A DNA stretch of 51,555 bases from Ignavibacteriae bacterium HGW-Ignavibacteriae-1 (GTDB lineage: Bacteria > Bacteroidota > Ignavibacteria > Kapaibacteriales > UBA2268): positions 1 to 51,555 of the forward strand of contig PGYU01000019.1 in assembly GCA_002839825.1 (NCBI GenBank). The letters run 5' to 3'. The notes under the pieces are model-generated. The model searched no databases. It saw nothing but the letters and a program-made list of their open reading frames with translations, and had not been told where the DNA came from. Position 1 is the first letter of the stretch. Every line of letters starts with the position of its first letter. Positions 1 to 51,555 of this stretch are shown here, in pieces. The position numbers and the translations under genes were made by a program.

Positions 1-47
1 TTCGTCCTGTTGTATAAGTGATAATATGTATTTTCGTAAAATTTCAT
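1..47 (-). CDS. REP-associated tyrosine transposase (RAYT), 5' end only
   Basis: Only the first 15 codons lie inside the window; the gene runs off the left edge. The reverse strand reads MKFYENTYYHLYNRT from an ATG at 47. This matches the N-terminus of the complete RAYT at 25953-26492 (MILFENTYYHFYNRT) at 11 of 15 residues, and 17 consecutive bases are identical. An in-frame stop lies three codons upstream of this ATG, so the start is well fixed. RAYTs are single-domain HUH/Y1 transposases (IS200-like fold) linked to dispersed palindromic REP sequences. The array at 64-336 lies directly upstream of this start and is the probable cognate repeat. The HUH motif and catalytic Tyr are outside the window, so it is not known whether the gene is intact. 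Confidence 0.72.
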   Translation of the reverse strand, partial: MKFYENTYYHLYNRT

Positions 48-63
48 GATTCTATTTTAACTA

Positions 64-336
64 AACCTTCCGAAGGTTTTGTTCTATGTCTATTCTTTCT
101 TAACCTTCGGAAGTTTTGTTCTATGTATATTCTTTCTTAACCTTCGGAAGGTTTGTTCTATGTCTATTCTTTCTTAACCTTCGGAAGGTTTGTTCTATGT
201 CTATTCTTTCTTAACCTTCCGAAGGTTTGTTCTATGTCTTATCTTTCTTAACCTTCCGAAGGTTTGTTCTATGTATATTCTTTCTTAACCTTCCGAAGGT
301 TTGTTGCATGTAATATTCCTTAACCTTCGGAAGGTT
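64..336. repeat. Eight-copy ~37-bp tandem REP-like array
   Basis: Eight units begin at 64, 102, 139, 176, 213, 250, 287 and 322 (periods 38, 37, 37, 37, 37, 37 and 35). Each starts with a 15-bp palindrome AACCTTCSGAAGGTT, followed by a conserved ~22-bp linker (TTGTTCTATGTCTATTC...). The central base is C in units 1, 5, 6 and 7 and G in units 2, 3, 4 and 8, which equals reading the palindrome from the other strand. Unit 2 lacks one G of the right arm. The array lies between a RAYT start (47) and the 3' end of the YfhO gene, and unit 8 lies inside that gene. The linkers are near-identical, so this is not a CRISPR array. Confidence 0.93.
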
Positions 337-2731
337 TTGTTTTATGTAATATATTCTTACGCTTAAATAAAATGAGTGCAATAAGAATCAAGGCTGAAAA
401 ACCGGAAATGAGTAATGATATGCCCAGATTGCGCAATCCGTACTCGAGTTTGATTTCGTGATTGCCTTTGGGCAATTTGATGCCGATTAGCCCGTGGTTG
501 ACAATTTTGATTTCATGCGGCTTTCCGTCCACTTCCAATTTCCAACCCTTATCGAAAGGTGTGGTAATCAAAACGATTCTATCGGTTGAAAGCCTGATTG
601 TACCTTCGATTAGCTTTTGAGTGAAATTTATCATTTTCAGATGTTCACTGCCAATTGTTGCAGAAAAATCCGCAATATCATTCGGCGAATACTGTGCCAG
701 AGTGTCGCTGTGCTTCAATTCTTTATAATCGTAATAATCTTTACTGAGCGAATCGGCAACGACAATGGCTCGGAGCGTCATAACATCGGAATGAATGATT
801 GGAAGCTTCGCAAATTCGCTTTCGGTGATATACGCATGGTAGGAACTGCCGAATGGCACAAAGTTTTTGTACTCATATATTTTGATTCTATTCACGCTAT
901 CAACCAATTCCGCACCAAATCTTTCGTAGCCAATCCAATCGCTTTTGCATAGCCGATAGCGCGTATTTGCCATAATTTGCAGATAATACCGATGTTTAAG
1001 CCCGATTGACCAACGAGTAGCAATTTCGTTTTTGGGGTCGAACACTTTCATACCTGCTAAAAAATTAACGTAATATTTCTGGTTGAAGTTGTTATATGTC
1101 TCGGTTCCGAAATAATTCTGAGCCATAGCATCCAGAAAACTCACATGTTTTGACCATGCCGAATGATAGTCCTTGTCAATACGATAAAATGAACTGTCGC
1201 GGGATTTAATTTTCGCAATAGCTTCATTTGTATAATCAAAATACCCAGTTTTGCTTGTGTATTGTTCGATTGTCAGCAATCCTCTGTCGTTGATTGTCAT
1301 ATACGAAAAAACTGCTAATTCAAGCGTGATTAAGACCAGCAAGGCTTTCGGTAGATGAGGAAGAGTAGATTTCTCCCTCATCATGAAAAAGACTGCGATG
1401 TAAAAAATCACGAAAGTCAGAACCAAAACCTGCATGGTTTCGTTTGGGACAACGGAAGGTTCAAAATTGAACAAAGCCATTCCGAGAATAAGCACTGTAC
1501 TGATGATGAGCGGTCTGAGGTCAATTTTTTCGACAGTGAAAATAATGTCGAGCGATTTGAGAGCGAAATAAACGATGTAGAATGAAAAATAGAATGAAAA
1601 TGTGCGATAGTAATCACCATTGAACAGCCAAAAAGCGTACCTGAAATATGGAAAAATGGAACTAATCAACCACAAACTGAAAATGATAATGAAGAAGATT
1701 TTCTGCCGCTTACTGAGACATGTAAAAGTTTGAGCCACCAATAGCAAAGATAGCAAACCCACATATCCCATCGGTCCTTCAAGATAGTTGATATAGCCGG
1801 TATAATCATTGCCGGCACCCGCCATATCCGATGACAAAAACCTGTAAACTGCCGTTTGCAATTCTACCGATGAAGCAATTTCATAGAAAGGTCTTTGGGA
1901 TAAGGACTCGGTGTATGAAGCCTCACCACTGACTCTGGGAGATTCCATTACACGGTTAAAATTGGCATAGAACAAGACAAAGCTTAGCCCGATGCCAAGC
2001 GCTCCGAGCAAAATGAATTTACCGAACAGCAAAAATAGCTCTTTGATGCTCTTTTGTTCATCGCCAATGATTCGCATTGTAAGGTATAAGACTGCAAAAA
2101 CCGAAATCAAGAACAGATTGAAAGGCTGTTGAACGGCAGTCAGAGCGACTGCAATCACAAATGCTGTAATATTGCGTTTTTTGATATAACTTTCAATTCC
2201 GAATAGAAAAATTGCAAATTGCATACCTTCGGCTGAGAAAAGATACCAAGTGCCGCCGAGAATCATAAAACCCGAAAAGGTCAGCAACAAACTGCCGACA
2301 ATAGATGAAAATGCGGATAAATCGAGTAATCTGAGATAGCGATAGAAAAAGTAGGCAGCTATGTATAATTTGAGAATTGCCAGAAATAAAATCACATAAG
2401 GAATTGCAACCGGATGGAAAAGGAAAAAAAGTATATGCATGGGGTTGCTGAAGACAGCCGGGAACACATTCGAGCCCATACCTTCGGTGAATGTCCAAGT
2501 TGGAATCCCGTGCATCCCAAAATAAGTCACGTATCCATAGAAATTCGGGAAAAAGCCCGTTGCAGTGTCACTCCCAATATCAATAAAAAGATATAGAAAA
2601 TTGTTTGTCAGAAAATTGAAGAAAATCACAAGCACAATGAAGCTGACGGCTCCAAATAAAAAAACGAGTGGTTTGCTTTCAAAAAAAGCAAGGAGCGAAA
2701 AGTTTGACTCAGGCTGATTGGTACTACTCAT
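320..2731 (-). CDS. YfhO-family polytopic membrane protein
   Basis: An 803-residue inner-membrane protein with about twelve hydrophobic helices in the N-terminal 500 residues, a soluble extracytoplasmic region (about 500-770), and a last helix near 775-795 followed by a basic tail (FKRKN). The C-terminal part has the YfhO signature of a small beta domain (TPFDKGWKLEVDG ... LPKGNHEIKLEY) just before the final helix. YfhO proteins belong to the GT-C-like superfamily and are linked to transfer of sugars onto cell-wall or membrane glycopolymers; the substrate here is unknown. The start codon overlaps the stop of the upstream glycosyltransferase by 4 bp (ATGA), implying translational coupling. Oddity: the last residues (KPSEG) and the TAA stop are supplied by palindrome unit 8 of the REP-like array. 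Confidence 0.85.
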   Translation of the reverse strand: MSSTNQPESNFSLLAFFESKPLVFLFGAVSFIVLVIFFNFLTNNFLYLFIDIGSDTATGFFPNFYGYVTYFGMHGIPTWTFTEGMGSNVFPAVFSNPMHILFFLFHPVAIPYVILFLAILKLYIAAYFFYRYLRLLDLSAFSSIVGSLLLTFSGFMILGGTWYLFSAEGMQFAIFLFGIESYIKKRNITAFVIAVALTAVQQPFNLFLISVFAVLYLTMRIIGDEQKSIKELFLLFGKFILLGALGIGLSFVLFYANFNRVMESPRVSGEASYTESLSQRPFYEIASSVELQTAVYRFLSSDMAGAGNDYTGYINYLEGPMGYVGLLSLLLVAQTFTCLSKRQKIFFIIIFSLWLISSIFPYFRYAFWLFNGDYYRTFSFYFSFYIVYFALKSLDIIFTVEKIDLRPLIISTVLILGMALFNFEPSVVPNETMQVLVLTFVIFYIAVFFMMREKSTLPHLPKALLVLITLELAVFSYMTINDRGLLTIEQYTSKTGYFDYTNEAIAKIKSRDSSFYRIDKDYHSAWSKHVSFLDAMAQNYFGTETYNNFNQKYYVNFLAGMKVFDPKNEIATRWSIGLKHRYYLQIMANTRYRLCKSDWIGYERFGAELVDSVNRIKIYEYKNFVPFGSSYHAYITESEFAKLPIIHSDVMTLRAIVVADSLSKDYYDYKELKHSDTLAQYSPNDIADFSATIGSEHLKMINFTQKLIEGTIRLSTDRIVLITTPFDKGWKLEVDGKPHEIKIVNHGLIGIKLPKGNHEIKLEYGLRNLGISLLISGFSALILIALILFKRKNILHKTKPSEG

Positions 2732-3564
2732 ATTTTCAATTCTTTTTCTTTGACAATCAGTTTATAAAATAGCCAATACACAAATTTCTTAGGGAAAAAC
2801 TGTAAAAACCAAATTATGTTATTCTTTGACATGTCAATAAATGATACTTGATGACCATACTCTTTCATGGCAATCTTGCGTAATCTCACAGAGCGACGAA
2901 TTATTTCCCTTTGCTTAGTGAAAATCAAATTATTTCCATGAATGCGGTATTTAACTAAATATTCGGGAAGATTTGCGAATTTGAAAATGCCCAATGTCCT
3001 TAGCATCAGTTCTAAGTCTTCCGAAGGATCTTTTTTGCCTGTGTAGAAATCTACTTCACGCATTTTATCCATTCGGGCAAACATACAACTATGCTGAATA
3101 GGTGTTCGGCTCCAAACAGACTTTTTAATAGATTCGTCGTCTGTCGGGAATGATTTGTTTGCTATTACATTGCCTTCCCTATCAATGATTTTGCAAAATG
3201 CACCGCAAATCGAAATATCGGGATTGGCTTCCATGAATTTGTATTGTTTTTCGAGCCTATCAGGCATACAGACATCATCGGAATCAATTCGAGCATAGTA
3301 TTTGCCTTTTGCTGCCCTCAAGCCAATGTTGCAAGAAACATTGACAAATAGATTAGTTTCGTTTTGGATAATCTTGATACGCGAATCAATAGCAGCATAT
3401 TTGTCAATAATCTCACGGCTGTTGTCAGTGGAAGCGTCTTCGACTATAATTAGCTCGAAGTCACGAAAAGATTGATTGAGTACGCTTTCAATGGCTTCGG
3501 CAATGAATTCGGCACCATTGTAATTCGGCATCAATACTGAAATTTGTACATTATCAATATCCAA
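2728..3564 (-). CDS. GT2 family glycosyltransferase
   Basis: A 278-residue GT-A glycosyltransferase. It opens with the family 2 signature ISVLMPNYNGAEFIAEAIES, then EDASTDNS (nucleotide binding) and the metal-binding acidic motif ARIDSDD near residue 95. The C-terminal third is basic with hydrophobic stretches (FLQFFPKKFVYWLFYKL), suggesting membrane association. It probably transfers a sugar during surface polysaccharide or glycolipid synthesis; donor and acceptor cannot be read. The start is a TTG preceded by AGGGAG; the first in-frame ATG falls inside the conserved first beta strand, so TTG is preferred. It is first in a two-gene unit with the YfhO protein. Confidence 0.88.
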   Translation of the reverse strand: MDIDNVQISVLMPNYNGAEFIAEAIESVLNQSFRDFELIIVEDASTDNSREIIDKYAAIDSRIKIIQNETNLFVNVSCNIGLRAAKGKYYARIDSDDVCMPDRLEKQYKFMEANPDISICGAFCKIIDREGNVIANKSFPTDDESIKKSVWSRTPIQHSCMFARMDKMREVDFYTGKKDPSEDLELMLRTLGIFKFANLPEYLVKYRIHGNNLIFTKQREIIRRSVRLRKIAMKEYGHQVSFIDMSKNNIIWFLQFFPKKFVYWLFYKLIVKEKELKI

Positions 3565-3596
3565 ATCTCTCTCCCTGATTGTTAAATTTCTTTACT

Positions 3597-3627
3597 CAAA
3601 TATAATCAGAAAATCATACAGAGTAAA
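3597..3627 (-). promoter_or_regulatory. Bacteroidota-type promoter upstream of GT2 gene
   Basis: On the minus strand TTTA (3624-3627), 19 bp, then TATATTTG (3597-3604). The second box fits TAnnTTTG exactly and the first is one base off TTTG. It ends 32 bp before the TTG start. Confidence 0.55.
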
Positions 3628-3752
3628 AATATTATTTAGTTTTAGATAAATTTTTATAATAGCGCACTTATTTCAAAATAATTTTAAATCATTCGAAATG
3701 CCGATTTAATAGTAATAATCGGAGGATTAGGCAATATGAATTGTTAAGAATG

Positions 3753-3783
3753 TGTGAAAATCTAATTTTTTTTCTTACTTTTG
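3753..3783 (+). promoter_or_regulatory. Possible promoter of the VTC operon
   Basis: TGTG (3753-3756), 19 bp, TACTTTTG (3776-3783). The downstream box fits TAnnTTTG; the upstream box is one base off TTTG. It would leave a leader of about 110 bases before the VTC start. Confidence 0.4.
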
Positions 3784-3902
3784 AAAATATATCAGAACAT
3801 TTGGACAATTGATGTGTTATTAGTAATAGGGATGTGTTACAAAATTTTGGAAAGTTTATATAAAATATTACTTGATGATTTTATTCACAAAGTAAAAAAC
3901 TG

Positions 3903-4703
3903 ATGATGACTGATTCGTTCAGAACCGAAGTCCAAGATGCTGTTCAGCCTTTTGAGTCAATTTCGCTATTAGATTTAGATACGTACAAGCTATTAGACCG
4001 ATTTGACACAAAGTTTGTACTCCACGCTGATGACCTACAAATGCTCATTTCCCATCTTCAAGATGATTACTCGGCTTTGGAAATAGCCGATGAAAGAGTG
4101 TTTCAATACAAAACATTGTACTATGACACTGATGATAATTTGCTTTATCATCTGCACCACAACGGCAAGTTGAACCGCTCCAAAGTGCGTGTACGCGAGT
4201 ATTCGAGCACAAGCAAGAAATATTTTGAAGTTAAATTCAAATCCAACAAACAAAAAGTTTACAAATCCAGACTTGCAGGCTCACAAATTGACCCTGGACT
4301 TAACCATGATAGTATCAGAAAAATTTTAGAAAAGAACAATCTGAACGGTCTCGAACTGAAGTCTAAATTGACTGTAACATATAATCGGATGACTTTTTTG
4401 CACAAGTCATTACCGGTCAAGATAACAGTAGATTGGGACTTGTATTTCAAAAATTGTATTAACGAAGGTGAGCTATCCGAGCTTGTCATAGTCGAATTCA
4501 AAACAGCAAAACCTTCAGATGCTGCAGAGTTCACTATACTGATGAAAGAATTACAAATACAGGAGTTGCGAGTAAGCAAATATTGTTTGGGAGTGATGCT
4601 TTTGGATACTCAGATTAAACGGAACCGATTTAAGCAAAAATTAATGTTTATTAACAAAATGTTAGGAGATAGGAATGGAAGTACCCAGTATTTTAGGGTT
4701 TGA
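3903..4703 (+). CDS. VTC-domain polyphosphate polymerase-like protein
   Basis: A 266-residue soluble protein covering one VTC domain, the tunnel-fold (TTM-like) catalytic domain of yeast Vtc4 that makes polyphosphate from ATP. Visible family elements: DRFDTKF (Lys37), TLYYDTDD near 75-82, the basic strand KVRVREY near 98-104, FEVKFKSNKQ near 114-123, YNRMTF in the middle and VIVEFKT (acidic metal ligand) near 200. Lys/Arg residues pointing into the tunnel bind triphosphate and the closing Glu binds metal. It overlaps the DUF4956 gene by 29 bp. Bacterial VTC proteins are commonly encoded beside DUF4956 membrane proteins, which supports a membrane-coupled polymer function. Polyphosphate as product is inferred from the family. 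Confidence 0.85.
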   Translation: MMTDSFRTEVQDAVQPFESISLLDLDTYKLLDRFDTKFVLHADDLQMLISHLQDDYSALEIADERVFQYKTLYYDTDDNLLYHLHHNGKLNRSKVRVREYSSTSKKYFEVKFKSNKQKVYKSRLAGSQIDPGLNHDSIRKILEKNNLNGLELKSKLTVTYNRMTFLHKSLPVKITVDWDLYFKNCINEGELSELVIVEFKTAKPSDAAEFTILMKELQIQELRVSKYCLGVMLLDTQIKRNRFKQKLMFINKMLGDRNGSTQYFRV

Positions 4704-5310
4704 TTTATACAGCCCCCAAAATTATTTCGATTTTATATTCAGACTTACAATCAACCTCGTAGCCATATTTATTTTGGCACGAAAAATATATTTCAAATAC
4801 AGACCTAATCGCGATTATTTATTCACTCTCCTTTTATTCAATATCATTGTGTTTTTTGTTTGTTTTTTGCTTAATAAAGTGGTTCTCAGCATTGGTTTTG
4901 CTTTCGGCATATTCGCAATATTTTCTATCCTCAGGTATCGAACGCTAACGATTCCTATCAAGGAAATGACATACATTTTCATAGCTATAAGCGTTGCAAT
5001 CATCAATGCTCTGAGTGAAAATATAATTGGAATAGCCGAATTACTTGTCATAAATGGTGCATTGGTACTGTTAGTTTATTTATTGGAACCGGGCAGAATT
5101 AGCAATGAATTATTTAAAATCATTCGTTACGAGAAAATCGAACTTATCAAACCAGAACATCACGCTGATTTATTAGCAGATTTATCTGACCGCACCGGTT
5201 TGCAAATTCATCGAGTTGACATCGGAAGAATTGATTTCCTCCGCGATACGGCTCTTATTCGGGCTTATTATTATCCTTCAAACGGCGAGATAAGCAATGA
5301 TTTCGATTAG
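4675..5310 (+). CDS. DUF4956 membrane protein
   Basis: 211 residues with four or five membrane helices (about 20-36, 48-64, 66-80, 96-112 and 120-136) and a cytoplasmic C-terminal domain (about 140-211). The segment FGIFAIFSILRYRT ... IPIKEMTYIFIAIS is typical of DUF4956. The ATG at 4675 is preceded by GGAGATAGGA, which supports this start even though it overlaps the VTC gene by 29 bp. It overlaps the next gene by 14 bp, so the three genes are almost certainly one operon. By analogy with eukaryotic VTC complexes it may guide polymer through the membrane; this is inference. Confidence 0.82.
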   Translation: MEVPSILGFDLYSPQNYFDFIFRLTINLVAIFILARKIYFKYRPNRDYLFTLLLFNIIVFFVCFLLNKVVLSIGFAFGIFAIFSILRYRTLTIPIKEMTYIFIAISVAIINALSENIIGIAELLVINGALVLLVYLLEPGRISNELFKIIRYEKIELIKPEHHADLLADLSDRTGLQIHRVDIGRIDFLRDTALIRAYYYPSNGEISNDFD

Positions 5311-5992
5311 CAGTAAAATTTCGGCATTCTTCGCTTTTATACTACTGCTCTATTCTACAAGCGAAGCCACAGCAAAGGATAACGAGCTATGGGCAGGTTA
5401 CAAATGGCAGTTCCCTCTTACAGAGGATTTGAGCTTGCGCTTTGCCAACGAAGCACGCTTATTCAGAGACGTAACGACAGTCAAACAACTGCTCCAAGAC
5501 ATTGGAGTTCGGTATGATATTACTGATTATCTTGATGCTACATTTTCTTATCGTTTCAGGATGAAACAGCACGATCCCACTGAGCAGCAGTTTTCGCCAT
5601 TCCACGAAATAAACTTTGCGGCTTCTGCATCTTTCTCCTACGATGAAGTTGATTTTTCGTATAGGGCGCGATTTCAAAAGGAATTTCGTGATGATAAAAA
5701 ATCAAACGATGAGTATTTTAGAAATAGAATTGTGGCACAAACAAAAATTACCAAACAACTTAGACCTTTTGTATATAGTGAGCTTTTTTATAGATTGAAT
5801 TATCACAAAGGCGATAGGTTCAATGCGGTTCGATTGGGTTTGGGTATGGATTGGAAAATCACCAATACAACTGCACTTACAGGCTCCTACACCTACGAAG
5901 AAGAATTCAATGTTGAAGAACCGGAATTGAGAAATATTTGGGGTTTGGAAATTAGTTTCAATCTTGGAAAGGGTATTTCGTTACTTGATTGA
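5297..5992 (+). CDS. DUF2490-type outer-membrane protein
   Basis: 231 residues with a signal peptide (hydrophobic 8-22, cleavage near TSEATA). The mature part alternates polar and hydrophobic residues with frequent aromatics at strand ends (LWAGYKWQFPL, FSYRFRM, VDFSYRARFQKEF, NIWGLEISFNL), the pattern of an outer-membrane beta-barrel. Length and spacing resemble DUF2490. It overlaps the DUF4956 gene by 14 bp and is the last gene of the VTC operon. An outer-membrane component beside a polyphosphate polymerase is notable; possible roles are transport or anchoring at the surface, but nothing in the sequence decides this. Confidence 0.7.
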   Translation: MISISSKISAFFAFILLLYSTSEATAKDNELWAGYKWQFPLTEDLSLRFANEARLFRDVTTVKQLLQDIGVRYDITDYLDATFSYRFRMKQHDPTEQQFSPFHEINFAASASFSYDEVDFSYRARFQKEFRDDKKSNDEYFRNRIVAQTKITKQLRPFVYSELFYRLNYHKGDRFNAVRLGLGMDWKITNTTALTGSYTYEEEFNVEEPELRNIWGLEISFNLGKGISLLD

Positions 5993-6064
5993 CAAATGTT
6001 TTTTTTACTTGGATAATTTTATTATTTTGGTAAAAAAATTAATCACATTCAAATTTAAAATAAG

Positions 6065-6484
6065 ATGAAATACCTATTAGTATTCGCATTGATATTAGCA
6101 ACAGCTTGTTCATCAAGCTATGTCAACGAGTCGGAAGACTATTTCGGTTGCAATTACACGCGTGAACAGTTTATGCGAGAAGCGACAACATCTATGCTTA
6201 GGAATGGATTTGAAGTTGTCAGCCATGATTCCGTAAGAGGCAAACTCGAAGTGATGAAGCCTGTCAGAATTGATAGTCGCGAGGCTGAGCTTTATTTCAA
6301 CTTCAATTATAATGAGTATGAAAGAAAGGTCAGTGTGACGTCAAAGTCCAAAATTTGGAATGAAAACTTGAGTACTGAAGAGGAATTCTACGATCTCAAG
6401 AATTATCGTCCTGAAGTAAAATCATATATGATGATTTTAGATAGTATCAAAGTTAATTGCGTAAAAGTGGCTTTCAGAAACTAA
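6065..6484 (+). CDS. Small hypothetical lipoprotein
   Basis: 139 residues with a lipoprotein signal peptide: MKYLLVFALILATAC, lipobox LATAC with Cys15 as lipid attachment site. The mature domain has alternating beta-like segments (ELYFNFNYNEYERKVSVTSKSK) and two further Cys (29 and about 132) that could form a disulfide. No known family was recognised. It lies 72 bp after the VTC operon and its 3' end overlaps the convergent lipoprotein gene by 4 bp. It may be read through from the VTC operon, but the gap contains AT-rich sequence that could hold its own promoter. Confidence 0.7.
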   Translation: MKYLLVFALILATACSSSYVNESEDYFGCNYTREQFMREATTSMLRNGFEVVSHDSVRGKLEVMKPVRIDSREAELYFNFNYNEYERKVSVTSKSKIWNENLSTEEEFYDLKNYRPEVKSYMMILDSIKVNCVKVAFRN

Positions 6485-7242
6485 ATTCCGTTTCCTGAAA
6501 TTTCGATTTGGTCGTAATAATACCACTTTGAGCCGGATTCAAACTCAACTTTGAATTTAATTTTGGCATTGTGCAATCCCGATTTGGTCGGGTTGAATGC
6601 AATTCTTATATCTTCCGAATTAGATTGCGGATTGATAGTCAACGGCAGGTTGACTTCAGGTTCGTTGATAAAGTCACCTTCGTCATCAATTAGTTCAAAT
6701 TCTGTGATAGTAGCCACGACTGTGGAATTATTGCGGATTTGAAATATTTTCAGACTGAACTGATTAACCTGCGTATCTTCAAAAGCCAAATCATTTGCAT
6801 AAACATGGGCTACTTTTGCCGTCAATATTACTTTGGGGTTTTTATGTGTAGGATAGACAAGTGTATCGTGATAATGACCTGATTTATCGCTTTGAAATCG
6901 AAGCTTAAAATCCTTGGTGTAACCTGTTGTGAATTCTTTTTCGAGAGTTACAGGGAAATACAAATCGATAAAACTTGTTAAAGTTTTGAGCTTGGGGAAA
7001 TTTGCATCTATGACAATTACTTGTTGGTCTGTAATATTAGTCATGGTCAAATCAATCTCAAAGACTTGATTGGGGCGTATCACATCCGTAGTGATATTAC
7101 TTGGTGTGATAAGGAAGTTTGGAGGTACATCGTTAGGGTCATATTTCACTTTTTTATCTCTTGTAGCATCAACTGACGCAGGGTCTTGGCATCCACCTAA
7201 GACCGACACAAAAAGTAAAACTATTAACAGTCTAAAAATCAT
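6481..7242 (-). CDS. Ig-like-domain lipoprotein of sigma/anti-sigma locus 1
   Basis: 253 residues with lipobox LGGC (Cys18). The mature part looks like two tandem Ig-like/ASH-type domains: ITPSNITTDVIRPNQVFEIDL then KSGHYHDTLVYPTHKNP, and INPQSNSEDIRIAFNPTKSG then HNAKIKFKVEF, a repeated pattern of cap strand plus 'P.ksG.h...i' strand. Such folds serve in periplasmic or surface protein contacts. Its start overlaps the stop of the anti-sigma-barrel gene by one base (TAATG), so translation is coupled. A non-homologous lipoprotein gene occupies the same position in locus 2 (44335-45057), suggesting a functional link to the barrel/anti-sigma protein. Confidence 0.75.
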   Translation of the reverse strand: MIFRLLIVLLFVSVLGGCQDPASVDATRDKKVKYDPNDVPPNFLITPSNITTDVIRPNQVFEIDLTMTNITDQQVIVIDANFPKLKTLTSFIDLYFPVTLEKEFTTGYTKDFKLRFQSDKSGHYHDTLVYPTHKNPKVILTAKVAHVYANDLAFEDTQVNQFSLKIFQIRNNSTVVATITEFELIDDEGDFINEPEVNLPLTINPQSNSEDIRIAFNPTKSGLHNAKIKFKVEFESGSKWYYYDQIEISGNGI

Positions 7243-8477
7243 TATAATGATGCTCCAATTCCAATGCTATAACCTAATTTTTGAGTCATAAACCATTTGC
7301 CATTTTTCCAATCGCCGCGCGATGGATAAAACATAGCACTATAATCCAATCCAACATTTACCACGAAATTATCAGAAATCATGTATCCAATTCCGCCACC
7401 TAATTTTCCTAATGGACCTACATTCGATGCACCCATAAGTAAATTAAACTCCGGAATGACTCCTGAATTACCAATTTCTGCGAATACATATTTATAAGTA
7501 CCTGCATACCATGTACTATTGTAACTTTGCTTGTAATCATAAATGATTTCACCTTCTTGTTGATCAAATTGCATCATAAAATTCTCTTGCCCAACTGCAA
7601 ACCCAACTGAGTGATTTTTGCCAACTTTGTAATTAGCACCAATACTGAAATTATTCATGATTGGCTCATTACTAGCGGCTAAATCAAAATTTGGGAAAGA
7701 ATAAGCACCAAATTTTTTGAAAGACAAACTAACGTTTGATAAAAATCTTCCCAAAGATGTATAATTCGGGGATTGGACAACACCATAGGAGTTCGCACCG
7801 CCAAAATCAAAATAATTGGCATTGTATGGGTGGCTATTGTCAATAGCTCTAAAGTTTGACTCTTTTGCAGACAAGTTATCATTATTCAGTAATTGAGCCA
7901 ATTCATCCGACAAATCATCTTGTACAGGGATTACAACAGCATTCCGGTTTGATGCGGCTAAACCGGATTGACTATTCACACGGCGTGAAGTACTCGAATT
8001 ATTAGCTGAATTGGTGCTCACCGTTTCATCTTCGCTTTGGCTGCTCATTATCGGGTATTGTGGTGCCGATGATTCTGAAGTCAACAAAATTTGGCGCATC
8101 TCAGAATTAGAATTTGAATCATTAAACTTACTGAATATCATAAGCCCAATCAACAGAACTAATGACGAAACCGATGCTATACGTAGCCAAGAACCGGCAA
8201 AGATTGCCGAGTAGAAAGCGGGAGAAAAGATACGCTCGATTAGTGTTGGCGTTGCGAGCCCAACCTTAGTCAGAATCTTTTCTTTCAGGAAGTCCGGAGC
8301 TGCCATCTGCTTGTTACGGAAAGTATTCTTAATCAACATCAACTGATTAAACTCTTCCTGCATATCCGGATTTTGAGCTAATTCGTAGAAGAGTGTCCCG
8401 AGCTCTTCTTTAGAGAGTTCACCATCAATAAATGCGGTGAGTTTCTCATCAGGTTTCAAAAATTCATGCTCTTTCAT
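7242..8477 (-). CDS. Anti-sigma factor fused to outer-membrane beta-barrel (Dma-like), locus 1
   Basis: 411 residues from the preferred ATG (MKEHEF); an upstream GTG at 8489 would add four residues, but GAGA lies well placed before the ATG. Layout: N-terminal anti-sigma-like helices (about 1-75: LTAFIDGELSKEEL, NPDMQEEFNQLMLIKNTF), without the Cys/His zinc ligands of classic zf-HC2; one membrane helix (about 98-117); a Ser/Asn-rich linker (118-235); and a C-terminal barrel-like region (about 240-411) with alternating strands ending GYSIGIGASL. This is the dual membrane-spanning anti-sigma (Dma) arrangement described in Bacteroides thetaiotaomicron, where an outer-membrane sensor controls a cytoplasmic sigma factor. 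It sits 22 bp after an ECF sigma gene and is paralogous to 43008-44321. Confidence 0.8.
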   Translation of the reverse strand: MKEHEFLKPDEKLTAFIDGELSKEELGTLFYELAQNPDMQEEFNQLMLIKNTFRNKQMAAPDFLKEKILTKVGLATPTLIERIFSPAFYSAIFAGSWLRIASVSSLVLLIGLMIFSKFNDSNSNSEMRQILLTSESSAPQYPIMSSQSEDETVSTNSANNSSTSRRVNSQSGLAASNRNAVVIPVQDDLSDELAQLLNNDNLSAKESNFRAIDNSHPYNANYFDFGGANSYGVVQSPNYTSLGRFLSNVSLSFKKFGAYSFPNFDLAASNEPIMNNFSIGANYKVGKNHSVGFAVGQENFMMQFDQQEGEIIYDYKQSYNSTWYAGTYKYVFAEIGNSGVIPEFNLLMGASNVGPLGKLGGGIGYMISDNFVVNVGLDYSAMFYPSRGDWKNGKWFMTQKLGYSIGIGASL

Positions 8478-8499
8478 AAAATATCTCACTTTTTAATAA

Positions 8500-9072
8500 T
8501 TAATTTTCATTTTGTATATCGTCAATGTAAGGCGTCATAATCTCTCTAAGTTTCTGTTTGCCCCTGAATATCCTTATTCTGACTACCGAAACAGTCACAT
8601 CGAGAGCAAAGGCGATGTCTTTGTAACTCATATCCATGAACTCTTTCATCACTATCACTTCACGGAAATCTTCAGGCAAAGCATCTAGTGATGTATGGAG
8701 TATATCTGCAATCTCATTATTCTCGATTTTTGTGTCGTTGTATTCATAATGAGATTCATCGAAGGGAACTTTGACTACTTTCCCTCGTGTTTTTTCATTC
8801 AAGCACAAATTTCTCGCGATTCTAATCAAATAACCTTGAACATTTGACATTTCGTCAATTTTTTGGACAGATTCGTAAAATTTTATAAAAATATCTTGAA
8901 AAATGTCTTCCGACATATTACTTGAATTAAGAACTTTTCGGCAATAAGTATAGATTTTATTTGCGTAACGCGAATAAATTTCATCAAAGGCTTGTCGAGA
9001 TACCGTTCTATCCTTAGATTTCAGATATACAAAAAGCTCTTCGTCTGTCTTATGTGCAAATTTTTCCAACAT
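8500..9072 (-). CDS. ECF sigma-70 factor, locus 1
   Basis: 190 residues with sigma region 2 (FDEIYSRYANKIYTYC ... SEDIFQDIFIKFY ... YLIRIARNLCLNEK) and region 4 (LDALPEDFREVIVMKEFMDMSYKDIAFALDVTVSVVRIRIFRGKQKLRE, seen as separate segments with the helix-turn-helix at about 145-170). The ECF layout lacks regions 1 and 3. The cognate anti-sigma is encoded 22 bp downstream. Two TPR histidine kinases lie upstream on the same strand. Closest relative in the window is the locus 2 sigma factor, with conserved DIFQD.FIKFY and IARNLCLN. Target genes cannot be read. Confidence 0.93.
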   Translation of the reverse strand: MLEKFAHKTDEELFVYLKSKDRTVSRQAFDEIYSRYANKIYTYCRKVLNSSNMSEDIFQDIFIKFYESVQKIDEMSNVQGYLIRIARNLCLNEKTRGKVVKVPFDESHYEYNDTKIENNEIADILHTSLDALPEDFREVIVMKEFMDMSYKDIAFALDVTVSVVRIRIFRGKQKLREIMTPYIDDIQNEN

Positions 9073-9151
9073 ATTTTTATTTTTAACATACCTTCTATAT
9101 GTATAAACAGTTGAAAAGCAAAAATGTCACACCTGAAAGTGATTTTTTTTT

Positions 9152-11248
9152 TTATTTTTTTGGAAAGGTGAGAATAAATGTGGAACCTTCGTTCATTTTT
9201 GATTGGATTTCGAGCGTTCCGTGATGATATGCAAGCAATTCATTCACAAGCAAAAGCCCCAAGCCCGTACCGGATTCGTTCATAGTTCCCGGAGCAGAGT
9301 AACTTTTTTCTTTTCTCTTGAGCGTATCAATTTGTTCCTGAGTCATCCCAACTCCGAAGTCAGTAATATTAATTTGGATTGAATTTTCGTTCTCGAAAGC
9401 TTTGATATGTATTTCGGAGTTGATTTGCGAAAATTTGATTGCGTTATTGACAATGTTTCGTAATATTGTTGAGAGCATGTTCAAATCGGCATAAATTGGT
9501 TGTTCCGTGTCTATGGAACTAACAATTTTGATTTGTTTATGGCTAGCATTTATCCGGAACAAGTCCGTAGTGTTGTCTATTAAACCTTTGAGATTGATGT
9601 GTTCCGGATTGTACGATATCAAATCCCTTTGTGTGAGCGACCAAAGTAAAAGATTTTGGAGCAAATCATTCAAATTTTTTGCAGAATTCAGAATCTCCAG
9701 ATTGAGATTGTCGTATTCATCATCATCGAATTCGATTTCCTTGTCCTTAATTAAACTCGAAATTCCGATTATCACGCTCAGCGGATTTCTGATATCGTGT
9801 GCAATTATAGACAGGAACTTATCTTTGGTCTCATTCAGTTGTTTTAATTTAACAGCATTTTGTTCCAGGATTTGATTAGATTGTTCCAATTCATCGTTTT
9901 TCTTTCGGACCAACGCTGCGAGTTTCGATACGGCATGATATCTGTTCCAGATTATGACAGCAATTATTATCACCAAAAAAATCGTGATGAGAAGATATGT
10001 GGATTTAGTTTGATTTTTGCTGTTTTCCCTGCTCAATATCGAAATTTGGGCTTCTTTTTTGTCTAAATCCATTTGCGTTCTCATCTTCGACATTTCGTCG
10101 TTGTAGATGTTCTTACTCAGTGAATCACTATACTCTTTATGGAGCATAAGGAACTCAAAGGCTTCTTTGTAATTGCCATTTTCCGAGTAAAACAGGGCAA
10201 GCACCTGGGCACCTGTACTCATAAATTGCAATGAACCAATTGACTTAGCACTGTCATAGCTCTCTTTCGACATTTTGATAGCTTGTGCGATGTTGCCGGA
10301 ATCGAAATAATCATATGCTAAATTGAATTGACATGATAGAAGTGCTGATTTCAAATCATTGCTAGAATAATAGTCAATTGCTTTTTGATAATATGGGATT
10401 GATTTGTTGTAATCTCCTTTATGGGAGTAAATATTACCAAGGTTGTTGTTTATATTGGCTATATAGTTCAAATTACCAACTTTTTGAGCATTTTCAATAG
10501 CCTGAAGATATAGTTTGGCTGCAGAATCAGAGTTGTTTTGCTTTTCTTCAATCATTGCGAGATTTGATAGTGTCCCTGCAACTCTATTAATATCTTTTGT
10601 AGATTCTGCAATAGTCAAACATTCTTGGAATTTTTCTTTTGCCGCGTCATAATCTCCCAATTCATAAAATAGCAATCCGAAATCTGTTGTGATTATTGAA
10701 TAGGATTGCAAGATGAAGGATATGGAATCCTTCTTTTTTTGTTCATAATTGTCGAATTCTTTTGAATACTTGGAGATTGTGTCTTTGTTGAACATGGAGT
10801 ATGCTTTGAGGCTTAGTTCCATTGCCTTGTTATAATTGGAGCTTCGTTGCTCAAGCAGCGATAGCTGAGATAATGCAAATGCGTAGCTTACTTTTTTGTC
10901 TAATTTATCAAAAATCATTATAACTTTTTGAATAGTATCCTTAGCCTCTTGGTAACGGTCAGTCAAAGTCAGAAAGTAGGCATAATTGCTCAATACCTTT
11001 CCGATTTTGAATTCATCACCGTAATTGTAAGCTTTTTCAAGCAGAGTTTTATACAACATAGTTCTTTCATCAACAGTCAGAACATGTGTACCACCTAATA
11101 CATTTTCAATATAGGTGATTTGATCAACTCCCTTTTTTTGGTTAACAATAACTAATAAACTATCAATTGAAGATTTTGAAACGTAGAAATTGGATAGGGC
11201 AACAATTATGATTGTAAATAAAAACTTGGACACAATGTTAATTTTCAT
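9152..11248 (-). CDS. TPR sensor histidine kinase (downstream tandem copy)
   Basis: 698 residues: N-terminal signal/anchor helix (about 7-24), periplasmic TPR repeats (about 60-390; e.g. ANINNNLGNIYSHKGDYNKS), one membrane helix near 415-435 (YLLITIFLVIIIAVIIW), a coiled-coil linker, HisKA with the phospho-acceptor in SIIAHDIRNPLS (His near 484), and HATPase_c with N box RNIVNNAIKFS, G1 DFGVGM and G2 GTGLGL. It autophosphorylates in response to a periplasmic signal. No receiver domain and no response regulator are encoded nearby, so the partner is elsewhere. A diverged paralog lies directly upstream. The gene lies 79 bp before the locus 1 sigma gene. Confidence 0.93.
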   Translation of the reverse strand: MKINIVSKFLFTIIIVALSNFYVSKSSIDSLLVIVNQKKGVDQITYIENVLGGTHVLTVDERTMLYKTLLEKAYNYGDEFKIGKVLSNYAYFLTLTDRYQEAKDTIQKVIMIFDKLDKKVSYAFALSQLSLLEQRSSNYNKAMELSLKAYSMFNKDTISKYSKEFDNYEQKKKDSISFILQSYSIITTDFGLLFYELGDYDAAKEKFQECLTIAESTKDINRVAGTLSNLAMIEEKQNNSDSAAKLYLQAIENAQKVGNLNYIANINNNLGNIYSHKGDYNKSIPYYQKAIDYYSSNDLKSALLSCQFNLAYDYFDSGNIAQAIKMSKESYDSAKSIGSLQFMSTGAQVLALFYSENGNYKEAFEFLMLHKEYSDSLSKNIYNDEMSKMRTQMDLDKKEAQISILSRENSKNQTKSTYLLITIFLVIIIAVIIWNRYHAVSKLAALVRKKNDELEQSNQILEQNAVKLKQLNETKDKFLSIIAHDIRNPLSVIIGISSLIKDKEIEFDDDEYDNLNLEILNSAKNLNDLLQNLLLWSLTQRDLISYNPEHINLKGLIDNTTDLFRINASHKQIKIVSSIDTEQPIYADLNMLSTILRNIVNNAIKFSQINSEIHIKAFENENSIQINITDFGVGMTQEQIDTLKRKEKSYSAPGTMNESGTGLGLLLVNELLAYHHGTLEIQSKMNEGSTFILTFPKK

Positions 11249-11360
11249 AAGTATATATATATTGTAAAATCAATACGGTAAAAATATGAAGAAATTTTGT
11301 TGATGACAAAATTTTTTTGACCTTTTACGATTTTACATTAAAATAATTTTTGATTATTAA

Positions 11361-13475
11361 TCAAGAAATTAGTTTTTCAATCTTTTTGGGGAATTTAAGT
11401 ATAAAAGCTGTGCCTTCGTTGAGTCGGGATTTGATTTCGAGTTTTCCGTTATGATAGGACAATAATTCAAAAACAAGAATCAATCCTAATCCAGTACCTG
11501 TTTCGTTCAAAGTACCCGGTGCAGAATAACTTTTTTCCTTGTTCAAAATTGAATTTATTTGTTCTTCGGTCATACCCACGCCGTAATCAATGATTTCAAT
11601 TGTTGCAGTATCTTGAGTTTCGTATGCTTCTATTTTGATTTCCGAATTGAGTTGGGAGTATTTGATAGCATTACTGATTAAATTTCTCAATATAGTAGAA
11701 ATCATATTTAAATCGGCAAAGATTTTCAAACCTTCTGTTATTTGCAAATTCATTTTGATATGTTTGTGGCTTGCATTGAGTTTGAATAAGCTGAAGATGT
11801 TATCAACTAAACCTTTGAGATAAATTTTTTCGGGATTGAAAGAAATTAAATCTCGTTGAGAAAGCGACCAAAGCAAGAGATTTTGGAGCAAATCATTCAG
11901 ATTTATTGCTGAATTGAGAATTTCAGAATTCAGTTCGTCGTATTCAACAACATCAAACTCGATTTGCTTATCTTTGACCATGCTTGAGATTCCGATAATT
12001 ACGCTCAGTGGGTTTCTGATATCGTGAGCAATAATTGAGAAAAATTTGTCTTTCGTTTCATTCAGTTGTTTCAACTTTATCGAATTTTGTTCAAGAATTC
12101 CATTTTTTTGCTCCAATTCTTCATTCTTCTTTTTGACCAAATTGGCTAATTTGGAAATAGCATGATACCTATTCCATAAAAGTATAGCTAATAAAGCTAT
12201 GAGCACGATGCTAATCAATAGTGAATTGAATTTCGATTCTTTTTGTTTATTTTCGGCACTCAGAAGTTGGATACGAGTTTCTTGGCGGTCGAATTCCAAT
12301 TGCGTTTGTAATTTGGAAACATTTTCGTTATAAAGATGCAAATTTAATGAATCTGAATATTGCTTGGATAATCTGTTGAATTTAAGTGCCTCTTTGTAAT
12401 TACCAAGAGAATCATAAATTAATGACAACAAATCCGCTCCATTTGACATAAAATTGAGCGAACCGATGCTAACAGCAGTATCATAAGATGATTTACTCAA
12501 TTCTAATGCTTGTTGGAAATTTTTCAAATCCACTTGGACTTTGGCAATATTTAATCTTACCATAATTACCCCAAGCCTACGATTTAGAGCCAAGTTGATG
12601 TCTAAAGCTTTTTGATAATATTCTAAAGATTTGTGATGTTGCTGCATTTGGGAATATACGTTTCCTAAATTGTTTACTATACTTGCTTCATAACTCTTAT
12701 TTCCGGCTTTAACAGCATTTTCGAGGGCTTCCAAGTATAAATCTGTGGCTAAGTCGAGATTTTTTTCATCTCGCTCGACCATTGCCAAATTTGACAGTGA
12801 ACTTGCGATTCTATTTGCGTCATTTTGTAATCTTGCGATTGTCAGACACTCATCGAATTTCTCACGCGCAGATCGCATATCTTGGAGTTCGTAATGCAAA
12901 AGTCCGAAATCTGTTAGCATAATAGCATAAATTCGGACAATTCGTGAAATTGAATCCTTTTCATTGTCCTTAAATTTATTAATATTCTTTAAATAGCTCT
13001 GTATAGTATCTTGTGGGATAATTGTGTTGATTTTCAAGTTATATTCAATTGCTTTATCAAAATCCGAAAGCCTTTGATATGCCAAAGCTAATTGCGAATA
13101 CGTGAATGCTTCCTCAATTTTGCGATTTAATTGATGGAAAATTTGTTGAGCTTTCAATATGGTATCAATGGCTTCATGGTATTTATCTATAAAAGTCAAA
13201 TGATATCCGTAGTTGCTCAACGCTCTGGCAATGTTATATTTATCGCCACTTTCATTTGCTTTTTGGAATAATACTTCATACAACTTATCTTTGTCGTTTG
13301 CTGATAAGGAAGAAAGATTGCCAACTAATGAGTTGATATATGGAATTTGCTCGGATTTCGGTTTGGACTCAACAACTATTAACAAACTATCAATGTTTGA
13401 TTTAGATTCTGTGAAATTTAACATGACAAATACTATGGCTGCAATAAAGAACTTTGATTGTGCGTTAATTTTCAT
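11361..13475 (-). CDS. TPR sensor histidine kinase (upstream tandem copy)
   Basis: 704 residues with the same layout as the next gene: signal/anchor helix (about 7-22), TPR repeats (about 60-390; ASIVNNLGNVYSQMQQHHKS), membrane helix near 418-436, coiled coil, HisKA with FSIIAHDIRNPLS (His near 483), N box RNLISNAIKYS, G1 DYGVGM, G2 GTGLGL. The two proteins are strongly similar in the kinase core and more divergent in the sensor part, indicating an old duplication rather than an assembly artefact. Gap to the next gene is 112 bp, including an AT-rich perfect hairpin (11292-11314). No response regulator is adjacent. Divergent from the DUF2141 gene. Confidence 0.93.
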   Translation of the reverse strand: MKINAQSKFFIAAIVFVMLNFTESKSNIDSLLIVVESKPKSEQIPYINSLVGNLSSLSANDKDKLYEVLFQKANESGDKYNIARALSNYGYHLTFIDKYHEAIDTILKAQQIFHQLNRKIEEAFTYSQLALAYQRLSDFDKAIEYNLKINTIIPQDTIQSYLKNINKFKDNEKDSISRIVRIYAIMLTDFGLLHYELQDMRSAREKFDECLTIARLQNDANRIASSLSNLAMVERDEKNLDLATDLYLEALENAVKAGNKSYEASIVNNLGNVYSQMQQHHKSLEYYQKALDINLALNRRLGVIMVRLNIAKVQVDLKNFQQALELSKSSYDTAVSIGSLNFMSNGADLLSLIYDSLGNYKEALKFNRLSKQYSDSLNLHLYNENVSKLQTQLEFDRQETRIQLLSAENKQKESKFNSLLISIVLIALLAILLWNRYHAISKLANLVKKKNEELEQKNGILEQNSIKLKQLNETKDKFFSIIAHDIRNPLSVIIGISSMVKDKQIEFDVVEYDELNSEILNSAINLNDLLQNLLLWSLSQRDLISFNPEKIYLKGLVDNIFSLFKLNASHKHIKMNLQITEGLKIFADLNMISTILRNLISNAIKYSQLNSEIKIEAYETQDTATIEIIDYGVGMTEEQINSILNKEKSYSAPGTLNETGTGLGLILVFELLSYHNGKLEIKSRLNEGTAFILKFPKKIEKLIS

Positions 13476-13522
13476 ATGTACTAAAAAATTTATAATAAAT
13501 ATATTTAAGATTGACTAATTTA

Positions 13523-13969
13523 ATGAGAACAAAAACTTTTATCCTTATAACGTTTGTATATGCAATAACATTGTTTGCTGATTCACCCAAAACAGGAACA
13601 ATTATTGTTGAAGTTGAGGGCTTTGGCAATGAGAAAGGAATTGTGTTTTCGCACTTATATTCTGAACAATTAGCTGAATTCTTCCCTACAAAATCTTCAA
13701 AATCATTACACAAACGAATAGTAAAAGTTAATAATTTTCGTGCCACAATTATCTATGAAAACATTCAGTATGGCACTTATGCTCTTACTGTTCATCACGA
13801 CGAAGACGATAACAAGCGTATGAATCGAAATTTTATTGGTTATCCGAAGGAAGGCTTCGGTTTATCTAATAATCCGACTATCTTTTTGAGTGTGCCCGAT
13901 TTTGACGAGTGCAAATTTGAACTCCGCAAAGATACAATTGTGGTTAAAATCAAATTGAAATTTGTATAA
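13523..13969 (+). CDS. DUF2141 secreted protein
   Basis: 148 residues from the ATG at 13523; a TTG at 13511 is in frame but would put four residues before an otherwise normal signal peptide (MRTKTFILITFVYAITLFA). The mature part fits DUF2141: TIIVEVEGFGNEKGIVFSHL, YGTYALTVHHDEDDNKRMNRN and FIGYPKEGFGLSNN, with the family's His-Asp-Glu cluster and G.P.EG.G.SN loop. DUF2141 proteins are small exported beta-sandwich proteins of unknown function, common in Bacteroidota and Proteobacteria. Divergent from the kinases; convergent with the NADH dehydrogenase (12 bp gap). Confidence 0.83.
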   Translation: MRTKTFILITFVYAITLFADSPKTGTIIVEVEGFGNEKGIVFSHLYSEQLAEFFPTKSSKSLHKRIVKVNNFRATIIYENIQYGTYALTVHHDEDDNKRMNRNFIGYPKEGFGLSNNPTIFLSVPDFDECKFELRKDTIVVKIKLKFV

Positions 13970-13981
13970 TTTTTTTTTGAT

Positions 13982-15262
13982 TCAACATTCAACCTTGCTT
14001 TTTGAAAGATTCTCTTTGCTTTTTCTTTTGCCGTTCACAATCAATCTTGCACCCGAATTATTGCTCAAATAGAACCAAATCCATTCAGACATCACAAATA
14101 GACGATTTCGGAAGTCAATCAAAAAGAAGATATGAATAAATGACCAAATAAGCCACGCAATCAAGCCTTTGGAATGAAATTTCCCAATGACCGAAACTGC
14201 TTTTGCTTTCCCGATTGTAGCCATCATGCCCTTATCGCGGTATTTGAAATGCTTCGATTTGCCATGTAAAATGACATCGGCGACAAATTTGGCTTGTTGC
14301 ATGGCAGCAGGAGCAATTCCCGGGACTTCTTTGCCATCCTCATCGGTGCAAAACGCTGAATCTCCAATCACGAAAACGTTTTCATTTCCGGGAATATTCA
14401 TATACTTATCTACTATTGCTCTGCCAATCTTATCCATTTGAGTATCCAAACATTTTATTAGCGGCGAGGCTTCGTTTCCTGCTGCCCATATCACATTAGC
14501 GGCTTCGATTGTGCCATTATTTGTTGTAACAACATTTTCGGAAATATCGCTTACACGAGTATTTAATCTGACTTCGACACCCATATTTTCGAGTGCGGAT
14601 TTAGTATAATCCGAAAGTGCATCAGGATAGGCACCCAGCAATTGCGATGAAGCATCCACAAGTATGACCTTTATCTCATTTTCAGCAATCAATGGGTAAT
14701 CCGGCAATAGAGTTCTCCGTGCAATTTCGGCAATAGCACCTGCCATTTCAACACCGGTTGGACCACCGCCGACTATAACAAATGTTAGATTTTTTTGCTT
14801 GTCGTGACGCGAAGCGCTCATCTCGGCCCTTTCAAAGGATTCAATCAAATTTTCGCGAATTTTCAAAGCGTCTGTGATTTCTTTCAATCCCGGAGCAAAT
14901 TTCTCCCATTGATTATTTCCGAAATAGGAATGACGCGAGCCGGGCGCCAAAACGAGATAATCATAACTGACAGAACCTTCATTTAGTCGGACTGTTTGCG
15001 TGTAGGTATCAATCGAAACAGCCTCGTTCATGATTATTTTTATGTTTGGCGAATATCGGAAAATCGAGCGAATTGGTGCGGCAATATCAGCTGGGGAAAG
15101 AGCAGAGCTTGCAACCTGATAAAGCAGTGGTTGGAATAAATGGTGGTTGTTGCGGTCTATGAGAGTGACATCAATTTTTTTCTTATTCAATGATTTTGCC
15201 AGCTCCAAACCACCGAAACCTGCACCTATTATCACTACCCTTTTGTTATTTATCTTATTCAA
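13982..15262 (-). CDS. ndh: Type II NADH dehydrogenase (NAD(P)/FAD oxidoreductase)
   Basis: 426 residues. The FAD-binding Rossmann motif VVIIGAGFGGLELAKSL is at 9-25, HHLFQPLLYQVAS follows (quinone side), and a second dinucleotide motif VIVGGGPTGVEMAGAIAEI lies near 160-178 for NADH. The third conserved block FVIGDSAFCTDEDGKEVPGIAPAAMQQAKF (two segments) binds FAD. The C-terminal part has an amphipathic/hydrophobic stretch (GLIAWLIWSFIHIFFLIDF) that anchors it to the membrane. It oxidises NADH and reduces quinone without proton pumping. Monocistronic by position; 181 bp separate it from the copper island. Confidence 0.93.
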   Translation of the reverse strand: MNKINNKRVVIIGAGFGGLELAKSLNKKKIDVTLIDRNNHHLFQPLLYQVASSALSPADIAAPIRSIFRYSPNIKIIMNEAVSIDTYTQTVRLNEGSVSYDYLVLAPGSRHSYFGNNQWEKFAPGLKEITDALKIRENLIESFERAEMSASRHDKQKNLTFVIVGGGPTGVEMAGAIAEIARRTLLPDYPLIAENEIKVILVDASSQLLGAYPDALSDYTKSALENMGVEVRLNTRVSDISENVVTTNNGTIEAANVIWAAGNEASPLIKCLDTQMDKIGRAIVDKYMNIPGNENVFVIGDSAFCTDEDGKEVPGIAPAAMQQAKFVADVILHGKSKHFKYRDKGMMATIGKAKAVSVIGKFHSKGLIAWLIWSFIHIFFLIDFRNRLFVMSEWIWFYLSNNSGARLIVNGKRKSKENLSKSKVEC

Positions 15263-15443
15263 TTATTGCTCCCATTTTAACATCAACATCACAAACTTCC
15301 TTAAATAATGTTACGTATATGTCAACAAATTATTGCAGGGCTAAGAATATTATTATTCACATATAAATTTCGTAGGAGGGTGCGCCTATTAGATTAAGAA
15401 TTTGTTAAAAATCAATAATTGAATATTTCTATCAAACTATATT

Positions 15444-17234
15444 TTACTTGATTTCATTAGTTACATCTCCGCATGTAAGCATGGACTTACCGAAGTACGG
15501 ATTCTTTATTTCCTTTTCCGAACTCAGCCAATCGGCTCCTTTGTTATCATTTGCCATTGGGCAATGTTGGATGTACAGCGTTTTATTAAAGGGGTTGAAA
15601 GTGTTTGTCATTTCAATCATAGTCACGGAAATATGCCGAAATTTCTCTCTGACTTCTTCCAGATTTGATGAATGAGGCACGTGTAGCAGATTGCTTAGTA
15701 ATTCTTTTTCGAATTTCATCCACTTATTGTGTGATTCACCTTTAAATAAAGTCATATCCACTTTTGCAAGATTTTCTTGCATGGAAACAGCCTCCTTTTT
15801 AGCATTTTCCAAATTATCAGCTACCAGAGCGTCTTTCAGTTTTAAGTATTGTACATAAATAGGTTGAAGTGCATTTTTTGCCTGCTGAGCGATAGACTTA
15901 GTCTCATTTACTTGCTCAACTTGTTGTGTAGCAGGAGCTTTACTGTCTTTCGTTTCTCCATGGTCGTGTCCTGTGATTACTGCACCTCCTTCCGGGCTCA
16001 TCATGCTGGGTTTACCTGCAAGTTGGGCAGCGGCATCAATACTGAAGGTTCCGCTAACAGCAATTTCTTCGCCTTCCTGTAAACCGCTTTCCACAATATA
16101 ACTTTCTCCCAGTGTGGTACCTAAAGTTATCTCACGCATAATAAAACTTACTCCGTTTTCGGTTTCTGTTTTGATGTAAACAACCGAACGCTTACCTGTC
16201 CACATTACAGCAGTTTTCGGCACAACAAGCGCATTAGAGCTTGTCTTTAGTTTTGCTTCAACCACACCTGACACGAACATTTCAGGCATAAGATTTCCAT
16301 TGGTATTGTTATACTCTACTCTTGCTTTCGCAACCCTTGTTTTTGGGTCAATTATCGGGTCTAAATATGAAATATTCCCCTCAAAACTTTTCCCGGGAAT
16401 GGACGCTATTGTGAATTGAACCTTGTCACCTTTTTTTATCCATGGCATATCTGATTCATATATATCAAATAAAACCCAAACCTTAGTCAGATTGGTAATT
16501 TCATAAATTGTTTCTCCTTTTCGGACATAATCGCCCAGATTGATTGTTTTTTTTGTCACGTATCCGGAAACATCTGCTTGTATTGGGAATTCTTCCAGTA
16601 TTTTACCCGATTTTAGTATTTCGTCAATCCGATTATCGGAAAGTTTCCAGTTTTTCAACTTTTCTTTGGCAGCAAGAAAAAGCTGAGGTTGGGTTTCCCG
16701 GATTTTCTGTGCTTCAAATAACTCTTCTTGAGCCATTACCAAATCAGGAGAATAAATGTTAGCAATGTTTTGCCCTTTGTTTACAAACTCGCCGGTGAAA
16801 TTCACAAATAGTTTTTCTATCCTGCCGGGAATATGTGATGATTGTGAATATGCCAATCGTTCATCAGCCTGCACTTTTCCATTTAGCCGAACTTGTTTTA
16901 CGGGATTCATTTTGCCAACAAAAGCAGTGCTTACATTGGCTAATTTCATAGCAGTTGGAGACATTATGATTGCTTTTGGGTCAAGTTCACTGTTTTGGTC
17001 ATCCTCCAATGGAATTAAATCCATTCCGCAAATGGGACAATCGCCTGGTTCGCTTTGCCGAATTTGCGGATGCATAGAGCAAGTCCAAATAGTTTCCGAT
17101 TCATCGCTTACAGAATGATTGTGTTCATCGGCACTTGTTTGTCCGGATGTGCTGAAAAGTAGCCATCCGAGCAGTAAGCCAACCGCAAGTGTACTTACGG
17201 CTATTATAACAGTTGTTTTATTTATTTTTTTCAT
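15444..17234 (-). CDS. cusB: CusB-like RND periplasmic adaptor with metal-binding domain
   Basis: 596 residues: N-terminal membrane anchor (about 8-27), heavy-metal-binding domain with WTCSMHPQIRQSEPGDCPIC then GMDLIPL (about 50-78), membrane-fusion core with lipoyl/hairpin segments (HIPGRIEKLFVNFTGEFVNKGQ ... VSGYVTKKTINLGDYVRKGE), a His-rich linker (GHDHGETKD) and a C-terminal DUF3347-type domain (about 445-596) with HCPMANDNKGADWLS. E. coli CusB lacks both extra domains; they are common in Bacteroidota adaptors. It joins the RND pump to the outer-membrane channel and can hand Cu(I)/Ag(I) to the pump. One base separates it from cusC. Confidence 0.9.
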   Translation of the reverse strand: MKKINKTTVIIAVSTLAVGLLLGWLLFSTSGQTSADEHNHSVSDESETIWTCSMHPQIRQSEPGDCPICGMDLIPLEDDQNSELDPKAIIMSPTAMKLANVSTAFVGKMNPVKQVRLNGKVQADERLAYSQSSHIPGRIEKLFVNFTGEFVNKGQNIANIYSPDLVMAQEELFEAQKIRETQPQLFLAAKEKLKNWKLSDNRIDEILKSGKILEEFPIQADVSGYVTKKTINLGDYVRKGETIYEITNLTKVWVLFDIYESDMPWIKKGDKVQFTIASIPGKSFEGNISYLDPIIDPKTRVAKARVEYNNTNGNLMPEMFVSGVVEAKLKTSSNALVVPKTAVMWTGKRSVVYIKTETENGVSFIMREITLGTTLGESYIVESGLQEGEEIAVSGTFSIDAAAQLAGKPSMMSPEGGAVITGHDHGETKDSKAPATQQVEQVNETKSIAQQAKNALQPIYVQYLKLKDALVADNLENAKKEAVSMQENLAKVDMTLFKGESHNKWMKFEKELLSNLLHVPHSSNLEEVREKFRHISVTMIEMTNTFNPFNKTLYIQHCPMANDNKGADWLSSEKEIKNPYFGKSMLTCGDVTNEIK

Positions 17235-17235
17235 T

Positions 17236-18468
17236 TTAATTCGATTTTGATGTTATATAATCCAATTTTGCTATTGCTGTGTGGTATTGAGTCAAAGCTG
17301 TGGCTCTCATTTTTCGGTATTTCAGTAATTGTTGTTGCATTCTAAGTACCTCTTCGAACTCCTTACCGGAATTACCATATGATGTAAAGATTAAATTCAG
17401 TGATTGTTGTGATAATTGTATTTGTTGTTCATAAAGTGATAATAGTTGTCTTTGTTGTCGAATCTCAAACCACACCATTTCATAATTTGAAATTAGTGAA
17501 TTTGTTAAATCAATCTTTTGATACATATAGCTTTCTTGCATTAATTTTGCTTCTGCCTCGGAAGCATCGTATTTTCCTCTGAAAATGGGAATGCTAATAC
17601 TTATCATCGGCATTATTGCATCTTTGCCGTTATCCGGCATTACTATATCACGACGTTCACCCACCATCACATAATCTAATCCAATACCGAATTTTGGCAT
17701 ACCTTGCTTTTGTGCAGACAGTTCTCCGGCTTCGCTCGCCTTTATTTTCAAGTCTAATGATTTCAAAATTGGATTGGCGGAAATCAATGAATCCTTACGG
17801 AAATCATCGGTGAAATAGTCCGTTTTGAGCGAATCGGTAATTATTACCTTCTCATTTTCTGACCTATTCAATAGTTTATTGAAAGTGGTTAATAACGGCT
17901 TTTCTTTATCAATCAAAATATTCAAATTAGTCTGTGCATCCTTGAGCATAATTTCCACCCTTAAAATATCAACCATTGTTCCAATTCCGTTTTCAAATTT
18001 TTTGGTTGAAATGTTTTTGTATGATTCAAGTATATCTATGTTTTCCTTTTCAATGGCTATCAAATCATTTAGCTCATACAATGGATAGTATGCAGCAGCC
18101 ACCTGAAAATATAATTTGTTTCGGGCATCCAGAAAATTTTGGAATTTTGCTTCTGCAATTAATGCTGCGGCATCACCCTGAGCATTTAATGTACCAAACC
18201 ATGGAAACATTTGTACAAGTGAGAACCTTGCTTGTTGTGGTCCAACTCGTGTTTCTACCGGAGAAATAAAGTACCCGAAAGTAAATGTTGGGTCAGGCAG
18301 CGAATTGACTTGTGATACTTTTTGTAATGCAGCCTCGTATTCCTTATATACTGACAGCAAGCCCGGATTGTTTTCTGCAGCTATCTTAAAAGAGTCGTCC
18401 AGCGTTTGGGCAAAGCACCATGAGTTACACAAAAGTGCGACGATTATTATTTTTGTTATATAGTTCAT
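17236..18468 (-). CDS. cusC: CusC-like TolC-family outer-membrane channel
   Basis: 410 residues with signal peptide (cut near WCFAQ). Two similar halves of long amphipathic helices and short beta strands: SLPDPTFTFGYFISPVETRVGPQ with QMFPWFGTLNAQGDAA, then GMPKFGIGLDYVMVGER with SISIPIFRGKYDASEAEA. This is the pattern of the OEP/TolC trimer forming the outer-membrane pore and periplasmic tunnel. The start overlaps the cusA stop by 4 bp and the stop lies 1 bp from cusB, so A-C-B is one translationally coupled operon. Confidence 0.9.
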   Translation of the reverse strand: MNYITKIIIVALLCNSWCFAQTLDDSFKIAAENNPGLLSVYKEYEAALQKVSQVNSLPDPTFTFGYFISPVETRVGPQQARFSLVQMFPWFGTLNAQGDAAALIAEAKFQNFLDARNKLYFQVAAAYYPLYELNDLIAIEKENIDILESYKNISTKKFENGIGTMVDILRVEIMLKDAQTNLNILIDKEKPLLTTFNKLLNRSENEKVIITDSLKTDYFTDDFRKDSLISANPILKSLDLKIKASEAGELSAQKQGMPKFGIGLDYVMVGERRDIVMPDNGKDAIMPMISISIPIFRGKYDASEAEAKLMQESYMYQKIDLTNSLISNYEMVWFEIRQQRQLLSLYEQQIQLSQQSLNLIFTSYGNSGKEFEEVLRMQQQLLKYRKMRATALTQYHTAIAKLDYITSKSN

Positions 18469-21400
18469 GATGATTGTCTTTTAAGTTTATATTCTTCACG
18501 CATACAATAAAGAGTAGGGACGATAAAGTATGTAATTGCAGCTACTATCATACCCCCGAATGCCGGAATTGCCATTGGAACCATTATGTCAGAACCACGA
18601 CCGGTTGAAGTAAGTACGGGCAGCAGAGCAATTACAGTGGTAGCGGTCGTCATTACAGCAGGTCGGATTCGGCGCTCTCCTGCTTCTGCAACAGCCTGCT
18701 TTATCCCATTTATACTATTGGTAGGGTTTCGTTCAAAACTCTGGTCGAGATAAGTTCCCATAAGAACACCATCATCGGTTGCTAATCCAAAAAGGGCTAT
18801 AAAACCAACCCAAACGGCTACACTCAGGTTAACGGTGTGCATTTGGAACAATTCACGCATATTCATTCCAAATACAGAAAAATCGGCGAACCAACCCTGT
18901 CCGTATAACCAAAGCATTATAAAACCTCCGCTGAAAGCCATAGCGATACCGGAAAAAATCATGAGTGAAGTGGTTACTGATTTAAACTGAAAATATAAAA
19001 TCAGAAAAATAATCAGTAACACAATAGGTACAATGATTGATAATCGCTTTTCTGCACGTACTTGATTTTCGTAGCTTCCTGAAAATTTGTAATTCACACC
19101 TGCCGGAACAATGAGTTCACCGTCATCAATTCTACGTTGAATCATTTCTTGGGCATCGTTCACCACATCTACTTCGGCAAATCCTTCCCTCTTGTCGAAA
19201 AGCACATAAGCTACCAGAAAAGTATTTTCGCTTTTTATAGCTTGAGGTCCACGTACATATTCGATATTAACCAATTGCCCAAGTGGTATTTGAGCCCCTG
19301 TTGGTGTTGGAATAAGAATATTTCTTAGCGATTCGGGGTCGTCGCGTAGTTCTCTAGGGTAACGTACCCTTATTGGGAAACGCTCGCGTCCTTCAACCGA
19401 AGAGGAAATCTTCATTCCGCCAATCGCGGTTTCAATTGTTTGTTGGACATCTTCAATGTTTAAGCCGTATCTGGAAATTTCATCACGATTGATATTCAGA
19501 TGAATGTAGGGTTTACCTACAATCCGGTCGGCAAATGCAGCTTCTGCTTTTACAGATGGAACTTCTTTAAGAATAGCTTCCAACTTTAAACCAAATTGCT
19601 CGATAGTTGCGAGGTCAGGTCCAAAAATTTTAATGCCCATAGGCGCCCGCATTCCGGTCTGTAACATTACAAGTCGGGTTTCAATAGGTTGTAATTTTGG
19701 AGCCGAAGTAACACCCGGTATTTTTGATACCGCCACTATTTCATTCCAAATATCATTGGATGATTTGATGTGTGCACGCCAGTTTCGGAAATAGCTGCCA
19801 TTTTCATGAGGTATCAGTTCATTTGTTGAAATACCACGTAAGAGTAGCTCTTCATTGGTCAATGTATCTCCGTTTACAAGTATAAAACGGTTATTTTTAT
19901 CTGTTTTAAATCTTTTGCGATGCCCCTTTTCATTGAGTACATATTCCGATTTGTAGTTGATTAAATTCTCAAACATGGATACAGGTGCCGGGTCAAGTGC
20001 CGATTCAACTCTACCCAACTTACCCACGGCAAGTTCCACTTCAGGGATGCCTGAAAGCAACATATCCAATTGAGCTACAACTTTCCGGTTAAATTCGACG
20101 CCCGAATGAGGCATTGATGTTGGCATAAGCAAGAAGCTACCTTCATTTAGTGAGGGCATAAACTCTTTCCCAATACCCGGGAAAGTATGGGTTAATCCCG
20201 ACCAAACAGAATTAGTTCTGACGTTCCAGCCAACCTGATCTGTTCCTTTTGCTAAAAACCCAAAAACGCTCGAAAAGCCCATCCAGATATTTACTGCCAA
20301 AAGAATTAAAAAGGTCGGAATAAGGAGAAATATCACTTTATTGTTAAGACACCATAGCAATATATTTTTGTAGAAATATTGTAATAGCCCAAATGCTCCC
20401 AGAATTAAACCAACCAACAAGGCAACAAAAATAAAGTTAAGTATAAGACTCTTACCAGCTCCAAGCGGTAACCAGTAATTTGCCAAAAGCCATATTACGC
20501 CGATAACAACTAAAATCAATTCTGCATTATCTACAACTTTACGATTAAAACGACTCTTAAACAGTTCCTTATCTTGGATTAGTGGTTTGATTAATCCGAT
20601 TAATCCAAACAACATAAGCAAGATACCCGCCCATAACATTCCAATTAATAATCCAATAATACCCACTAAAACAAGGATAAAATTTACCAATTTAATAAGA
20701 CGGGGATTTTTGATTTTAAAACCAAAAAACCAATGTGCCAATGTGGGTAAAATGAATAAGGCAACAATAAGTGCAGCAACCAAAGCAAAGGTTTTGGTAA
20801 AGGCAAGAGGACCAAATAATTTACCTTCGGCAGCCTGCATGGTAAATACAGGAATAAAACTCACAATGGTGGTCGAAACCGCAGTAAGAATTGCAGAGCT
20901 TACTTCCGCCGAACCCTTATATATGGTAGTAATTAGCTTTTGTTCGGGCGGAGCTTCATCAAGGTGTTTTATTACATTCTCAGTAAGGATAATGCCCAAA
21001 TCAACCATCGTCCCAATAGCTATAGCAATTCCCGAGAGGGCTACTATATTGGCATCAACCCCAAAATAACGCATCGCAATGAAAACCATGAGTACTGCAA
21101 TTGGCAATAGGCTCGAGATGAGCACCGATGCCCTCAGATTATAAATCATTACGATAATTACCAAAATGGTAATTAATATTTGGAGTGACAAAGCCTCTTC
21201 CAATGTCCCCAAGGTCTCATAAATTAGTTCCGAGCGGTCGTAAAAAGGTACAATTGTTAGTTGGCTCACTACTCCATTTGCAAGGGTTTTTTGGGGCAAT
21301 CCCGGCGAAATCTCCTTAATTTTATCTTTTAAATTATTAATAACTTGTAGTGGGTTCGCACCGTATCGGGCAACAGCAACACCGCCCACCACCTCGGCTC

Positions 21401-22289
21401 CGTCTTTGTCAAGCACACCTCGACGAGAGGCTGGTCCAAGTGTAACAAAAGCAATATCCTTAATGCGAATAGGGACATTGTCCTGAACAGCAACGACCGC
21501 TTTTTCAATATCTTCTACACTTTTTACATAACCTAAGCCGCGAACAAGATACTCAGCCTGATTGATTTCTATGGTTTTTGCACCTACATCTCGGTTTGAT
21601 TTTTGGACAGCCTGCATTACTTTATACAGGGGAATATTATATGCTTTCAACGCATCGGGATTTACATCAATTTGATATTCCTGTACAAAACCACCTATGG
21701 AAGCCACTTCCGAAACTCCTTCGGTTGCATTCAGTCCATATTTTACATAGAAATCCTGAACGGTACGGATTTCATGCAAATCCCATCCACCGGTTGGATT
21801 TCCTTCTTTATCTCGCCCTTCAAGCGTGTACCAATAAATTTGTCCCAAAGCAGTGGCATCGGGTCCCAATGTGGGTTGGACATCATCCGGCAACAAACCT
21901 GACGGGAGCGAACTCAATTTTTCAAGGATGCGAGAGCGTGACCAGTAAAATTCTATGTCTTCATTAAAGATAATATAAATGCTCGAAAACCCAAATATTG
22001 AGGAACTCCTAATAGTCTTTACTCCGGGAATACCTAACAAATAGGTAGTTAACGGGTAGGAGATTTGGTCTTCAATGTCTTGGGGTGAACGCCCTGCCCA
22101 AGGAGTAAAAACAATTTGTTGGTTTTCACCAATGTCGGGGATAGCATCTACCGGAACCGGATCGGATGGCAAGCCTCCAACTTCCCAACCAAATGGAGCG
22201 GTAACAATACCCCAGGCTATTAAGCCAAGCAGTACAAGTACCGTAACTAACTTATTCTCTAAAAAGTATTTGATTATTTTATTTAGCAC
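18465..22289 (-). CDS. cusA: CusA-like heavy-metal RND efflux pump
   Basis: 1274 residues. RND features: first helix (about 12-30), PVPVDAIPDIGENQQIV, TPWAGRSPQDIEDQISYPLT and GIPGVKTIRSSS typical of the CzcA/CusA group; TM4 charge motif GTMVDLGIILTENVIKHLDE for proton relay; KEFMPSLNEGSFLLMP with a Met at the place of a CusA metal-ligand Met, and LVMLQTGMRAPMGIKIFG. About 230 residues longer than E. coli CusA: residues about 520-680 hold extra hydrophobic helices between TM6 and the second porter half. Exports Cu(I)/Ag(I) with CusB and CusC. The start is GTG at 22289, preceded by AAAGGAA. Confidence 0.92.
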   Translation of the reverse strand: MLNKIIKYFLENKLVTVLVLLGLIAWGIVTAPFGWEVGGLPSDPVPVDAIPDIGENQQIVFTPWAGRSPQDIEDQISYPLTTYLLGIPGVKTIRSSSIFGFSSIYIIFNEDIEFYWSRSRILEKLSSLPSGLLPDDVQPTLGPDATALGQIYWYTLEGRDKEGNPTGGWDLHEIRTVQDFYVKYGLNATEGVSEVASIGGFVQEYQIDVNPDALKAYNIPLYKVMQAVQKSNRDVGAKTIEINQAEYLVRGLGYVKSVEDIEKAVVAVQDNVPIRIKDIAFVTLGPASRRGVLDKDGAEVVGGVAVARYGANPLQVINNLKDKIKEISPGLPQKTLANGVVSQLTIVPFYDRSELIYETLGTLEEALSLQILITILVIIVMIYNLRASVLISSLLPIAVLMVFIAMRYFGVDANIVALSGIAIAIGTMVDLGIILTENVIKHLDEAPPEQKLITTIYKGSAEVSSAILTAVSTTIVSFIPVFTMQAAEGKLFGPLAFTKTFALVAALIVALFILPTLAHWFFGFKIKNPRLIKLVNFILVLVGIIGLLIGMLWAGILLMLFGLIGLIKPLIQDKELFKSRFNRKVVDNAELILVVIGVIWLLANYWLPLGAGKSLILNFIFVALLVGLILGAFGLLQYFYKNILLWCLNNKVIFLLIPTFLILLAVNIWMGFSSVFGFLAKGTDQVGWNVRTNSVWSGLTHTFPGIGKEFMPSLNEGSFLLMPTSMPHSGVEFNRKVVAQLDMLLSGIPEVELAVGKLGRVESALDPAPVSMFENLINYKSEYVLNEKGHRKRFKTDKNNRFILVNGDTLTNEELLLRGISTNELIPHENGSYFRNWRAHIKSSNDIWNEIVAVSKIPGVTSAPKLQPIETRLVMLQTGMRAPMGIKIFGPDLATIEQFGLKLEAILKEVPSVKAEAAFADRIVGKPYIHLNINRDEISRYGLNIEDVQQTIETAIGGMKISSSVEGRERFPIRVRYPRELRDDPESLRNILIPTPTGAQIPLGQLVNIEYVRGPQAIKSENTFLVAYVLFDKREGFAEVDVVNDAQEMIQRRIDDGELIVPAGVNYKFSGSYENQVRAEKRLSIIVPIVLLIIFLILYFQFKSVTTSLMIFSGIAMAFSGGFIMLWLYGQGWFADFSVFGMNMRELFQMHTVNLSVAVWVGFIALFGLATDDGVLMGTYLDQSFERNPTNSINGIKQAVAEAGERRIRPAVMTTATTVIALLPVLTSTGRGSDIMVPMAIPAFGGMIVAAITYFIVPTLYCMREEYKLKRQSS

Positions 22290-22365
22290 AAAATTTCCTT
22301 TTCCTAATTGTACTTGCCATTTATTTGCTTAGAGCCCGGAATATATTAATACTTATTAATAATCA

Positions 22366-22740
22366 TTATTCCTTAACTTCAAAACCATTATCCTTTAAAT
22401 TCCCGATTGCTTCTTTGATTTTTACTTTTTTTAATTTCATTCCGCAAAGAGGGCACTTACCGGGTTTGTCTGATATGACGTTCCAGTCCATCGGGTCTTG
22501 ATAAACAAATCCATCCTTATCAACATCTATTTCATAGACATCAATAATACCTTTTCTGATTATTGTATTATCACCACCATCATCAGTGTTATGCTTTCCA
22601 TGGTCAGAATGACCGGAGTGATTTCCATGACCTTGCATCATACTACATTGTGCATTAAGATTTGTTGCTGATAAAGCAACGAATAAAGCTGTTCCAAGAA
22701 TAATTTGAAAAACGGTTTTTTTTAGATTGATTCTAAACAT
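22366..22740 (-). CDS. Secreted heavy-metal-binding-domain protein
   Basis: 124 residues with signal peptide (about 1-31, ending NLNAQ). A His-rich stretch (MMQGHGNHSGHSDHGKH) precedes a heavy-metal-binding domain with YQDPMDWNVISDKPGKCPLC then GMKL, the same Cys-x2-Cys-Gly-Met type as in the CusB adaptor. A periplasmic Cu/Ag buffer or chaperone is the likely role, handing metal to CusB. It lies 76 bp upstream of cusA. Confidence 0.82.
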   Translation of the reverse strand: MFRINLKKTVFQIILGTALFVALSATNLNAQCSMMQGHGNHSGHSDHGKHNTDDGGDNTIIRKGIIDVYEIDVDKDGFVYQDPMDWNVISDKPGKCPLCGMKLKKVKIKEAIGNLKDNGFEVKE

Positions 22741-22753
22741 TTTCTTTTCCTTT

Positions 22754-23413
22754 TTATTTATTTAAAATAAGATTCCTGACGATTGAATAAGATTTTGTAT
22801 TCAATGTGAGAAAATATATGCCTGACGGCAATTCAGAGCCGTCAAAATTGATTTGATGTATCCCTTCAGTTTGAAATTCATTAGCAATTGATATAATCAG
22901 AGCAGCATTGATATCAAGAAGATTGATAATTACATCTTGATTTTCAGGCAGCCAATAATTTATAACAGTTGATGTATTAAAAGGATTTGGGGATGCTTGC
23001 AACTGTAAACTGTTGTTTTCGGATGATTCATGAACAGCAGAAACAGAACTGACAAATATTTCAATAGGAACCATTATCGGTTCATGATGTGGATCGCCAA
23101 TTATGATGTCAGCTTTGTATGTTCCTATATCGAGTCCCGTAGCATCAACTATCATTTCAATTTCCATGATTTCAGAAATTTTTATTTCACCGGAAGTTGA
23201 ACTAAAACTAATCCAAGGCTCAGAAGCGCTTAGTTGGTAGTCCAAGCGGCTCGTAGGTCCGTCATTTGTTATATGCATTGTGAGGTCATTCATTTGACCT
23301 TTAATAACAGTATCAAAAATTTGTTGGGGATGTACAGATAAGCTCGCATAAGTATGCAACGAGAGAAAAGCCATAAAAATCACTATCATCATCAATATTT
23401 TTATTATCGACAT
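22754..23413 (-). CDS. BACON-like domain protein with T9SS sorting domain
   Basis: 219 residues: signal peptide (about 1-23), a BACON-like Ig domain (about 26-125; SASEPWISFSSTSGEIKISE has the conserved W-x-S...SG) and a C-terminal T9SS type A sorting domain (about 140-219; LQASPNPFNTSTVINYWLPENQ ... GSELPSGIYFLTL, written here as separate motifs). It should be exported through T9SS and attached to the surface or released. It sits inside the copper island, 13 bp upstream of the metal-binding protein, so a link to metal handling at the cell surface is possible but unproven. Confidence 0.82.
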   Translation of the reverse strand: MSIIKILMMIVIFMAFLSLHTYASLSVHPQQIFDTVIKGQMNDLTMHITNDGPTSRLDYQLSASEPWISFSSTSGEIKISEIMEIEMIVDATGLDIGTYKADIIIGDPHHEPIMVPIEIFVSSVSAVHESSENNSLQLQASPNPFNTSTVINYWLPENQDVIINLLDINAALIISIANEFQTEGIHQINFDGSELPSGIYFLTLNTKSYSIVRNLILNK

Positions 23414-23529
23414 TTATTTACCTACAGTATTCATGAATAAAGAAACAACTCACTATATATATTAAGTAACGGTAACAATTCTATCTACTAAACTTAAGTT
23501 GAAGTCAATACAAGTTACTTAGTAGAATA

Positions 23530-23568
23530 TATAAAATGCAGGCAGAGTTTTTACCTCTCTGCCTGCAA
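23530..23568 (-). terminator. Intrinsic terminator after the Met/His-rich lipoprotein gene
   Basis: Perfect 11-bp stem TGCAGGCAGAG (23538-23548) / CTCTGCCTGCA (23558-23568) with a 9-base loop; on the minus strand it is followed by TTTTATAT. It lies 7 bp after the stop at 23575 and separates the upstream copper genes from the T9SS protein gene. Confidence 0.85.
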
Positions 23569-23574
23569 AAAGTC

Positions 23575-24159
23575 TTAATTCCCTCTTGTTCGGAAATGTG
23601 TTATGATATTTGAATTGTCCGGTCCCTTTTTATGACAATCACAATCCTTCATACCCATTCCCCTTGACATCATTTTCCTTTCTGTCATTATTGATTTCAT
23701 ATGATTCATTACTTGGCTATCCATAAACACCATGTAGTCGGTGTCAGCTTCAAAACCGGAATCAGGCATGAACTGGCACTTAGTATTATCGGAATTCCAC
23801 TCAAAAGTACCTTTTATACAGTGGTTTTCTTTTAGATGTGCCATCATTGTACCATCGGACATCATTGAATTCATGTCCGAATGTTCCATTTTTTTTCCAT
23901 CAATATATTCAATATTCGAGATAGCATTTTGGTTGATTATGACCAAATTATCTTCAATTATGTTAGCATCCACCGGGGCAGCAAATTGGAGGATAATTGG
24001 CTCATTGATTCCAATTTCTTGAGAATCATTCGGGGTAATAGTTAAAAAATTCCCAACATACTGATTTGATGGATTGCTATCCATCATATTACTGCAGCCT
24101 AAAAATAAGGCAGTTGATATTAGCAATAAAGCTATTGTAATTTTAAGTGTTGTTTTCAC
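23575..24159 (-). CDS. Met/His-rich lipoprotein with bacterial Ig-like domain
   Basis: 194 residues from a GTG start preceded by AAAGGTG. Lipobox LFLGC (Cys22). An Ig-like (Big_5-type) fold is suggested by ITPNDSQEIGINEPIILQFAAPVD and SGFEADTDYMVF. It contains dense metal-ligand clusters: KKMEHSDMNSMMSDGTMMAH, and VMNHMKSIMTERKMMSRGMG followed by MKDCDCHKKG. Met/His/Cys clusters of this kind bind Cu(I)/Ag(I). In the copper island it is a likely periplasmic copper-binding lipoprotein. No named family was recognised. Confidence 0.75.
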   Translation of the reverse strand: MKTTLKITIALLLISTALFLGCSNMMDSNPSNQYVGNFLTITPNDSQEIGINEPIILQFAAPVDANIIEDNLVIINQNAISNIEYIDGKKMEHSDMNSMMSDGTMMAHLKENHCIKGTFEWNSDNTKCQFMPDSGFEADTDYMVFMDSQVMNHMKSIMTERKMMSRGMGMKDCDCHKKGPDNSNIITHFRTRGN

Positions 24160-24273
24160 TTTTTCACCTTTTTAAGTTAGTAAAAGTTTTTAATAAGTAA
24201 AGAAAAATTATACAGTCTTTCCTATGAGATAGAGTTCCGGAATTGAGACTCTAACTCTGAGAATTTATACTGA

Positions 24274-24591
24274 TTATGATTGGCTCATTGTTATGCACTC
24301 TGCAGCACATTTTTTACAAGCTTCCGCACAATCCTTACAACATTCAAGATGTGAAGCATGTTTACTGCATTCAGCAGCACATGCTTCACAAATTTCAGCA
24401 CACAAAGCACACAGTTTTTGACTAAACTGTGAGTCCCTAGCCTCAAATCTTGCACAAAGGGCGCAGATATCGGCACAGTCGCGGCATAATTCTATGCATT
24501 TTTGATTACCGTCTTTAATACAGTCGGTAATACATTTTTCGCAAGCAACCAGACACGCTAAACACGCGTCTATACAATTTGAATTTGTCAT
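24274..24591 (-). CDS. Cys-rich four-helix copper storage protein (Csp-like)
   Basis: 105 residues with 22 cysteines, mostly in C-x2/3-C repeats along predicted helices (CIDACLACLVACEKCITDC, CRDCADICALC, CALCAEICEACAAEC, CCKDCAEACKKCAAEC). This is the pattern of Csp/DUF326 four-helix bundles that store many Cu(I) ions inside the bundle. No signal peptide, so probably cytosolic (Csp3-like). The start was placed at ATG 24591 because AGAGGAG lies 8 bp upstream; a longer ATG at 24609 would put that sequence inside the gene. It follows the CxxCH lipoprotein closely. Confidence 0.9.
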   Translation of the reverse strand: MTNSNCIDACLACLVACEKCITDCIKDGNQKCIELCRDCADICALCARFEARDSQFSQKLCALCAEICEACAAECSKHASHLECCKDCAEACKKCAAECITMSQS

Positions 24592-24599
24592 TTTAATGA

Positions 24600-24606
24600 C
24601 TCCTCT
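24600..24606 (-). promoter_or_regulatory. Shine-Dalgarno site fixing the Csp start
   Basis: AGAGGAG on the minus strand, 8 bp before the ATG at 24591. Clear SD sequences are not universal in this window, so it is informative. Confidence 0.75.
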
Positions 24607-24608
24607 CA

Positions 24609-24986
24609 TTAATTATTTTGAGAACCTTGGTTAATCCAAGCTTGAATTTTAATTCTTTCACAATCTGAACCGGTAAAATGGTGGCTTCTTGATAAAATTC
24701 GATTACTAATTTTGACTTTGTTAGATTTAATATTGTCGAAATCTTCAAGATTAACACCACCGTACATTGATGAATTATTATGACATGAAATGCAATCGTC
24801 TAATAATGATTTGACAGTAATAGAGTACGATACATTCAACGTATCACAATCATTATCTATCAATATTGGGTCAACGATTGCAATTTCATCTCTTTCGCAT
24901 GAAATTAGCACAATTGCGAATACCAGAAGTAGCATTGAAGCACTTCTAATAAGAAATTGCCTGCATTTGTTTATATACAGTTTCAT
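24609..24986 (-). CDS. Lipoprotein with a single heme c-type CxxCH motif
   Basis: 125 residues with a lipoprotein signal (hydrophobic 15-28, lipobox VLISC). The mature part has one CISCH motif (near residue 90) in the setting SITVKSLLDDCISCHNNSSM and a C-terminal IQAWINQGSQ, as in small cytochrome-c-like domains of Bacteroidota. A distal Met ligand is not obvious (candidate in NNSSMYGG). Possible electron carrier or Cu/heme redox protein; the CxxCH could also bind another metal. First base of the stop abuts the Csp leader, so both are likely co-transcribed. Confidence 0.7.
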   Translation of the reverse strand: MKLYINKCRQFLIRSASMLLLVFAIVLISCERDEIAIVDPILIDNDCDTLNVSYSITVKSLLDDCISCHNNSSMYGGVNLEDFDNIKSNKVKISNRILSRSHHFTGSDCERIKIQAWINQGSQNN

Positions 24987-25072
24987 TTCCAGTCTCCTAT
25001 GACCTATAAATACAAATTTGCTTTTTCAGGCAAATCTAATAAGATTTTTAAGATTTAATTTTTAATATTCTA

Positions 25073-25110
25073 TAAAAAAAGGGGAATTTGCTAAAGTAAA
25101 TTTAGCAAAT
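25073..25110 (-). terminator. Terminator overlapping the stop of the Cys-rich protein gene
   Basis: Perfect 10-bp arms ATTTGCTAAA (25086-25095) / TTTAGCAAAT (25101-25110) with a 5-base loop. On the minus strand it is followed by TCCCC and seven T. One arm contains the last Cys codon and the TAA stop of the gene at 25102. Confidence 0.7.
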
Positions 25111-25698
25111 ATCAAAGGCGGGAATGTCTGATTCATCATCAGATTGAGATGTAGTATGGATATACGATATGATAAAATCATTCGGTTCCTTGAGCGGGAA
25201 TTGTATAACTTTGATTTTACATTTATCGTTGTTTATGAAATCATACTGCATTTTAGAGATTAGACAAGAAGAATTTGCATATCCTTCAAAGTTCATTTTC
25301 ACTTTTTCAGTTACAAGAACTTTGCCGGTTTGAGCAATTGATATTTCAGATGTGGAGCAACATTTCGCCTGTATCGGAGAACATTCTGCATTATTAGTTG
25401 ATTGAAATTTCGAAACCAAGATAGCAGCATCTTGATTCATATCCTTATCACAACAAGAATGCAAATTAAATTCTACTAAATCATTGCAACCACAAGATTC
25501 ATTTTGCGATTTTGTTTGCACTGCACTTCCGGAGCAGCAGCAATTGTTATGTTGCAGCGCTTCTTGAGGAGCAAAAAAAGCTAAGCGAAGAGTACCTTTA
25601 TGATTGCACTTTTGAACATTAATACTCAATCCGGTGGCTGAGATTGGTAGGCTCACCAAGAGAAGTAATGCTGCAATATGTTTAATTATGCTCAACAA
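25102..25698 (-). CDS. Cys-rich secreted protein of the copper island
   Basis: 198 residues with signal peptide (about 1-23) and about 14 cysteines, several in clusters: NNCCCSG, SCGCND, HSCCDK, QAKCCST and a C-terminal FDIC. The N-terminus (LSINVQKCNHKG) and the CC clusters recall the HYC_CC_PP-type proteins of Bacteroidota, a weak resemblance. The start is one of two adjacent TTG codons after AAAGGA. It is the first gene of the copper island on this strand, so a metal-sensing or binding role in the periplasm is a reasonable guess only. Confidence 0.65.
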   Translation of the reverse strand: MLSIIKHIAALLLLVSLPISATGLSINVQKCNHKGTLRLAFFAPQEALQHNNCCCSGSAVQTKSQNESCGCNDLVEFNLHSCCDKDMNQDAAILVSKFQSTNNAECSPIQAKCCSTSEISIAQTGKVLVTEKVKMNFEGYANSSCLISKMQYDFINNDKCKIKVIQFPLKEPNDFIISYIHTTSQSDDESDIPAFDIC

Positions 25699-25792
25699 GT
25701 CCTTTCGTTCAATTTGTACTCAATTTTAAGCTACGCTACAATTGGAATTTTATTGTGTCTTATTCACTTTGTTTTTCAAAATGTAAAGTAAT

Positions 25793-25951
25793 AGACTTCC
25801 GAAGTCTTAAAGAGTCTTTGGGAGTTAGACTTCGGAAGTCTTTAGTATTTAACTTCAAGATGCTCTTTATATTCATATACCTTGGAAAATTAGACTTCCG
25901 AAGTCTTCATCTTTGAAGTTTTTTCATCTTTGAATTAGACTTCGGAAGTCT
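25793..25951. repeat. Four REP palindromes downstream of the second RAYT
   Basis: Copies of the 15-bp palindrome AGACTTCSGAAGTCT at 25793-25807 (central C), 25827-25841 (G), 25892-25906 (C) and 25937-25951 (G). They alternate C/G, i.e. two inverted pairs, like BIME arrangements. The last copy ends one base before the RAYT stop codon triplet at 25953. TTCATCTTTGAA occurs twice between copies three and four. The remaining sequence back to 25699 is the leader of the Cys-rich protein gene. Confidence 0.92.
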
Positions 25952-25952
25952 T

Positions 25953-26492
25953 TTATACCCAATACTTATTATCTATAGTTTTTATTGGATTATTAGTTAA
26001 AATTTGCAACTCTTCTTTTTTAATCTGATTCAGTATTATAGATTTTGAAGGAAGCGTTCCTTTTCTTAAATCAATATAATCTTGATAGCTTGAAAATTCC
26101 CATTCCTCAGGTTTTGCTACTAATTTGCTTCTAACAGGATTTTGATGTATATATATCATTAAAGAAATTAGATACTTATCATCATCAACATTTTTGTATT
26201 TGCTATGTTGCTCAAATAAATTGCCATGTCTTTTATATCGATTATTATAGGATTTAGAATATGAAACCAGAAAGTTTTTAATTGAAAATGATAATTTCTC
26301 AGTTTCCTTAACAAAAACAAGAAAGTGAAAATGAGTAGGCATAAGGCAATATGCTATTGTTGCAAAATGCTTTTCCAAGTAAAACCTATATTTTTTCAGA
26401 AAATATTGATAGTTCTCACGACTTCTGAAAAGAGGTTCCTCATTTATGGTTCTATTATAAAAATGATAATATGTATTTTCAAATAAAATCAT
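25953..26492 (-). CDS. REP-associated tyrosine transposase (RAYT), complete
   Basis: 179 residues with the Y1_Tnp/IS200-like fold. HUH motif in CLMPTHFHFLVFV (HFH near 57-59), then the helix with candidate catalytic Tyr residues (SYSKSYNNRYKRHGNLFEQ) and the RAYT-typical YIHQNPVRSKLV followed by WEFSSYQDY. RAYTs cut and join single-stranded REP hairpins. The start is set at ATG 26492 by AAAGGA 5 bp upstream and by alignment with the RAYT at 1-47; a GTG at 26510 is less likely. Four palindromes lie after the gene and two before it. No terminal inverted repeats or accessory IS genes are seen. Confidence 0.92.
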   Translation of the reverse strand: MILFENTYYHFYNRTINEEPLFRSRENYQYFLKKYRFYLEKHFATIAYCLMPTHFHFLVFVKETEKLSFSIKNFLVSYSKSYNNRYKRHGNLFEQHSKYKNVDDDKYLISLMIYIHQNPVRSKLVAKPEEWEFSSYQDYIDLRKGTLPSKSIILNQIKKEELQILTNNPIKTIDNKYWV

Positions 26493-26520
26493 GTATATCC
26501 TTTCTGCCACTGTAAGTATT

Positions 26521-26599
26521 AGACTTCGGAAGTCTCTGCAATCAACTTCAAGATGCTTAATAAGTTCATATGCTTTAAAAATTTAGACTTCCGAAGTCT
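26521..26599. repeat. Two REP palindromes upstream of the second RAYT
   Basis: AGACTTCGGAAGTCT at 26521-26535 and AGACTTCCGAAGTCT at 26585-26599, an inverted pair. The linker contains AACTTCAAGATGCT, also found between copies two and three of the downstream group, showing that linker sequence was duplicated along with the palindromes. Confidence 0.92.
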
Positions 26600-26616
26600 T
26601 CATCTTTAGTGTTCGC

Positions 26617-29562
26617 CTAATAATTGAAAATTTCTTCCAAAGTTAGTTCTTTCACTTCGCCAAATTGTTTGAGCAAATCAAAATCAATTTTGTCGCGATT
26701 ACCGATTAAAAGATAAGTGAATTTCTTGCCTTTGATGCGCGAATTGAAGAACTTATCAAGGTCACTTATTGAAATACCGTTGATTCTGTCGTAAACATCC
26801 TTACGGGTGTCGTGTTCAAAACCAAGTTTTTTGTTGCTTCTGTAGTTCCAAAATATGCTTGATTTGGTGATTCTTTCGGATTCGATTTTTTTCATCATGC
26901 CTGTTTTTGATAGTTCAAATTGCTTTTCGGCTTTGGGCATTTCGTTGAGCAAACCAAGGAAAGCATCAGTAGCAGTGCTTAATTTGTCCGGTTGAGTGCC
27001 CAAATAAGCATAAACCAAGTGTGGTTTGTGGGGTTCGGCAGGTTGAGTGTATGATGCAAATGCCGAATAACCCAATGCACGTGATTCGCGAAGTTCTTGG
27101 AATACGACTGATGACAATCCGCTACCGAAATATTCATTGAAAAGTCTCGATTCAGCCATTGTTGTTTTGTCAAATTTACGGTCTTTTGATACCATTAAAA
27201 TGTTTGTTTGGACCATATCGAAATGTACAAAGTAAACTTCGCTTTTATTGAAGTCTTGCTCTGCAAATTGAACCTGCTTGGGGTAATCTTTCAAAATTTT
27301 TGGGATTTTGTGATATTTTTCGACCAAATTCTTAGCATTCGACAAGTCCTTGCCATAATAATAGCCGTAATGTTTGTACGAACTCAATCCTTTGATTATA
27401 TTAGTTAGTTCTTCCGGATTGATGCTTCTCAAGTCATTTTCAGAAATTATACGTGTGAAAGGATTGTTTTTGCCGTAAATTCCGAAATTCATCAATCCGC
27501 CCCACAAAATATTTCCTTGTTCGAGCTTTGCGTCACTTCTGGATTTCAAAATATCTTCGACATAATTATTATATATTGTTTGGTCGGGTTTGGCATTAGC
27601 CAAAATATGCTCTAAAAGAGCAAGTCCGGGTTCAAAGCTACTTTCAAGTCCTGAGATATAAATATAAAGTTGGTCTTTGCCGGAGGAAACTCCCATGCTG
27701 ATACCAAGACGGAAAAATTCTTTGCTTAAATCTTCGGGAGTATATTTGTCAGTACCGATATAGGGTAAATAATCAACAGCAAGCGGGAATTTCAAATCAT
27801 GTTCCGAACCTAAGTCGAGTATATAGTACAATGAGAATAGCTCGTTTGTATGGTTTTTGATATGATTTAGCTTTATGCCGTTCGAAAGTTCAATCGTTTT
27901 AATCGAATCTTTGTAACTGATGAATACCGGCGATAGTCGCGGTGTTTCAAATTTCATTAATTCGGTGAAAAATTCTGATTTGCTGTCACGATTCATATTG
28001 ATGGCAGTAATCTGAGGTTTGTCAACCTTGACAACATTTTCATCTTTTCCGATACGTTTGAATACTGCTACATAATTCTCGCCAAAATTTTCCGAAGCGT
28101 ATCTTGTAACATCCTCTTTTGTAATTCGTGACATTGCGTCAATATATTTGCAATACTCGACCCAATCGTCATTTGAAGTGAAAACACTAACGAAAGTATG
28201 AGCAATACCATTAGATTCCTCACTTCTGATTCGGTTTAATTTCAATCTGTTGACAATTGCTTCAAGCAAATCTTCATCGAAGTCACCATTTTTTATATTA
28301 TTAAGTTCGCCAAGCATCAAATCAGCAACACTTTCAAGTGCTTGCCCTTCGCGTGGTTCGCCATAAAAATACAAGATCCCATAATCATTATATTGTGAAG
28401 CAGATGCATACGCATTCAATACTTGTTGTTTCTGAATAAGGTTTATGTCTATAAGCCCTGCTTGTCTATTGTATAAAAGTTGCCCAATCATATTCAATAC
28501 ATATTTATCGGGACTATTGATGCCGCCTGTTCTGAAAGCAAGGGTGACAAATTCGCTGTTTGGTCCAAATACATCGTGGCGAATCGCGTGCTCAATCGGC
28601 TCTTCTTTCGGATGCTCAATTTTGGGAACGTCTCCCCTTTTGCTTTTGCCGAAATATTGATCAATCAAAGCCACAGTTTCTTCGAAATTCAAATCTCCGG
28701 CTAAACAAACAGCCATATTATTCGGCACATAGTATGTATTCCAATAGTTATGAATATTGACCATTGACGGGTTTTTGAGATGCTCGGGGTCGCCAATGAC
28801 AGTTTGTGTACCGTAAGGGTGAGTCGGGAACAAACTCGCACTCAATTTATTGTAAGCGCGCGTTCCGTCTCGGTCTTGGTACATATTGAATTCTTCGTAA
28901 ACGGTTTCTAATTCTGTATGGAAAAGTCGAAGCACTAAGCTGCTGAATCTTTCGCTTTCAATCATCAACCAACGTTCCAACTCATTTGCCGGAATATCAT
29001 TGATATAAACAGTTCTTTCACTGCTTGTGTAGGCATTTGTACCTTTTGCGCCCAGACCGCTGATGAGTTTGTCATATTCACTCGGCACTGCATATCCGGC
29101 AGCTACTTGCGATACACTATCAATTAGCTTGTAGATGCTTGCTTTTTCGGCAGCATCGTTAGTGTTGCGATGTTTTTCAAACAGGTCGGAAAGCTCTTTA
29201 ATATATTTGCTCTCTTTTTCCCAATCGGTAGTCCCAATTTTATGCGAACCTTTGAACATCATGTGTTCCAGGTAATGCGCCAATCCTGTTGTTTCCTTCG
29301 GGTCGTAAGTTGAGCCGGCTTTGATAGCAACGTAAGTCTGAATGCGTGGTTCGTCAAAATTTTGCTTCAAGTAAATCTTCAAACCGTTGTTCAGTGTATA
29401 GATTCTTACTTTCAAGGGGTCGTTTGTGACGTATTCGTACTTGTAGCCTTTAGAATCAACTGCAGACTTCAACTCATATGTTTGAGCGGGTTGAGAATAA
29501 AGCGATACAGCCGAAATGTAAAATAGTACAAATAGTACTCTAAAAAAATTAATGGATTTCAT
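26617..29562 (-). CDS. M16 family zinc metallopeptidase, secreted
   Basis: 981 residues with signal peptide (about 1-23). The inverted zinc motif HxxEH is at 96-100 (LAHYLEHMMFKG), with the distal Glu in ELETVYEEFNMY some 75 residues later and the family's RxxxY-type region in the second half (ESRALGYSAFASYTQP). Two M16 units (active N-terminal and inactive C-terminal) make the full clamshell. It degrades peptides in the periplasm or at the cell surface. It is monocistronic, preceded by a divergent beta-helix protein and followed by the RAYT region. Confidence 0.93.
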   Translation of the reverse strand: MKSINFFRVLFVLFYISAVSLYSQPAQTYELKSAVDSKGYKYEYVTNDPLKVRIYTLNNGLKIYLKQNFDEPRIQTYVAIKAGSTYDPKETTGLAHYLEHMMFKGSHKIGTTDWEKESKYIKELSDLFEKHRNTNDAAEKASIYKLIDSVSQVAAGYAVPSEYDKLISGLGAKGTNAYTSSERTVYINDIPANELERWLMIESERFSSLVLRLFHTELETVYEEFNMYQDRDGTRAYNKLSASLFPTHPYGTQTVIGDPEHLKNPSMVNIHNYWNTYYVPNNMAVCLAGDLNFEETVALIDQYFGKSKRGDVPKIEHPKEEPIEHAIRHDVFGPNSEFVTLAFRTGGINSPDKYVLNMIGQLLYNRQAGLIDINLIQKQQVLNAYASASQYNDYGILYFYGEPREGQALESVADLMLGELNNIKNGDFDEDLLEAIVNRLKLNRIRSEESNGIAHTFVSVFTSNDDWVEYCKYIDAMSRITKEDVTRYASENFGENYVAVFKRIGKDENVVKVDKPQITAINMNRDSKSEFFTELMKFETPRLSPVFISYKDSIKTIELSNGIKLNHIKNHTNELFSLYYILDLGSEHDLKFPLAVDYLPYIGTDKYTPEDLSKEFFRLGISMGVSSGKDQLYIYISGLESSFEPGLALLEHILANAKPDQTIYNNYVEDILKSRSDAKLEQGNILWGGLMNFGIYGKNNPFTRIISENDLRSINPEELTNIIKGLSSYKHYGYYYGKDLSNAKNLVEKYHKIPKILKDYPKQVQFAEQDFNKSEVYFVHFDMVQTNILMVSKDRKFDKTTMAESRLFNEYFGSGLSSVVFQELRESRALGYSAFASYTQPAEPHKPHLVYAYLGTQPDKLSTATDAFLGLLNEMPKAEKQFELSKTGMMKKIESERITKSSIFWNYRSNKKLGFEHDTRKDVYDRINGISISDLDKFFNSRIKGKKFTYLLIGNRDKIDFDLLKQFGEVKELTLEEIFNY

Positions 29563-29825
29563 CTAAATAACCTAATATTGTTAATTGCTTTTTTCAAAAT
29601 TAACACTAAATACGCAGATTATAAAGTAATTTTGCTTTTTTTATCAAATATGATGAAATTTCACAACTTACAAAAGATAATTGATTGTAATTCTCCACGA
29701 AACTTACAATATTTGTCAAAAATTCTGTAAATTTGAAGGTGAAAGATTTTGGTAACCTGAAATTGTTTGTTTCGATTTGCCTAATAAATCGTTATATGAA
29801 TTTGAACTTTGGAGCATTAAGAATA

Positions 29826-30938
29826 ATGACTAAAATGACAGTTTTTACGGTATTGATGATTCTATTTGCCGTCAATCTATTTGGCGAAACGATATATGTA
29901 AACAACGCAATCCAATCATCCGGAGCAACGGGAACTCAAACAACACCTTTCAATACGATTGCTTCCGCAATAGCCAAAGCTCAGAGCGGTGATGTTATCC
30001 TAATTGTTGGTAATCACGATGGCAAGCAATTAACTTACAATGAATCTGTTGTAATCCCAAAAGAGCTCGAATCACTTTCCATAAATGGAGACAACAATCC
30101 TATCATTGATGGCAGTGGCGAAAAAGGTTCCAACAATAATGCAGCATTTTTGATTAAGGCTGAAACTGTACGCATTTCCAATCTTACAGTAAAGAATTTC
30201 ATCGGTGGCAATATTAATGAGCTCGGTGTCAAAGGTGGCGCTGCTTTTGCATTTACTGCAGGTCTGAAAGATGCACGAATTGAGCGTAACATAATTGAAA
30301 ATTGCAACTATGGTATGATTTTCAACCAAAATCAATCTTTGAGAATTAGTGGCAATACGCTTAAGGGCTTCCCTGCTGTCGAAAAAAACAACCCCAAAGC
30401 CGGTGGAGTTGGAATCATGGTGTTCACGGATAATCAATACATTCAAGACAATCATATCGGCGACAAAAGCCCCAATACAATTTCGGGTGCTGAATATGCC
30501 GCAATTTATGTAGGTTCGGAACAAGTTTTAGCATTTGCCGATTTCACTCGTATCTCTAATAATATCATTAAAGATAATACGGGCTACGGTATAGTGATGT
30601 CAAGCCTCGAAGGGTCTTGTATTCTATCGGGCAACGTTTTTGAAGGCAATAAAACTGCGATTTTCCTTAAAAGTGACAACCACGATACATTCATAGAAAA
30701 AAACACTTTCAAAGGCTCAGTCGGTTCTGCGGAAGTTGTGACTAACGAAAGTTATAGCGGAGCAATGCTTTATTCGATTTGGAAGCATTTCGAAAATATA
30801 TTTGAAAAGCCCACTTTTGCCAAAATCGAAAAAGAAGGTTACGAAAGTATAATTGATTCTGACAACTTGAGATATATTCGTACTAACCAAGCCGATGCCG
30901 AGAAGGATGGCGGATCTAACGGAGTGTTATCTAAATGA
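29826..30938 (+). CDS. Secreted right-handed beta-helix repeat protein
   Basis: 370 residues from the ATG at 29826 (MTKMTVFTVLMILFAVNLFG signal peptide); an upstream TTG at 29733 would add 31 residues unlike a signal. The body shows parallel beta-helix rungs: NPIIDGSG, VRISNLTVKNF, ARIERNIIENCNYGMIF, LRISGNTLKGF, TRISNNIIKDNTGYGIVM, CILSGNVFEGNKTAIFL. Such folds are found in polysaccharide-active or adhesive secreted proteins; no catalytic motif was recognised. No clear T9SS tail. Its stop overlaps the next gene's start by 4 bp (ATGA), so both are co-translated. Confidence 0.82.
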   Translation: MTKMTVFTVLMILFAVNLFGETIYVNNAIQSSGATGTQTTPFNTIASAIAKAQSGDVILIVGNHDGKQLTYNESVVIPKELESLSINGDNNPIIDGSGEKGSNNNAAFLIKAETVRISNLTVKNFIGGNINELGVKGGAAFAFTAGLKDARIERNIIENCNYGMIFNQNQSLRISGNTLKGFPAVEKNNPKAGGVGIMVFTDNQYIQDNHIGDKSPNTISGAEYAAIYVGSEQVLAFADFTRISNNIIKDNTGYGIVMSSLEGSCILSGNVFEGNKTAIFLKSDNHDTFIEKNTFKGSVGSAEVVTNESYSGAMLYSIWKHFENIFEKPTFAKIEKEGYESIIDSDNLRYIRTNQADAEKDGGSNGVLSK

Positions 30939-32581
30939 GTTTTTTGGGGCAATTTATAATAGCCGTATTGCTTATTTTCCCATTCTCGAGCATTTTATAT
31001 GCTCAAGATGAATGTTGTACGCATGCTCATTATAAATGCCAAACGATGGAATTACTGAAAAATCGCAAAGATAAGGAACTCCATTCAGACAGGCTTCAAG
31101 AAGATTTCAGGATTCCAATGCAAAGCAAATTTCCTTCGCAAGAGGGATATTTTGTTATTCATTTCGATACTGTCGGGGTAAACAAAGTTGATTTGACCGA
31201 TTCTAACCAAAACGGTGTACCGGATTACATTGATTCGGTGGCTTTTTATTTCGATGCAGCCTACGTTTTTTTAGTTAATCAATTGGGCTATAATCCCCCG
31301 CCGCCGGACAGCAGTTTTGGTGGTGACGACCGCTATGACATTCACATAGTCAATCTTGTGGCTGAAGATTATGCAATTTACGGTTATACAGAAGTGGAAT
31401 TAGACATTAATCCGCCTCTTAAACACCCGCGATATACTTCGTCAATATATATTGACAACGATTTCAGTCCATTTGATTCGATAAAAGTGGCTAATGGAAA
31501 TAAAATTCCGGCTTATGCCATAACCGGAATAAATGCCGTCAAAATCACTTCAGTACATGAATTGCACCATGCAATCCAATTTGGGTACGGTTTCCCCGAT
31601 GATGATGGAGTTGCATTTATGGAGATGAGCAGCACATGGCTCGAAAGCGAACTATACCCCGATTTGAACAACTATTTAGCATATATTGGAGATTTGTTCA
31701 GAAGCTTAGAATCATACCCTCTTTCCGAATCAAACAATGCACAGACCGGTTATCGGTGGAATGTGTTTTTCAAATATCTATCAGAAGCATATTCGCCCAA
31801 GTTGATTTTGGATTTTTGGAGTTTCATACTCGAAGAGCAAACTTCTTTTGAAGCTCTTTATAGCTCAATTGAAGCTAATAATCTTGATTACAATGATGTT
31901 TGGACAGAATTTTTATCCTGGATTTATCATACTAATACACGCGCTAACGGCGATACTTATTTTGCAGAAGCCGCAAGATTTCCGCGATTGACAATCAATC
32001 TCAGCGAGAATATGAGTTCTGATATTTTTGAAATCGTAGAATTGCTCCAACCCTATCAATTTATGCCAATTCGAATCAACAATTTAAGCGGTAGCGACAA
32101 AGGCATAACTCATTTTGATTTCATTATTGGCAAAATTCAGCCAAAGACAGTAACAGATGAGTTGAGTGAATTCACACTGAAAATCAACAAAAATGAAGAC
32201 AGCCAAATTCCATACAGTATGTTTAAATACAATTTAGAAGCCGATAAGGGCGGAATTGTTAGCGCAGTCTTTGTCAATGACGGTGCACGCTATCCGGAGG
32301 AATCCTTTGTTTTGCCCAATCCGATTGATTTGACTGTTGACGATTTTTTTATTGCAGTGCCACTTCTTAATGCAAATAATTTGAAATATAACATAATGAT
32401 ATACGACCCAAGCTATATGGTTGTTGTTGATAAAAATATTGAACCAAGCCGAAGTAGCGGCTATACAGGTTTCAGAATTGATTTAGACGATAATTCTTTA
32501 GCATCGGGAGTGTATTTGTATTCCATTTCAGGCAATGAGAAATCCTTTTTCGGAAAATTTGCCATAACTAAGAAAAAATGA
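30935..32581 (+). CDS. MXAN_6640-type putative metalloprotease with T9SS tail
   Basis: 548 residues with signal peptide (about 1-23). The N-terminal domain has TDSNQNGVPDYID (Ca-binding-like DxNxNGxPD), then PPPDSSFGGDDRYDIHIV, and the zinc motif HELHHAIQFGY with His208, Glu209 and His212 fitting HExxH. The order matches the MXAN_6640 family of putative metalloproteases. The C-terminus (IDLDDNSLASGVYLYSISG, FFGKFAITKKK) is a short T9SS sorting domain. Probably secreted and surface-active. Coupled by ATGA overlaps to genes on both sides. Confidence 0.83.
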   Translation: MSFLGQFIIAVLLIFPFSSILYAQDECCTHAHYKCQTMELLKNRKDKELHSDRLQEDFRIPMQSKFPSQEGYFVIHFDTVGVNKVDLTDSNQNGVPDYIDSVAFYFDAAYVFLVNQLGYNPPPPDSSFGGDDRYDIHIVNLVAEDYAIYGYTEVELDINPPLKHPRYTSSIYIDNDFSPFDSIKVANGNKIPAYAITGINAVKITSVHELHHAIQFGYGFPDDDGVAFMEMSSTWLESELYPDLNNYLAYIGDLFRSLESYPLSESNNAQTGYRWNVFFKYLSEAYSPKLILDFWSFILEEQTSFEALYSSIEANNLDYNDVWTEFLSWIYHTNTRANGDTYFAEAARFPRLTINLSENMSSDIFEIVELLQPYQFMPIRINNLSGSDKGITHFDFIIGKIQPKTVTDELSEFTLKINKNEDSQIPYSMFKYNLEADKGGIVSAVFVNDGARYPEESFVLPNPIDLTVDDFFIAVPLLNANNLKYNIMIYDPSYMVVVDKNIEPSRSSGYTGFRIDLDDNSLASGVYLYSISGNEKSFFGKFAITKKK

Positions 32582-32595
32582 TATATATTAATATT

Positions 32596-32602
32596 AAGGG
32601 AG
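32596..32602 (+). promoter_or_regulatory. Shine-Dalgarno site fixing the Asp-box protein start
   Basis: AAGGGAG, 5 bp before ATG 32608. It argues against the upstream in-frame ATG at 32578. Confidence 0.75.
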
Positions 32603-32607
32603 TCACT

Positions 32608-34653
32608 ATGTGCTCAATTAGACGTGTTTTATTGATTTGTATAACTTTTGTAGCTTTTAATCTCGGCAATGTCGCATTTGCTCAAGATTTCTGGGAACAA
32701 ACTGCCGGACCCAAAGATAGTGGCGGTGACTATGAGTTCGTATATACCGTTGCCTTTGATTCTCAAGGGAACTTGTTTGCGGGTACTGCCGGAAATGGAC
32801 TGTATCGCTCGACTGACAAAGGTACGACATGGGCACATGTCCTAACCGAACCTCAAATAGTTTGGCGAATCGCTGTTAATTCCAATGATGTAATATTTGC
32901 TTGTACAGACCAAGAAGGCATCTACCGTTCGACAGACGGAGGAGATACTTGGGTACATATTTTCAATGATAATATGTGGATAACTTCGATTGATTTTGAC
33001 ATAAATGACAAGATTTTCATTGGAACTGAAGCGAGTGGGATTTTCTCGTCTACCGATGATGGTGATACTTGGGTTTCGGTTTGGGACCCGGGATTTGTAT
33101 TTTGGTATTTATTCATAGATGACGATGATAATCTCTATATCTCAACATTTTTTGATGATGTTCATAGAAGTACAGATGGTGGGGCAAATTGGGAAAGTGT
33201 TGGATTTGTGGGAGATTTGGTTTGGTACATTACCCAAGACGCCGACGGCAAATTATGGGCAGGGTCGGATAGTGACGGGCTTTATTCCTCTACAAATAGC
33301 GGAGATACTTGGACACAAGTTGCCTTCAGTGGAACTCCAATCAGCACCATTCTTATTGATGCAAAAGGTACTATGATTGTAAGCGATTATGATGTTTCTA
33401 TATATCGCTCTTTAGATGGTGGCACGAATTGGAACAGTATTTCAAGTGGCTTATCTTTTGATGCTATCAACGGCACCGTACTTGATGAACAAAGTCTTGT
33501 TTATTTAGGATCATTTGGTGGTGGCGTCTTCAAATCGAGAGAATCTTCATTCCCCGCAACAATTTCAAACATAGATTTGACTGCTACCACATTCTGCCAA
33601 GGTGAAAATGTTGAAATCACTTTTGATGTTGTTGGACTTTTCAACAAAGATAATACTTTTACTGCGGAATTATCCGATGAAACAGGCGATTTTGCAATTC
33701 CAACTGAAATAGGAACCACATTTGGGCAAAGCTCAGGAACTTTTTTAACATCGTACATACCCGGAGAAGCAACTGTGGGAAGCATGTATCGAATAAGAGT
33801 TGTTGCAGATATGCCGGAATTTGAAAGCGATGATAATGGAGCAAATATTACAATTAATAGTGTTGAGCCAACTTTGACGGCTCCTGCTAACGAAGCTACC
33901 GACGTGGCTCTGATGCCCGAATTGACTTGGAATGCTGCAGCAACTTGCACTACTACTTTTACAATTGAAGTCAGCGATGATGTGAATTTCAACAATTTAG
34001 TATTGAATGTTAATAATCATTCAGGAACGACTTATACATTCTCCAACAATTTGAGCATGTTAACCCAATATTGGTGGCGCGTTGGTGCCGAAACTGAAAG
34101 TGGCGATGTAGTTTATTCAGACCCATTCACATTTACAACAGAAGATCAATCAGTATTCACACACAATATCAGCTTATCAGCTGGTTGGAACATGATTTCT
34201 ACGTATATCATACCCGACGATATAGATTTTGATGCAATTATGAACGATATTAAAACTTCAGTTGTAATTGCCAAAAACAATTCCGGTCAAGTATATTATC
34301 CTGAATTCGAGATAAATGACATTGGTAATTGGAATATAAGCGAAGGCTACCAAGTATTCATGACGCAAGCTGAAACTCTCGAAATCACAGGTATTAAAGT
34401 AGAACCGGAATTAAACGGAATATCATTAGTATCAGGATGGAACATCATATCATATTTGCGTGATTCGCAAATGGCTATAGAAGTAGCACTTGCTTCAATC
34501 ACAGATAATGACAATTTGGTAATTGCAAAGGACAATTTGGGTAATATTTTTTATCCGGAGTTTGAAATTGATACAATTGAATTCTTGAAAATCGGACAAG
34601 GTTATCAAATATATGTAATCAGTAACGATACATTAGTATATCCCGAAAATTAA
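32608..34653 (+). CDS. Secreted Asp-box beta-propeller protein with FnIII-like and repeated C-terminal domain
   Basis: 681 residues from ATG 32608 with signal peptide (cut near NVAFAQ). Six Asp-box motifs (STDKGTTW, STDGGDTW, STDDGDTW, STDGGANW, STNSGDTW, SLDGGTNW) build a sialidase/BNR-type propeller (about 15-310) without sialidase catalytic residues. An Ig region and an FnIII-like domain (LTAPANEATDVALMPELTW ... QYWWRVGAE) follow. The C-terminus has two copies of a ~75-residue unit: SLSAGWNMISTYI ... VVIAKNNSGQVYYPEFEI and SLVSGWNIISYLR ... LVIAKDNLGNIFYPEFEI. No standard T9SS tail is present. It is third in a coupled unit with the beta-helix and metalloprotease genes. Confidence 0.82.
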   Translation: MCSIRRVLLICITFVAFNLGNVAFAQDFWEQTAGPKDSGGDYEFVYTVAFDSQGNLFAGTAGNGLYRSTDKGTTWAHVLTEPQIVWRIAVNSNDVIFACTDQEGIYRSTDGGDTWVHIFNDNMWITSIDFDINDKIFIGTEASGIFSSTDDGDTWVSVWDPGFVFWYLFIDDDDNLYISTFFDDVHRSTDGGANWESVGFVGDLVWYITQDADGKLWAGSDSDGLYSSTNSGDTWTQVAFSGTPISTILIDAKGTMIVSDYDVSIYRSLDGGTNWNSISSGLSFDAINGTVLDEQSLVYLGSFGGGVFKSRESSFPATISNIDLTATTFCQGENVEITFDVVGLFNKDNTFTAELSDETGDFAIPTEIGTTFGQSSGTFLTSYIPGEATVGSMYRIRVVADMPEFESDDNGANITINSVEPTLTAPANEATDVALMPELTWNAAATCTTTFTIEVSDDVNFNNLVLNVNNHSGTTYTFSNNLSMLTQYWWRVGAETESGDVVYSDPFTFTTEDQSVFTHNISLSAGWNMISTYIIPDDIDFDAIMNDIKTSVVIAKNNSGQVYYPEFEINDIGNWNISEGYQVFMTQAETLEITGIKVEPELNGISLVSGWNIISYLRDSQMAIEVALASITDNDNLVIAKDNLGNIFYPEFEIDTIEFLKIGQGYQIYVISNDTLVYPEN

Positions 34654-34681
34654 TTTGATTTTACGAAGGATATTAAAATAC

Positions 34682-34716
34682 AAATGGCTGCTCAGAACGA
34701 GCAGCCATTTTTTTTT
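34682..34716 (+). terminator. Strong intrinsic terminator
   Basis: Perfect 12-bp stem AAATGGCTGCTC (34682-34693) / GAGCAGCCATTT (34699-34710), 5-base loop, then six more T. It ends the beta-helix/metalloprotease/Asp-box unit. Confidence 0.93.
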
Positions 34717-34929
34717 CTCGCAGATGGACTCCACCTTTTTCCTTAGGTGTGGCACATCTAAAAATAAATTACATCTCAGGTGTGGCACATCTATCAACGT
34801 CAACTTACCCTCCCGTCCCGTCAGTTGTTCTAAAGTTAGTGTATCGTCAATAATTACAACTGACGGGACATGAACTACACTTGTTAGGTTTTGGCTATTC
34901 ATCCGATGACTTGGAGTAATCGGATGAAT
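34717..34929. repeat. Intergenic repeat cluster: direct repeat and two long palindromes
   Basis: Three structures in the convergent gap. (1) AGGTGTGGCACATCT occurs twice, about 39 bp apart (near 34745 and 34780). (2) Perfect 14-bp inverted repeat GTCCCGTCAGTTGT (34815-34828) / ACAACTGACGGGAC (34856-34869) with 27-bp loop. (3) Perfect 11-bp inverted repeat ATTCATCCGAT (34897-34907) / ATCGGATGAAT (34919-34929). None is followed by a T run, so they do not look like simple terminators. An open frame across the region gives a repeated DVPHLR peptide and is not taken as a gene. Probably a decayed or non-autonomous mobile element. Confidence 0.65.
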
Positions 34930-34953
34930 TGATCATACAAATATAACGACTCC

Positions 34954-36654
34954 CTAATTCTTCATCAGCTTTAGGACGGCTTTTTTGTTTTTGGATTCCA
35001 AGATCATTAGATAAAATCCTGGCGGAACGTCAAGAGTCATGATGATAGATTTTGAGTGATAATAATCGCCCGAAAATACTTCCTCTCCGGTCAAAGTGAC
35101 TATTTTAACTTCGCAAGACTCGAAAGCATTTTCAAATTCAAGCGTAACGAAATCTGTCATTGGGTTGGGGAAAATGCCAATATCAAATCCAAAATTGTTT
35201 TCCAAAACACTTAGCGTGGTTTGCGAGACCTTTTGCACGAAAATATCAGTAAATAGTAAAGGTTCAAGTTCGAATTTATCCCCGTACGGGTCGAAATCCG
35301 TTTTCCCTTCATAATATCCTGCTGTGACGATATTCAACTCCGAATCAATCAATATTCCCAGAGGTAAAATTGAATTTGTACTTTCGACATATGAAGTCCA
35401 TATTATGTTGCCATTCGGAGTCAAAGCTAATTTAAACATGGAATTTCCACTAAGTACGGTATTTAGGTCGTGGGTCCCGGTAGCTTCAAAACTTAGTGAA
35501 TTATTGAATACTCCCGCTACATAGATATTATCGAACTCATCGGTGGTAATAACTTTTGCGAATTCATTGCCCGCTCCACCCCAAGTCTGCACCCAAATCA
35601 GTTCGCCACCGGAAGTTAATTTGCTGACAAAAATATCCATTTGCCCTTTGGAACTGAGTATTAACTCATTGGTTCCCATGTCAAAGTCAGTACTCCCGTT
35701 AAAATATCCCGCTAATAGACAATTATCGTCCGAATCAATGACTATATCGTAAGCAACATTATGATCTTTCGAATAGAGGCTCTTGGCATAAACAAATTCG
35801 CCCGATGCATTCAACTTAAGCAGATACGTATTGTTCAAACTTCCCGACTGAAGATAGAATGTGTCTAACCCAGGATCGAAATCAACTTTGCCATCGAAAT
35901 CACCGCTTAGATAAATATTATTTTTCGAATCGCTAGCAATAGTATTATAGGAAGATAGATTTAATTCAAATTGCTTTACCCATTGAACTTCAAAATCTTG
36001 GTTCCATTTAGCTACAAAGTTATTGTATGATTTTTCAGACTTGACAATATACTCGTCAGGTCCCGGGTCGAAATCAAATTCGCCATCAAATGTTCCTGTC
36101 ATAATAAGATTGTACGCATCATCGTATGTGACGCTGAAAATATGTTTGTCGGCTTGTCCGGCGAGTTGTTTAACCCAAATAAAATTACCATCAGGGTCTA
36201 ACTTCAATATGAAAATATTTTGCCCAAAACTTGAATTTAACTCATGTGGATTCTCATCAGTACCGAAATTGACATCATCGTTGAAAGTGCCAATAATATA
36301 GACATTGCCTTCATTATCAAGTAGAATTTTATGGGAATACTCGTTAAATATGCCACCATAACTTTTCGTCCATAACAAATTGCCGTCTTTGTCCAATTTT
36401 GCAACAAAAAAATCAAATTTTCCATTTGAAGTCAAATCGAATGATTCATTGCCGGCGCCAAATTCCATGGTAAGCATGTAAATACCGGTCAGATAAACAT
36501 TATCTGCATCATCAATAGCAAAACTTGTGAAATAATCATTATCATAGCCGCCAAAAGATTTAGCCCATTTGAAATCAGGACTAACAGCGTTTGCATTGGC
36601 AATGCTGAAACAAAGCAATAAAAATGCACATATTTTCAGTCGGATAGTTCTCAT
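34954..36654 (-). CDS. SBBP beta-propeller protein with T9SS sorting domain
   Basis: 566 residues with signal peptide (cut near NANAVS). The body has about eight SBBP-type repeats of ~45-50 residues: 'D..GN(L/V)..(T/A)G.F....DF.......G..D.F..KL...G...W.K..GG', e.g. DNVYLTGIYM, GNVYIIGTFND, NNIYLSGDFDGKVDFD, NIYVAGVFNN. The C-terminus is a T9SS type A sorting domain (about 485-566; IFPNPMTDFVTLEFEN, GEEVFSGDYY, VPPGFYLMILES). A secreted or surface-attached propeller, probably for binding. Expressed from its own promoter (36682-36712). Confidence 0.85.
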   Translation of the reverse strand: MRTIRLKICAFLLLCFSIANANAVSPDFKWAKSFGGYDNDYFTSFAIDDADNVYLTGIYMLTMEFGAGNESFDLTSNGKFDFFVAKLDKDGNLLWTKSYGGIFNEYSHKILLDNEGNVYIIGTFNDDVNFGTDENPHELNSSFGQNIFILKLDPDGNFIWVKQLAGQADKHIFSVTYDDAYNLIMTGTFDGEFDFDPGPDEYIVKSEKSYNNFVAKWNQDFEVQWVKQFELNLSSYNTIASDSKNNIYLSGDFDGKVDFDPGLDTFYLQSGSLNNTYLLKLNASGEFVYAKSLYSKDHNVAYDIVIDSDDNCLLAGYFNGSTDFDMGTNELILSSKGQMDIFVSKLTSGGELIWVQTWGGAGNEFAKVITTDEFDNIYVAGVFNNSLSFEATGTHDLNTVLSGNSMFKLALTPNGNIIWTSYVESTNSILPLGILIDSELNIVTAGYYEGKTDFDPYGDKFELEPLLFTDIFVQKVSQTTLSVLENNFGFDIGIFPNPMTDFVTLEFENAFESCEVKIVTLTGEEVFSGDYYHSKSIIMTLDVPPGFYLMILESKNKKAVLKLMKN

Positions 36655-36681
36655 TTTTTAATCCCATATATGAATATCTTA

Positions 36682-36712
36682 CAAATATATAAGATTTATG
36701 CAAACGAACAAA
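36682..36712 (-). promoter_or_regulatory. Exact-consensus Bacteroidota promoter
   Basis: Minus strand TTTG (36709-36712), exactly 19 bp, TATATTTG (36682-36689): a full match to TTTG-N19-TAnnTTTG. It ends 27 bp before the ATG of the SBBP protein gene. Confidence 0.75.
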
Positions 36713-36738
36713 ATATTTTAGCGGGGGCTAATATGCTC

Positions 36739-37341
36739 TCACACCTCAATCGCCATCAATTCAATTTCGTGAAGTGTGTCTGTTTGTCCGGATAGCCATA
36801 GTTGCTCGTTGGCACGGTCTAAGATTACGGGCATACGTTTTTTGGAATTATGAATTTCGCGCATCAATCCGATTGCTTCGGTGGTGAGAATTGTGTAGGT
36901 GCTGATTATTTCGCCTGTGTTGCGGTCTGTCCAGTGGCTGTATAGCCCTGCAAAGGCAAAGGCGGCATTGTCCGGCAGGGTTATGAGGTATTTCTGCTTT
37001 TTCTTGCCGGCTTCGTCTAACCATTTCCATTCAAAAAAGCCATCGGCAAGCACCAAACAACGGTTATGCACTACGTTTCTGAAGGATGGTTTTTCGTGTA
37101 TGGTTTCAATTCTGGCATTCAGTGTGCTTTTCCTTATACTGTCGTCTTTTGCCCAATGCGGAATTAATCCCCAGGAGAATAGTTGGATATTGCCAACATC
37201 GCTTCTTGTGATTACGGGTGTTTTGGGGAAACGGAACCCGTTGTAAACTTCGGGACGGTATTCTTCTTCGTCCTCAAATTTTGCTTTGAAACGGTGTTTT
37301 AGCTCTTGAGCCGATTTCGATTGTTGGGAATGGAAGCACAT
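36739..37341 (-). CDS. SRAP domain protein (HMCES/YedK type)
   Basis: 200 residues starting MCFHS, so that Met removal exposes Cys2, which forms the thiazolidine crosslink with abasic sites in single-stranded DNA. Other conserved residues are visible: WGLIPHWAKD, LNARIETI (Asn75, Arg77), ADGFFEWKW (Glu104), and EIHNSKKRMPVIL (His164). It shields abasic sites from strand breakage. It follows umuC by one base, so it belongs to the UmuDC operon; SRAP genes are known to be associated with SOS genes, and this placement agrees. Confidence 0.93.
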   Translation of the reverse strand: MCFHSQQSKSAQELKHRFKAKFEDEEEYRPEVYNGFRFPKTPVITRSDVGNIQLFSWGLIPHWAKDDSIRKSTLNARIETIHEKPSFRNVVHNRCLVLADGFFEWKWLDEAGKKKQKYLITLPDNAAFAFAGLYSHWTDRNTGEIISTYTILTTEAIGLMREIHNSKKRMPVILDRANEQLWLSGQTDTLHEIELMAIEV

Positions 37342-37342
37342 A

Positions 37343-38602
37343 TCAGCAATGAATTTTAATGATGTCGGAAAGTTTGGTTGTGTATCGTGGTGATAGCTTT
37401 TCTTGTTTCATTTTCCAAACGCGTTTTTGGTCTTGAGTCGCCAAGCGAATTTTTTGCTGCCCGTAGCTTTTGTTGAGTGCGTCCACAGCTTTCATTAGCG
37501 GAATATGCCTTTCGTCGCGATTTTCAAACAGGTGGATTTGTGGGCTGTCTTCGGGTGTGAAATCTTGTACGATTACGCCTGCTTTTTTGTAGTGGTAGCC
37601 ATCTTTGAATATTTTCGATAAAGCAAATAGTGCAAATCTGCTTAATTCGATGCTTGAATTGGTTGCAAAGGGCAATTTGATAACTATGTTTCGGCTGTAT
37701 TGAGGCAAGTCCTTGCGGTGTCCGTTGGTATGCACAAACACCATGAGCGAATTGCAACAGGACTTTTGCTGACGCAACTTCTCAGCGCACGATACGGCAA
37801 ATGTTGAAATGCGTTCCTGCAGTTGCTCCAACTTGGTGTAATTTTCTTCAAATGAACGCGTAGTTGCGATGCTTTTCTTGGAGTGCAATGCATCTAAGCC
37901 TAATGTGGGTATGCCCTGCAAATCCTGCTTCAGACGCAAGCCTACGATTGCCATCTGCTTTTTGACCCAAGCATCGTCAAGTTGGACAAAGTCGTATGCC
38001 GTATTTACCCCAACTGAGATTAGTCTTTTGCTGTGTTGGCGTCCGATTCCCCAGACATCTTCAATTTTGAGCCATTTAAGTGCTTTAATTCGTTTTTCGT
38101 CGGTGTCTATGATGTAGGCGCCTTCAGTTTCTTTGGGGAATTTTTTCGCAATTCGATTTGCCACTTTTGCAAGTGCTTTGGTGGGTGCAACACCTACGCT
38201 TATGGGGATTCCTGTCCATTTTTGCACTTTGATTCGTAATTCTTTGGAATAGTTCTGCAAATTGAGATGCTCCAATCCATCAAACTTCAGAAAAGCCTCG
38301 TCAATGCTGTAAATTTCCATCTCGGGGCTGTATTGCTCCAAAATACTCATTACGCGTTGGCTCATGTCGCCATATAAAGCAAAATTTGCCGAGAAGACTT
38401 GCACATTATGCTTGTTGAGCAGTTCTTCATATTCAAAAAGTGGTGCACCCATTGGAATACCGACTGCCTTAGCTTCGTTACTGCGTGCAATCACACAGCC
38501 GTCGTTGTTGGAAAGAACCACAACGGGTTTGCCCACGAGGTCGGGTCGGAAAACTCGCTCGCAGGAAGCATAAAAATTATTACAGTCAATGAGAGCAAAC
38601 AT
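37343..38602 (-). CDS. umuC: Y-family DNA polymerase V catalytic subunit UmuC
   Basis: 419 residues from ATG 38602, which overlaps the umuD stop by one base (TAATG); a longer in-frame start at 38641 would lie inside umuD. Catalytic motifs: [17 protein letters not shown] (first Asp), [15 protein letters not shown], and [11 protein letters not shown] (Asp-Glu). Helix-hairpin-helix [13 protein letters not shown] follows near 180, then the little-finger domain and the C-terminal umuC extension ([20 protein letters not shown]). Error-prone translesion polymerase active with processed UmuD. Confidence 0.94.
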
Positions 38603-39054
38603 TACAATGGCTTTTTGATGATAAATGTTACGACGCCCCAAACTTCAAGGTTGTGATGTTCCTCGACTTTGATGGGTTTGTATGAATCGTTTTCGGGCAT
38701 TAGCCAAATTCCGCTTTTGTCAATTTTTATACGTTTCAATGTAAATTCTCCGTCAATGTAGCAGACTGCGATTTTGCCGTCGGCGGGTTCGATGCTTTTG
38801 TCAATGACCAATAGGTCGCCATTATTTATACCTGCCCCACGCATAGATTCGCCTTGCACTCTGCCGTAAAAAGTGGCAGCCGGATGTTCGATTAAATGCT
38901 TGTTCAGGTCTATGTTTAGGTCCACAAAATCTAAAGCCGGCGATGGGAATCCTGCACTAAAAGTAAAGGGGAGCAAAGGCAATTCAAGCTCCGTAGCTGT
39001 GTTTGCGGAGTAAATTACCAATGTTGGGCTGCTATGTAATTTCAATAATGCCAT
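38602..39054 (-). CDS. umuD: UmuD, S24 self-cleaving protein
   Basis: 150 residues from ATG 39054 (MALLKLHSS); an upstream in-frame extension to 39147 would run over the promoter and is rejected. LexA-like S24 serine peptidase: cleavage site at Ala34-Gly35 in [11 protein letters not shown], catalytic Ser70 in [11 protein letters not shown] and Lys107 in [10 protein letters not shown]. RecA-stimulated self-cleavage should give the active form that binds UmuC. First gene of umuD-umuC-SRAP. Confidence 0.93.
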
Positions 39055-39080
39055 TAAATTCCTCGGGAAAAAATGATATG

Positions 39081-39112
39081 CAAACTTATACAATAATTGG
39101 CATAATATCAAA
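39081..39112 (-). promoter_or_regulatory. umuD operon promoter
   Basis: Minus strand TTTG (39109-39112), 20 bp, TAAGTTTG (39081-39088), fitting TTTG/TAnnTTTG with one extra spacer base. The second box ends 26 bp before the umuD ATG. Confidence 0.6.
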
Positions 39113-39155
39113 GGAGAATGAAATTTGAACGAAAGTCGCTTTAGCATTATGCCAA
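39097..39155. promoter_or_regulatory. Candidate operator: inverted 17-bp repeats over the umuD promoter
   Basis: TTGGCATAATATCAAAG (39097-39113) and, inverted, CTTTAGCATTATGCCAA (39139-39155): 14 of 17 bases match, with 25 bp between. The first copy covers the TTTG box. Each copy is itself partly palindromic. A LexA-type repressor site is the obvious guess given the SOS operon, but the sequence is not a known LexA box. Confidence 0.45.
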
Positions 39156-39215
39156 AGGGATAATATTAAAACGTTTGACGACATGAATAGTTGCTGTGTC
39201 GAACCCGATTTTTTC

Positions 39216-40139
39216 TTAACGATAGGAAGTGTGATTGAGTATGAATACTCCTAATTTTACCAAATGTGCTTTTTCAGGATATGGGTTGATTCCCGTGTCC
39301 GACAGATAGTCATAAGTCAAGCCTATTCTGAATTCCGCTTTGCCTCTAATCGCTATACCTGTTGCGATTCCGGCGTTTATGTCCACTTTCTGAAAACTGC
39401 TGAAACGGTCGAGAAATTCTTCATTTTTACTAAAAAAATTTACCATCGAATAGGAATTGAAGTAATAATTCCAATAGTTGCTGCTAAGTTTTTTGGTAAA
39501 ATTAAAGTTGAAACCAAGCGAACCGATAAGTTGTTTCCAATTGGAATTGACCGGCATCCAGCTATTCGGATAGCGGTAGTCCTGTCTGATAGTGTATAAT
39601 TCGCCACGTAGAGTAAACAAAGCATTTTCTTGTTCTTCTAAAAAATCGAAAGGCGTCAAAAATTTGCCCTGAATACTACCAAAAATCAAAGCACGCTCTT
39701 TGCCATACAGGTAATTATCAATATCGTGTTTGCAGCGGTGCATATAGCCCAACTGCCAGAAATTATCACCGCTTTTCCGGGTATAAACAAATCCTTCTTC
39801 CCAAAAAATTGACCTTGGTTTGAAACCAATGTCATTGTCCGAATTTGCAACAAACTCGATATTACCGACAAACGCCAGACTTGATGAACTACCGGTTCGG
39901 AAAAATTCGACAAATGTGCCAAGTTTTTGATTCCAAGCGTGCTCAAAGTCTCGCTTAATGGCATAGGATGCAAATTCAGCAAATCCCCCAAAAGAGTGAA
40001 TATATGCAGTACTGTCGTCCGGCAGATTATCATCTGCGTTGAATAAGGGATTGAACACCACAAATCTGTCCGGCATCCTTTGAGCAGAAAGCGGTGCCAC
40101 AAGCAAGCATACCAATATTAGGTATAAGATTGAATTCAT
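39216..40139 (-). CDS. Hypothetical outer-membrane beta-barrel protein
   Basis: 307 residues with signal peptide (MNSILYLILVCLLVAPLSAQ). Repeated amphipathic, aromatic-rich strands with polar loops (FGGFAEFASYAI, LGTFVEFFRTG, FWQLGYMHRCKHDID, FNFNFTKKLSS, IAIRGKAEFRIGLTYDYLSD) and a final strand LVKLGVFILNHTSYR suggest a 12-14-stranded barrel. GYMHRCKHDIDN recalls DUF1207/lipid A deacylase-like barrels with conserved His, but too weakly to name. It lies between RlpA and umuD; the RlpA terminator separates it from the upstream gene. Confidence 0.7.
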   Translation of the reverse strand: MNSILYLILVCLLVAPLSAQRMPDRFVVFNPLFNADDNLPDDSTAYIHSFGGFAEFASYAIKRDFEHAWNQKLGTFVEFFRTGSSSSLAFVGNIEFVANSDNDIGFKPRSIFWEEGFVYTRKSGDNFWQLGYMHRCKHDIDNYLYGKERALIFGSIQGKFLTPFDFLEEQENALFTLRGELYTIRQDYRYPNSWMPVNSNWKQLIGSLGFNFNFTKKLSSNYWNYYFNSYSMVNFFSKNEEFLDRFSSFQKVDINAGIATGIAIRGKAEFRIGLTYDYLSDTGINPYPEKAHLVKLGVFILNHTSYR

Positions 40140-40195
40140 TTGTTATAATTTGTTAATACTTGAATTAGTCCTCAATAAATGATATGCAAATATAT

Positions 40196-40225
40196 AAAAA
40201 AAGAGGCTGAAATTCATCAACCTCT
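40196..40225 (-). terminator. Terminator after rlpA
   Basis: Minus strand stem AGAGGTTGA / TCAGCCTCT (40217-40225 and 40202-40210, one G-T pair) with 6-base loop, followed by seven T. Lies 27 bp after the rlpA stop. Confidence 0.8.
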
Positions 40226-40252
40226 AAAATTTTGTTCATGTCATAGCAAAAA

Positions 40253-41044
40253 TTATGGATACACTTTTTCTGCCATCATGAAAGGTATTTTGCGTTGTTT
40301 CGGTGTCGAAAGTTTCCCTATAAAATAGGTGTCATTGTCTCTGGCAGCTTGCTTTTCGGTATATTCGTCAGCATCTACCAAGATGAACAATTCTGTACTG
40401 TCCGCTCCCGTAGCTAAAAGAGCTTTGTATTCAGTCACTGTCGTATGGAATCCGTCAAATTGATTTATGATTTCAACTTTTTCCGACGGCAAACATACGG
40501 GATTCTCAGTCAATGAATACGCAAAGAAGTATTTTCCGTCATCGGGAATGTCAATTTTCCCGGGGACGAATCCTTCAAAAGAAATTTTGGGCAAACCGAG
40601 ACCATTAATGGCTTGTGCCGATTTGTAGGAAAGGTCAATGACTCTTTTGCCTACATAGGGTCCGCGGTCGTTGATTCTGACAAGTGTCGAAAGTCCGTTT
40701 ATAACATTAGTTACTTTCAAGATTGTCCCAAATGGGAGTTTTCTATGAGCAGCTGTATATTCGTACATATTATATTTTTCGCCACTCGCAGTGCGTCTGT
40801 TGTGGAAATATTTCCCGTAATAGGACGCTGTTCCATTTACAGTAAGTAGGAAGTCTGATGCTACGTCAAGTTCTGCAACGTCAACTTGGGTTGTATCAGC
40901 GATAGCCACAATCTCGGAACGGAGGGTTTCCCGATTTGGCTCTTTCGCACTCACTAAAATGTGTATCGAAAGTAAGATGACAGTTATTAATGCAGGAGCT
41001 GCAAAAATATACATCTGCTTCCGTATAAAAGATATAAAAGGCAT
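40253..41044 (-). CDS. rlpA: RlpA-like septal ring lytic transglycosylase
   Basis: 263 residues with an N-terminal membrane anchor/signal (about 10-31). The double-psi beta-barrel domain (about 70-165) has the RlpA signature: GTASYYGKYFHNRRTASGEKYN, AAHRKLPFGTILKVTN and VRINDRGPYVGKRVIDLSYKSA (given as separate motifs), with the catalytic Asp in NDRGP. It cleaves naked glycan strands at the septum. The C-terminal part (170-263) is family-typical only in its hydrophobic pattern; a SPOR domain is not clear. Expressed from its own promoter (41091-41121). Confidence 0.9.
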   Translation of the reverse strand: MPFISFIRKQMYIFAAPALITVILLSIHILVSAKEPNRETLRSEIVAIADTTQVDVAELDVASDFLLTVNGTASYYGKYFHNRRTASGEKYNMYEYTAAHRKLPFGTILKVTNVINGLSTLVRINDRGPYVGKRVIDLSYKSAQAINGLGLPKISFEGFVPGKIDIPDDGKYFFAYSLTENPVCLPSEKVEIINQFDGFHTTVTEYKALLATGADSTELFILVDADEYTEKQAARDNDTYFIGKLSTPKQRKIPFMMAEKVYP

Positions 41045-41090
41045 TCGGAGTTGTACTCCTATTGTGAAACATAACCTAAAAAGTAAAAAT

Positions 41091-41121
41091 CAATCTTATT
41101 AAAATATTGAAAATATTCAAA
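41091..41121 (-). promoter_or_regulatory. rlpA promoter
   Basis: Minus strand TTTG (41118-41121), 19 bp, TAAGATTG (41091-41098): one mismatch to TTTG-N19-TAnnTTTG. It lies 46 bp before the ATG. The rest of the 41045-41219 gap is AT-rich with no further signal. Confidence 0.55.
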
Positions 41122-41219
41122 TAAGTTTAAATAATATGAATTATTTCAAGTTATATAAACGAAACCTTAGTTTTATAATTGCAAGTATCTTGGTAATGAT
41201 ATGATATATGGTTACTTAC

Positions 41220-42203
41220 CTAAAGGTGGACACCCAAAACAATTGTGTATCCGGCAGTTTTTCGGGTGTTAATTCCAAATAGTGTCACTCCATAAATAAA
41301 CTCGGCATGAAATGTCTTTTCAATCAAAATTTTGAATGCAAACCCGACTCTCATGTAAACTTCTTTATATGGATTGTGCCTAGAGTCCAGAATAGCAGTC
41401 TCTTCAATCGTGTCGAATGAGTAAGCGGATTGGATGAATGCTCTCATTTCTGTATCGGGAACCGATGTCAGTATAAAATTCAGATTCGCCATCAACATGT
41501 CGGAGTATTCTCCACCTCTGATTCGATAGCCGAGTTCTGTCATAAAGGCATATTTCTCACTTTTGATTCCCGATGCAATTTGGGGTGTGATTTCGAATGA
41601 GAAATATCTGGAGAAGCTTGTCGAATCACCAAAGTTAGGTTCTGCAGCAGTTGGAATTGCTACATTAAGTTTGAAATCCGAAAAAAAAGATTTGTAAGAA
41701 TATAAGTAATTCGCTTCGAGACCTAGGAAATCTAATTGGCTTATGTTGTCTTCATACCGAAGTACTTTATTAGTTAGGCTTCCTGTATTGGAATAGTCAA
41801 GATAATTTTCATCATAGTAAATCAACGAGAAGGGCAATCTAATGCCGACGGTCAAATCTTTGTAAACTTCGTACCCCACGAAAAGAGCTATGTTGTGGGT
41901 CACATCGTTGAATCCATAAGCAATTGTATCATCGGCGACAATACGTGTATCTGCATAAAGTGTCAAATTATCACCATTGCCATCATAAAATGATGATGAG
42001 TTGGAAGAGTTGTATTGAAGCATGATTTTAAGACCTACTTTTTCCTCTTCAAACTGCTCTAATTCTTCTTTCTTACGTTTTTCTTCCTCTTGGGTAACTA
42101 CGTTGTAGGGCTTCTTTTTTTGTGCTTTCAAGTCAGAATTAGCGGCAAGCATCAAAATCATTGTGAATAATGCGAATAGTAAAGCTTGGTAATGTGATTT
42201 CAT
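41220..42203 (-). CDS. Hypothetical outer-membrane barrel protein
   Basis: 327 residues from ATG 42203, the start of a normal signal peptide (MKSHYQALLFALFTMILMLAANSDLKAQ); the longer frame to 42317 adds hydrophobic non-signal sequence. A short charged coiled region (KKKPYNVVTQEEEKRKKEEL) precedes a barrel of alternating strands (VGLKIMLQYNSSNSSS, HNIALFVGYEVYKDLTVGIR, FLGLEANYLYS, YAFMTELGYRIRGGEY) ending AGYTIVLGVHL. Function unknown. Divergent from the locus 2 sigma gene. Confidence 0.72.
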   Translation of the reverse strand: MKSHYQALLFALFTMILMLAANSDLKAQKKKPYNVVTQEEEKRKKEELEQFEEEKVGLKIMLQYNSSNSSSFYDGNGDNLTLYADTRIVADDTIAYGFNDVTHNIALFVGYEVYKDLTVGIRLPFSLIYYDENYLDYSNTGSLTNKVLRYEDNISQLDFLGLEANYLYSYKSFFSDFKLNVAIPTAAEPNFGDSTSFSRYFSFEITPQIASGIKSEKYAFMTELGYRIRGGEYSDMLMANLNFILTSVPDTEMRAFIQSAYSFDTIEETAILDSRHNPYKEVYMRVGFAFKILIEKTFHAEFIYGVTLFGINTRKTAGYTIVLGVHL

Positions 42204-42420
42204 CGAGTATGTTTCCAATTGATAATATTTCTTAAAATGAACAAAAACTAAAATACTGAAAAAAAACGGGTCATAGCACAAATCGCAATCAAAAAATAAA
42301 AATTCTGTTTTGAACAATATTTCATCTTATAAATGTTCCCTAATTCAAAAAAGTTACAATATTTTGCAACTAAATTATTAGTTAAGTGTATTTATAACTG
42401 ATTGTAAATTTGAGCGGAAA

Positions 42421-42987
42421 ATGGCGAAGAACTTCAGAAGTCTGTCAGATGTAGAACTCGTTTCGATGCTAAGTGGCAATAAAGCCGACGCATCGGAAGC
42501 TTTTCGTGTGCTTTACGACAGATATTCTTCGATTGTTCATGCTTACTGCGTCAGAGTGACAGGCGATGAGGACAAAGCCGACGACATTTTCCAAGACACG
42601 TTCATCAAATTTTACCAAAAGGTACAACCGGACGTTGAAAATACAAATATCCCGGGCTTTTTGATGAAAATCGCTCGCAATTTGTGTTTGAATGCCAAAC
42701 GAGATAAAAAGAACACTATTGACATTGACGAAGTGGATTACTACGTCAGCACAGGTACAAATTACGAACAAAAGGAACTGTTAGATTTGATTACACGCTC
42801 GCTGGATTTGCTCGAGGACGACTATCGAGAAGCCTTTGTGTTGAGAGAATATAGCGGTTTGAGCTACGAGGAGATTGCCGAAGTGACGGGCATTTCTCTC
42901 GGCAATGCAAAATCAAGAGTTTTTAGGGCTAAGCAAAAGATTAAATCTATACTTAACCCTTATTTGAAAGACATTAGTATGAAATAA
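42421..42987 (+). CDS. ECF sigma-70 factor, locus 2
   Basis: 188 residues. Region 2: FRVLYDRYSSIVHAYC, ADDIFQDTFIKFYQK, FLMKIARNLCLNAKRD. Region 4: LDLLEDDYREAFVLREYSGL, YEEIAEVTGISLGNAKSRVFRAKQKIKS. Paralog of the sigma factor at 8500-9072. A TAAATTTG box near 42403 lies just upstream and may be its promoter. The anti-sigma-barrel gene starts 20 bp after its stop. Confidence 0.94.
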   Translation: MAKNFRSLSDVELVSMLSGNKADASEAFRVLYDRYSSIVHAYCVRVTGDEDKADDIFQDTFIKFYQKVQPDVENTNIPGFLMKIARNLCLNAKRDKKNTIDIDEVDYYVSTGTNYEQKELLDLITRSLDLLEDDYREAFVLREYSGLSYEEIAEVTGISLGNAKSRVFRAKQKIKSILNPYLKDISMK

Positions 42988-43007
42988 TATAATTTAATGG
43001 TCCGAAA

Positions 43008-44321
43008 ATGGAACAAGAACAAATAATATACGATTACATCGAAGGAGTTTTACCGCCTGAAAAAGAGCTTGAGCTATTCCAAATGCTTACAGCCAATGAA
43101 GAATTGCGGGCAGAACTCAAAAGTCAAATGGCGATTAAAAGTGCAGTCAAATCCGATGTTGTTGCTTATACGCCAAAAGCCCAATCTACAATGAATATTT
43201 TCAATACGATTGGACTGACTCCTCCTCCGGGAATAGCTCCTATACCAAGTCCGGGCTTTTTCTCGGTAGTTGCCGCTAAATTTAGCAGCCTGTCACCTTT
43301 ATTATTGACGGGTATGGCAACCGCTGTAGCTACTGCAGTTGTTATCTTTATGCTCTATAATTTTGGTACTTTTGATGGAGTTTTAGTTGCCAAATATGGC
43401 AACAATCAAACAAGCAATAATTCATCCATCAATAATATCAACCAAAATGCGATACCAACAATGACTTCCGAAGCTGAAGTAGCTCATTCAAATGCCAATA
43501 AAGCATTAGAGCCGAGCGCAGTTGATAAAGCGGAAGCTGAAGCTGAACCAAAAGTGGTTTACAAATATATTTATGTAACCAAAGATGATTCTAAGGCTAA
43601 TGAAAATCAAAATAGTTTGGCTCAACAAGACAATATCGAATTGCTGAATAATAATAATAATAGTGCTTCAAACAACATGTTTTCACCGTCGGAAGTCGCT
43701 TTGAGCAAATCAAATTTATCATCTCCGGACTTTCAATATAGGGGCGAAGATGCTCCTTTGACCTTGCTCAGAAGCCCGTATGGTGCTAATGATATTAGAA
43801 ACCCGATGATTGAAACTGCTTTTATCGGCAATGAAGGAAATGAAAATTTCGCCTTCGAGTTCCGTGGCTCGATTTACAATCATGGCGAAGGCGTCAAAAT
43901 TGACCCCGCAAAATATGACATGGCTAACATCGGCTTGTCCTTAACATATTCAGTGTTTGATGAGTTGAAAGTTGGTGTTGACATTCATAGAGAAAATTTC
44001 TACCAAACTTTTTCAGGTGTTGAAGACGGTGTGTTATTCACTTATCACCAAAATCCAAACATCGAAACGTATGGAGCTTTATTACGCTACAACCCTGATT
44101 TTGCAAAAATTAGTTATTTCGCTCCTTTTGTTCAAGGGAATGTTGGCTATTCGACAGTTGGTCCGGTAATGAGGGGAATGATAGGTACTGAAATATCATT
44201 TGACAATACTTCCAAATTCATAGTTGCTTATGGTTATAACCACTTGATATTTAAACATGACGGGAATTGGTTTAATTCCGGTAAAACCGGTTTGCAAATC
44301 GGATTTGGGTTTAAATTCTAA
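43008..44321 (+). CDS. Anti-sigma factor fused to outer-membrane beta-barrel (Dma-like), locus 2
   Basis: 437 residues: N-terminal anti-sigma helices (about 1-50; YIEGVLPPEKELELFQMLTA, NEELRAELKSQMAIKSAV) without zinc ligands, a Pro-rich segment, one membrane helix (about 97-118; LLLTGMATAVATAVVIFMLY), a long Asn/Ser-rich linker (120-260; with NNNNNSASNN) and a C-terminal barrel-like domain (265-437; FAFEFRGSIYNHGE ... TGLQIGFGFKF). The C-terminal domain aligns with locus 1 over 'REN F.Q.F ... VGP...G.IG ... G.G'. The same order (cytoplasm, one helix, linker long enough to cross the periplasm, barrel) fits dual membrane-spanning anti-sigma factors. Confidence 0.8.
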   Translation: MEQEQIIYDYIEGVLPPEKELELFQMLTANEELRAELKSQMAIKSAVKSDVVAYTPKAQSTMNIFNTIGLTPPPGIAPIPSPGFFSVVAAKFSSLSPLLLTGMATAVATAVVIFMLYNFGTFDGVLVAKYGNNQTSNNSSINNINQNAIPTMTSEAEVAHSNANKALEPSAVDKAEAEAEPKVVYKYIYVTKDDSKANENQNSLAQQDNIELLNNNNNSASNNMFSPSEVALSKSNLSSPDFQYRGEDAPLTLLRSPYGANDIRNPMIETAFIGNEGNENFAFEFRGSIYNHGEGVKIDPAKYDMANIGLSLTYSVFDELKVGVDIHRENFYQTFSGVEDGVLFTYHQNPNIETYGALLRYNPDFAKISYFAPFVQGNVGYSTVGPVMRGMIGTEISFDNTSKFIVAYGYNHLIFKHDGNWFNSGKTGLQIGFGFKF

Positions 44322-44334
44322 GGAAAAAATTGTA

Positions 44335-45057
44335 ATGAATCAAATTTATATTGTACTTATCGCAGCCTTATTAACCTTGGGACTATTCTCTTGCGAAGAT
44401 TCTCTCGGGGTCAACGGTACTGATTACATCAAGGAAATGGTATCCGGCGATACAATCAGTATTGATACAACTATGATTAATTTCAAAAAAGTAGTTATTC
44501 GCGAAATCGTGAATAAACGTGATACGCTTTATGATACTTCTTATGTAAAGCAACCTATAGTTACATCCAATAAAAGTTACTTGCAAATATTCCAACGTCA
44601 CGGACAAGGTGGCGATATGCGTGAATTGAATTCGGAGTTTGATGAATTCAGTTACAATTCAACATTGGATTATAATTACTTGACTCCAAAATTAGATTTG
44701 ATTATGTCAGTTACTACTAATCACGAAATGCAAGCAGTTAAAAACAAGGGGTTCCCCGGAGTTATCAGATATGGATACATCAAAATACCCGAAATGTTTA
44801 TTATTAGCGACCATCCGATACCGTTGGCTGAACTAAAAAAAATGGGTGGAAACTTCAAACTTACTTTTACAACAACCGATTTAGTCAATTATAATTACGA
44901 AGCAAACCAAATTAACGGTATGTTTGGCGTAAGTAAACGTATAGTCGAAGAAGGCGAAATTAAGAGTGTAACCTTATATTTCCAAGGTGAAGTTTTCGAT
45001 TTAAACAATCCGGCAAAAAGATTTGCCTTCGCTTTCCACCTCAGACTTGATTTCTAA
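44335..45057 (+). CDS. Lipoprotein of sigma/anti-sigma locus 2
   Basis: 240 residues from ATG 44335 (AAGGA upstream; the in-frame start at 44257 lies inside the previous gene). Lipobox GLFSC (Cys20). The mature part has no recognised domain: a Thr/Ile-rich region (DTISIDTTMINFKKVVIREI) then a beta-rich domain (about 80-240; SYLQIFQRHGQGGDMRELNS, LKKMGGNFKLTFTTTDLVNY, FAFAFHLRLDF). It starts 13 bp after the barrel gene, at the same place as the Ig-like lipoprotein of locus 1, although the two lipoproteins are not clearly homologous. Confidence 0.75.
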   Translation: MNQIYIVLIAALLTLGLFSCEDSLGVNGTDYIKEMVSGDTISIDTTMINFKKVVIREIVNKRDTLYDTSYVKQPIVTSNKSYLQIFQRHGQGGDMRELNSEFDEFSYNSTLDYNYLTPKLDLIMSVTTNHEMQAVKNKGFPGVIRYGYIKIPEMFIISDHPIPLAELKKMGGNFKLTFTTTDLVNYNYEANQINGMFGVSKRIVEEGEIKSVTLYFQGEVFDLNNPAKRFAFAFHLRLDF

Positions 45058-45067
45058 ACTCGCGCAA

Positions 45068-47326
45068 TTAGTTTTTTCGGACTACTGCAATTTTCTGGAC
45101 AGAAGTTTCTTTAGTTGTTAGCGAAGTCGCTACGACTAAAAATATACCACTATTGACTAAATTGCCTTTCTCATCTTTGCCGTCCCATACAGTCTTTTTG
45201 CTTCCGGTGACAATTCGCCTTACGAATAAACCATCGGAAGTTAGGATTTTAAGCTCCGAATATTCTACAAGTCCGTCAATAACCAATTCAGCGTCAACGC
45301 TTGGGTCAAATGGCTGCGGATAGCAAGCGATTTCGTAATTTTGAGCCGGAGTGACTGATAGAGTGCTCGCTTCGTAAACTCCAAATCTTGTGCTGAAGAA
45401 CATTTTACCAAATTTGCCATCATAGCCCAATGCAAAAACTTCATTAGTTGGCAAAGGAGAATTTGCGGAGCTAATGTATGCTATTACTTCCGCACCGTCG
45501 GAATCTACCACCCATACACCATCACTTGTTGCTATCCATTTATTATTCTGGGCATCAACTACTATATCGTTCACATAAATCTCGCCTAATAATCTGGATA
45601 GTGACCTGACAATCAGATTGCTTCTGTTAGTCAGTACCGCAGAAGGGTTGACAATGACTGAAACACCTTTGGCAGTTCCAACCCAGATTGTTCCCAATTT
45701 ATCAACTGTTATCGAATTATGTATATTCTCCAACAAATTCGGTATTTGCGACGAAGTCAACATCTCACTTACGTCATCAGTCAAATCATCAGGAGTGCCG
45801 TTCTCATTATAATACATCAATCCCAAACCATGAACAGGAGCGCCACCAACCCACTTAGTACCGTAAAAATCTATTCCAAGAGTCATGAATTGTCTTGAGT
45901 TAGGGCTTTGTTTGTTGACGAAGCCGTAAGAATTACCCTCGGGAGATATAGCTACTAATGATGGACCCGGAGAAACAAGACCTAAGCAAGCCATCCAAAC
46001 CCATCCGTTTTTGTCAACTTCTGAGTCTCCAACAACTATAAAATCAGGTGCATCAGCTAAACCGATAAGCTTGGAATTACTCCTGTCGTAAAGAGTACCA
46101 TTGTTTATTGTTTCATTTTTATCGAAAATATAAATGCCTGCCCCATAGTTGCCGGCATACACTTTGCCATTTTTTGCAGTAATTTTGTGATATTCATTAG
46201 TTTTTAATACCGGATAAACAGGAGATGTATAGTTATTCCAATTTTCACCATCGTAGCTGGCGAATCCTCTCGAAGCACCACCTGAAGTAGTTGCTAACCA
46301 TAAAGCACCATCTTCATCAACGCTCAAACTTTTGAAACTATTGGTTATTGGGCTGTTAGGCATATAATGAATTAAAGTATCATTTTGGAAAATTCCAATC
46401 CCGGCATCGCGATAATATAAAACAAAATAAGCTTCTTCTGAAATATTTTTAACAATTTCAAATCCTCGAATTAGCGCCGGATGATCAATGTTTATAATAT
46501 TAGCACCAATCTGAATATTAAATTGATTCGTAAAAACAAAATTATTATCTAATTCGTTGATACTTGTCAGTTCATCAGGTGAATCAATAAACTCTACAAA
46601 GGAATCAGCTTGGAACTTCTTCACAGCTTTTTCCGACATTGCATAGACAGTATTATTAACAGAGGTTAAACTTAGAATCTTCTTATCATAAAGTCCATCT
46701 TGTTGATCATAATTAGTCCATACAGCAGGATTTGCTAATTGAGCATCAAGTTGAGCTTTTGCTACGCCCACATCAGTAGCGAGCCAAATTGTATTATCTT
46801 CGATTAAAATCTTATTCGTAGGAGTTTGGTTGGGAAATTCACCATATCGCTTAATTGTCTCGAGAAAGACATTGTTATTCAGGTCGAAAACAGCAAGTCC
46901 GAATCCACCTGCAATATAAGCTTTATCGCCCAGAAATTGAATATCATAGATTATTGAGTTAGAAAATTGTTGGTTATATATATCGGTGATATGAATCCAT
47001 TTTTCATCGGGAGTGAATATTTCTATGTAGCCGTCAAATGTTCCGAGCATGACAATTTCACGCTCTTTGTGGGCTTTGATGATGGTAATTTGACTACTTA
47101 GGAAAGCGTTGATATTATCAAATTTTTGATACGAGCCGGTTTTCTTGTCATATACAAATGCTCCGCCCGATGACCCTGCCCAAATTCTTTCTTTATGGTC
47201 AACTGCGACTGTAATGACATCCAACAGCGAAGTATGAGCTTTCCAGTTATCTATCCGGAAATCCACCGAAAAGGCAGTTGTGAAAGTTAGAACGAAACAA
47301 GCTGTGATTATAAAGAATAACTTCAT
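45068..47326 (-). CDS. PorZ-like beta-propeller protein with T9SS sorting domain
   Basis: 752 residues with signal peptide (cut near TAFSVD). N-terminal propellers start WKAHTSLLDVITVAVDHKER and IWAGSSGGAFVYDKKTGSYQ, continue AYIAGGFGLAVFDLNNNVF and many 'G.lWlat..G.s' blades (ALWLATTSGGASRG, KWIATSDGVWVVD). The C-terminus is a T9SS/FlgD-type domain (about 665-752; CYPQPFDPSVDAELVIDGL, ILTSDGLFVRRI, WDGKDEKGNLVNSGIFLVV). Length, start and order agree with PorZ, a T9SS attachment-complex component. A generic two-component-type propeller protein is the alternative. Convergent with locus 2 (10 bp gap). Confidence 0.75.
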   Translation of the reverse strand: MKLFFIITACFVLTFTTAFSVDFRIDNWKAHTSLLDVITVAVDHKERIWAGSSGGAFVYDKKTGSYQKFDNINAFLSSQITIIKAHKEREIVMLGTFDGYIEIFTPDEKWIHITDIYNQQFSNSIIYDIQFLGDKAYIAGGFGLAVFDLNNNVFLETIKRYGEFPNQTPTNKILIEDNTIWLATDVGVAKAQLDAQLANPAVWTNYDQQDGLYDKKILSLTSVNNTVYAMSEKAVKKFQADSFVEFIDSPDELTSINELDNNFVFTNQFNIQIGANIINIDHPALIRGFEIVKNISEEAYFVLYYRDAGIGIFQNDTLIHYMPNSPITNSFKSLSVDEDGALWLATTSGGASRGFASYDGENWNNYTSPVYPVLKTNEYHKITAKNGKVYAGNYGAGIYIFDKNETINNGTLYDRSNSKLIGLADAPDFIVVGDSEVDKNGWVWMACLGLVSPGPSLVAISPEGNSYGFVNKQSPNSRQFMTLGIDFYGTKWVGGAPVHGLGLMYYNENGTPDDLTDDVSEMLTSSQIPNLLENIHNSITVDKLGTIWVGTAKGVSVIVNPSAVLTNRSNLIVRSLSRLLGEIYVNDIVVDAQNNKWIATSDGVWVVDSDGAEVIAYISSANSPLPTNEVFALGYDGKFGKMFFSTRFGVYEASTLSVTPAQNYEIACYPQPFDPSVDAELVIDGLVEYSELKILTSDGLFVRRIVTGSKKTVWDGKDEKGNLVNSGIFLVVATSLTTKETSVQKIAVVRKN

Positions 47327-47379
47327 CGCTTTACCGCATATAATTTAACAAAAAGGTAACAACTGCGATAGAATCTCCT

Positions 47380-47844
47380 TTACAAGGCGTTAATTAATGA
47401 AATCATTTCGATTGCCGTTACGGCAGATTCGAAACCTTTGTTGCCTTGTTTAGCGCCCGACCTTTCAATCGCTTGTTCAATCGTATCAGTTGTCAAAACT
47501 CCCAAAATACACGGTACACCTGTTTCGAGTGATACACGAGCAATCCCTTTGCTTACTTCGGAAGCAATATAATCAAAATGAGGTGTTGAGCCACGAATTA
47601 CTGCTCCAAGAGCAATTACGGCATCATATTTTTTGGATTCTGCCATTTTTTGGACAATCAGTGGCAACTCAAATGCTCCCGGACAATATGCTATCGTAAT
47701 TTTTGCATCGTCAGCTTGGTTGCGACGTAGCCCGTCTAAAGCTCCATCAAGCAATTTTGATACTACAAACTGATTCCAACGTGACACTACAATGGCAAAG
47801 GATTTGCCTTTTGCATCGAAAATTCCTTCAATTATTTGCGGCAT
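47380..47844 (-). CDS. ribH: 6,7-dimethyl-8-ribityllumazine synthase
   Basis: 154 residues, full length for the family. Substrate-binding motifs: [53 protein letters not shown] (His catalytic) and FGVL-equivalent [19 protein letters not shown]. It condenses 5-amino-6-ribitylaminouracil with 3,4-dihydroxy-2-butanone 4-phosphate in riboflavin synthesis and forms a capsid-like oligomer. Monocistronic here; no other rib gene is nearby and no FMN riboswitch was recognised in the short leader. Confidence 0.96.
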
Positions 47845-47872
47845 TAATTTCTCTTATTCTTTATACAATTTT

Positions 47873-47904
47873 CAAATTTAACAATAAATTTCCAATTTTT
47901 ACAA
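47873..47904 (-). promoter_or_regulatory. Possible ribH promoter
   Basis: Minus strand TTG (47902-47904), 21 bp, TAAATTTG (47873-47880). The second box fits TAnnTTTG; spacing is longer than 19. It lies 28 bp before the ATG. Confidence 0.4.
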
Positions 47905-47998
47905 TATTGAATCGTAAATGATTGCTGTGAAGACGTTATTTTAGTAAAATTAATTTGAAATTTATATTTTTTTAAAAATTTATTGGAGTAGTTACCAA

Positions 47999-48730
47999 AT
48001 GTACAAGATTTTTTCAATTACAATCGCTTTGTTTTTATTAGTATCATGCGGTGCTGAAGCACAAAACAAAAAAGAACAAACTAAGCCATTTTCACTCAAA
48101 AATGCTCAAGATTCAATTTCCTATATAATTGGGACACAATGGGGTGGTTCTTTGGCTATGGATTCCGTGAAAGTAAACATTGACGCCCTCAAGCAGGGAA
48201 TTGTAGATGCACTCAACGACACTAAAATTGAAATGGACCAAGCGAAAGTAGATGCAATGATGCAAGCACTCGTAGCTGAAATTAACGTAAGACGCCAACA
48301 AGGCGAAGCTTCTAAACAAGAGGAGACAAATAAAATGGCTAATGTGAATCTTCAAAAAGGAAAAGAATTCCTTGAACAAAACAAAAACAAACCGGGCTTT
48401 AAAGTAACAGCTTCAGGTTTGCAATATAAAGAAATTACTCCGGGAACAGGCAAATCACCTAAAGCAACTGACAAAGTAAAAGTACATTACAAAGGTACCT
48501 TCATCAATGGTGAAGAATTCGACAGCTCTTACAAAAGAGGCGAACCAATCGAGTTCCCACTTTCAGGTGTTATCAAAGGTTGGACTGAAGGTCTGCAACT
48601 TATGAAAACAGGTGGCAAAATGCAATTCGTTATCCCATCAGATTTGGCATATGGCGAAAACGCTCACCCATCAATCGGACCAAATCAAGTTTTGATTTTT
48701 GAAGTTGAATTACTTGATGTTATCGAATAA
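47999..48730 (+). CDS. FKBP-type peptidyl-prolyl isomerase lipoprotein
   Basis: 243 residues with lipobox LLVSC (Cys17). An FkpA/Mip-type N-terminal dimerisation region (about 33-125; SYIIGTQWGGSLAMDSVKVN, ALKQGIVDAL) leads into a C-terminal FKBP domain (about 150-243): KVKVHYKGTFINGEEFDSSY, FPLSGVIKGWTEGLQLMKTG, KMQFVIPSDLAYGENA and VLIFEVELLDV, with the Tyr/Asp/Trp pocket residues present. A periplasmic folding helper anchored in a membrane. Confidence 0.94.
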   Translation: MYKIFSITIALFLLVSCGAEAQNKKEQTKPFSLKNAQDSISYIIGTQWGGSLAMDSVKVNIDALKQGIVDALNDTKIEMDQAKVDAMMQALVAEINVRRQQGEASKQEETNKMANVNLQKGKEFLEQNKNKPGFKVTASGLQYKEITPGTGKSPKATDKVKVHYKGTFINGEEFDSSYKRGEPIEFPLSGVIKGWTEGLQLMKTGGKMQFVIPSDLAYGENAHPSIGPNQVLIFEVELLDVIE

Positions 48731-48738
48731 ACCCGTTT

Positions 48739-48765
48739 TGAGCATTAATTTTGCTCATCGTTTTT
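48739..48765 (+). terminator. Short terminator after the FKBP gene
   Basis: TGAGCA (48739-48744) / TGCTCA (48752-48757), 7-base loop, then TCGTTTTT. The stem is short, so it is only a moderate candidate. Confidence 0.45.
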
Positions 48766-48784
48766 ATTGCATGTGAATTATTGC

Positions 48785-48819
48785 TAATTTTGTGTCGGTT
48801 ATTTTTACAATAACCGACA
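48785..48819 (+). promoter_or_regulatory. TAATTTTG box followed by strong hairpin in the leader of the PLP enzyme
   Basis: TAATTTTG (48785-48792) fits the TAnnTTTG box. Immediately after it a perfect 11-bp stem TGTCGGTTATT (48793-48803) / AATAACCGACA (48809-48819) with loop TTTAC is followed by TTTTTATTT. By form it is a terminator, but it lies 21 bp before the next ATG. It may end FKBP readthrough or act as a leader attenuator. A clear ribosome site (AAGGAG, 48830-48835) follows. Confidence 0.6.
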
Positions 48820-48840
48820 TTTTTATTTCAAGGAGACAAT

Positions 48841-50028
48841 ATGAAAGACATTCGTAATTACAAGCAAGAAACAATTTGCGTTCACGCAGGAACCAAAGAA
48901 AGCCCCGAAGGTTCAGTAGTAACACCGATTTACCAAACATCAACTTTCAAATTTAAAGATGTAAATCACGGAGCTTCGCTCTTCAAAGGCGAATCCGATG
49001 GCTATATCTATACCAGAATGCGCAACCCAACTGTCGAAGCAATGGAAGATGCCGTTGCTGCTCTCGAAATGGGAGCAAAAGCACTTGGATGCGCCAGCGG
49101 AATGGCTGCTATTCACACATTATTTGCTACCGTTCTGAGTAATGGCGACCATGTAATTTGCAGTAAAGCCGTTTACGGACCAACATACAATATCTTACAT
49201 GATTTCTTCACCAGATTTGGAATAGAAACTACATTTGTTGATACCAGCAATTTAGAAGCTGTTCAAAAGGCAGTCCAATCAAACACAAAATTAATTTTTA
49301 TCGAAACTCCGGGCAACCCTTCAGTCGTAATGGCTGATATTGCCGCCATTGCTCTAATCGCCCACAAAGCCGGTGCTAAACTCGCAGTGGACAATACTTT
49401 CATGAGCCCAATTTACCAGAAGCCAATACTTTTCGGAGCCGATTATATAGTTCATAGCATGACAAAATATTTGAACGGACACGCCGATGTTGTCGCAGGA
49501 ATTATAATTTTGAAAGATGAATCCGAATACAAATCTTTCCGCAAATCACTCAATCTTATCGGCGGAGTTATAGACCCATTCAATTCGTTCCTCGTTCATC
49601 GCGGATTAAAAACTCTTTCAATCAGAGTCAAGCAACAAGCCGAAAATGCTATGATAATAGCCGAATACCTCGAAAATCATCCAAAAGTTAAATGGGTCAA
49701 TTTCCCCGGACTCAAATCGCACCCGCAATATGAAATCGGGCTGAAACAAATGACCGGACCCGGCTCGATGATTGCCGCCGAATTGCATGGTGGTATCGAA
49801 GCAGGGATAACAGTTATGAATAATATCGAGCTTTTCCAACTCGCAGTAAGCCTTGGCGGAGTCGAATCACTCATACAGCACCCCGCATCAATGACACATG
49901 CCGGAATGGGCAAAGAATCCCGCGAACAAGCACACATTTATGACGGGCTGATTCGCATTTCAGTCGGGATCGAAGACGTAAACGACCTACTCGCAGCCTT
50001 AGATAAAGCATTAGCGCTGATAGCGTAA
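48841..50028 (+). CDS. Cys/Met metabolism PLP enzyme (methionine gamma-lyase-like)
   Basis: 395 residues, full-length. The fold-type I gamma family is clear: VVTPIYQTSTF, YTRMRNPTVEAMEDAVAALE, CASGMAAIHT, IFIETPGNP, VDNTFMSPIYQKP and the PLP lysine in SMTKYLNGHADVVAG (Lys208). Substrate is less clear: at the position of the methionine gamma-lyase active-site Cys (YGCT) this protein has YGPT, so cystathionine gamma-lyase/synthase or O-acetylhomoserine-type activity is possible. Preceded by AAGGAG at 48830-48835 and a strong leader hairpin. No neighbouring sulfur genes. Confidence 0.9.
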   Translation: MKDIRNYKQETICVHAGTKESPEGSVVTPIYQTSTFKFKDVNHGASLFKGESDGYIYTRMRNPTVEAMEDAVAALEMGAKALGCASGMAAIHTLFATVLSNGDHVICSKAVYGPTYNILHDFFTRFGIETTFVDTSNLEAVQKAVQSNTKLIFIETPGNPSVVMADIAAIALIAHKAGAKLAVDNTFMSPIYQKPILFGADYIVHSMTKYLNGHADVVAGIIILKDESEYKSFRKSLNLIGGVIDPFNSFLVHRGLKTLSIRVKQQAENAMIIAEYLENHPKVKWVNFPGLKSHPQYEIGLKQMTGPGSMIAAELHGGIEAGITVMNNIELFQLAVSLGGVESLIQHPASMTHAGMGKESREQAHIYDGLIRISVGIEDVNDLLAALDKALALIA

Positions 50029-50033
50029 ATAAG

Positions 50034-50241
50034 AAATCCCCCTTAAGCGAGCTTGCGAGCAGGGGGATTTGAATTAGTCCTAAAATATCTTGACAAACAT
50101 AAAACCAATTCACCTCACTCCGACCCTCTCCGAAGGAGAGGGAGAAAACAACCCAAAAATACCCCCAAAGCCGTTCCCCCTCTATCAAGAGGGGGTTAGG
50201 GGGTGTGTTGTCTTTTATAAGTCCTAAAATACGTTGACAAA
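50034..50241. repeat. Compound inverted-repeat element with flanking direct repeats
   Basis: Three stem-loops lie in the 303-bp gap. (1) AAATCCCCCT (50034-50043) / AGGGGGATTT (50061-50070). (2) CCCTCTCC (50124-50131) / GGAGAGGG (50135-50142). (3) CCCCCTCT (50176-50183) / AGAGGGGG (50188-50195), with an outer stem ACCCCC (50161-50166) / GGGGGT (50199-50204). Stem-loops 2 and 3 are bracketed by a 22-bp direct repeat with two mismatches (50076-50097 and 50220-50241, starting AGTCCTAAAATA). Stem-loop 1 may end the PLP enzyme transcript. The G/C-rich stems contrast with the AT-rich surroundings and resemble dispersed MITE-like repeats seen in many bacterial genomes. Confidence 0.75.
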
Positions 50242-50265
50242 AATGGAATTTTTTCCCTAATTTTG
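50234..50265 (+). promoter_or_regulatory. Promoter of the WD40/T9SS gene
   Basis: TTGACA (50234-50239) and TAATTTTG (50258-50265); 21 bp separate TTG from TA. The upstream box lies inside the second copy of the flanking direct repeat. An AGGGAG ribosome site precedes ATG 50332. Confidence 0.5.
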
Positions 50266-50331
50266 AGATAAATTGCATATTCATGTGTCATAGATATATA
50301 TACGGAAACATGCATATCAGGGAGAATTTTT

Positions 50332-51555
50332 ATGAAAAGAGCATTTGTTTTAATCGTTGTTGCAATGCTCTATTGCAACCCTACTCTGGCTCAAGAGCCT
50401 GACGCTGACCCATTGGTGTGGAAGAAGCACATTGGGGGAATTGTACGAGCGGTGACATTCAGCCCGGATGGTGAATTTATTTATGTGGCGGCAACTGGCT
50501 TTAAGCCGATGAAGCTATTGACGGAAACCGGTGATATTGTTATGGAATATGAGGGACTTCTTGTCGAACGAGATGTACAAGTTGAAATATTGGACATATC
50601 AAGAGACGGCAGAAGGTTGTTCGTTGCTGACTCTGGGAATACGCTTTTCGTGTGGGATACACAAACGGGAGCATTACTCCATACCTTAGATGCAGGGTAT
50701 GAGGAATGGAGAGCAAAATGGTATCATTCTATTACTGTTTCGGAGAATTATATAGCTGCTTTAGTAACTTATAGTTTGCAACCTGAAACGACTTTCCCAG
50801 TTGGTGGAGAAATACAAATTTGGGATATCAACACTTATGAGAAAGTCAGAGTATTAGATAAACCTTATTCACTTATAAAAATCAAATTCTCTGATGATGA
50901 CAGATTCTTGGCAATGTTGGTAGGAAAACCAGACCATAATGATGAAACAGGAACTATTTTGTACAACAAAGGCACTTGGGATTTTTATGGGAGATATTGG
51001 GGACATAATGATATGTCAGCTACCAAATATGCTGCGTTCTCTCCCGATGGAACTATGATGGCTACTTGTAGTTGGAGTTATCAAGTGAAAGTTTGGGATA
51101 TTGCAGAAAGAAGACTTATCACTGATATAAAGACTAAATGGTCGTATGTACAATCAGTTATTTTTACAAATGATGAGAATGTATTTTTTGGGAATGATGT
51201 TGGATTTCCTACCGTTAATATTTCAGGTGTCAATTTCTTAAATAAACGTTTAATATTTTATAGTGATAGTTATTCTCCTAGAACAATGGATTATAATAGT
51301 AAAGTAAATAGAATTTGTGCTGATTTTTTAGGATTTTCACATGATGACTTTGGGTATGTAATTTTACTTAATCCAGACGTCTCAACAAGTATTCATGAAC
51401 CTATCAAACAAAGTATCACAGCATCGCCCAATCCTGCAAATAATTCAATAAAAATTAGTTTCGATTTGCCCAAATTAGGGCTTACAAATGTTGAAATCAG
51501 CGATGTTAACTCAAGAATTATTCGCAAACTTCATACGGGTTTTCTCGAATCAGGT
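50332..51555 (+). CDS. WD40-type propeller protein with T9SS tail, truncated at window end
   Basis: 408 codons are visible; no stop before the edge. Signal peptide (MKRAFVLIVVAMLYCNPTLAQ). WD40-like blades: IVRAVTFSPDGEFIYVAA, ILDISRDGRRLFVADSGNTL then FVWDTQTGALLHTLD, EIQIWDINTYEKVRVLD, YAAFSPDGTMMATCSWSYQV then KVWDIAERRLI. The last visible part is the start of a T9SS sorting domain (ITASPNPANNSIKISFDLP, ISDVNSRIIRKL); perhaps 20-35 residues are missing. A secreted surface propeller, probably for binding. The ATG at 50332 follows AGGGAG. Confidence 0.88.
   Translation, partial: MKRAFVLIVVAMLYCNPTLAQEPDADPLVWKKHIGGIVRAVTFSPDGEFIYVAATGFKPMKLLTETGDIVMEYEGLLVERDVQVEILDISRDGRRLFVADSGNTLFVWDTQTGALLHTLDAGYEEWRAKWYHSITVSENYIAALVTYSLQPETTFPVGGEIQIWDINTYEKVRVLDKPYSLIKIKFSDDDRFLAMLVGKPDHNDETGTILYNKGTWDFYGRYWGHNDMSATKYAAFSPDGTMMATCSWSYQVKVWDIAERRLITDIKTKWSYVQSVIFTNDENVFFGNDVGFPTVNISGVNFLNKRLIFYSDSYSPRTMDYNSKVNRICADFLGFSHDDFGYVILLNPDVSTSIHEPIKQSITASPNPANNSIKISFDLPKLGLTNVEISDVNSRIIRKLHTGFLESG

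Follow-up and report, generated by a model that had tools for sequence, protein, structure and literature searches.

Two copies of a sigma, anti-sigma and lipoprotein operon

The window, meaning the whole analysed stretch of 51,555 nucleotides of contig PGYU01000019.1 from Ignavibacteriae bacterium HGW-Ignavibacteriae-1, carries three closely spaced genes on its plus strand at positions 42421-45057 (locus 2). The first encodes a 188-residue ECF sigma factor (42421..42987; Pfam Sigma70_r2, 4.9e-13, and Sigma70_r4_2, 1.6e-17). After a gap of 20 bp follows a 437-residue protein (43008..44321) that reads as an envelope-spanning anti-sigma fusion, composed of a putative N-terminal anti-sigma domain assigned by family (residues ~1-75; 43008..43232), a transmembrane helix placed by eye at a hydrophobic window common in the family (residues ~97-117; 43296..43358), a low-complexity S/N-rich tether that holds the strand KVVYKYIYV at residues 180-188 (43359..43844), and a C-terminal region ending in F that is the putative outer-membrane beta-barrel (residues ~280-437; 43845..44318). 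A Pfam scan of this particular fusion recognised neither the barrel (OMP_b-brl) nor the anti-sigma domain (RseA_N). The third gene encodes a lipoprotein of 240 residues (44335..45057) with the lipobox LFSC and a body that we group as family 4, with relatives in loci L080, L090 and L217. The first ATG of its frame lies at 44257, and the start at 44335, from which a short signal peptide with lipobox is obtained, places the cysteine at residue 20 and the gene 13 bp behind the fusion. The cysteine opens the segment CEDSLGVNGTD (44392..44424), of a kind common to the lipoproteins of this module.

The initial annotation had noted that this gene order recurs far off, and the same order is indeed found on the minus strand ~33 kb away (locus 1). 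There, the sigma factor (8500..9072) precedes an anti-sigma/transmembrane/tether/barrel fusion (7242..8489; GTG start at 8489, ATG at 8477) in which RseA_N is matched at 6.2e-6, followed by a lipoprotein of 253 residues (6481..7242) with the post-cysteine segment CQDPASVDATR (7159..7191) and an Ig-like body of the ASH/HYDIN/Cep192 type (family 1), for which the Pfam match to Cep192_D4 (1.7e-7) falls under that model's curated cut-off. As also proposed in that annotation, the sigma factors (39% identity) and the fusions (BLASTP 7e-14, 24% identity) are paralogous, while the mature lipoproteins show no similarity to each other (best E 2.1). Sigma factor, fusion and lipoprotein thus form a tight operon at 42421-45057 that is repeated at 9072-6481.

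A common relay with a lipoprotein slot

The organism's own genome contains nine sigma-fusion pairs, seven of them with a lipoprotein, and in 9/9 copies the fusion stands directly behind an ECF sigma; the fusion profile that finds these nine was built from the same nine. With this profile, matches, some of them partial, were found in 30/30 genomes of the genus, family and order (own genome counted), the richest genome having 19 matches, pieces among them. The fusions analysed further were taken from the best matches with close orthologues included, which biases the sample towards relatives of the window, and in a search with alignment A3 of a phylum sample around a Bacteroidales genome the full-length matches fell largely in genomes already sampled. 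Among the NCBIfam matches listed for the sigma factors, only the general sigma70-ECF model was over its cut-off.

The anatomy seen at locus 2 is that of the family. A TM-like hydrophobic window of 19 residues is present in 154/167 fusions at a median position of 98, with net positive charge before it and net negative charge after it, and past the helix comes an S/N-rich, disordered tether of ~118 residues, as counted with the last 190 residues set as barrel. The last residue is F in 108/167. At E <= 0.01, RseA_N was matched in 10/96 fusions and OMP_b-brl in 7/96, the locus-2 fusion being among neither set.

A lipoprotein gene lies behind 137/164 assessable fusions of the Kapabacteria and sister families, a count made up of 130 cases found by rule and seven by-eye additions (five directly behind the fusion and two behind an inserted gene). 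In the 130 rule-found cases the median gap to the fusion is 11 bp, and in 113 it is 50 bp or less. The background rate is 66/1078 genes, with module lipoproteins set aside; the rule behind it was somewhat stricter, since the module rule tried additional start codons and applied no score cut-off. This comparison argues against chance neighbourhood. The pairing is common rather than universal, as 27/164 fusions, 16 of them in two clades, have no lipoprotein, which indicates that the relay can work without one.

The bodies of these lipoproteins fall into about 26 families, including the distinct Pfam domains DUF4397 and META as well as Ig-like matches that are partly below cut-off; for families 0 and 4, Pfam and PDB offered no convincing relative. 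On a tree of 116 fusions the lipoprotein family changes 12 times, compared to a mean of 62.7 and a minimum of 54 in 200 shuffles. The slot is therefore inherited with its barrel and not freely swapped. The initial annotation's picture of a conserved slot with swapped content stands insofar as differing families follow a common gene pair; the swapping itself does not, since the content tracks the fusion clade.

A separate promoter for the lipoprotein was considered and rejected. The ECF-type pattern GTAAC-N14-17-(TGTT/GTGT/CGTT/GTTA), picked after looking at the data, occurs upstream of 41/165 sigma genes (mean of 0.8 in shuffles), 5/302 other genes and 0/137 lipoprotein genes, and a relaxed form matches 6/137 lipoprotein upstream regions. 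Neither window locus has the strict pattern upstream, and the locus holds no excess of sigma-70-like sites (9, compared to 9.5 in shuffles).

The segment behind the lipidated cysteine

What is new here is a shared segment, recognised from its pattern of residues, that sits right behind the predicted lipidated cysteine in many module lipoproteins that are otherwise mostly unrelated. It approximates C-x-[DS]-P-[LT]-[DG]-[VIL]-[DN]-x-[PN]-R, with mostly P/S at +4, L/T at +5, and acidic residues spread over +3, +6, +8 and sometimes +2; some members carry E-D at +2/+3. A leave-family-out score for the segment, whose region was chosen with the data in view, separates module from control lipoproteins with an AUC of 0.914, and exceeds the 95th percentile of 62 control lipoproteins in 99/137 lipoproteins and 18/26 families; the other 38/137 (8/26 families) lie within the control limit. 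One of the scores, that of L218, is lowered by a lipobox called a few residues early. A regular expression for the pattern, made by eye, matched 0/62 controls.

In profile comparisons between three of the lipoprotein families, the alignments cover just the N-terminal 36, 17 and 13 columns, at low probability (18.6%, 6.4% and 0.2%). Together with the distinct DUF4397 and META domains, this speaks against all of the lipoproteins being one divergent family. A tag so often shared by mostly unrelated lipoproteins hints that they fit a common type of lock, and we think that the segment docks the lipoprotein on, or sorts it to, the barrel, which would make the lipoprotein a dedicated outer-membrane partner.

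On the barrel side, no residue was found to covary with the lipoprotein. Residue Q348 is suggestive, being present in 110/137 fusions with a lipoprotein and 7/27 without, and the association is not significant over independent pairs (median p 0.375). The tether strand KVVYKY[IV]Y, a pattern derived from the window sequence, occurs in 4/167 fusions, exactly those paired with a family-4 lipoprotein, and as this lipoprotein carries a look-alike of the strand, a second contact may exist in the family-4 pair.

Known counterparts, rival readings and a proposed signalling unit

The initial annotation knew of no described system of this kind, and here it needs correcting, as the sigma/envelope-spanning anti-sigma architecture is known already from Bacteroides Dma/Das and EcfO/Reo. 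In the published accounts, Dma1/Das1 and Dma2/Das2 of Bacteroides thetaiotaomicron consist of an ECF sigma followed by an anti-sigma in which a disordered tether links a TM helix to a C-terminal barrel, and an operon of three genes, das2-dma2-BT_1557, has been described (PMC13088901). The EcfO/Reo pair of Bacteroides fragilis and Phocaeicola vulgatus likewise joins a sigma to a large anti-sigma that is predicted to cross the periplasm, with an outer-membrane barrel as its last part (PMC9308784, PMC13114119). Judged by sequence, the fusions here have the Dma arrangement of anti-sigma, TM, disordered tether and barrel in one chain. They differ from Dma in an RseA-like N-terminus and in a high copy number (9 in the own genome, with up to 19 matches, some of them pieces, elsewhere). 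Dma/Das is further marked by a sigma of group ECF21, where only the general model is matched here, and by anti-sigma activity and a vesiculation phenotype, where the fusions here are predicted anti-sigma factors. A sigma-based search for Dma in Bacteroidales yielded one likely case (L377) among 30 loci. When 96 fusions were compared by hhalign with three Bacteroidales fusions, a thin comparison set with no named Dma inside, no significant similarity was found (probability 4.5%, and 11% for L377 alone). The fusion would thus work like Dma in its architecture, with membership of the Dma family by descent a possibility.

For the third gene, a counterpart is found in the dma2-like Bacteroidales loci L382 and L383, in which a DUF4943 protein, of the family of BT_1557, comes after sigma and fusion, with a lipobox and without the segment (scores of -10.5 and -12.1). 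NigD lipoproteins belong to the EcfO regulon (PMC9308784, PMC13114119), but NigD as a counterpart has no support from 19 Bacteroidales NigD loci: in 4 of these NigD neighbours an ECF sigma, being located ahead of the sigma gene or diverging from it, and in 0 of 19 does it follow a recognised fusion, with a profile that does not recognise Bacteroidales fusions. NigD_N was matched neither in the own genome nor in the phylum sample (0/198 genomes). FecIR-type cell-surface signalling also informs an ECF sigma from the outer membrane, through a receptor and an inner-membrane anti-sigma (cf. PMC11637429), whereas here a single chain comprises both barrel and anti-sigma. No TonB-dependent receptor shows up directly beside the two window loci in the ORF lists and Pfam scans; one adjoining the fusion was confirmed in the H clade alone, which lacks the lipoprotein (L006, L171).

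We give about equal weight to belief and doubt in the reading that the operon works as an envelope signalling unit complete in itself, with the lipoprotein as the outer-membrane partner of the barrel. By homology and anatomy, the N-terminal domain of the fusion would keep the ECF sigma that belongs to it at the inner membrane, and TM helix, ~118-residue tether and barrel would, in the predicted topology, extend this one protein from the cytoplasm to the outer membrane. From the observed co-occurrence, co-inheritance and segment we infer a contact in which the stretch of about ten residues that follows the lipidated cysteine docks on the barrel or is sorted to it, while the variable body would meet an envelope signal or partner. 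When this contact is lost or changed, barrel and tether would be altered and the anti-sigma would free the sigma, probably by proteolysis. The promoter-like site found in a subset of loci suggests that the sigma may then transcribe its own operon from an ECF-type promoter before the sigma gene, in which case lock and lipoprotein would be remade together with it.

A different role for the lipoprotein, possible though rather doubtful in our view, is that of an output of the sigma rather than the source of signal specificity that the initial annotation suggested, namely a protective or envelope-remodelling effector produced together with its own sigma and without any part in sensing, for which the segment would be merely a targeting signal. 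In Bacteroides, release of the sigma raises the expression of the operon genes (log2FC of 6.00 for bt_1557 in a dma2 mutant; PMC13088901), and NigD depends on EcfO (PMC13114119); the DUF4397, Ig-like and META bodies also resemble ordinary envelope domains. Deletion of bt_1557 left the vesiculation of the dma2 mutant unchanged (PMC13088901), in keeping with an output, though this is a background in which an input role could not show. However, nothing requires an effector to be inherited so closely with the barrel clade or to remain adjacent, or to share with unrelated effectors a segment that is missing from the 62 control lipoproteins. The segment may instead be a lineage-specific counterpart of the lipoprotein export signal (LES) known from Flavobacteria and Bacteroides and mean surface exposure only, a reading that overlaps the others and that we hold to be rather unlikely. 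The LES too stands right behind the cysteine, and E-D at +2/+3 in some module members recalls it, but its published forms are acidic runs at ~+3 to +6 (C-X-K-(D/E)2-X, SDDDD, SDDFE; PMC5080379), unlike the patterned proline, aliphatic and spread acidic residues here. The order's SusD-like lipoproteins, which are assumed to be surface exposed, have a median segment score of -1.7, between those of module (4.7) and control lipoproteins (-7.9), with 9/23 above the control limit. Through this partial resemblance a surface-sorting signal stays a real rival, even though module lipoproteins outscore SusD-like ones (p 1.8e-4) and the pattern is missing from all controls, some of which are presumably surface exposed. 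Finally, operon position and clade-wise inheritance would also fit a segment left over from a single ancestral third-gene lipoprotein, the bodies having been exchanged by recombination, with no common function now. This is improbable given that the segment is kept where bodies diverged, as in the family-4 lipoprotein of L217, which has 29% identity to that of the window and is nearly identical at CxDSLGxNGxDYxK.

The partner reading extends to a more specific proposal, which we advance tentatively and with more doubt than belief: a common relay, made of the sigma and an anti-sigma spanning both membranes, would accept varied lipoprotein heads by way of a standard N-terminal plug docking in or on the barrel of the anti-sigma, and up to seven of the nine channels of this genome would read different envelope signals. 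The accessible portions of the Dma and EcfO literature name no input partner for an envelope-spanning anti-sigma. For the route by which an outer-membrane signal reaches the sigma held by such a protein, the third-gene lipoprotein is a concrete candidate, and one that extends to Bacteroides through the DUF4943 third gene of the two dma2-like loci, which also has a lipobox. If true, this would explain how a single relay can give rise to many separate channels.

Two loci in the window and their relatives

Locus 2 (42421-45057, + strand) reads ECF sigma factor, fusion and lipoprotein, and the gene order of locus 1 (9072-6481, - strand) is identical, as the initial annotation had noticed. At locus 2, 20 bp separate the sigma gene from the fusion (437 aa), and a further 13 bp lead to the lipoprotein gene, whose likely start is at 44335. 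The sigma factors of the two loci are 39% identical and the fusions 24% (E 7e-14), bearing out their proposed paralogy, and comparison of the mature lipoproteins detected no similarity, in agreement with the annotation that the third genes are not clearly related. A PorZ-like gene (type IX secretion; 45068-47326, -) is convergent with the locus 2 lipoprotein, and a TPR histidine kinase gene (9152-11248, -) lies immediately upstream of the locus 1 sigma gene. Elsewhere in the window, adjoining SRAP, UmuC-like and S24 peptidase (UmuD/LexA-like) genes (36739-39147, -) look like an SOS mutagenesis cassette, and a DUF4956 gene follows a VTC-domain gene (3903-5310, +).

The source genome (G000; 43 contigs, 3.23 Mb) holds nine fusions by a profile search whose profile was built from these same nine and recovered none beyond them, and an ECF sigma gene adjoins every one. 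Of the nine copies (locus 2 of the window is A and its locus 1 is B; C to I are loci L001-L007), seven have a lipoprotein. The third genes of A and C have no recognised family, that of B is Ig-like (Cep192_D4/HYDIN/ASH; matches under the curated cut-offs), that of D has META and a weak PrcB_C match, that of F is DUF4397 and that of I is weakly TMEM131-like. In copy G, a 268-aa gene that is OMP-like by eye (OMP_b-brl at E 0.15 only) precedes a lipoprotein with an Ig-like end. A convergent leucine-rich-repeat gene lies behind the fusion of copy E, and a TonB-dependent receptor gene 248 bp behind that of copy H.

All 30 genomes of the genus, family and order (own included) match the fusion profile, some partially. 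A broader profile matches 86 of 149 class-sample and 167 of 392 phylum-sample genomes, many of the matches listed outside the order covering the N-terminal part only, within short frames. Reading 105 fusions (window included) and 80 from the broader searches left 167 after removal of duplicates. Among named records, close relatives of the sigma factor come chiefly from Kapabacteria, Ignavibacteria and unplaced Bacteroidetes MAGs; Kapaibacterium itself is assigned to Bacteroidota by NCBI. The nearest, L046 (JAGXRP010000082.1), is a MAG labelled Desulfobulbaceae whose sigma factor shares 97% identity with that of the window; this label is probably wrong because the next sigma relatives are Kapabacteria, Ignavibacteria and Bacteroidetes MAGs.

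The fusions have a median length of 418 aa and contain a hydrophobic window in 154 of 167 cases (median position 98 across all 167), flanked by a summed net charge of +274 on its N-terminal side and -125 on its C-terminal side. An S- and N-rich tether of about 118 residues leads to a predicted C-terminal barrel, and the last residue is F in 108 of 167. Among 96 family members, Pfam (E 0.01) finds RseA_N in 10 and OMP_b-brl in 7, and the best PDB match is 1or7_C, a sigma-E negative regulator, at an E value of only 0.076.

Occupancy and inheritance of the third slot

The initial annotation had asked whether a lipoprotein gene always follows the fusion. One does so behind 137 fusions (130 of 167 by rule, five by eye, and two after an inserted gene, namely copy G and its orthologue), whereas 27 of the 164 assessable fusions have none, three of the 167 having too little downstream sequence. 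Background is 66 lipoprotein-like genes among 1078 in comparable stretches. Across the 130 rule-based cases the median gap is 11 bp, with 113 at 50 bp or less, and 29 lipoprotein genes overlap the fusion. Sixteen of the 27 lipoprotein-less fusions fall in two clades (H clade 7, E clade 9) and 11 are scattered, absence requiring 14 changes on the fusion tree against a shuffled mean of 25.4. In the H clade, L006 and L171 are followed by TonB-dependent receptors, L083 and L092 by genes sharing that N-terminus, and L169 and L172 by proteins that carry a T9SS sorting tail.

The third gene does not vary freely, which the annotation had named as an outcome that would refute its reading. Lipoprotein bodies form 26 families after profile merging, and for the 116 fusions whose lipoprotein belongs to one of the nine families with at least three members, the fusion tree requires 12 family changes, compared to a mean of 62.7 and a minimum of 54 in 200 label shuffles, a contrast inflated by close orthologues in the sample. 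The trend is nonetheless unambiguous, each lipoprotein being inherited along with its barrel.

A segment behind the lipidated cysteine

Many module lipoproteins have in common a segment of about 10 residues right after the lipidated cysteine, seen in the source genome as CEDSLGVN, CQDPASVD, CEDTFGTD, CEDPLGVD, CECVPDIT, CGDIVDSD and CKDIINTE, and more distantly as CTSPIDIDTPR (L258), CKSPLSVDTPR (L239) and CQDPIGVNTPR (L242). A position matrix (+2 to +11), with each family scored by a matrix excluding that family, separated the 137 lipoproteins of the module from 62 control lipoproteins, drawn from this and related genomes, with an AUC of 0.914; above the controls' 95th percentile lie 99 of the 137 and the medians of 18 of the 26 families. 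Four of 66 original controls turned out to sit within module operons and were removed; until then, the top scorers among the controls were the second tandem lipoproteins of L095 and L128. These lie (at 3569 and 3249, respectively) behind one fusion and carry a similar segment. A pattern drawn up by eye occurs in 74 of 137 module lipoproteins (13 of 26 families) and in none of the 62 controls. Profile-profile alignments of three families were limited to the first 36, 17 and 13 columns, with low probabilities (18.6%, 6.4% and 0.2%); families 0 and 4 align outside the segment (3.1%), the family 4 profile containing the signal peptide.

Family 4 lipoproteins have a conserved KKV[VI]I.EI..K.DT-like stretch (window 44482-44538). 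A tether strand, KVVYKY[IV]Y (window 43545-43571), occurs in four of 167 fusions (window, L080, L090 and L217), exactly those with a family 4 lipoprotein.

Promoter-like sites and the role of the lipoprotein

A strict pattern, GTAAC-N14-17-(TGTT/GTGT/CGTT/GTTA), derived by enrichment in the same 165 sigma upstream regions, lies upstream of 41 of these 165 genes (shuffles, mean 0.8, maximum 2), of five of 302 other genes and of none of the 137 lipoprotein genes, which speaks against separate lipoprotein promoters of this ECF type, an arrangement the annotation had considered. ECF promoters typically carry AAC in their -35 element. With a relaxed pattern the counts are 55 of 165 sigma genes (17.6 in shuffles), 6 of 137 lipoprotein genes and 31 of 302 other genes; the strict pattern is absent at both window loci. 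For some of the loci, the pattern supports an operon that activates its own transcription as a unit.

Dma proteins, as described in PMC13088901, likewise combine an anti-sigma domain, transmembrane helix, tether-like region and barrel, and deleting downstream genes left vesiculation of a dma2 mutant unaltered. PMC9308784 and PMC13114119 give EcfO/Reo a similar architecture, with NigD lipoproteins in the regulon. In Bacteroidales NigD loci, the NigD gene is upstream of or divergent from the ECF sigma gene in 4 of 19 (L273, L274, L276, L278). Two Bacteroidales loci, L382 and L383, encode a sigma factor (truncated at the locus end), a fusion whose barrel matches OMP_b-brl (2.6e-7 and 1.5e-5) and a lipobox-bearing DUF4943 protein; their third slot thus likewise holds a lipoprotein, but without the segment. 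Compared with a thin set of three Bacteroidales fusions, those of the Kapabacteria type have no significant profile similarity, so common descent stays conjectural. The literature covered, from which subscription papers are mostly missing, yielded no lipoprotein partner or common segment for such loci.

We give roughly even chances to the lipoprotein being a docking partner of the barrel, a reading against which the 38 lipoproteins and eight families at or under the control limit count, several distant class members included. That the lipoprotein is pure output is possible but less likely. For the segment itself, a surface-sorting signal is a rival that overlaps with both readings: the order's 23 SusD-like lipoproteins have scores intermediate between controls and module (median -1.7, nine above the limit), and part of the pattern may therefore belong to surface lipoproteins generally. 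Under the docking reading, the fusion would bind its cognate sigma factor and span both membranes, the lipoprotein would dock on its barrel, and the sigma factor would be released from the fusion.
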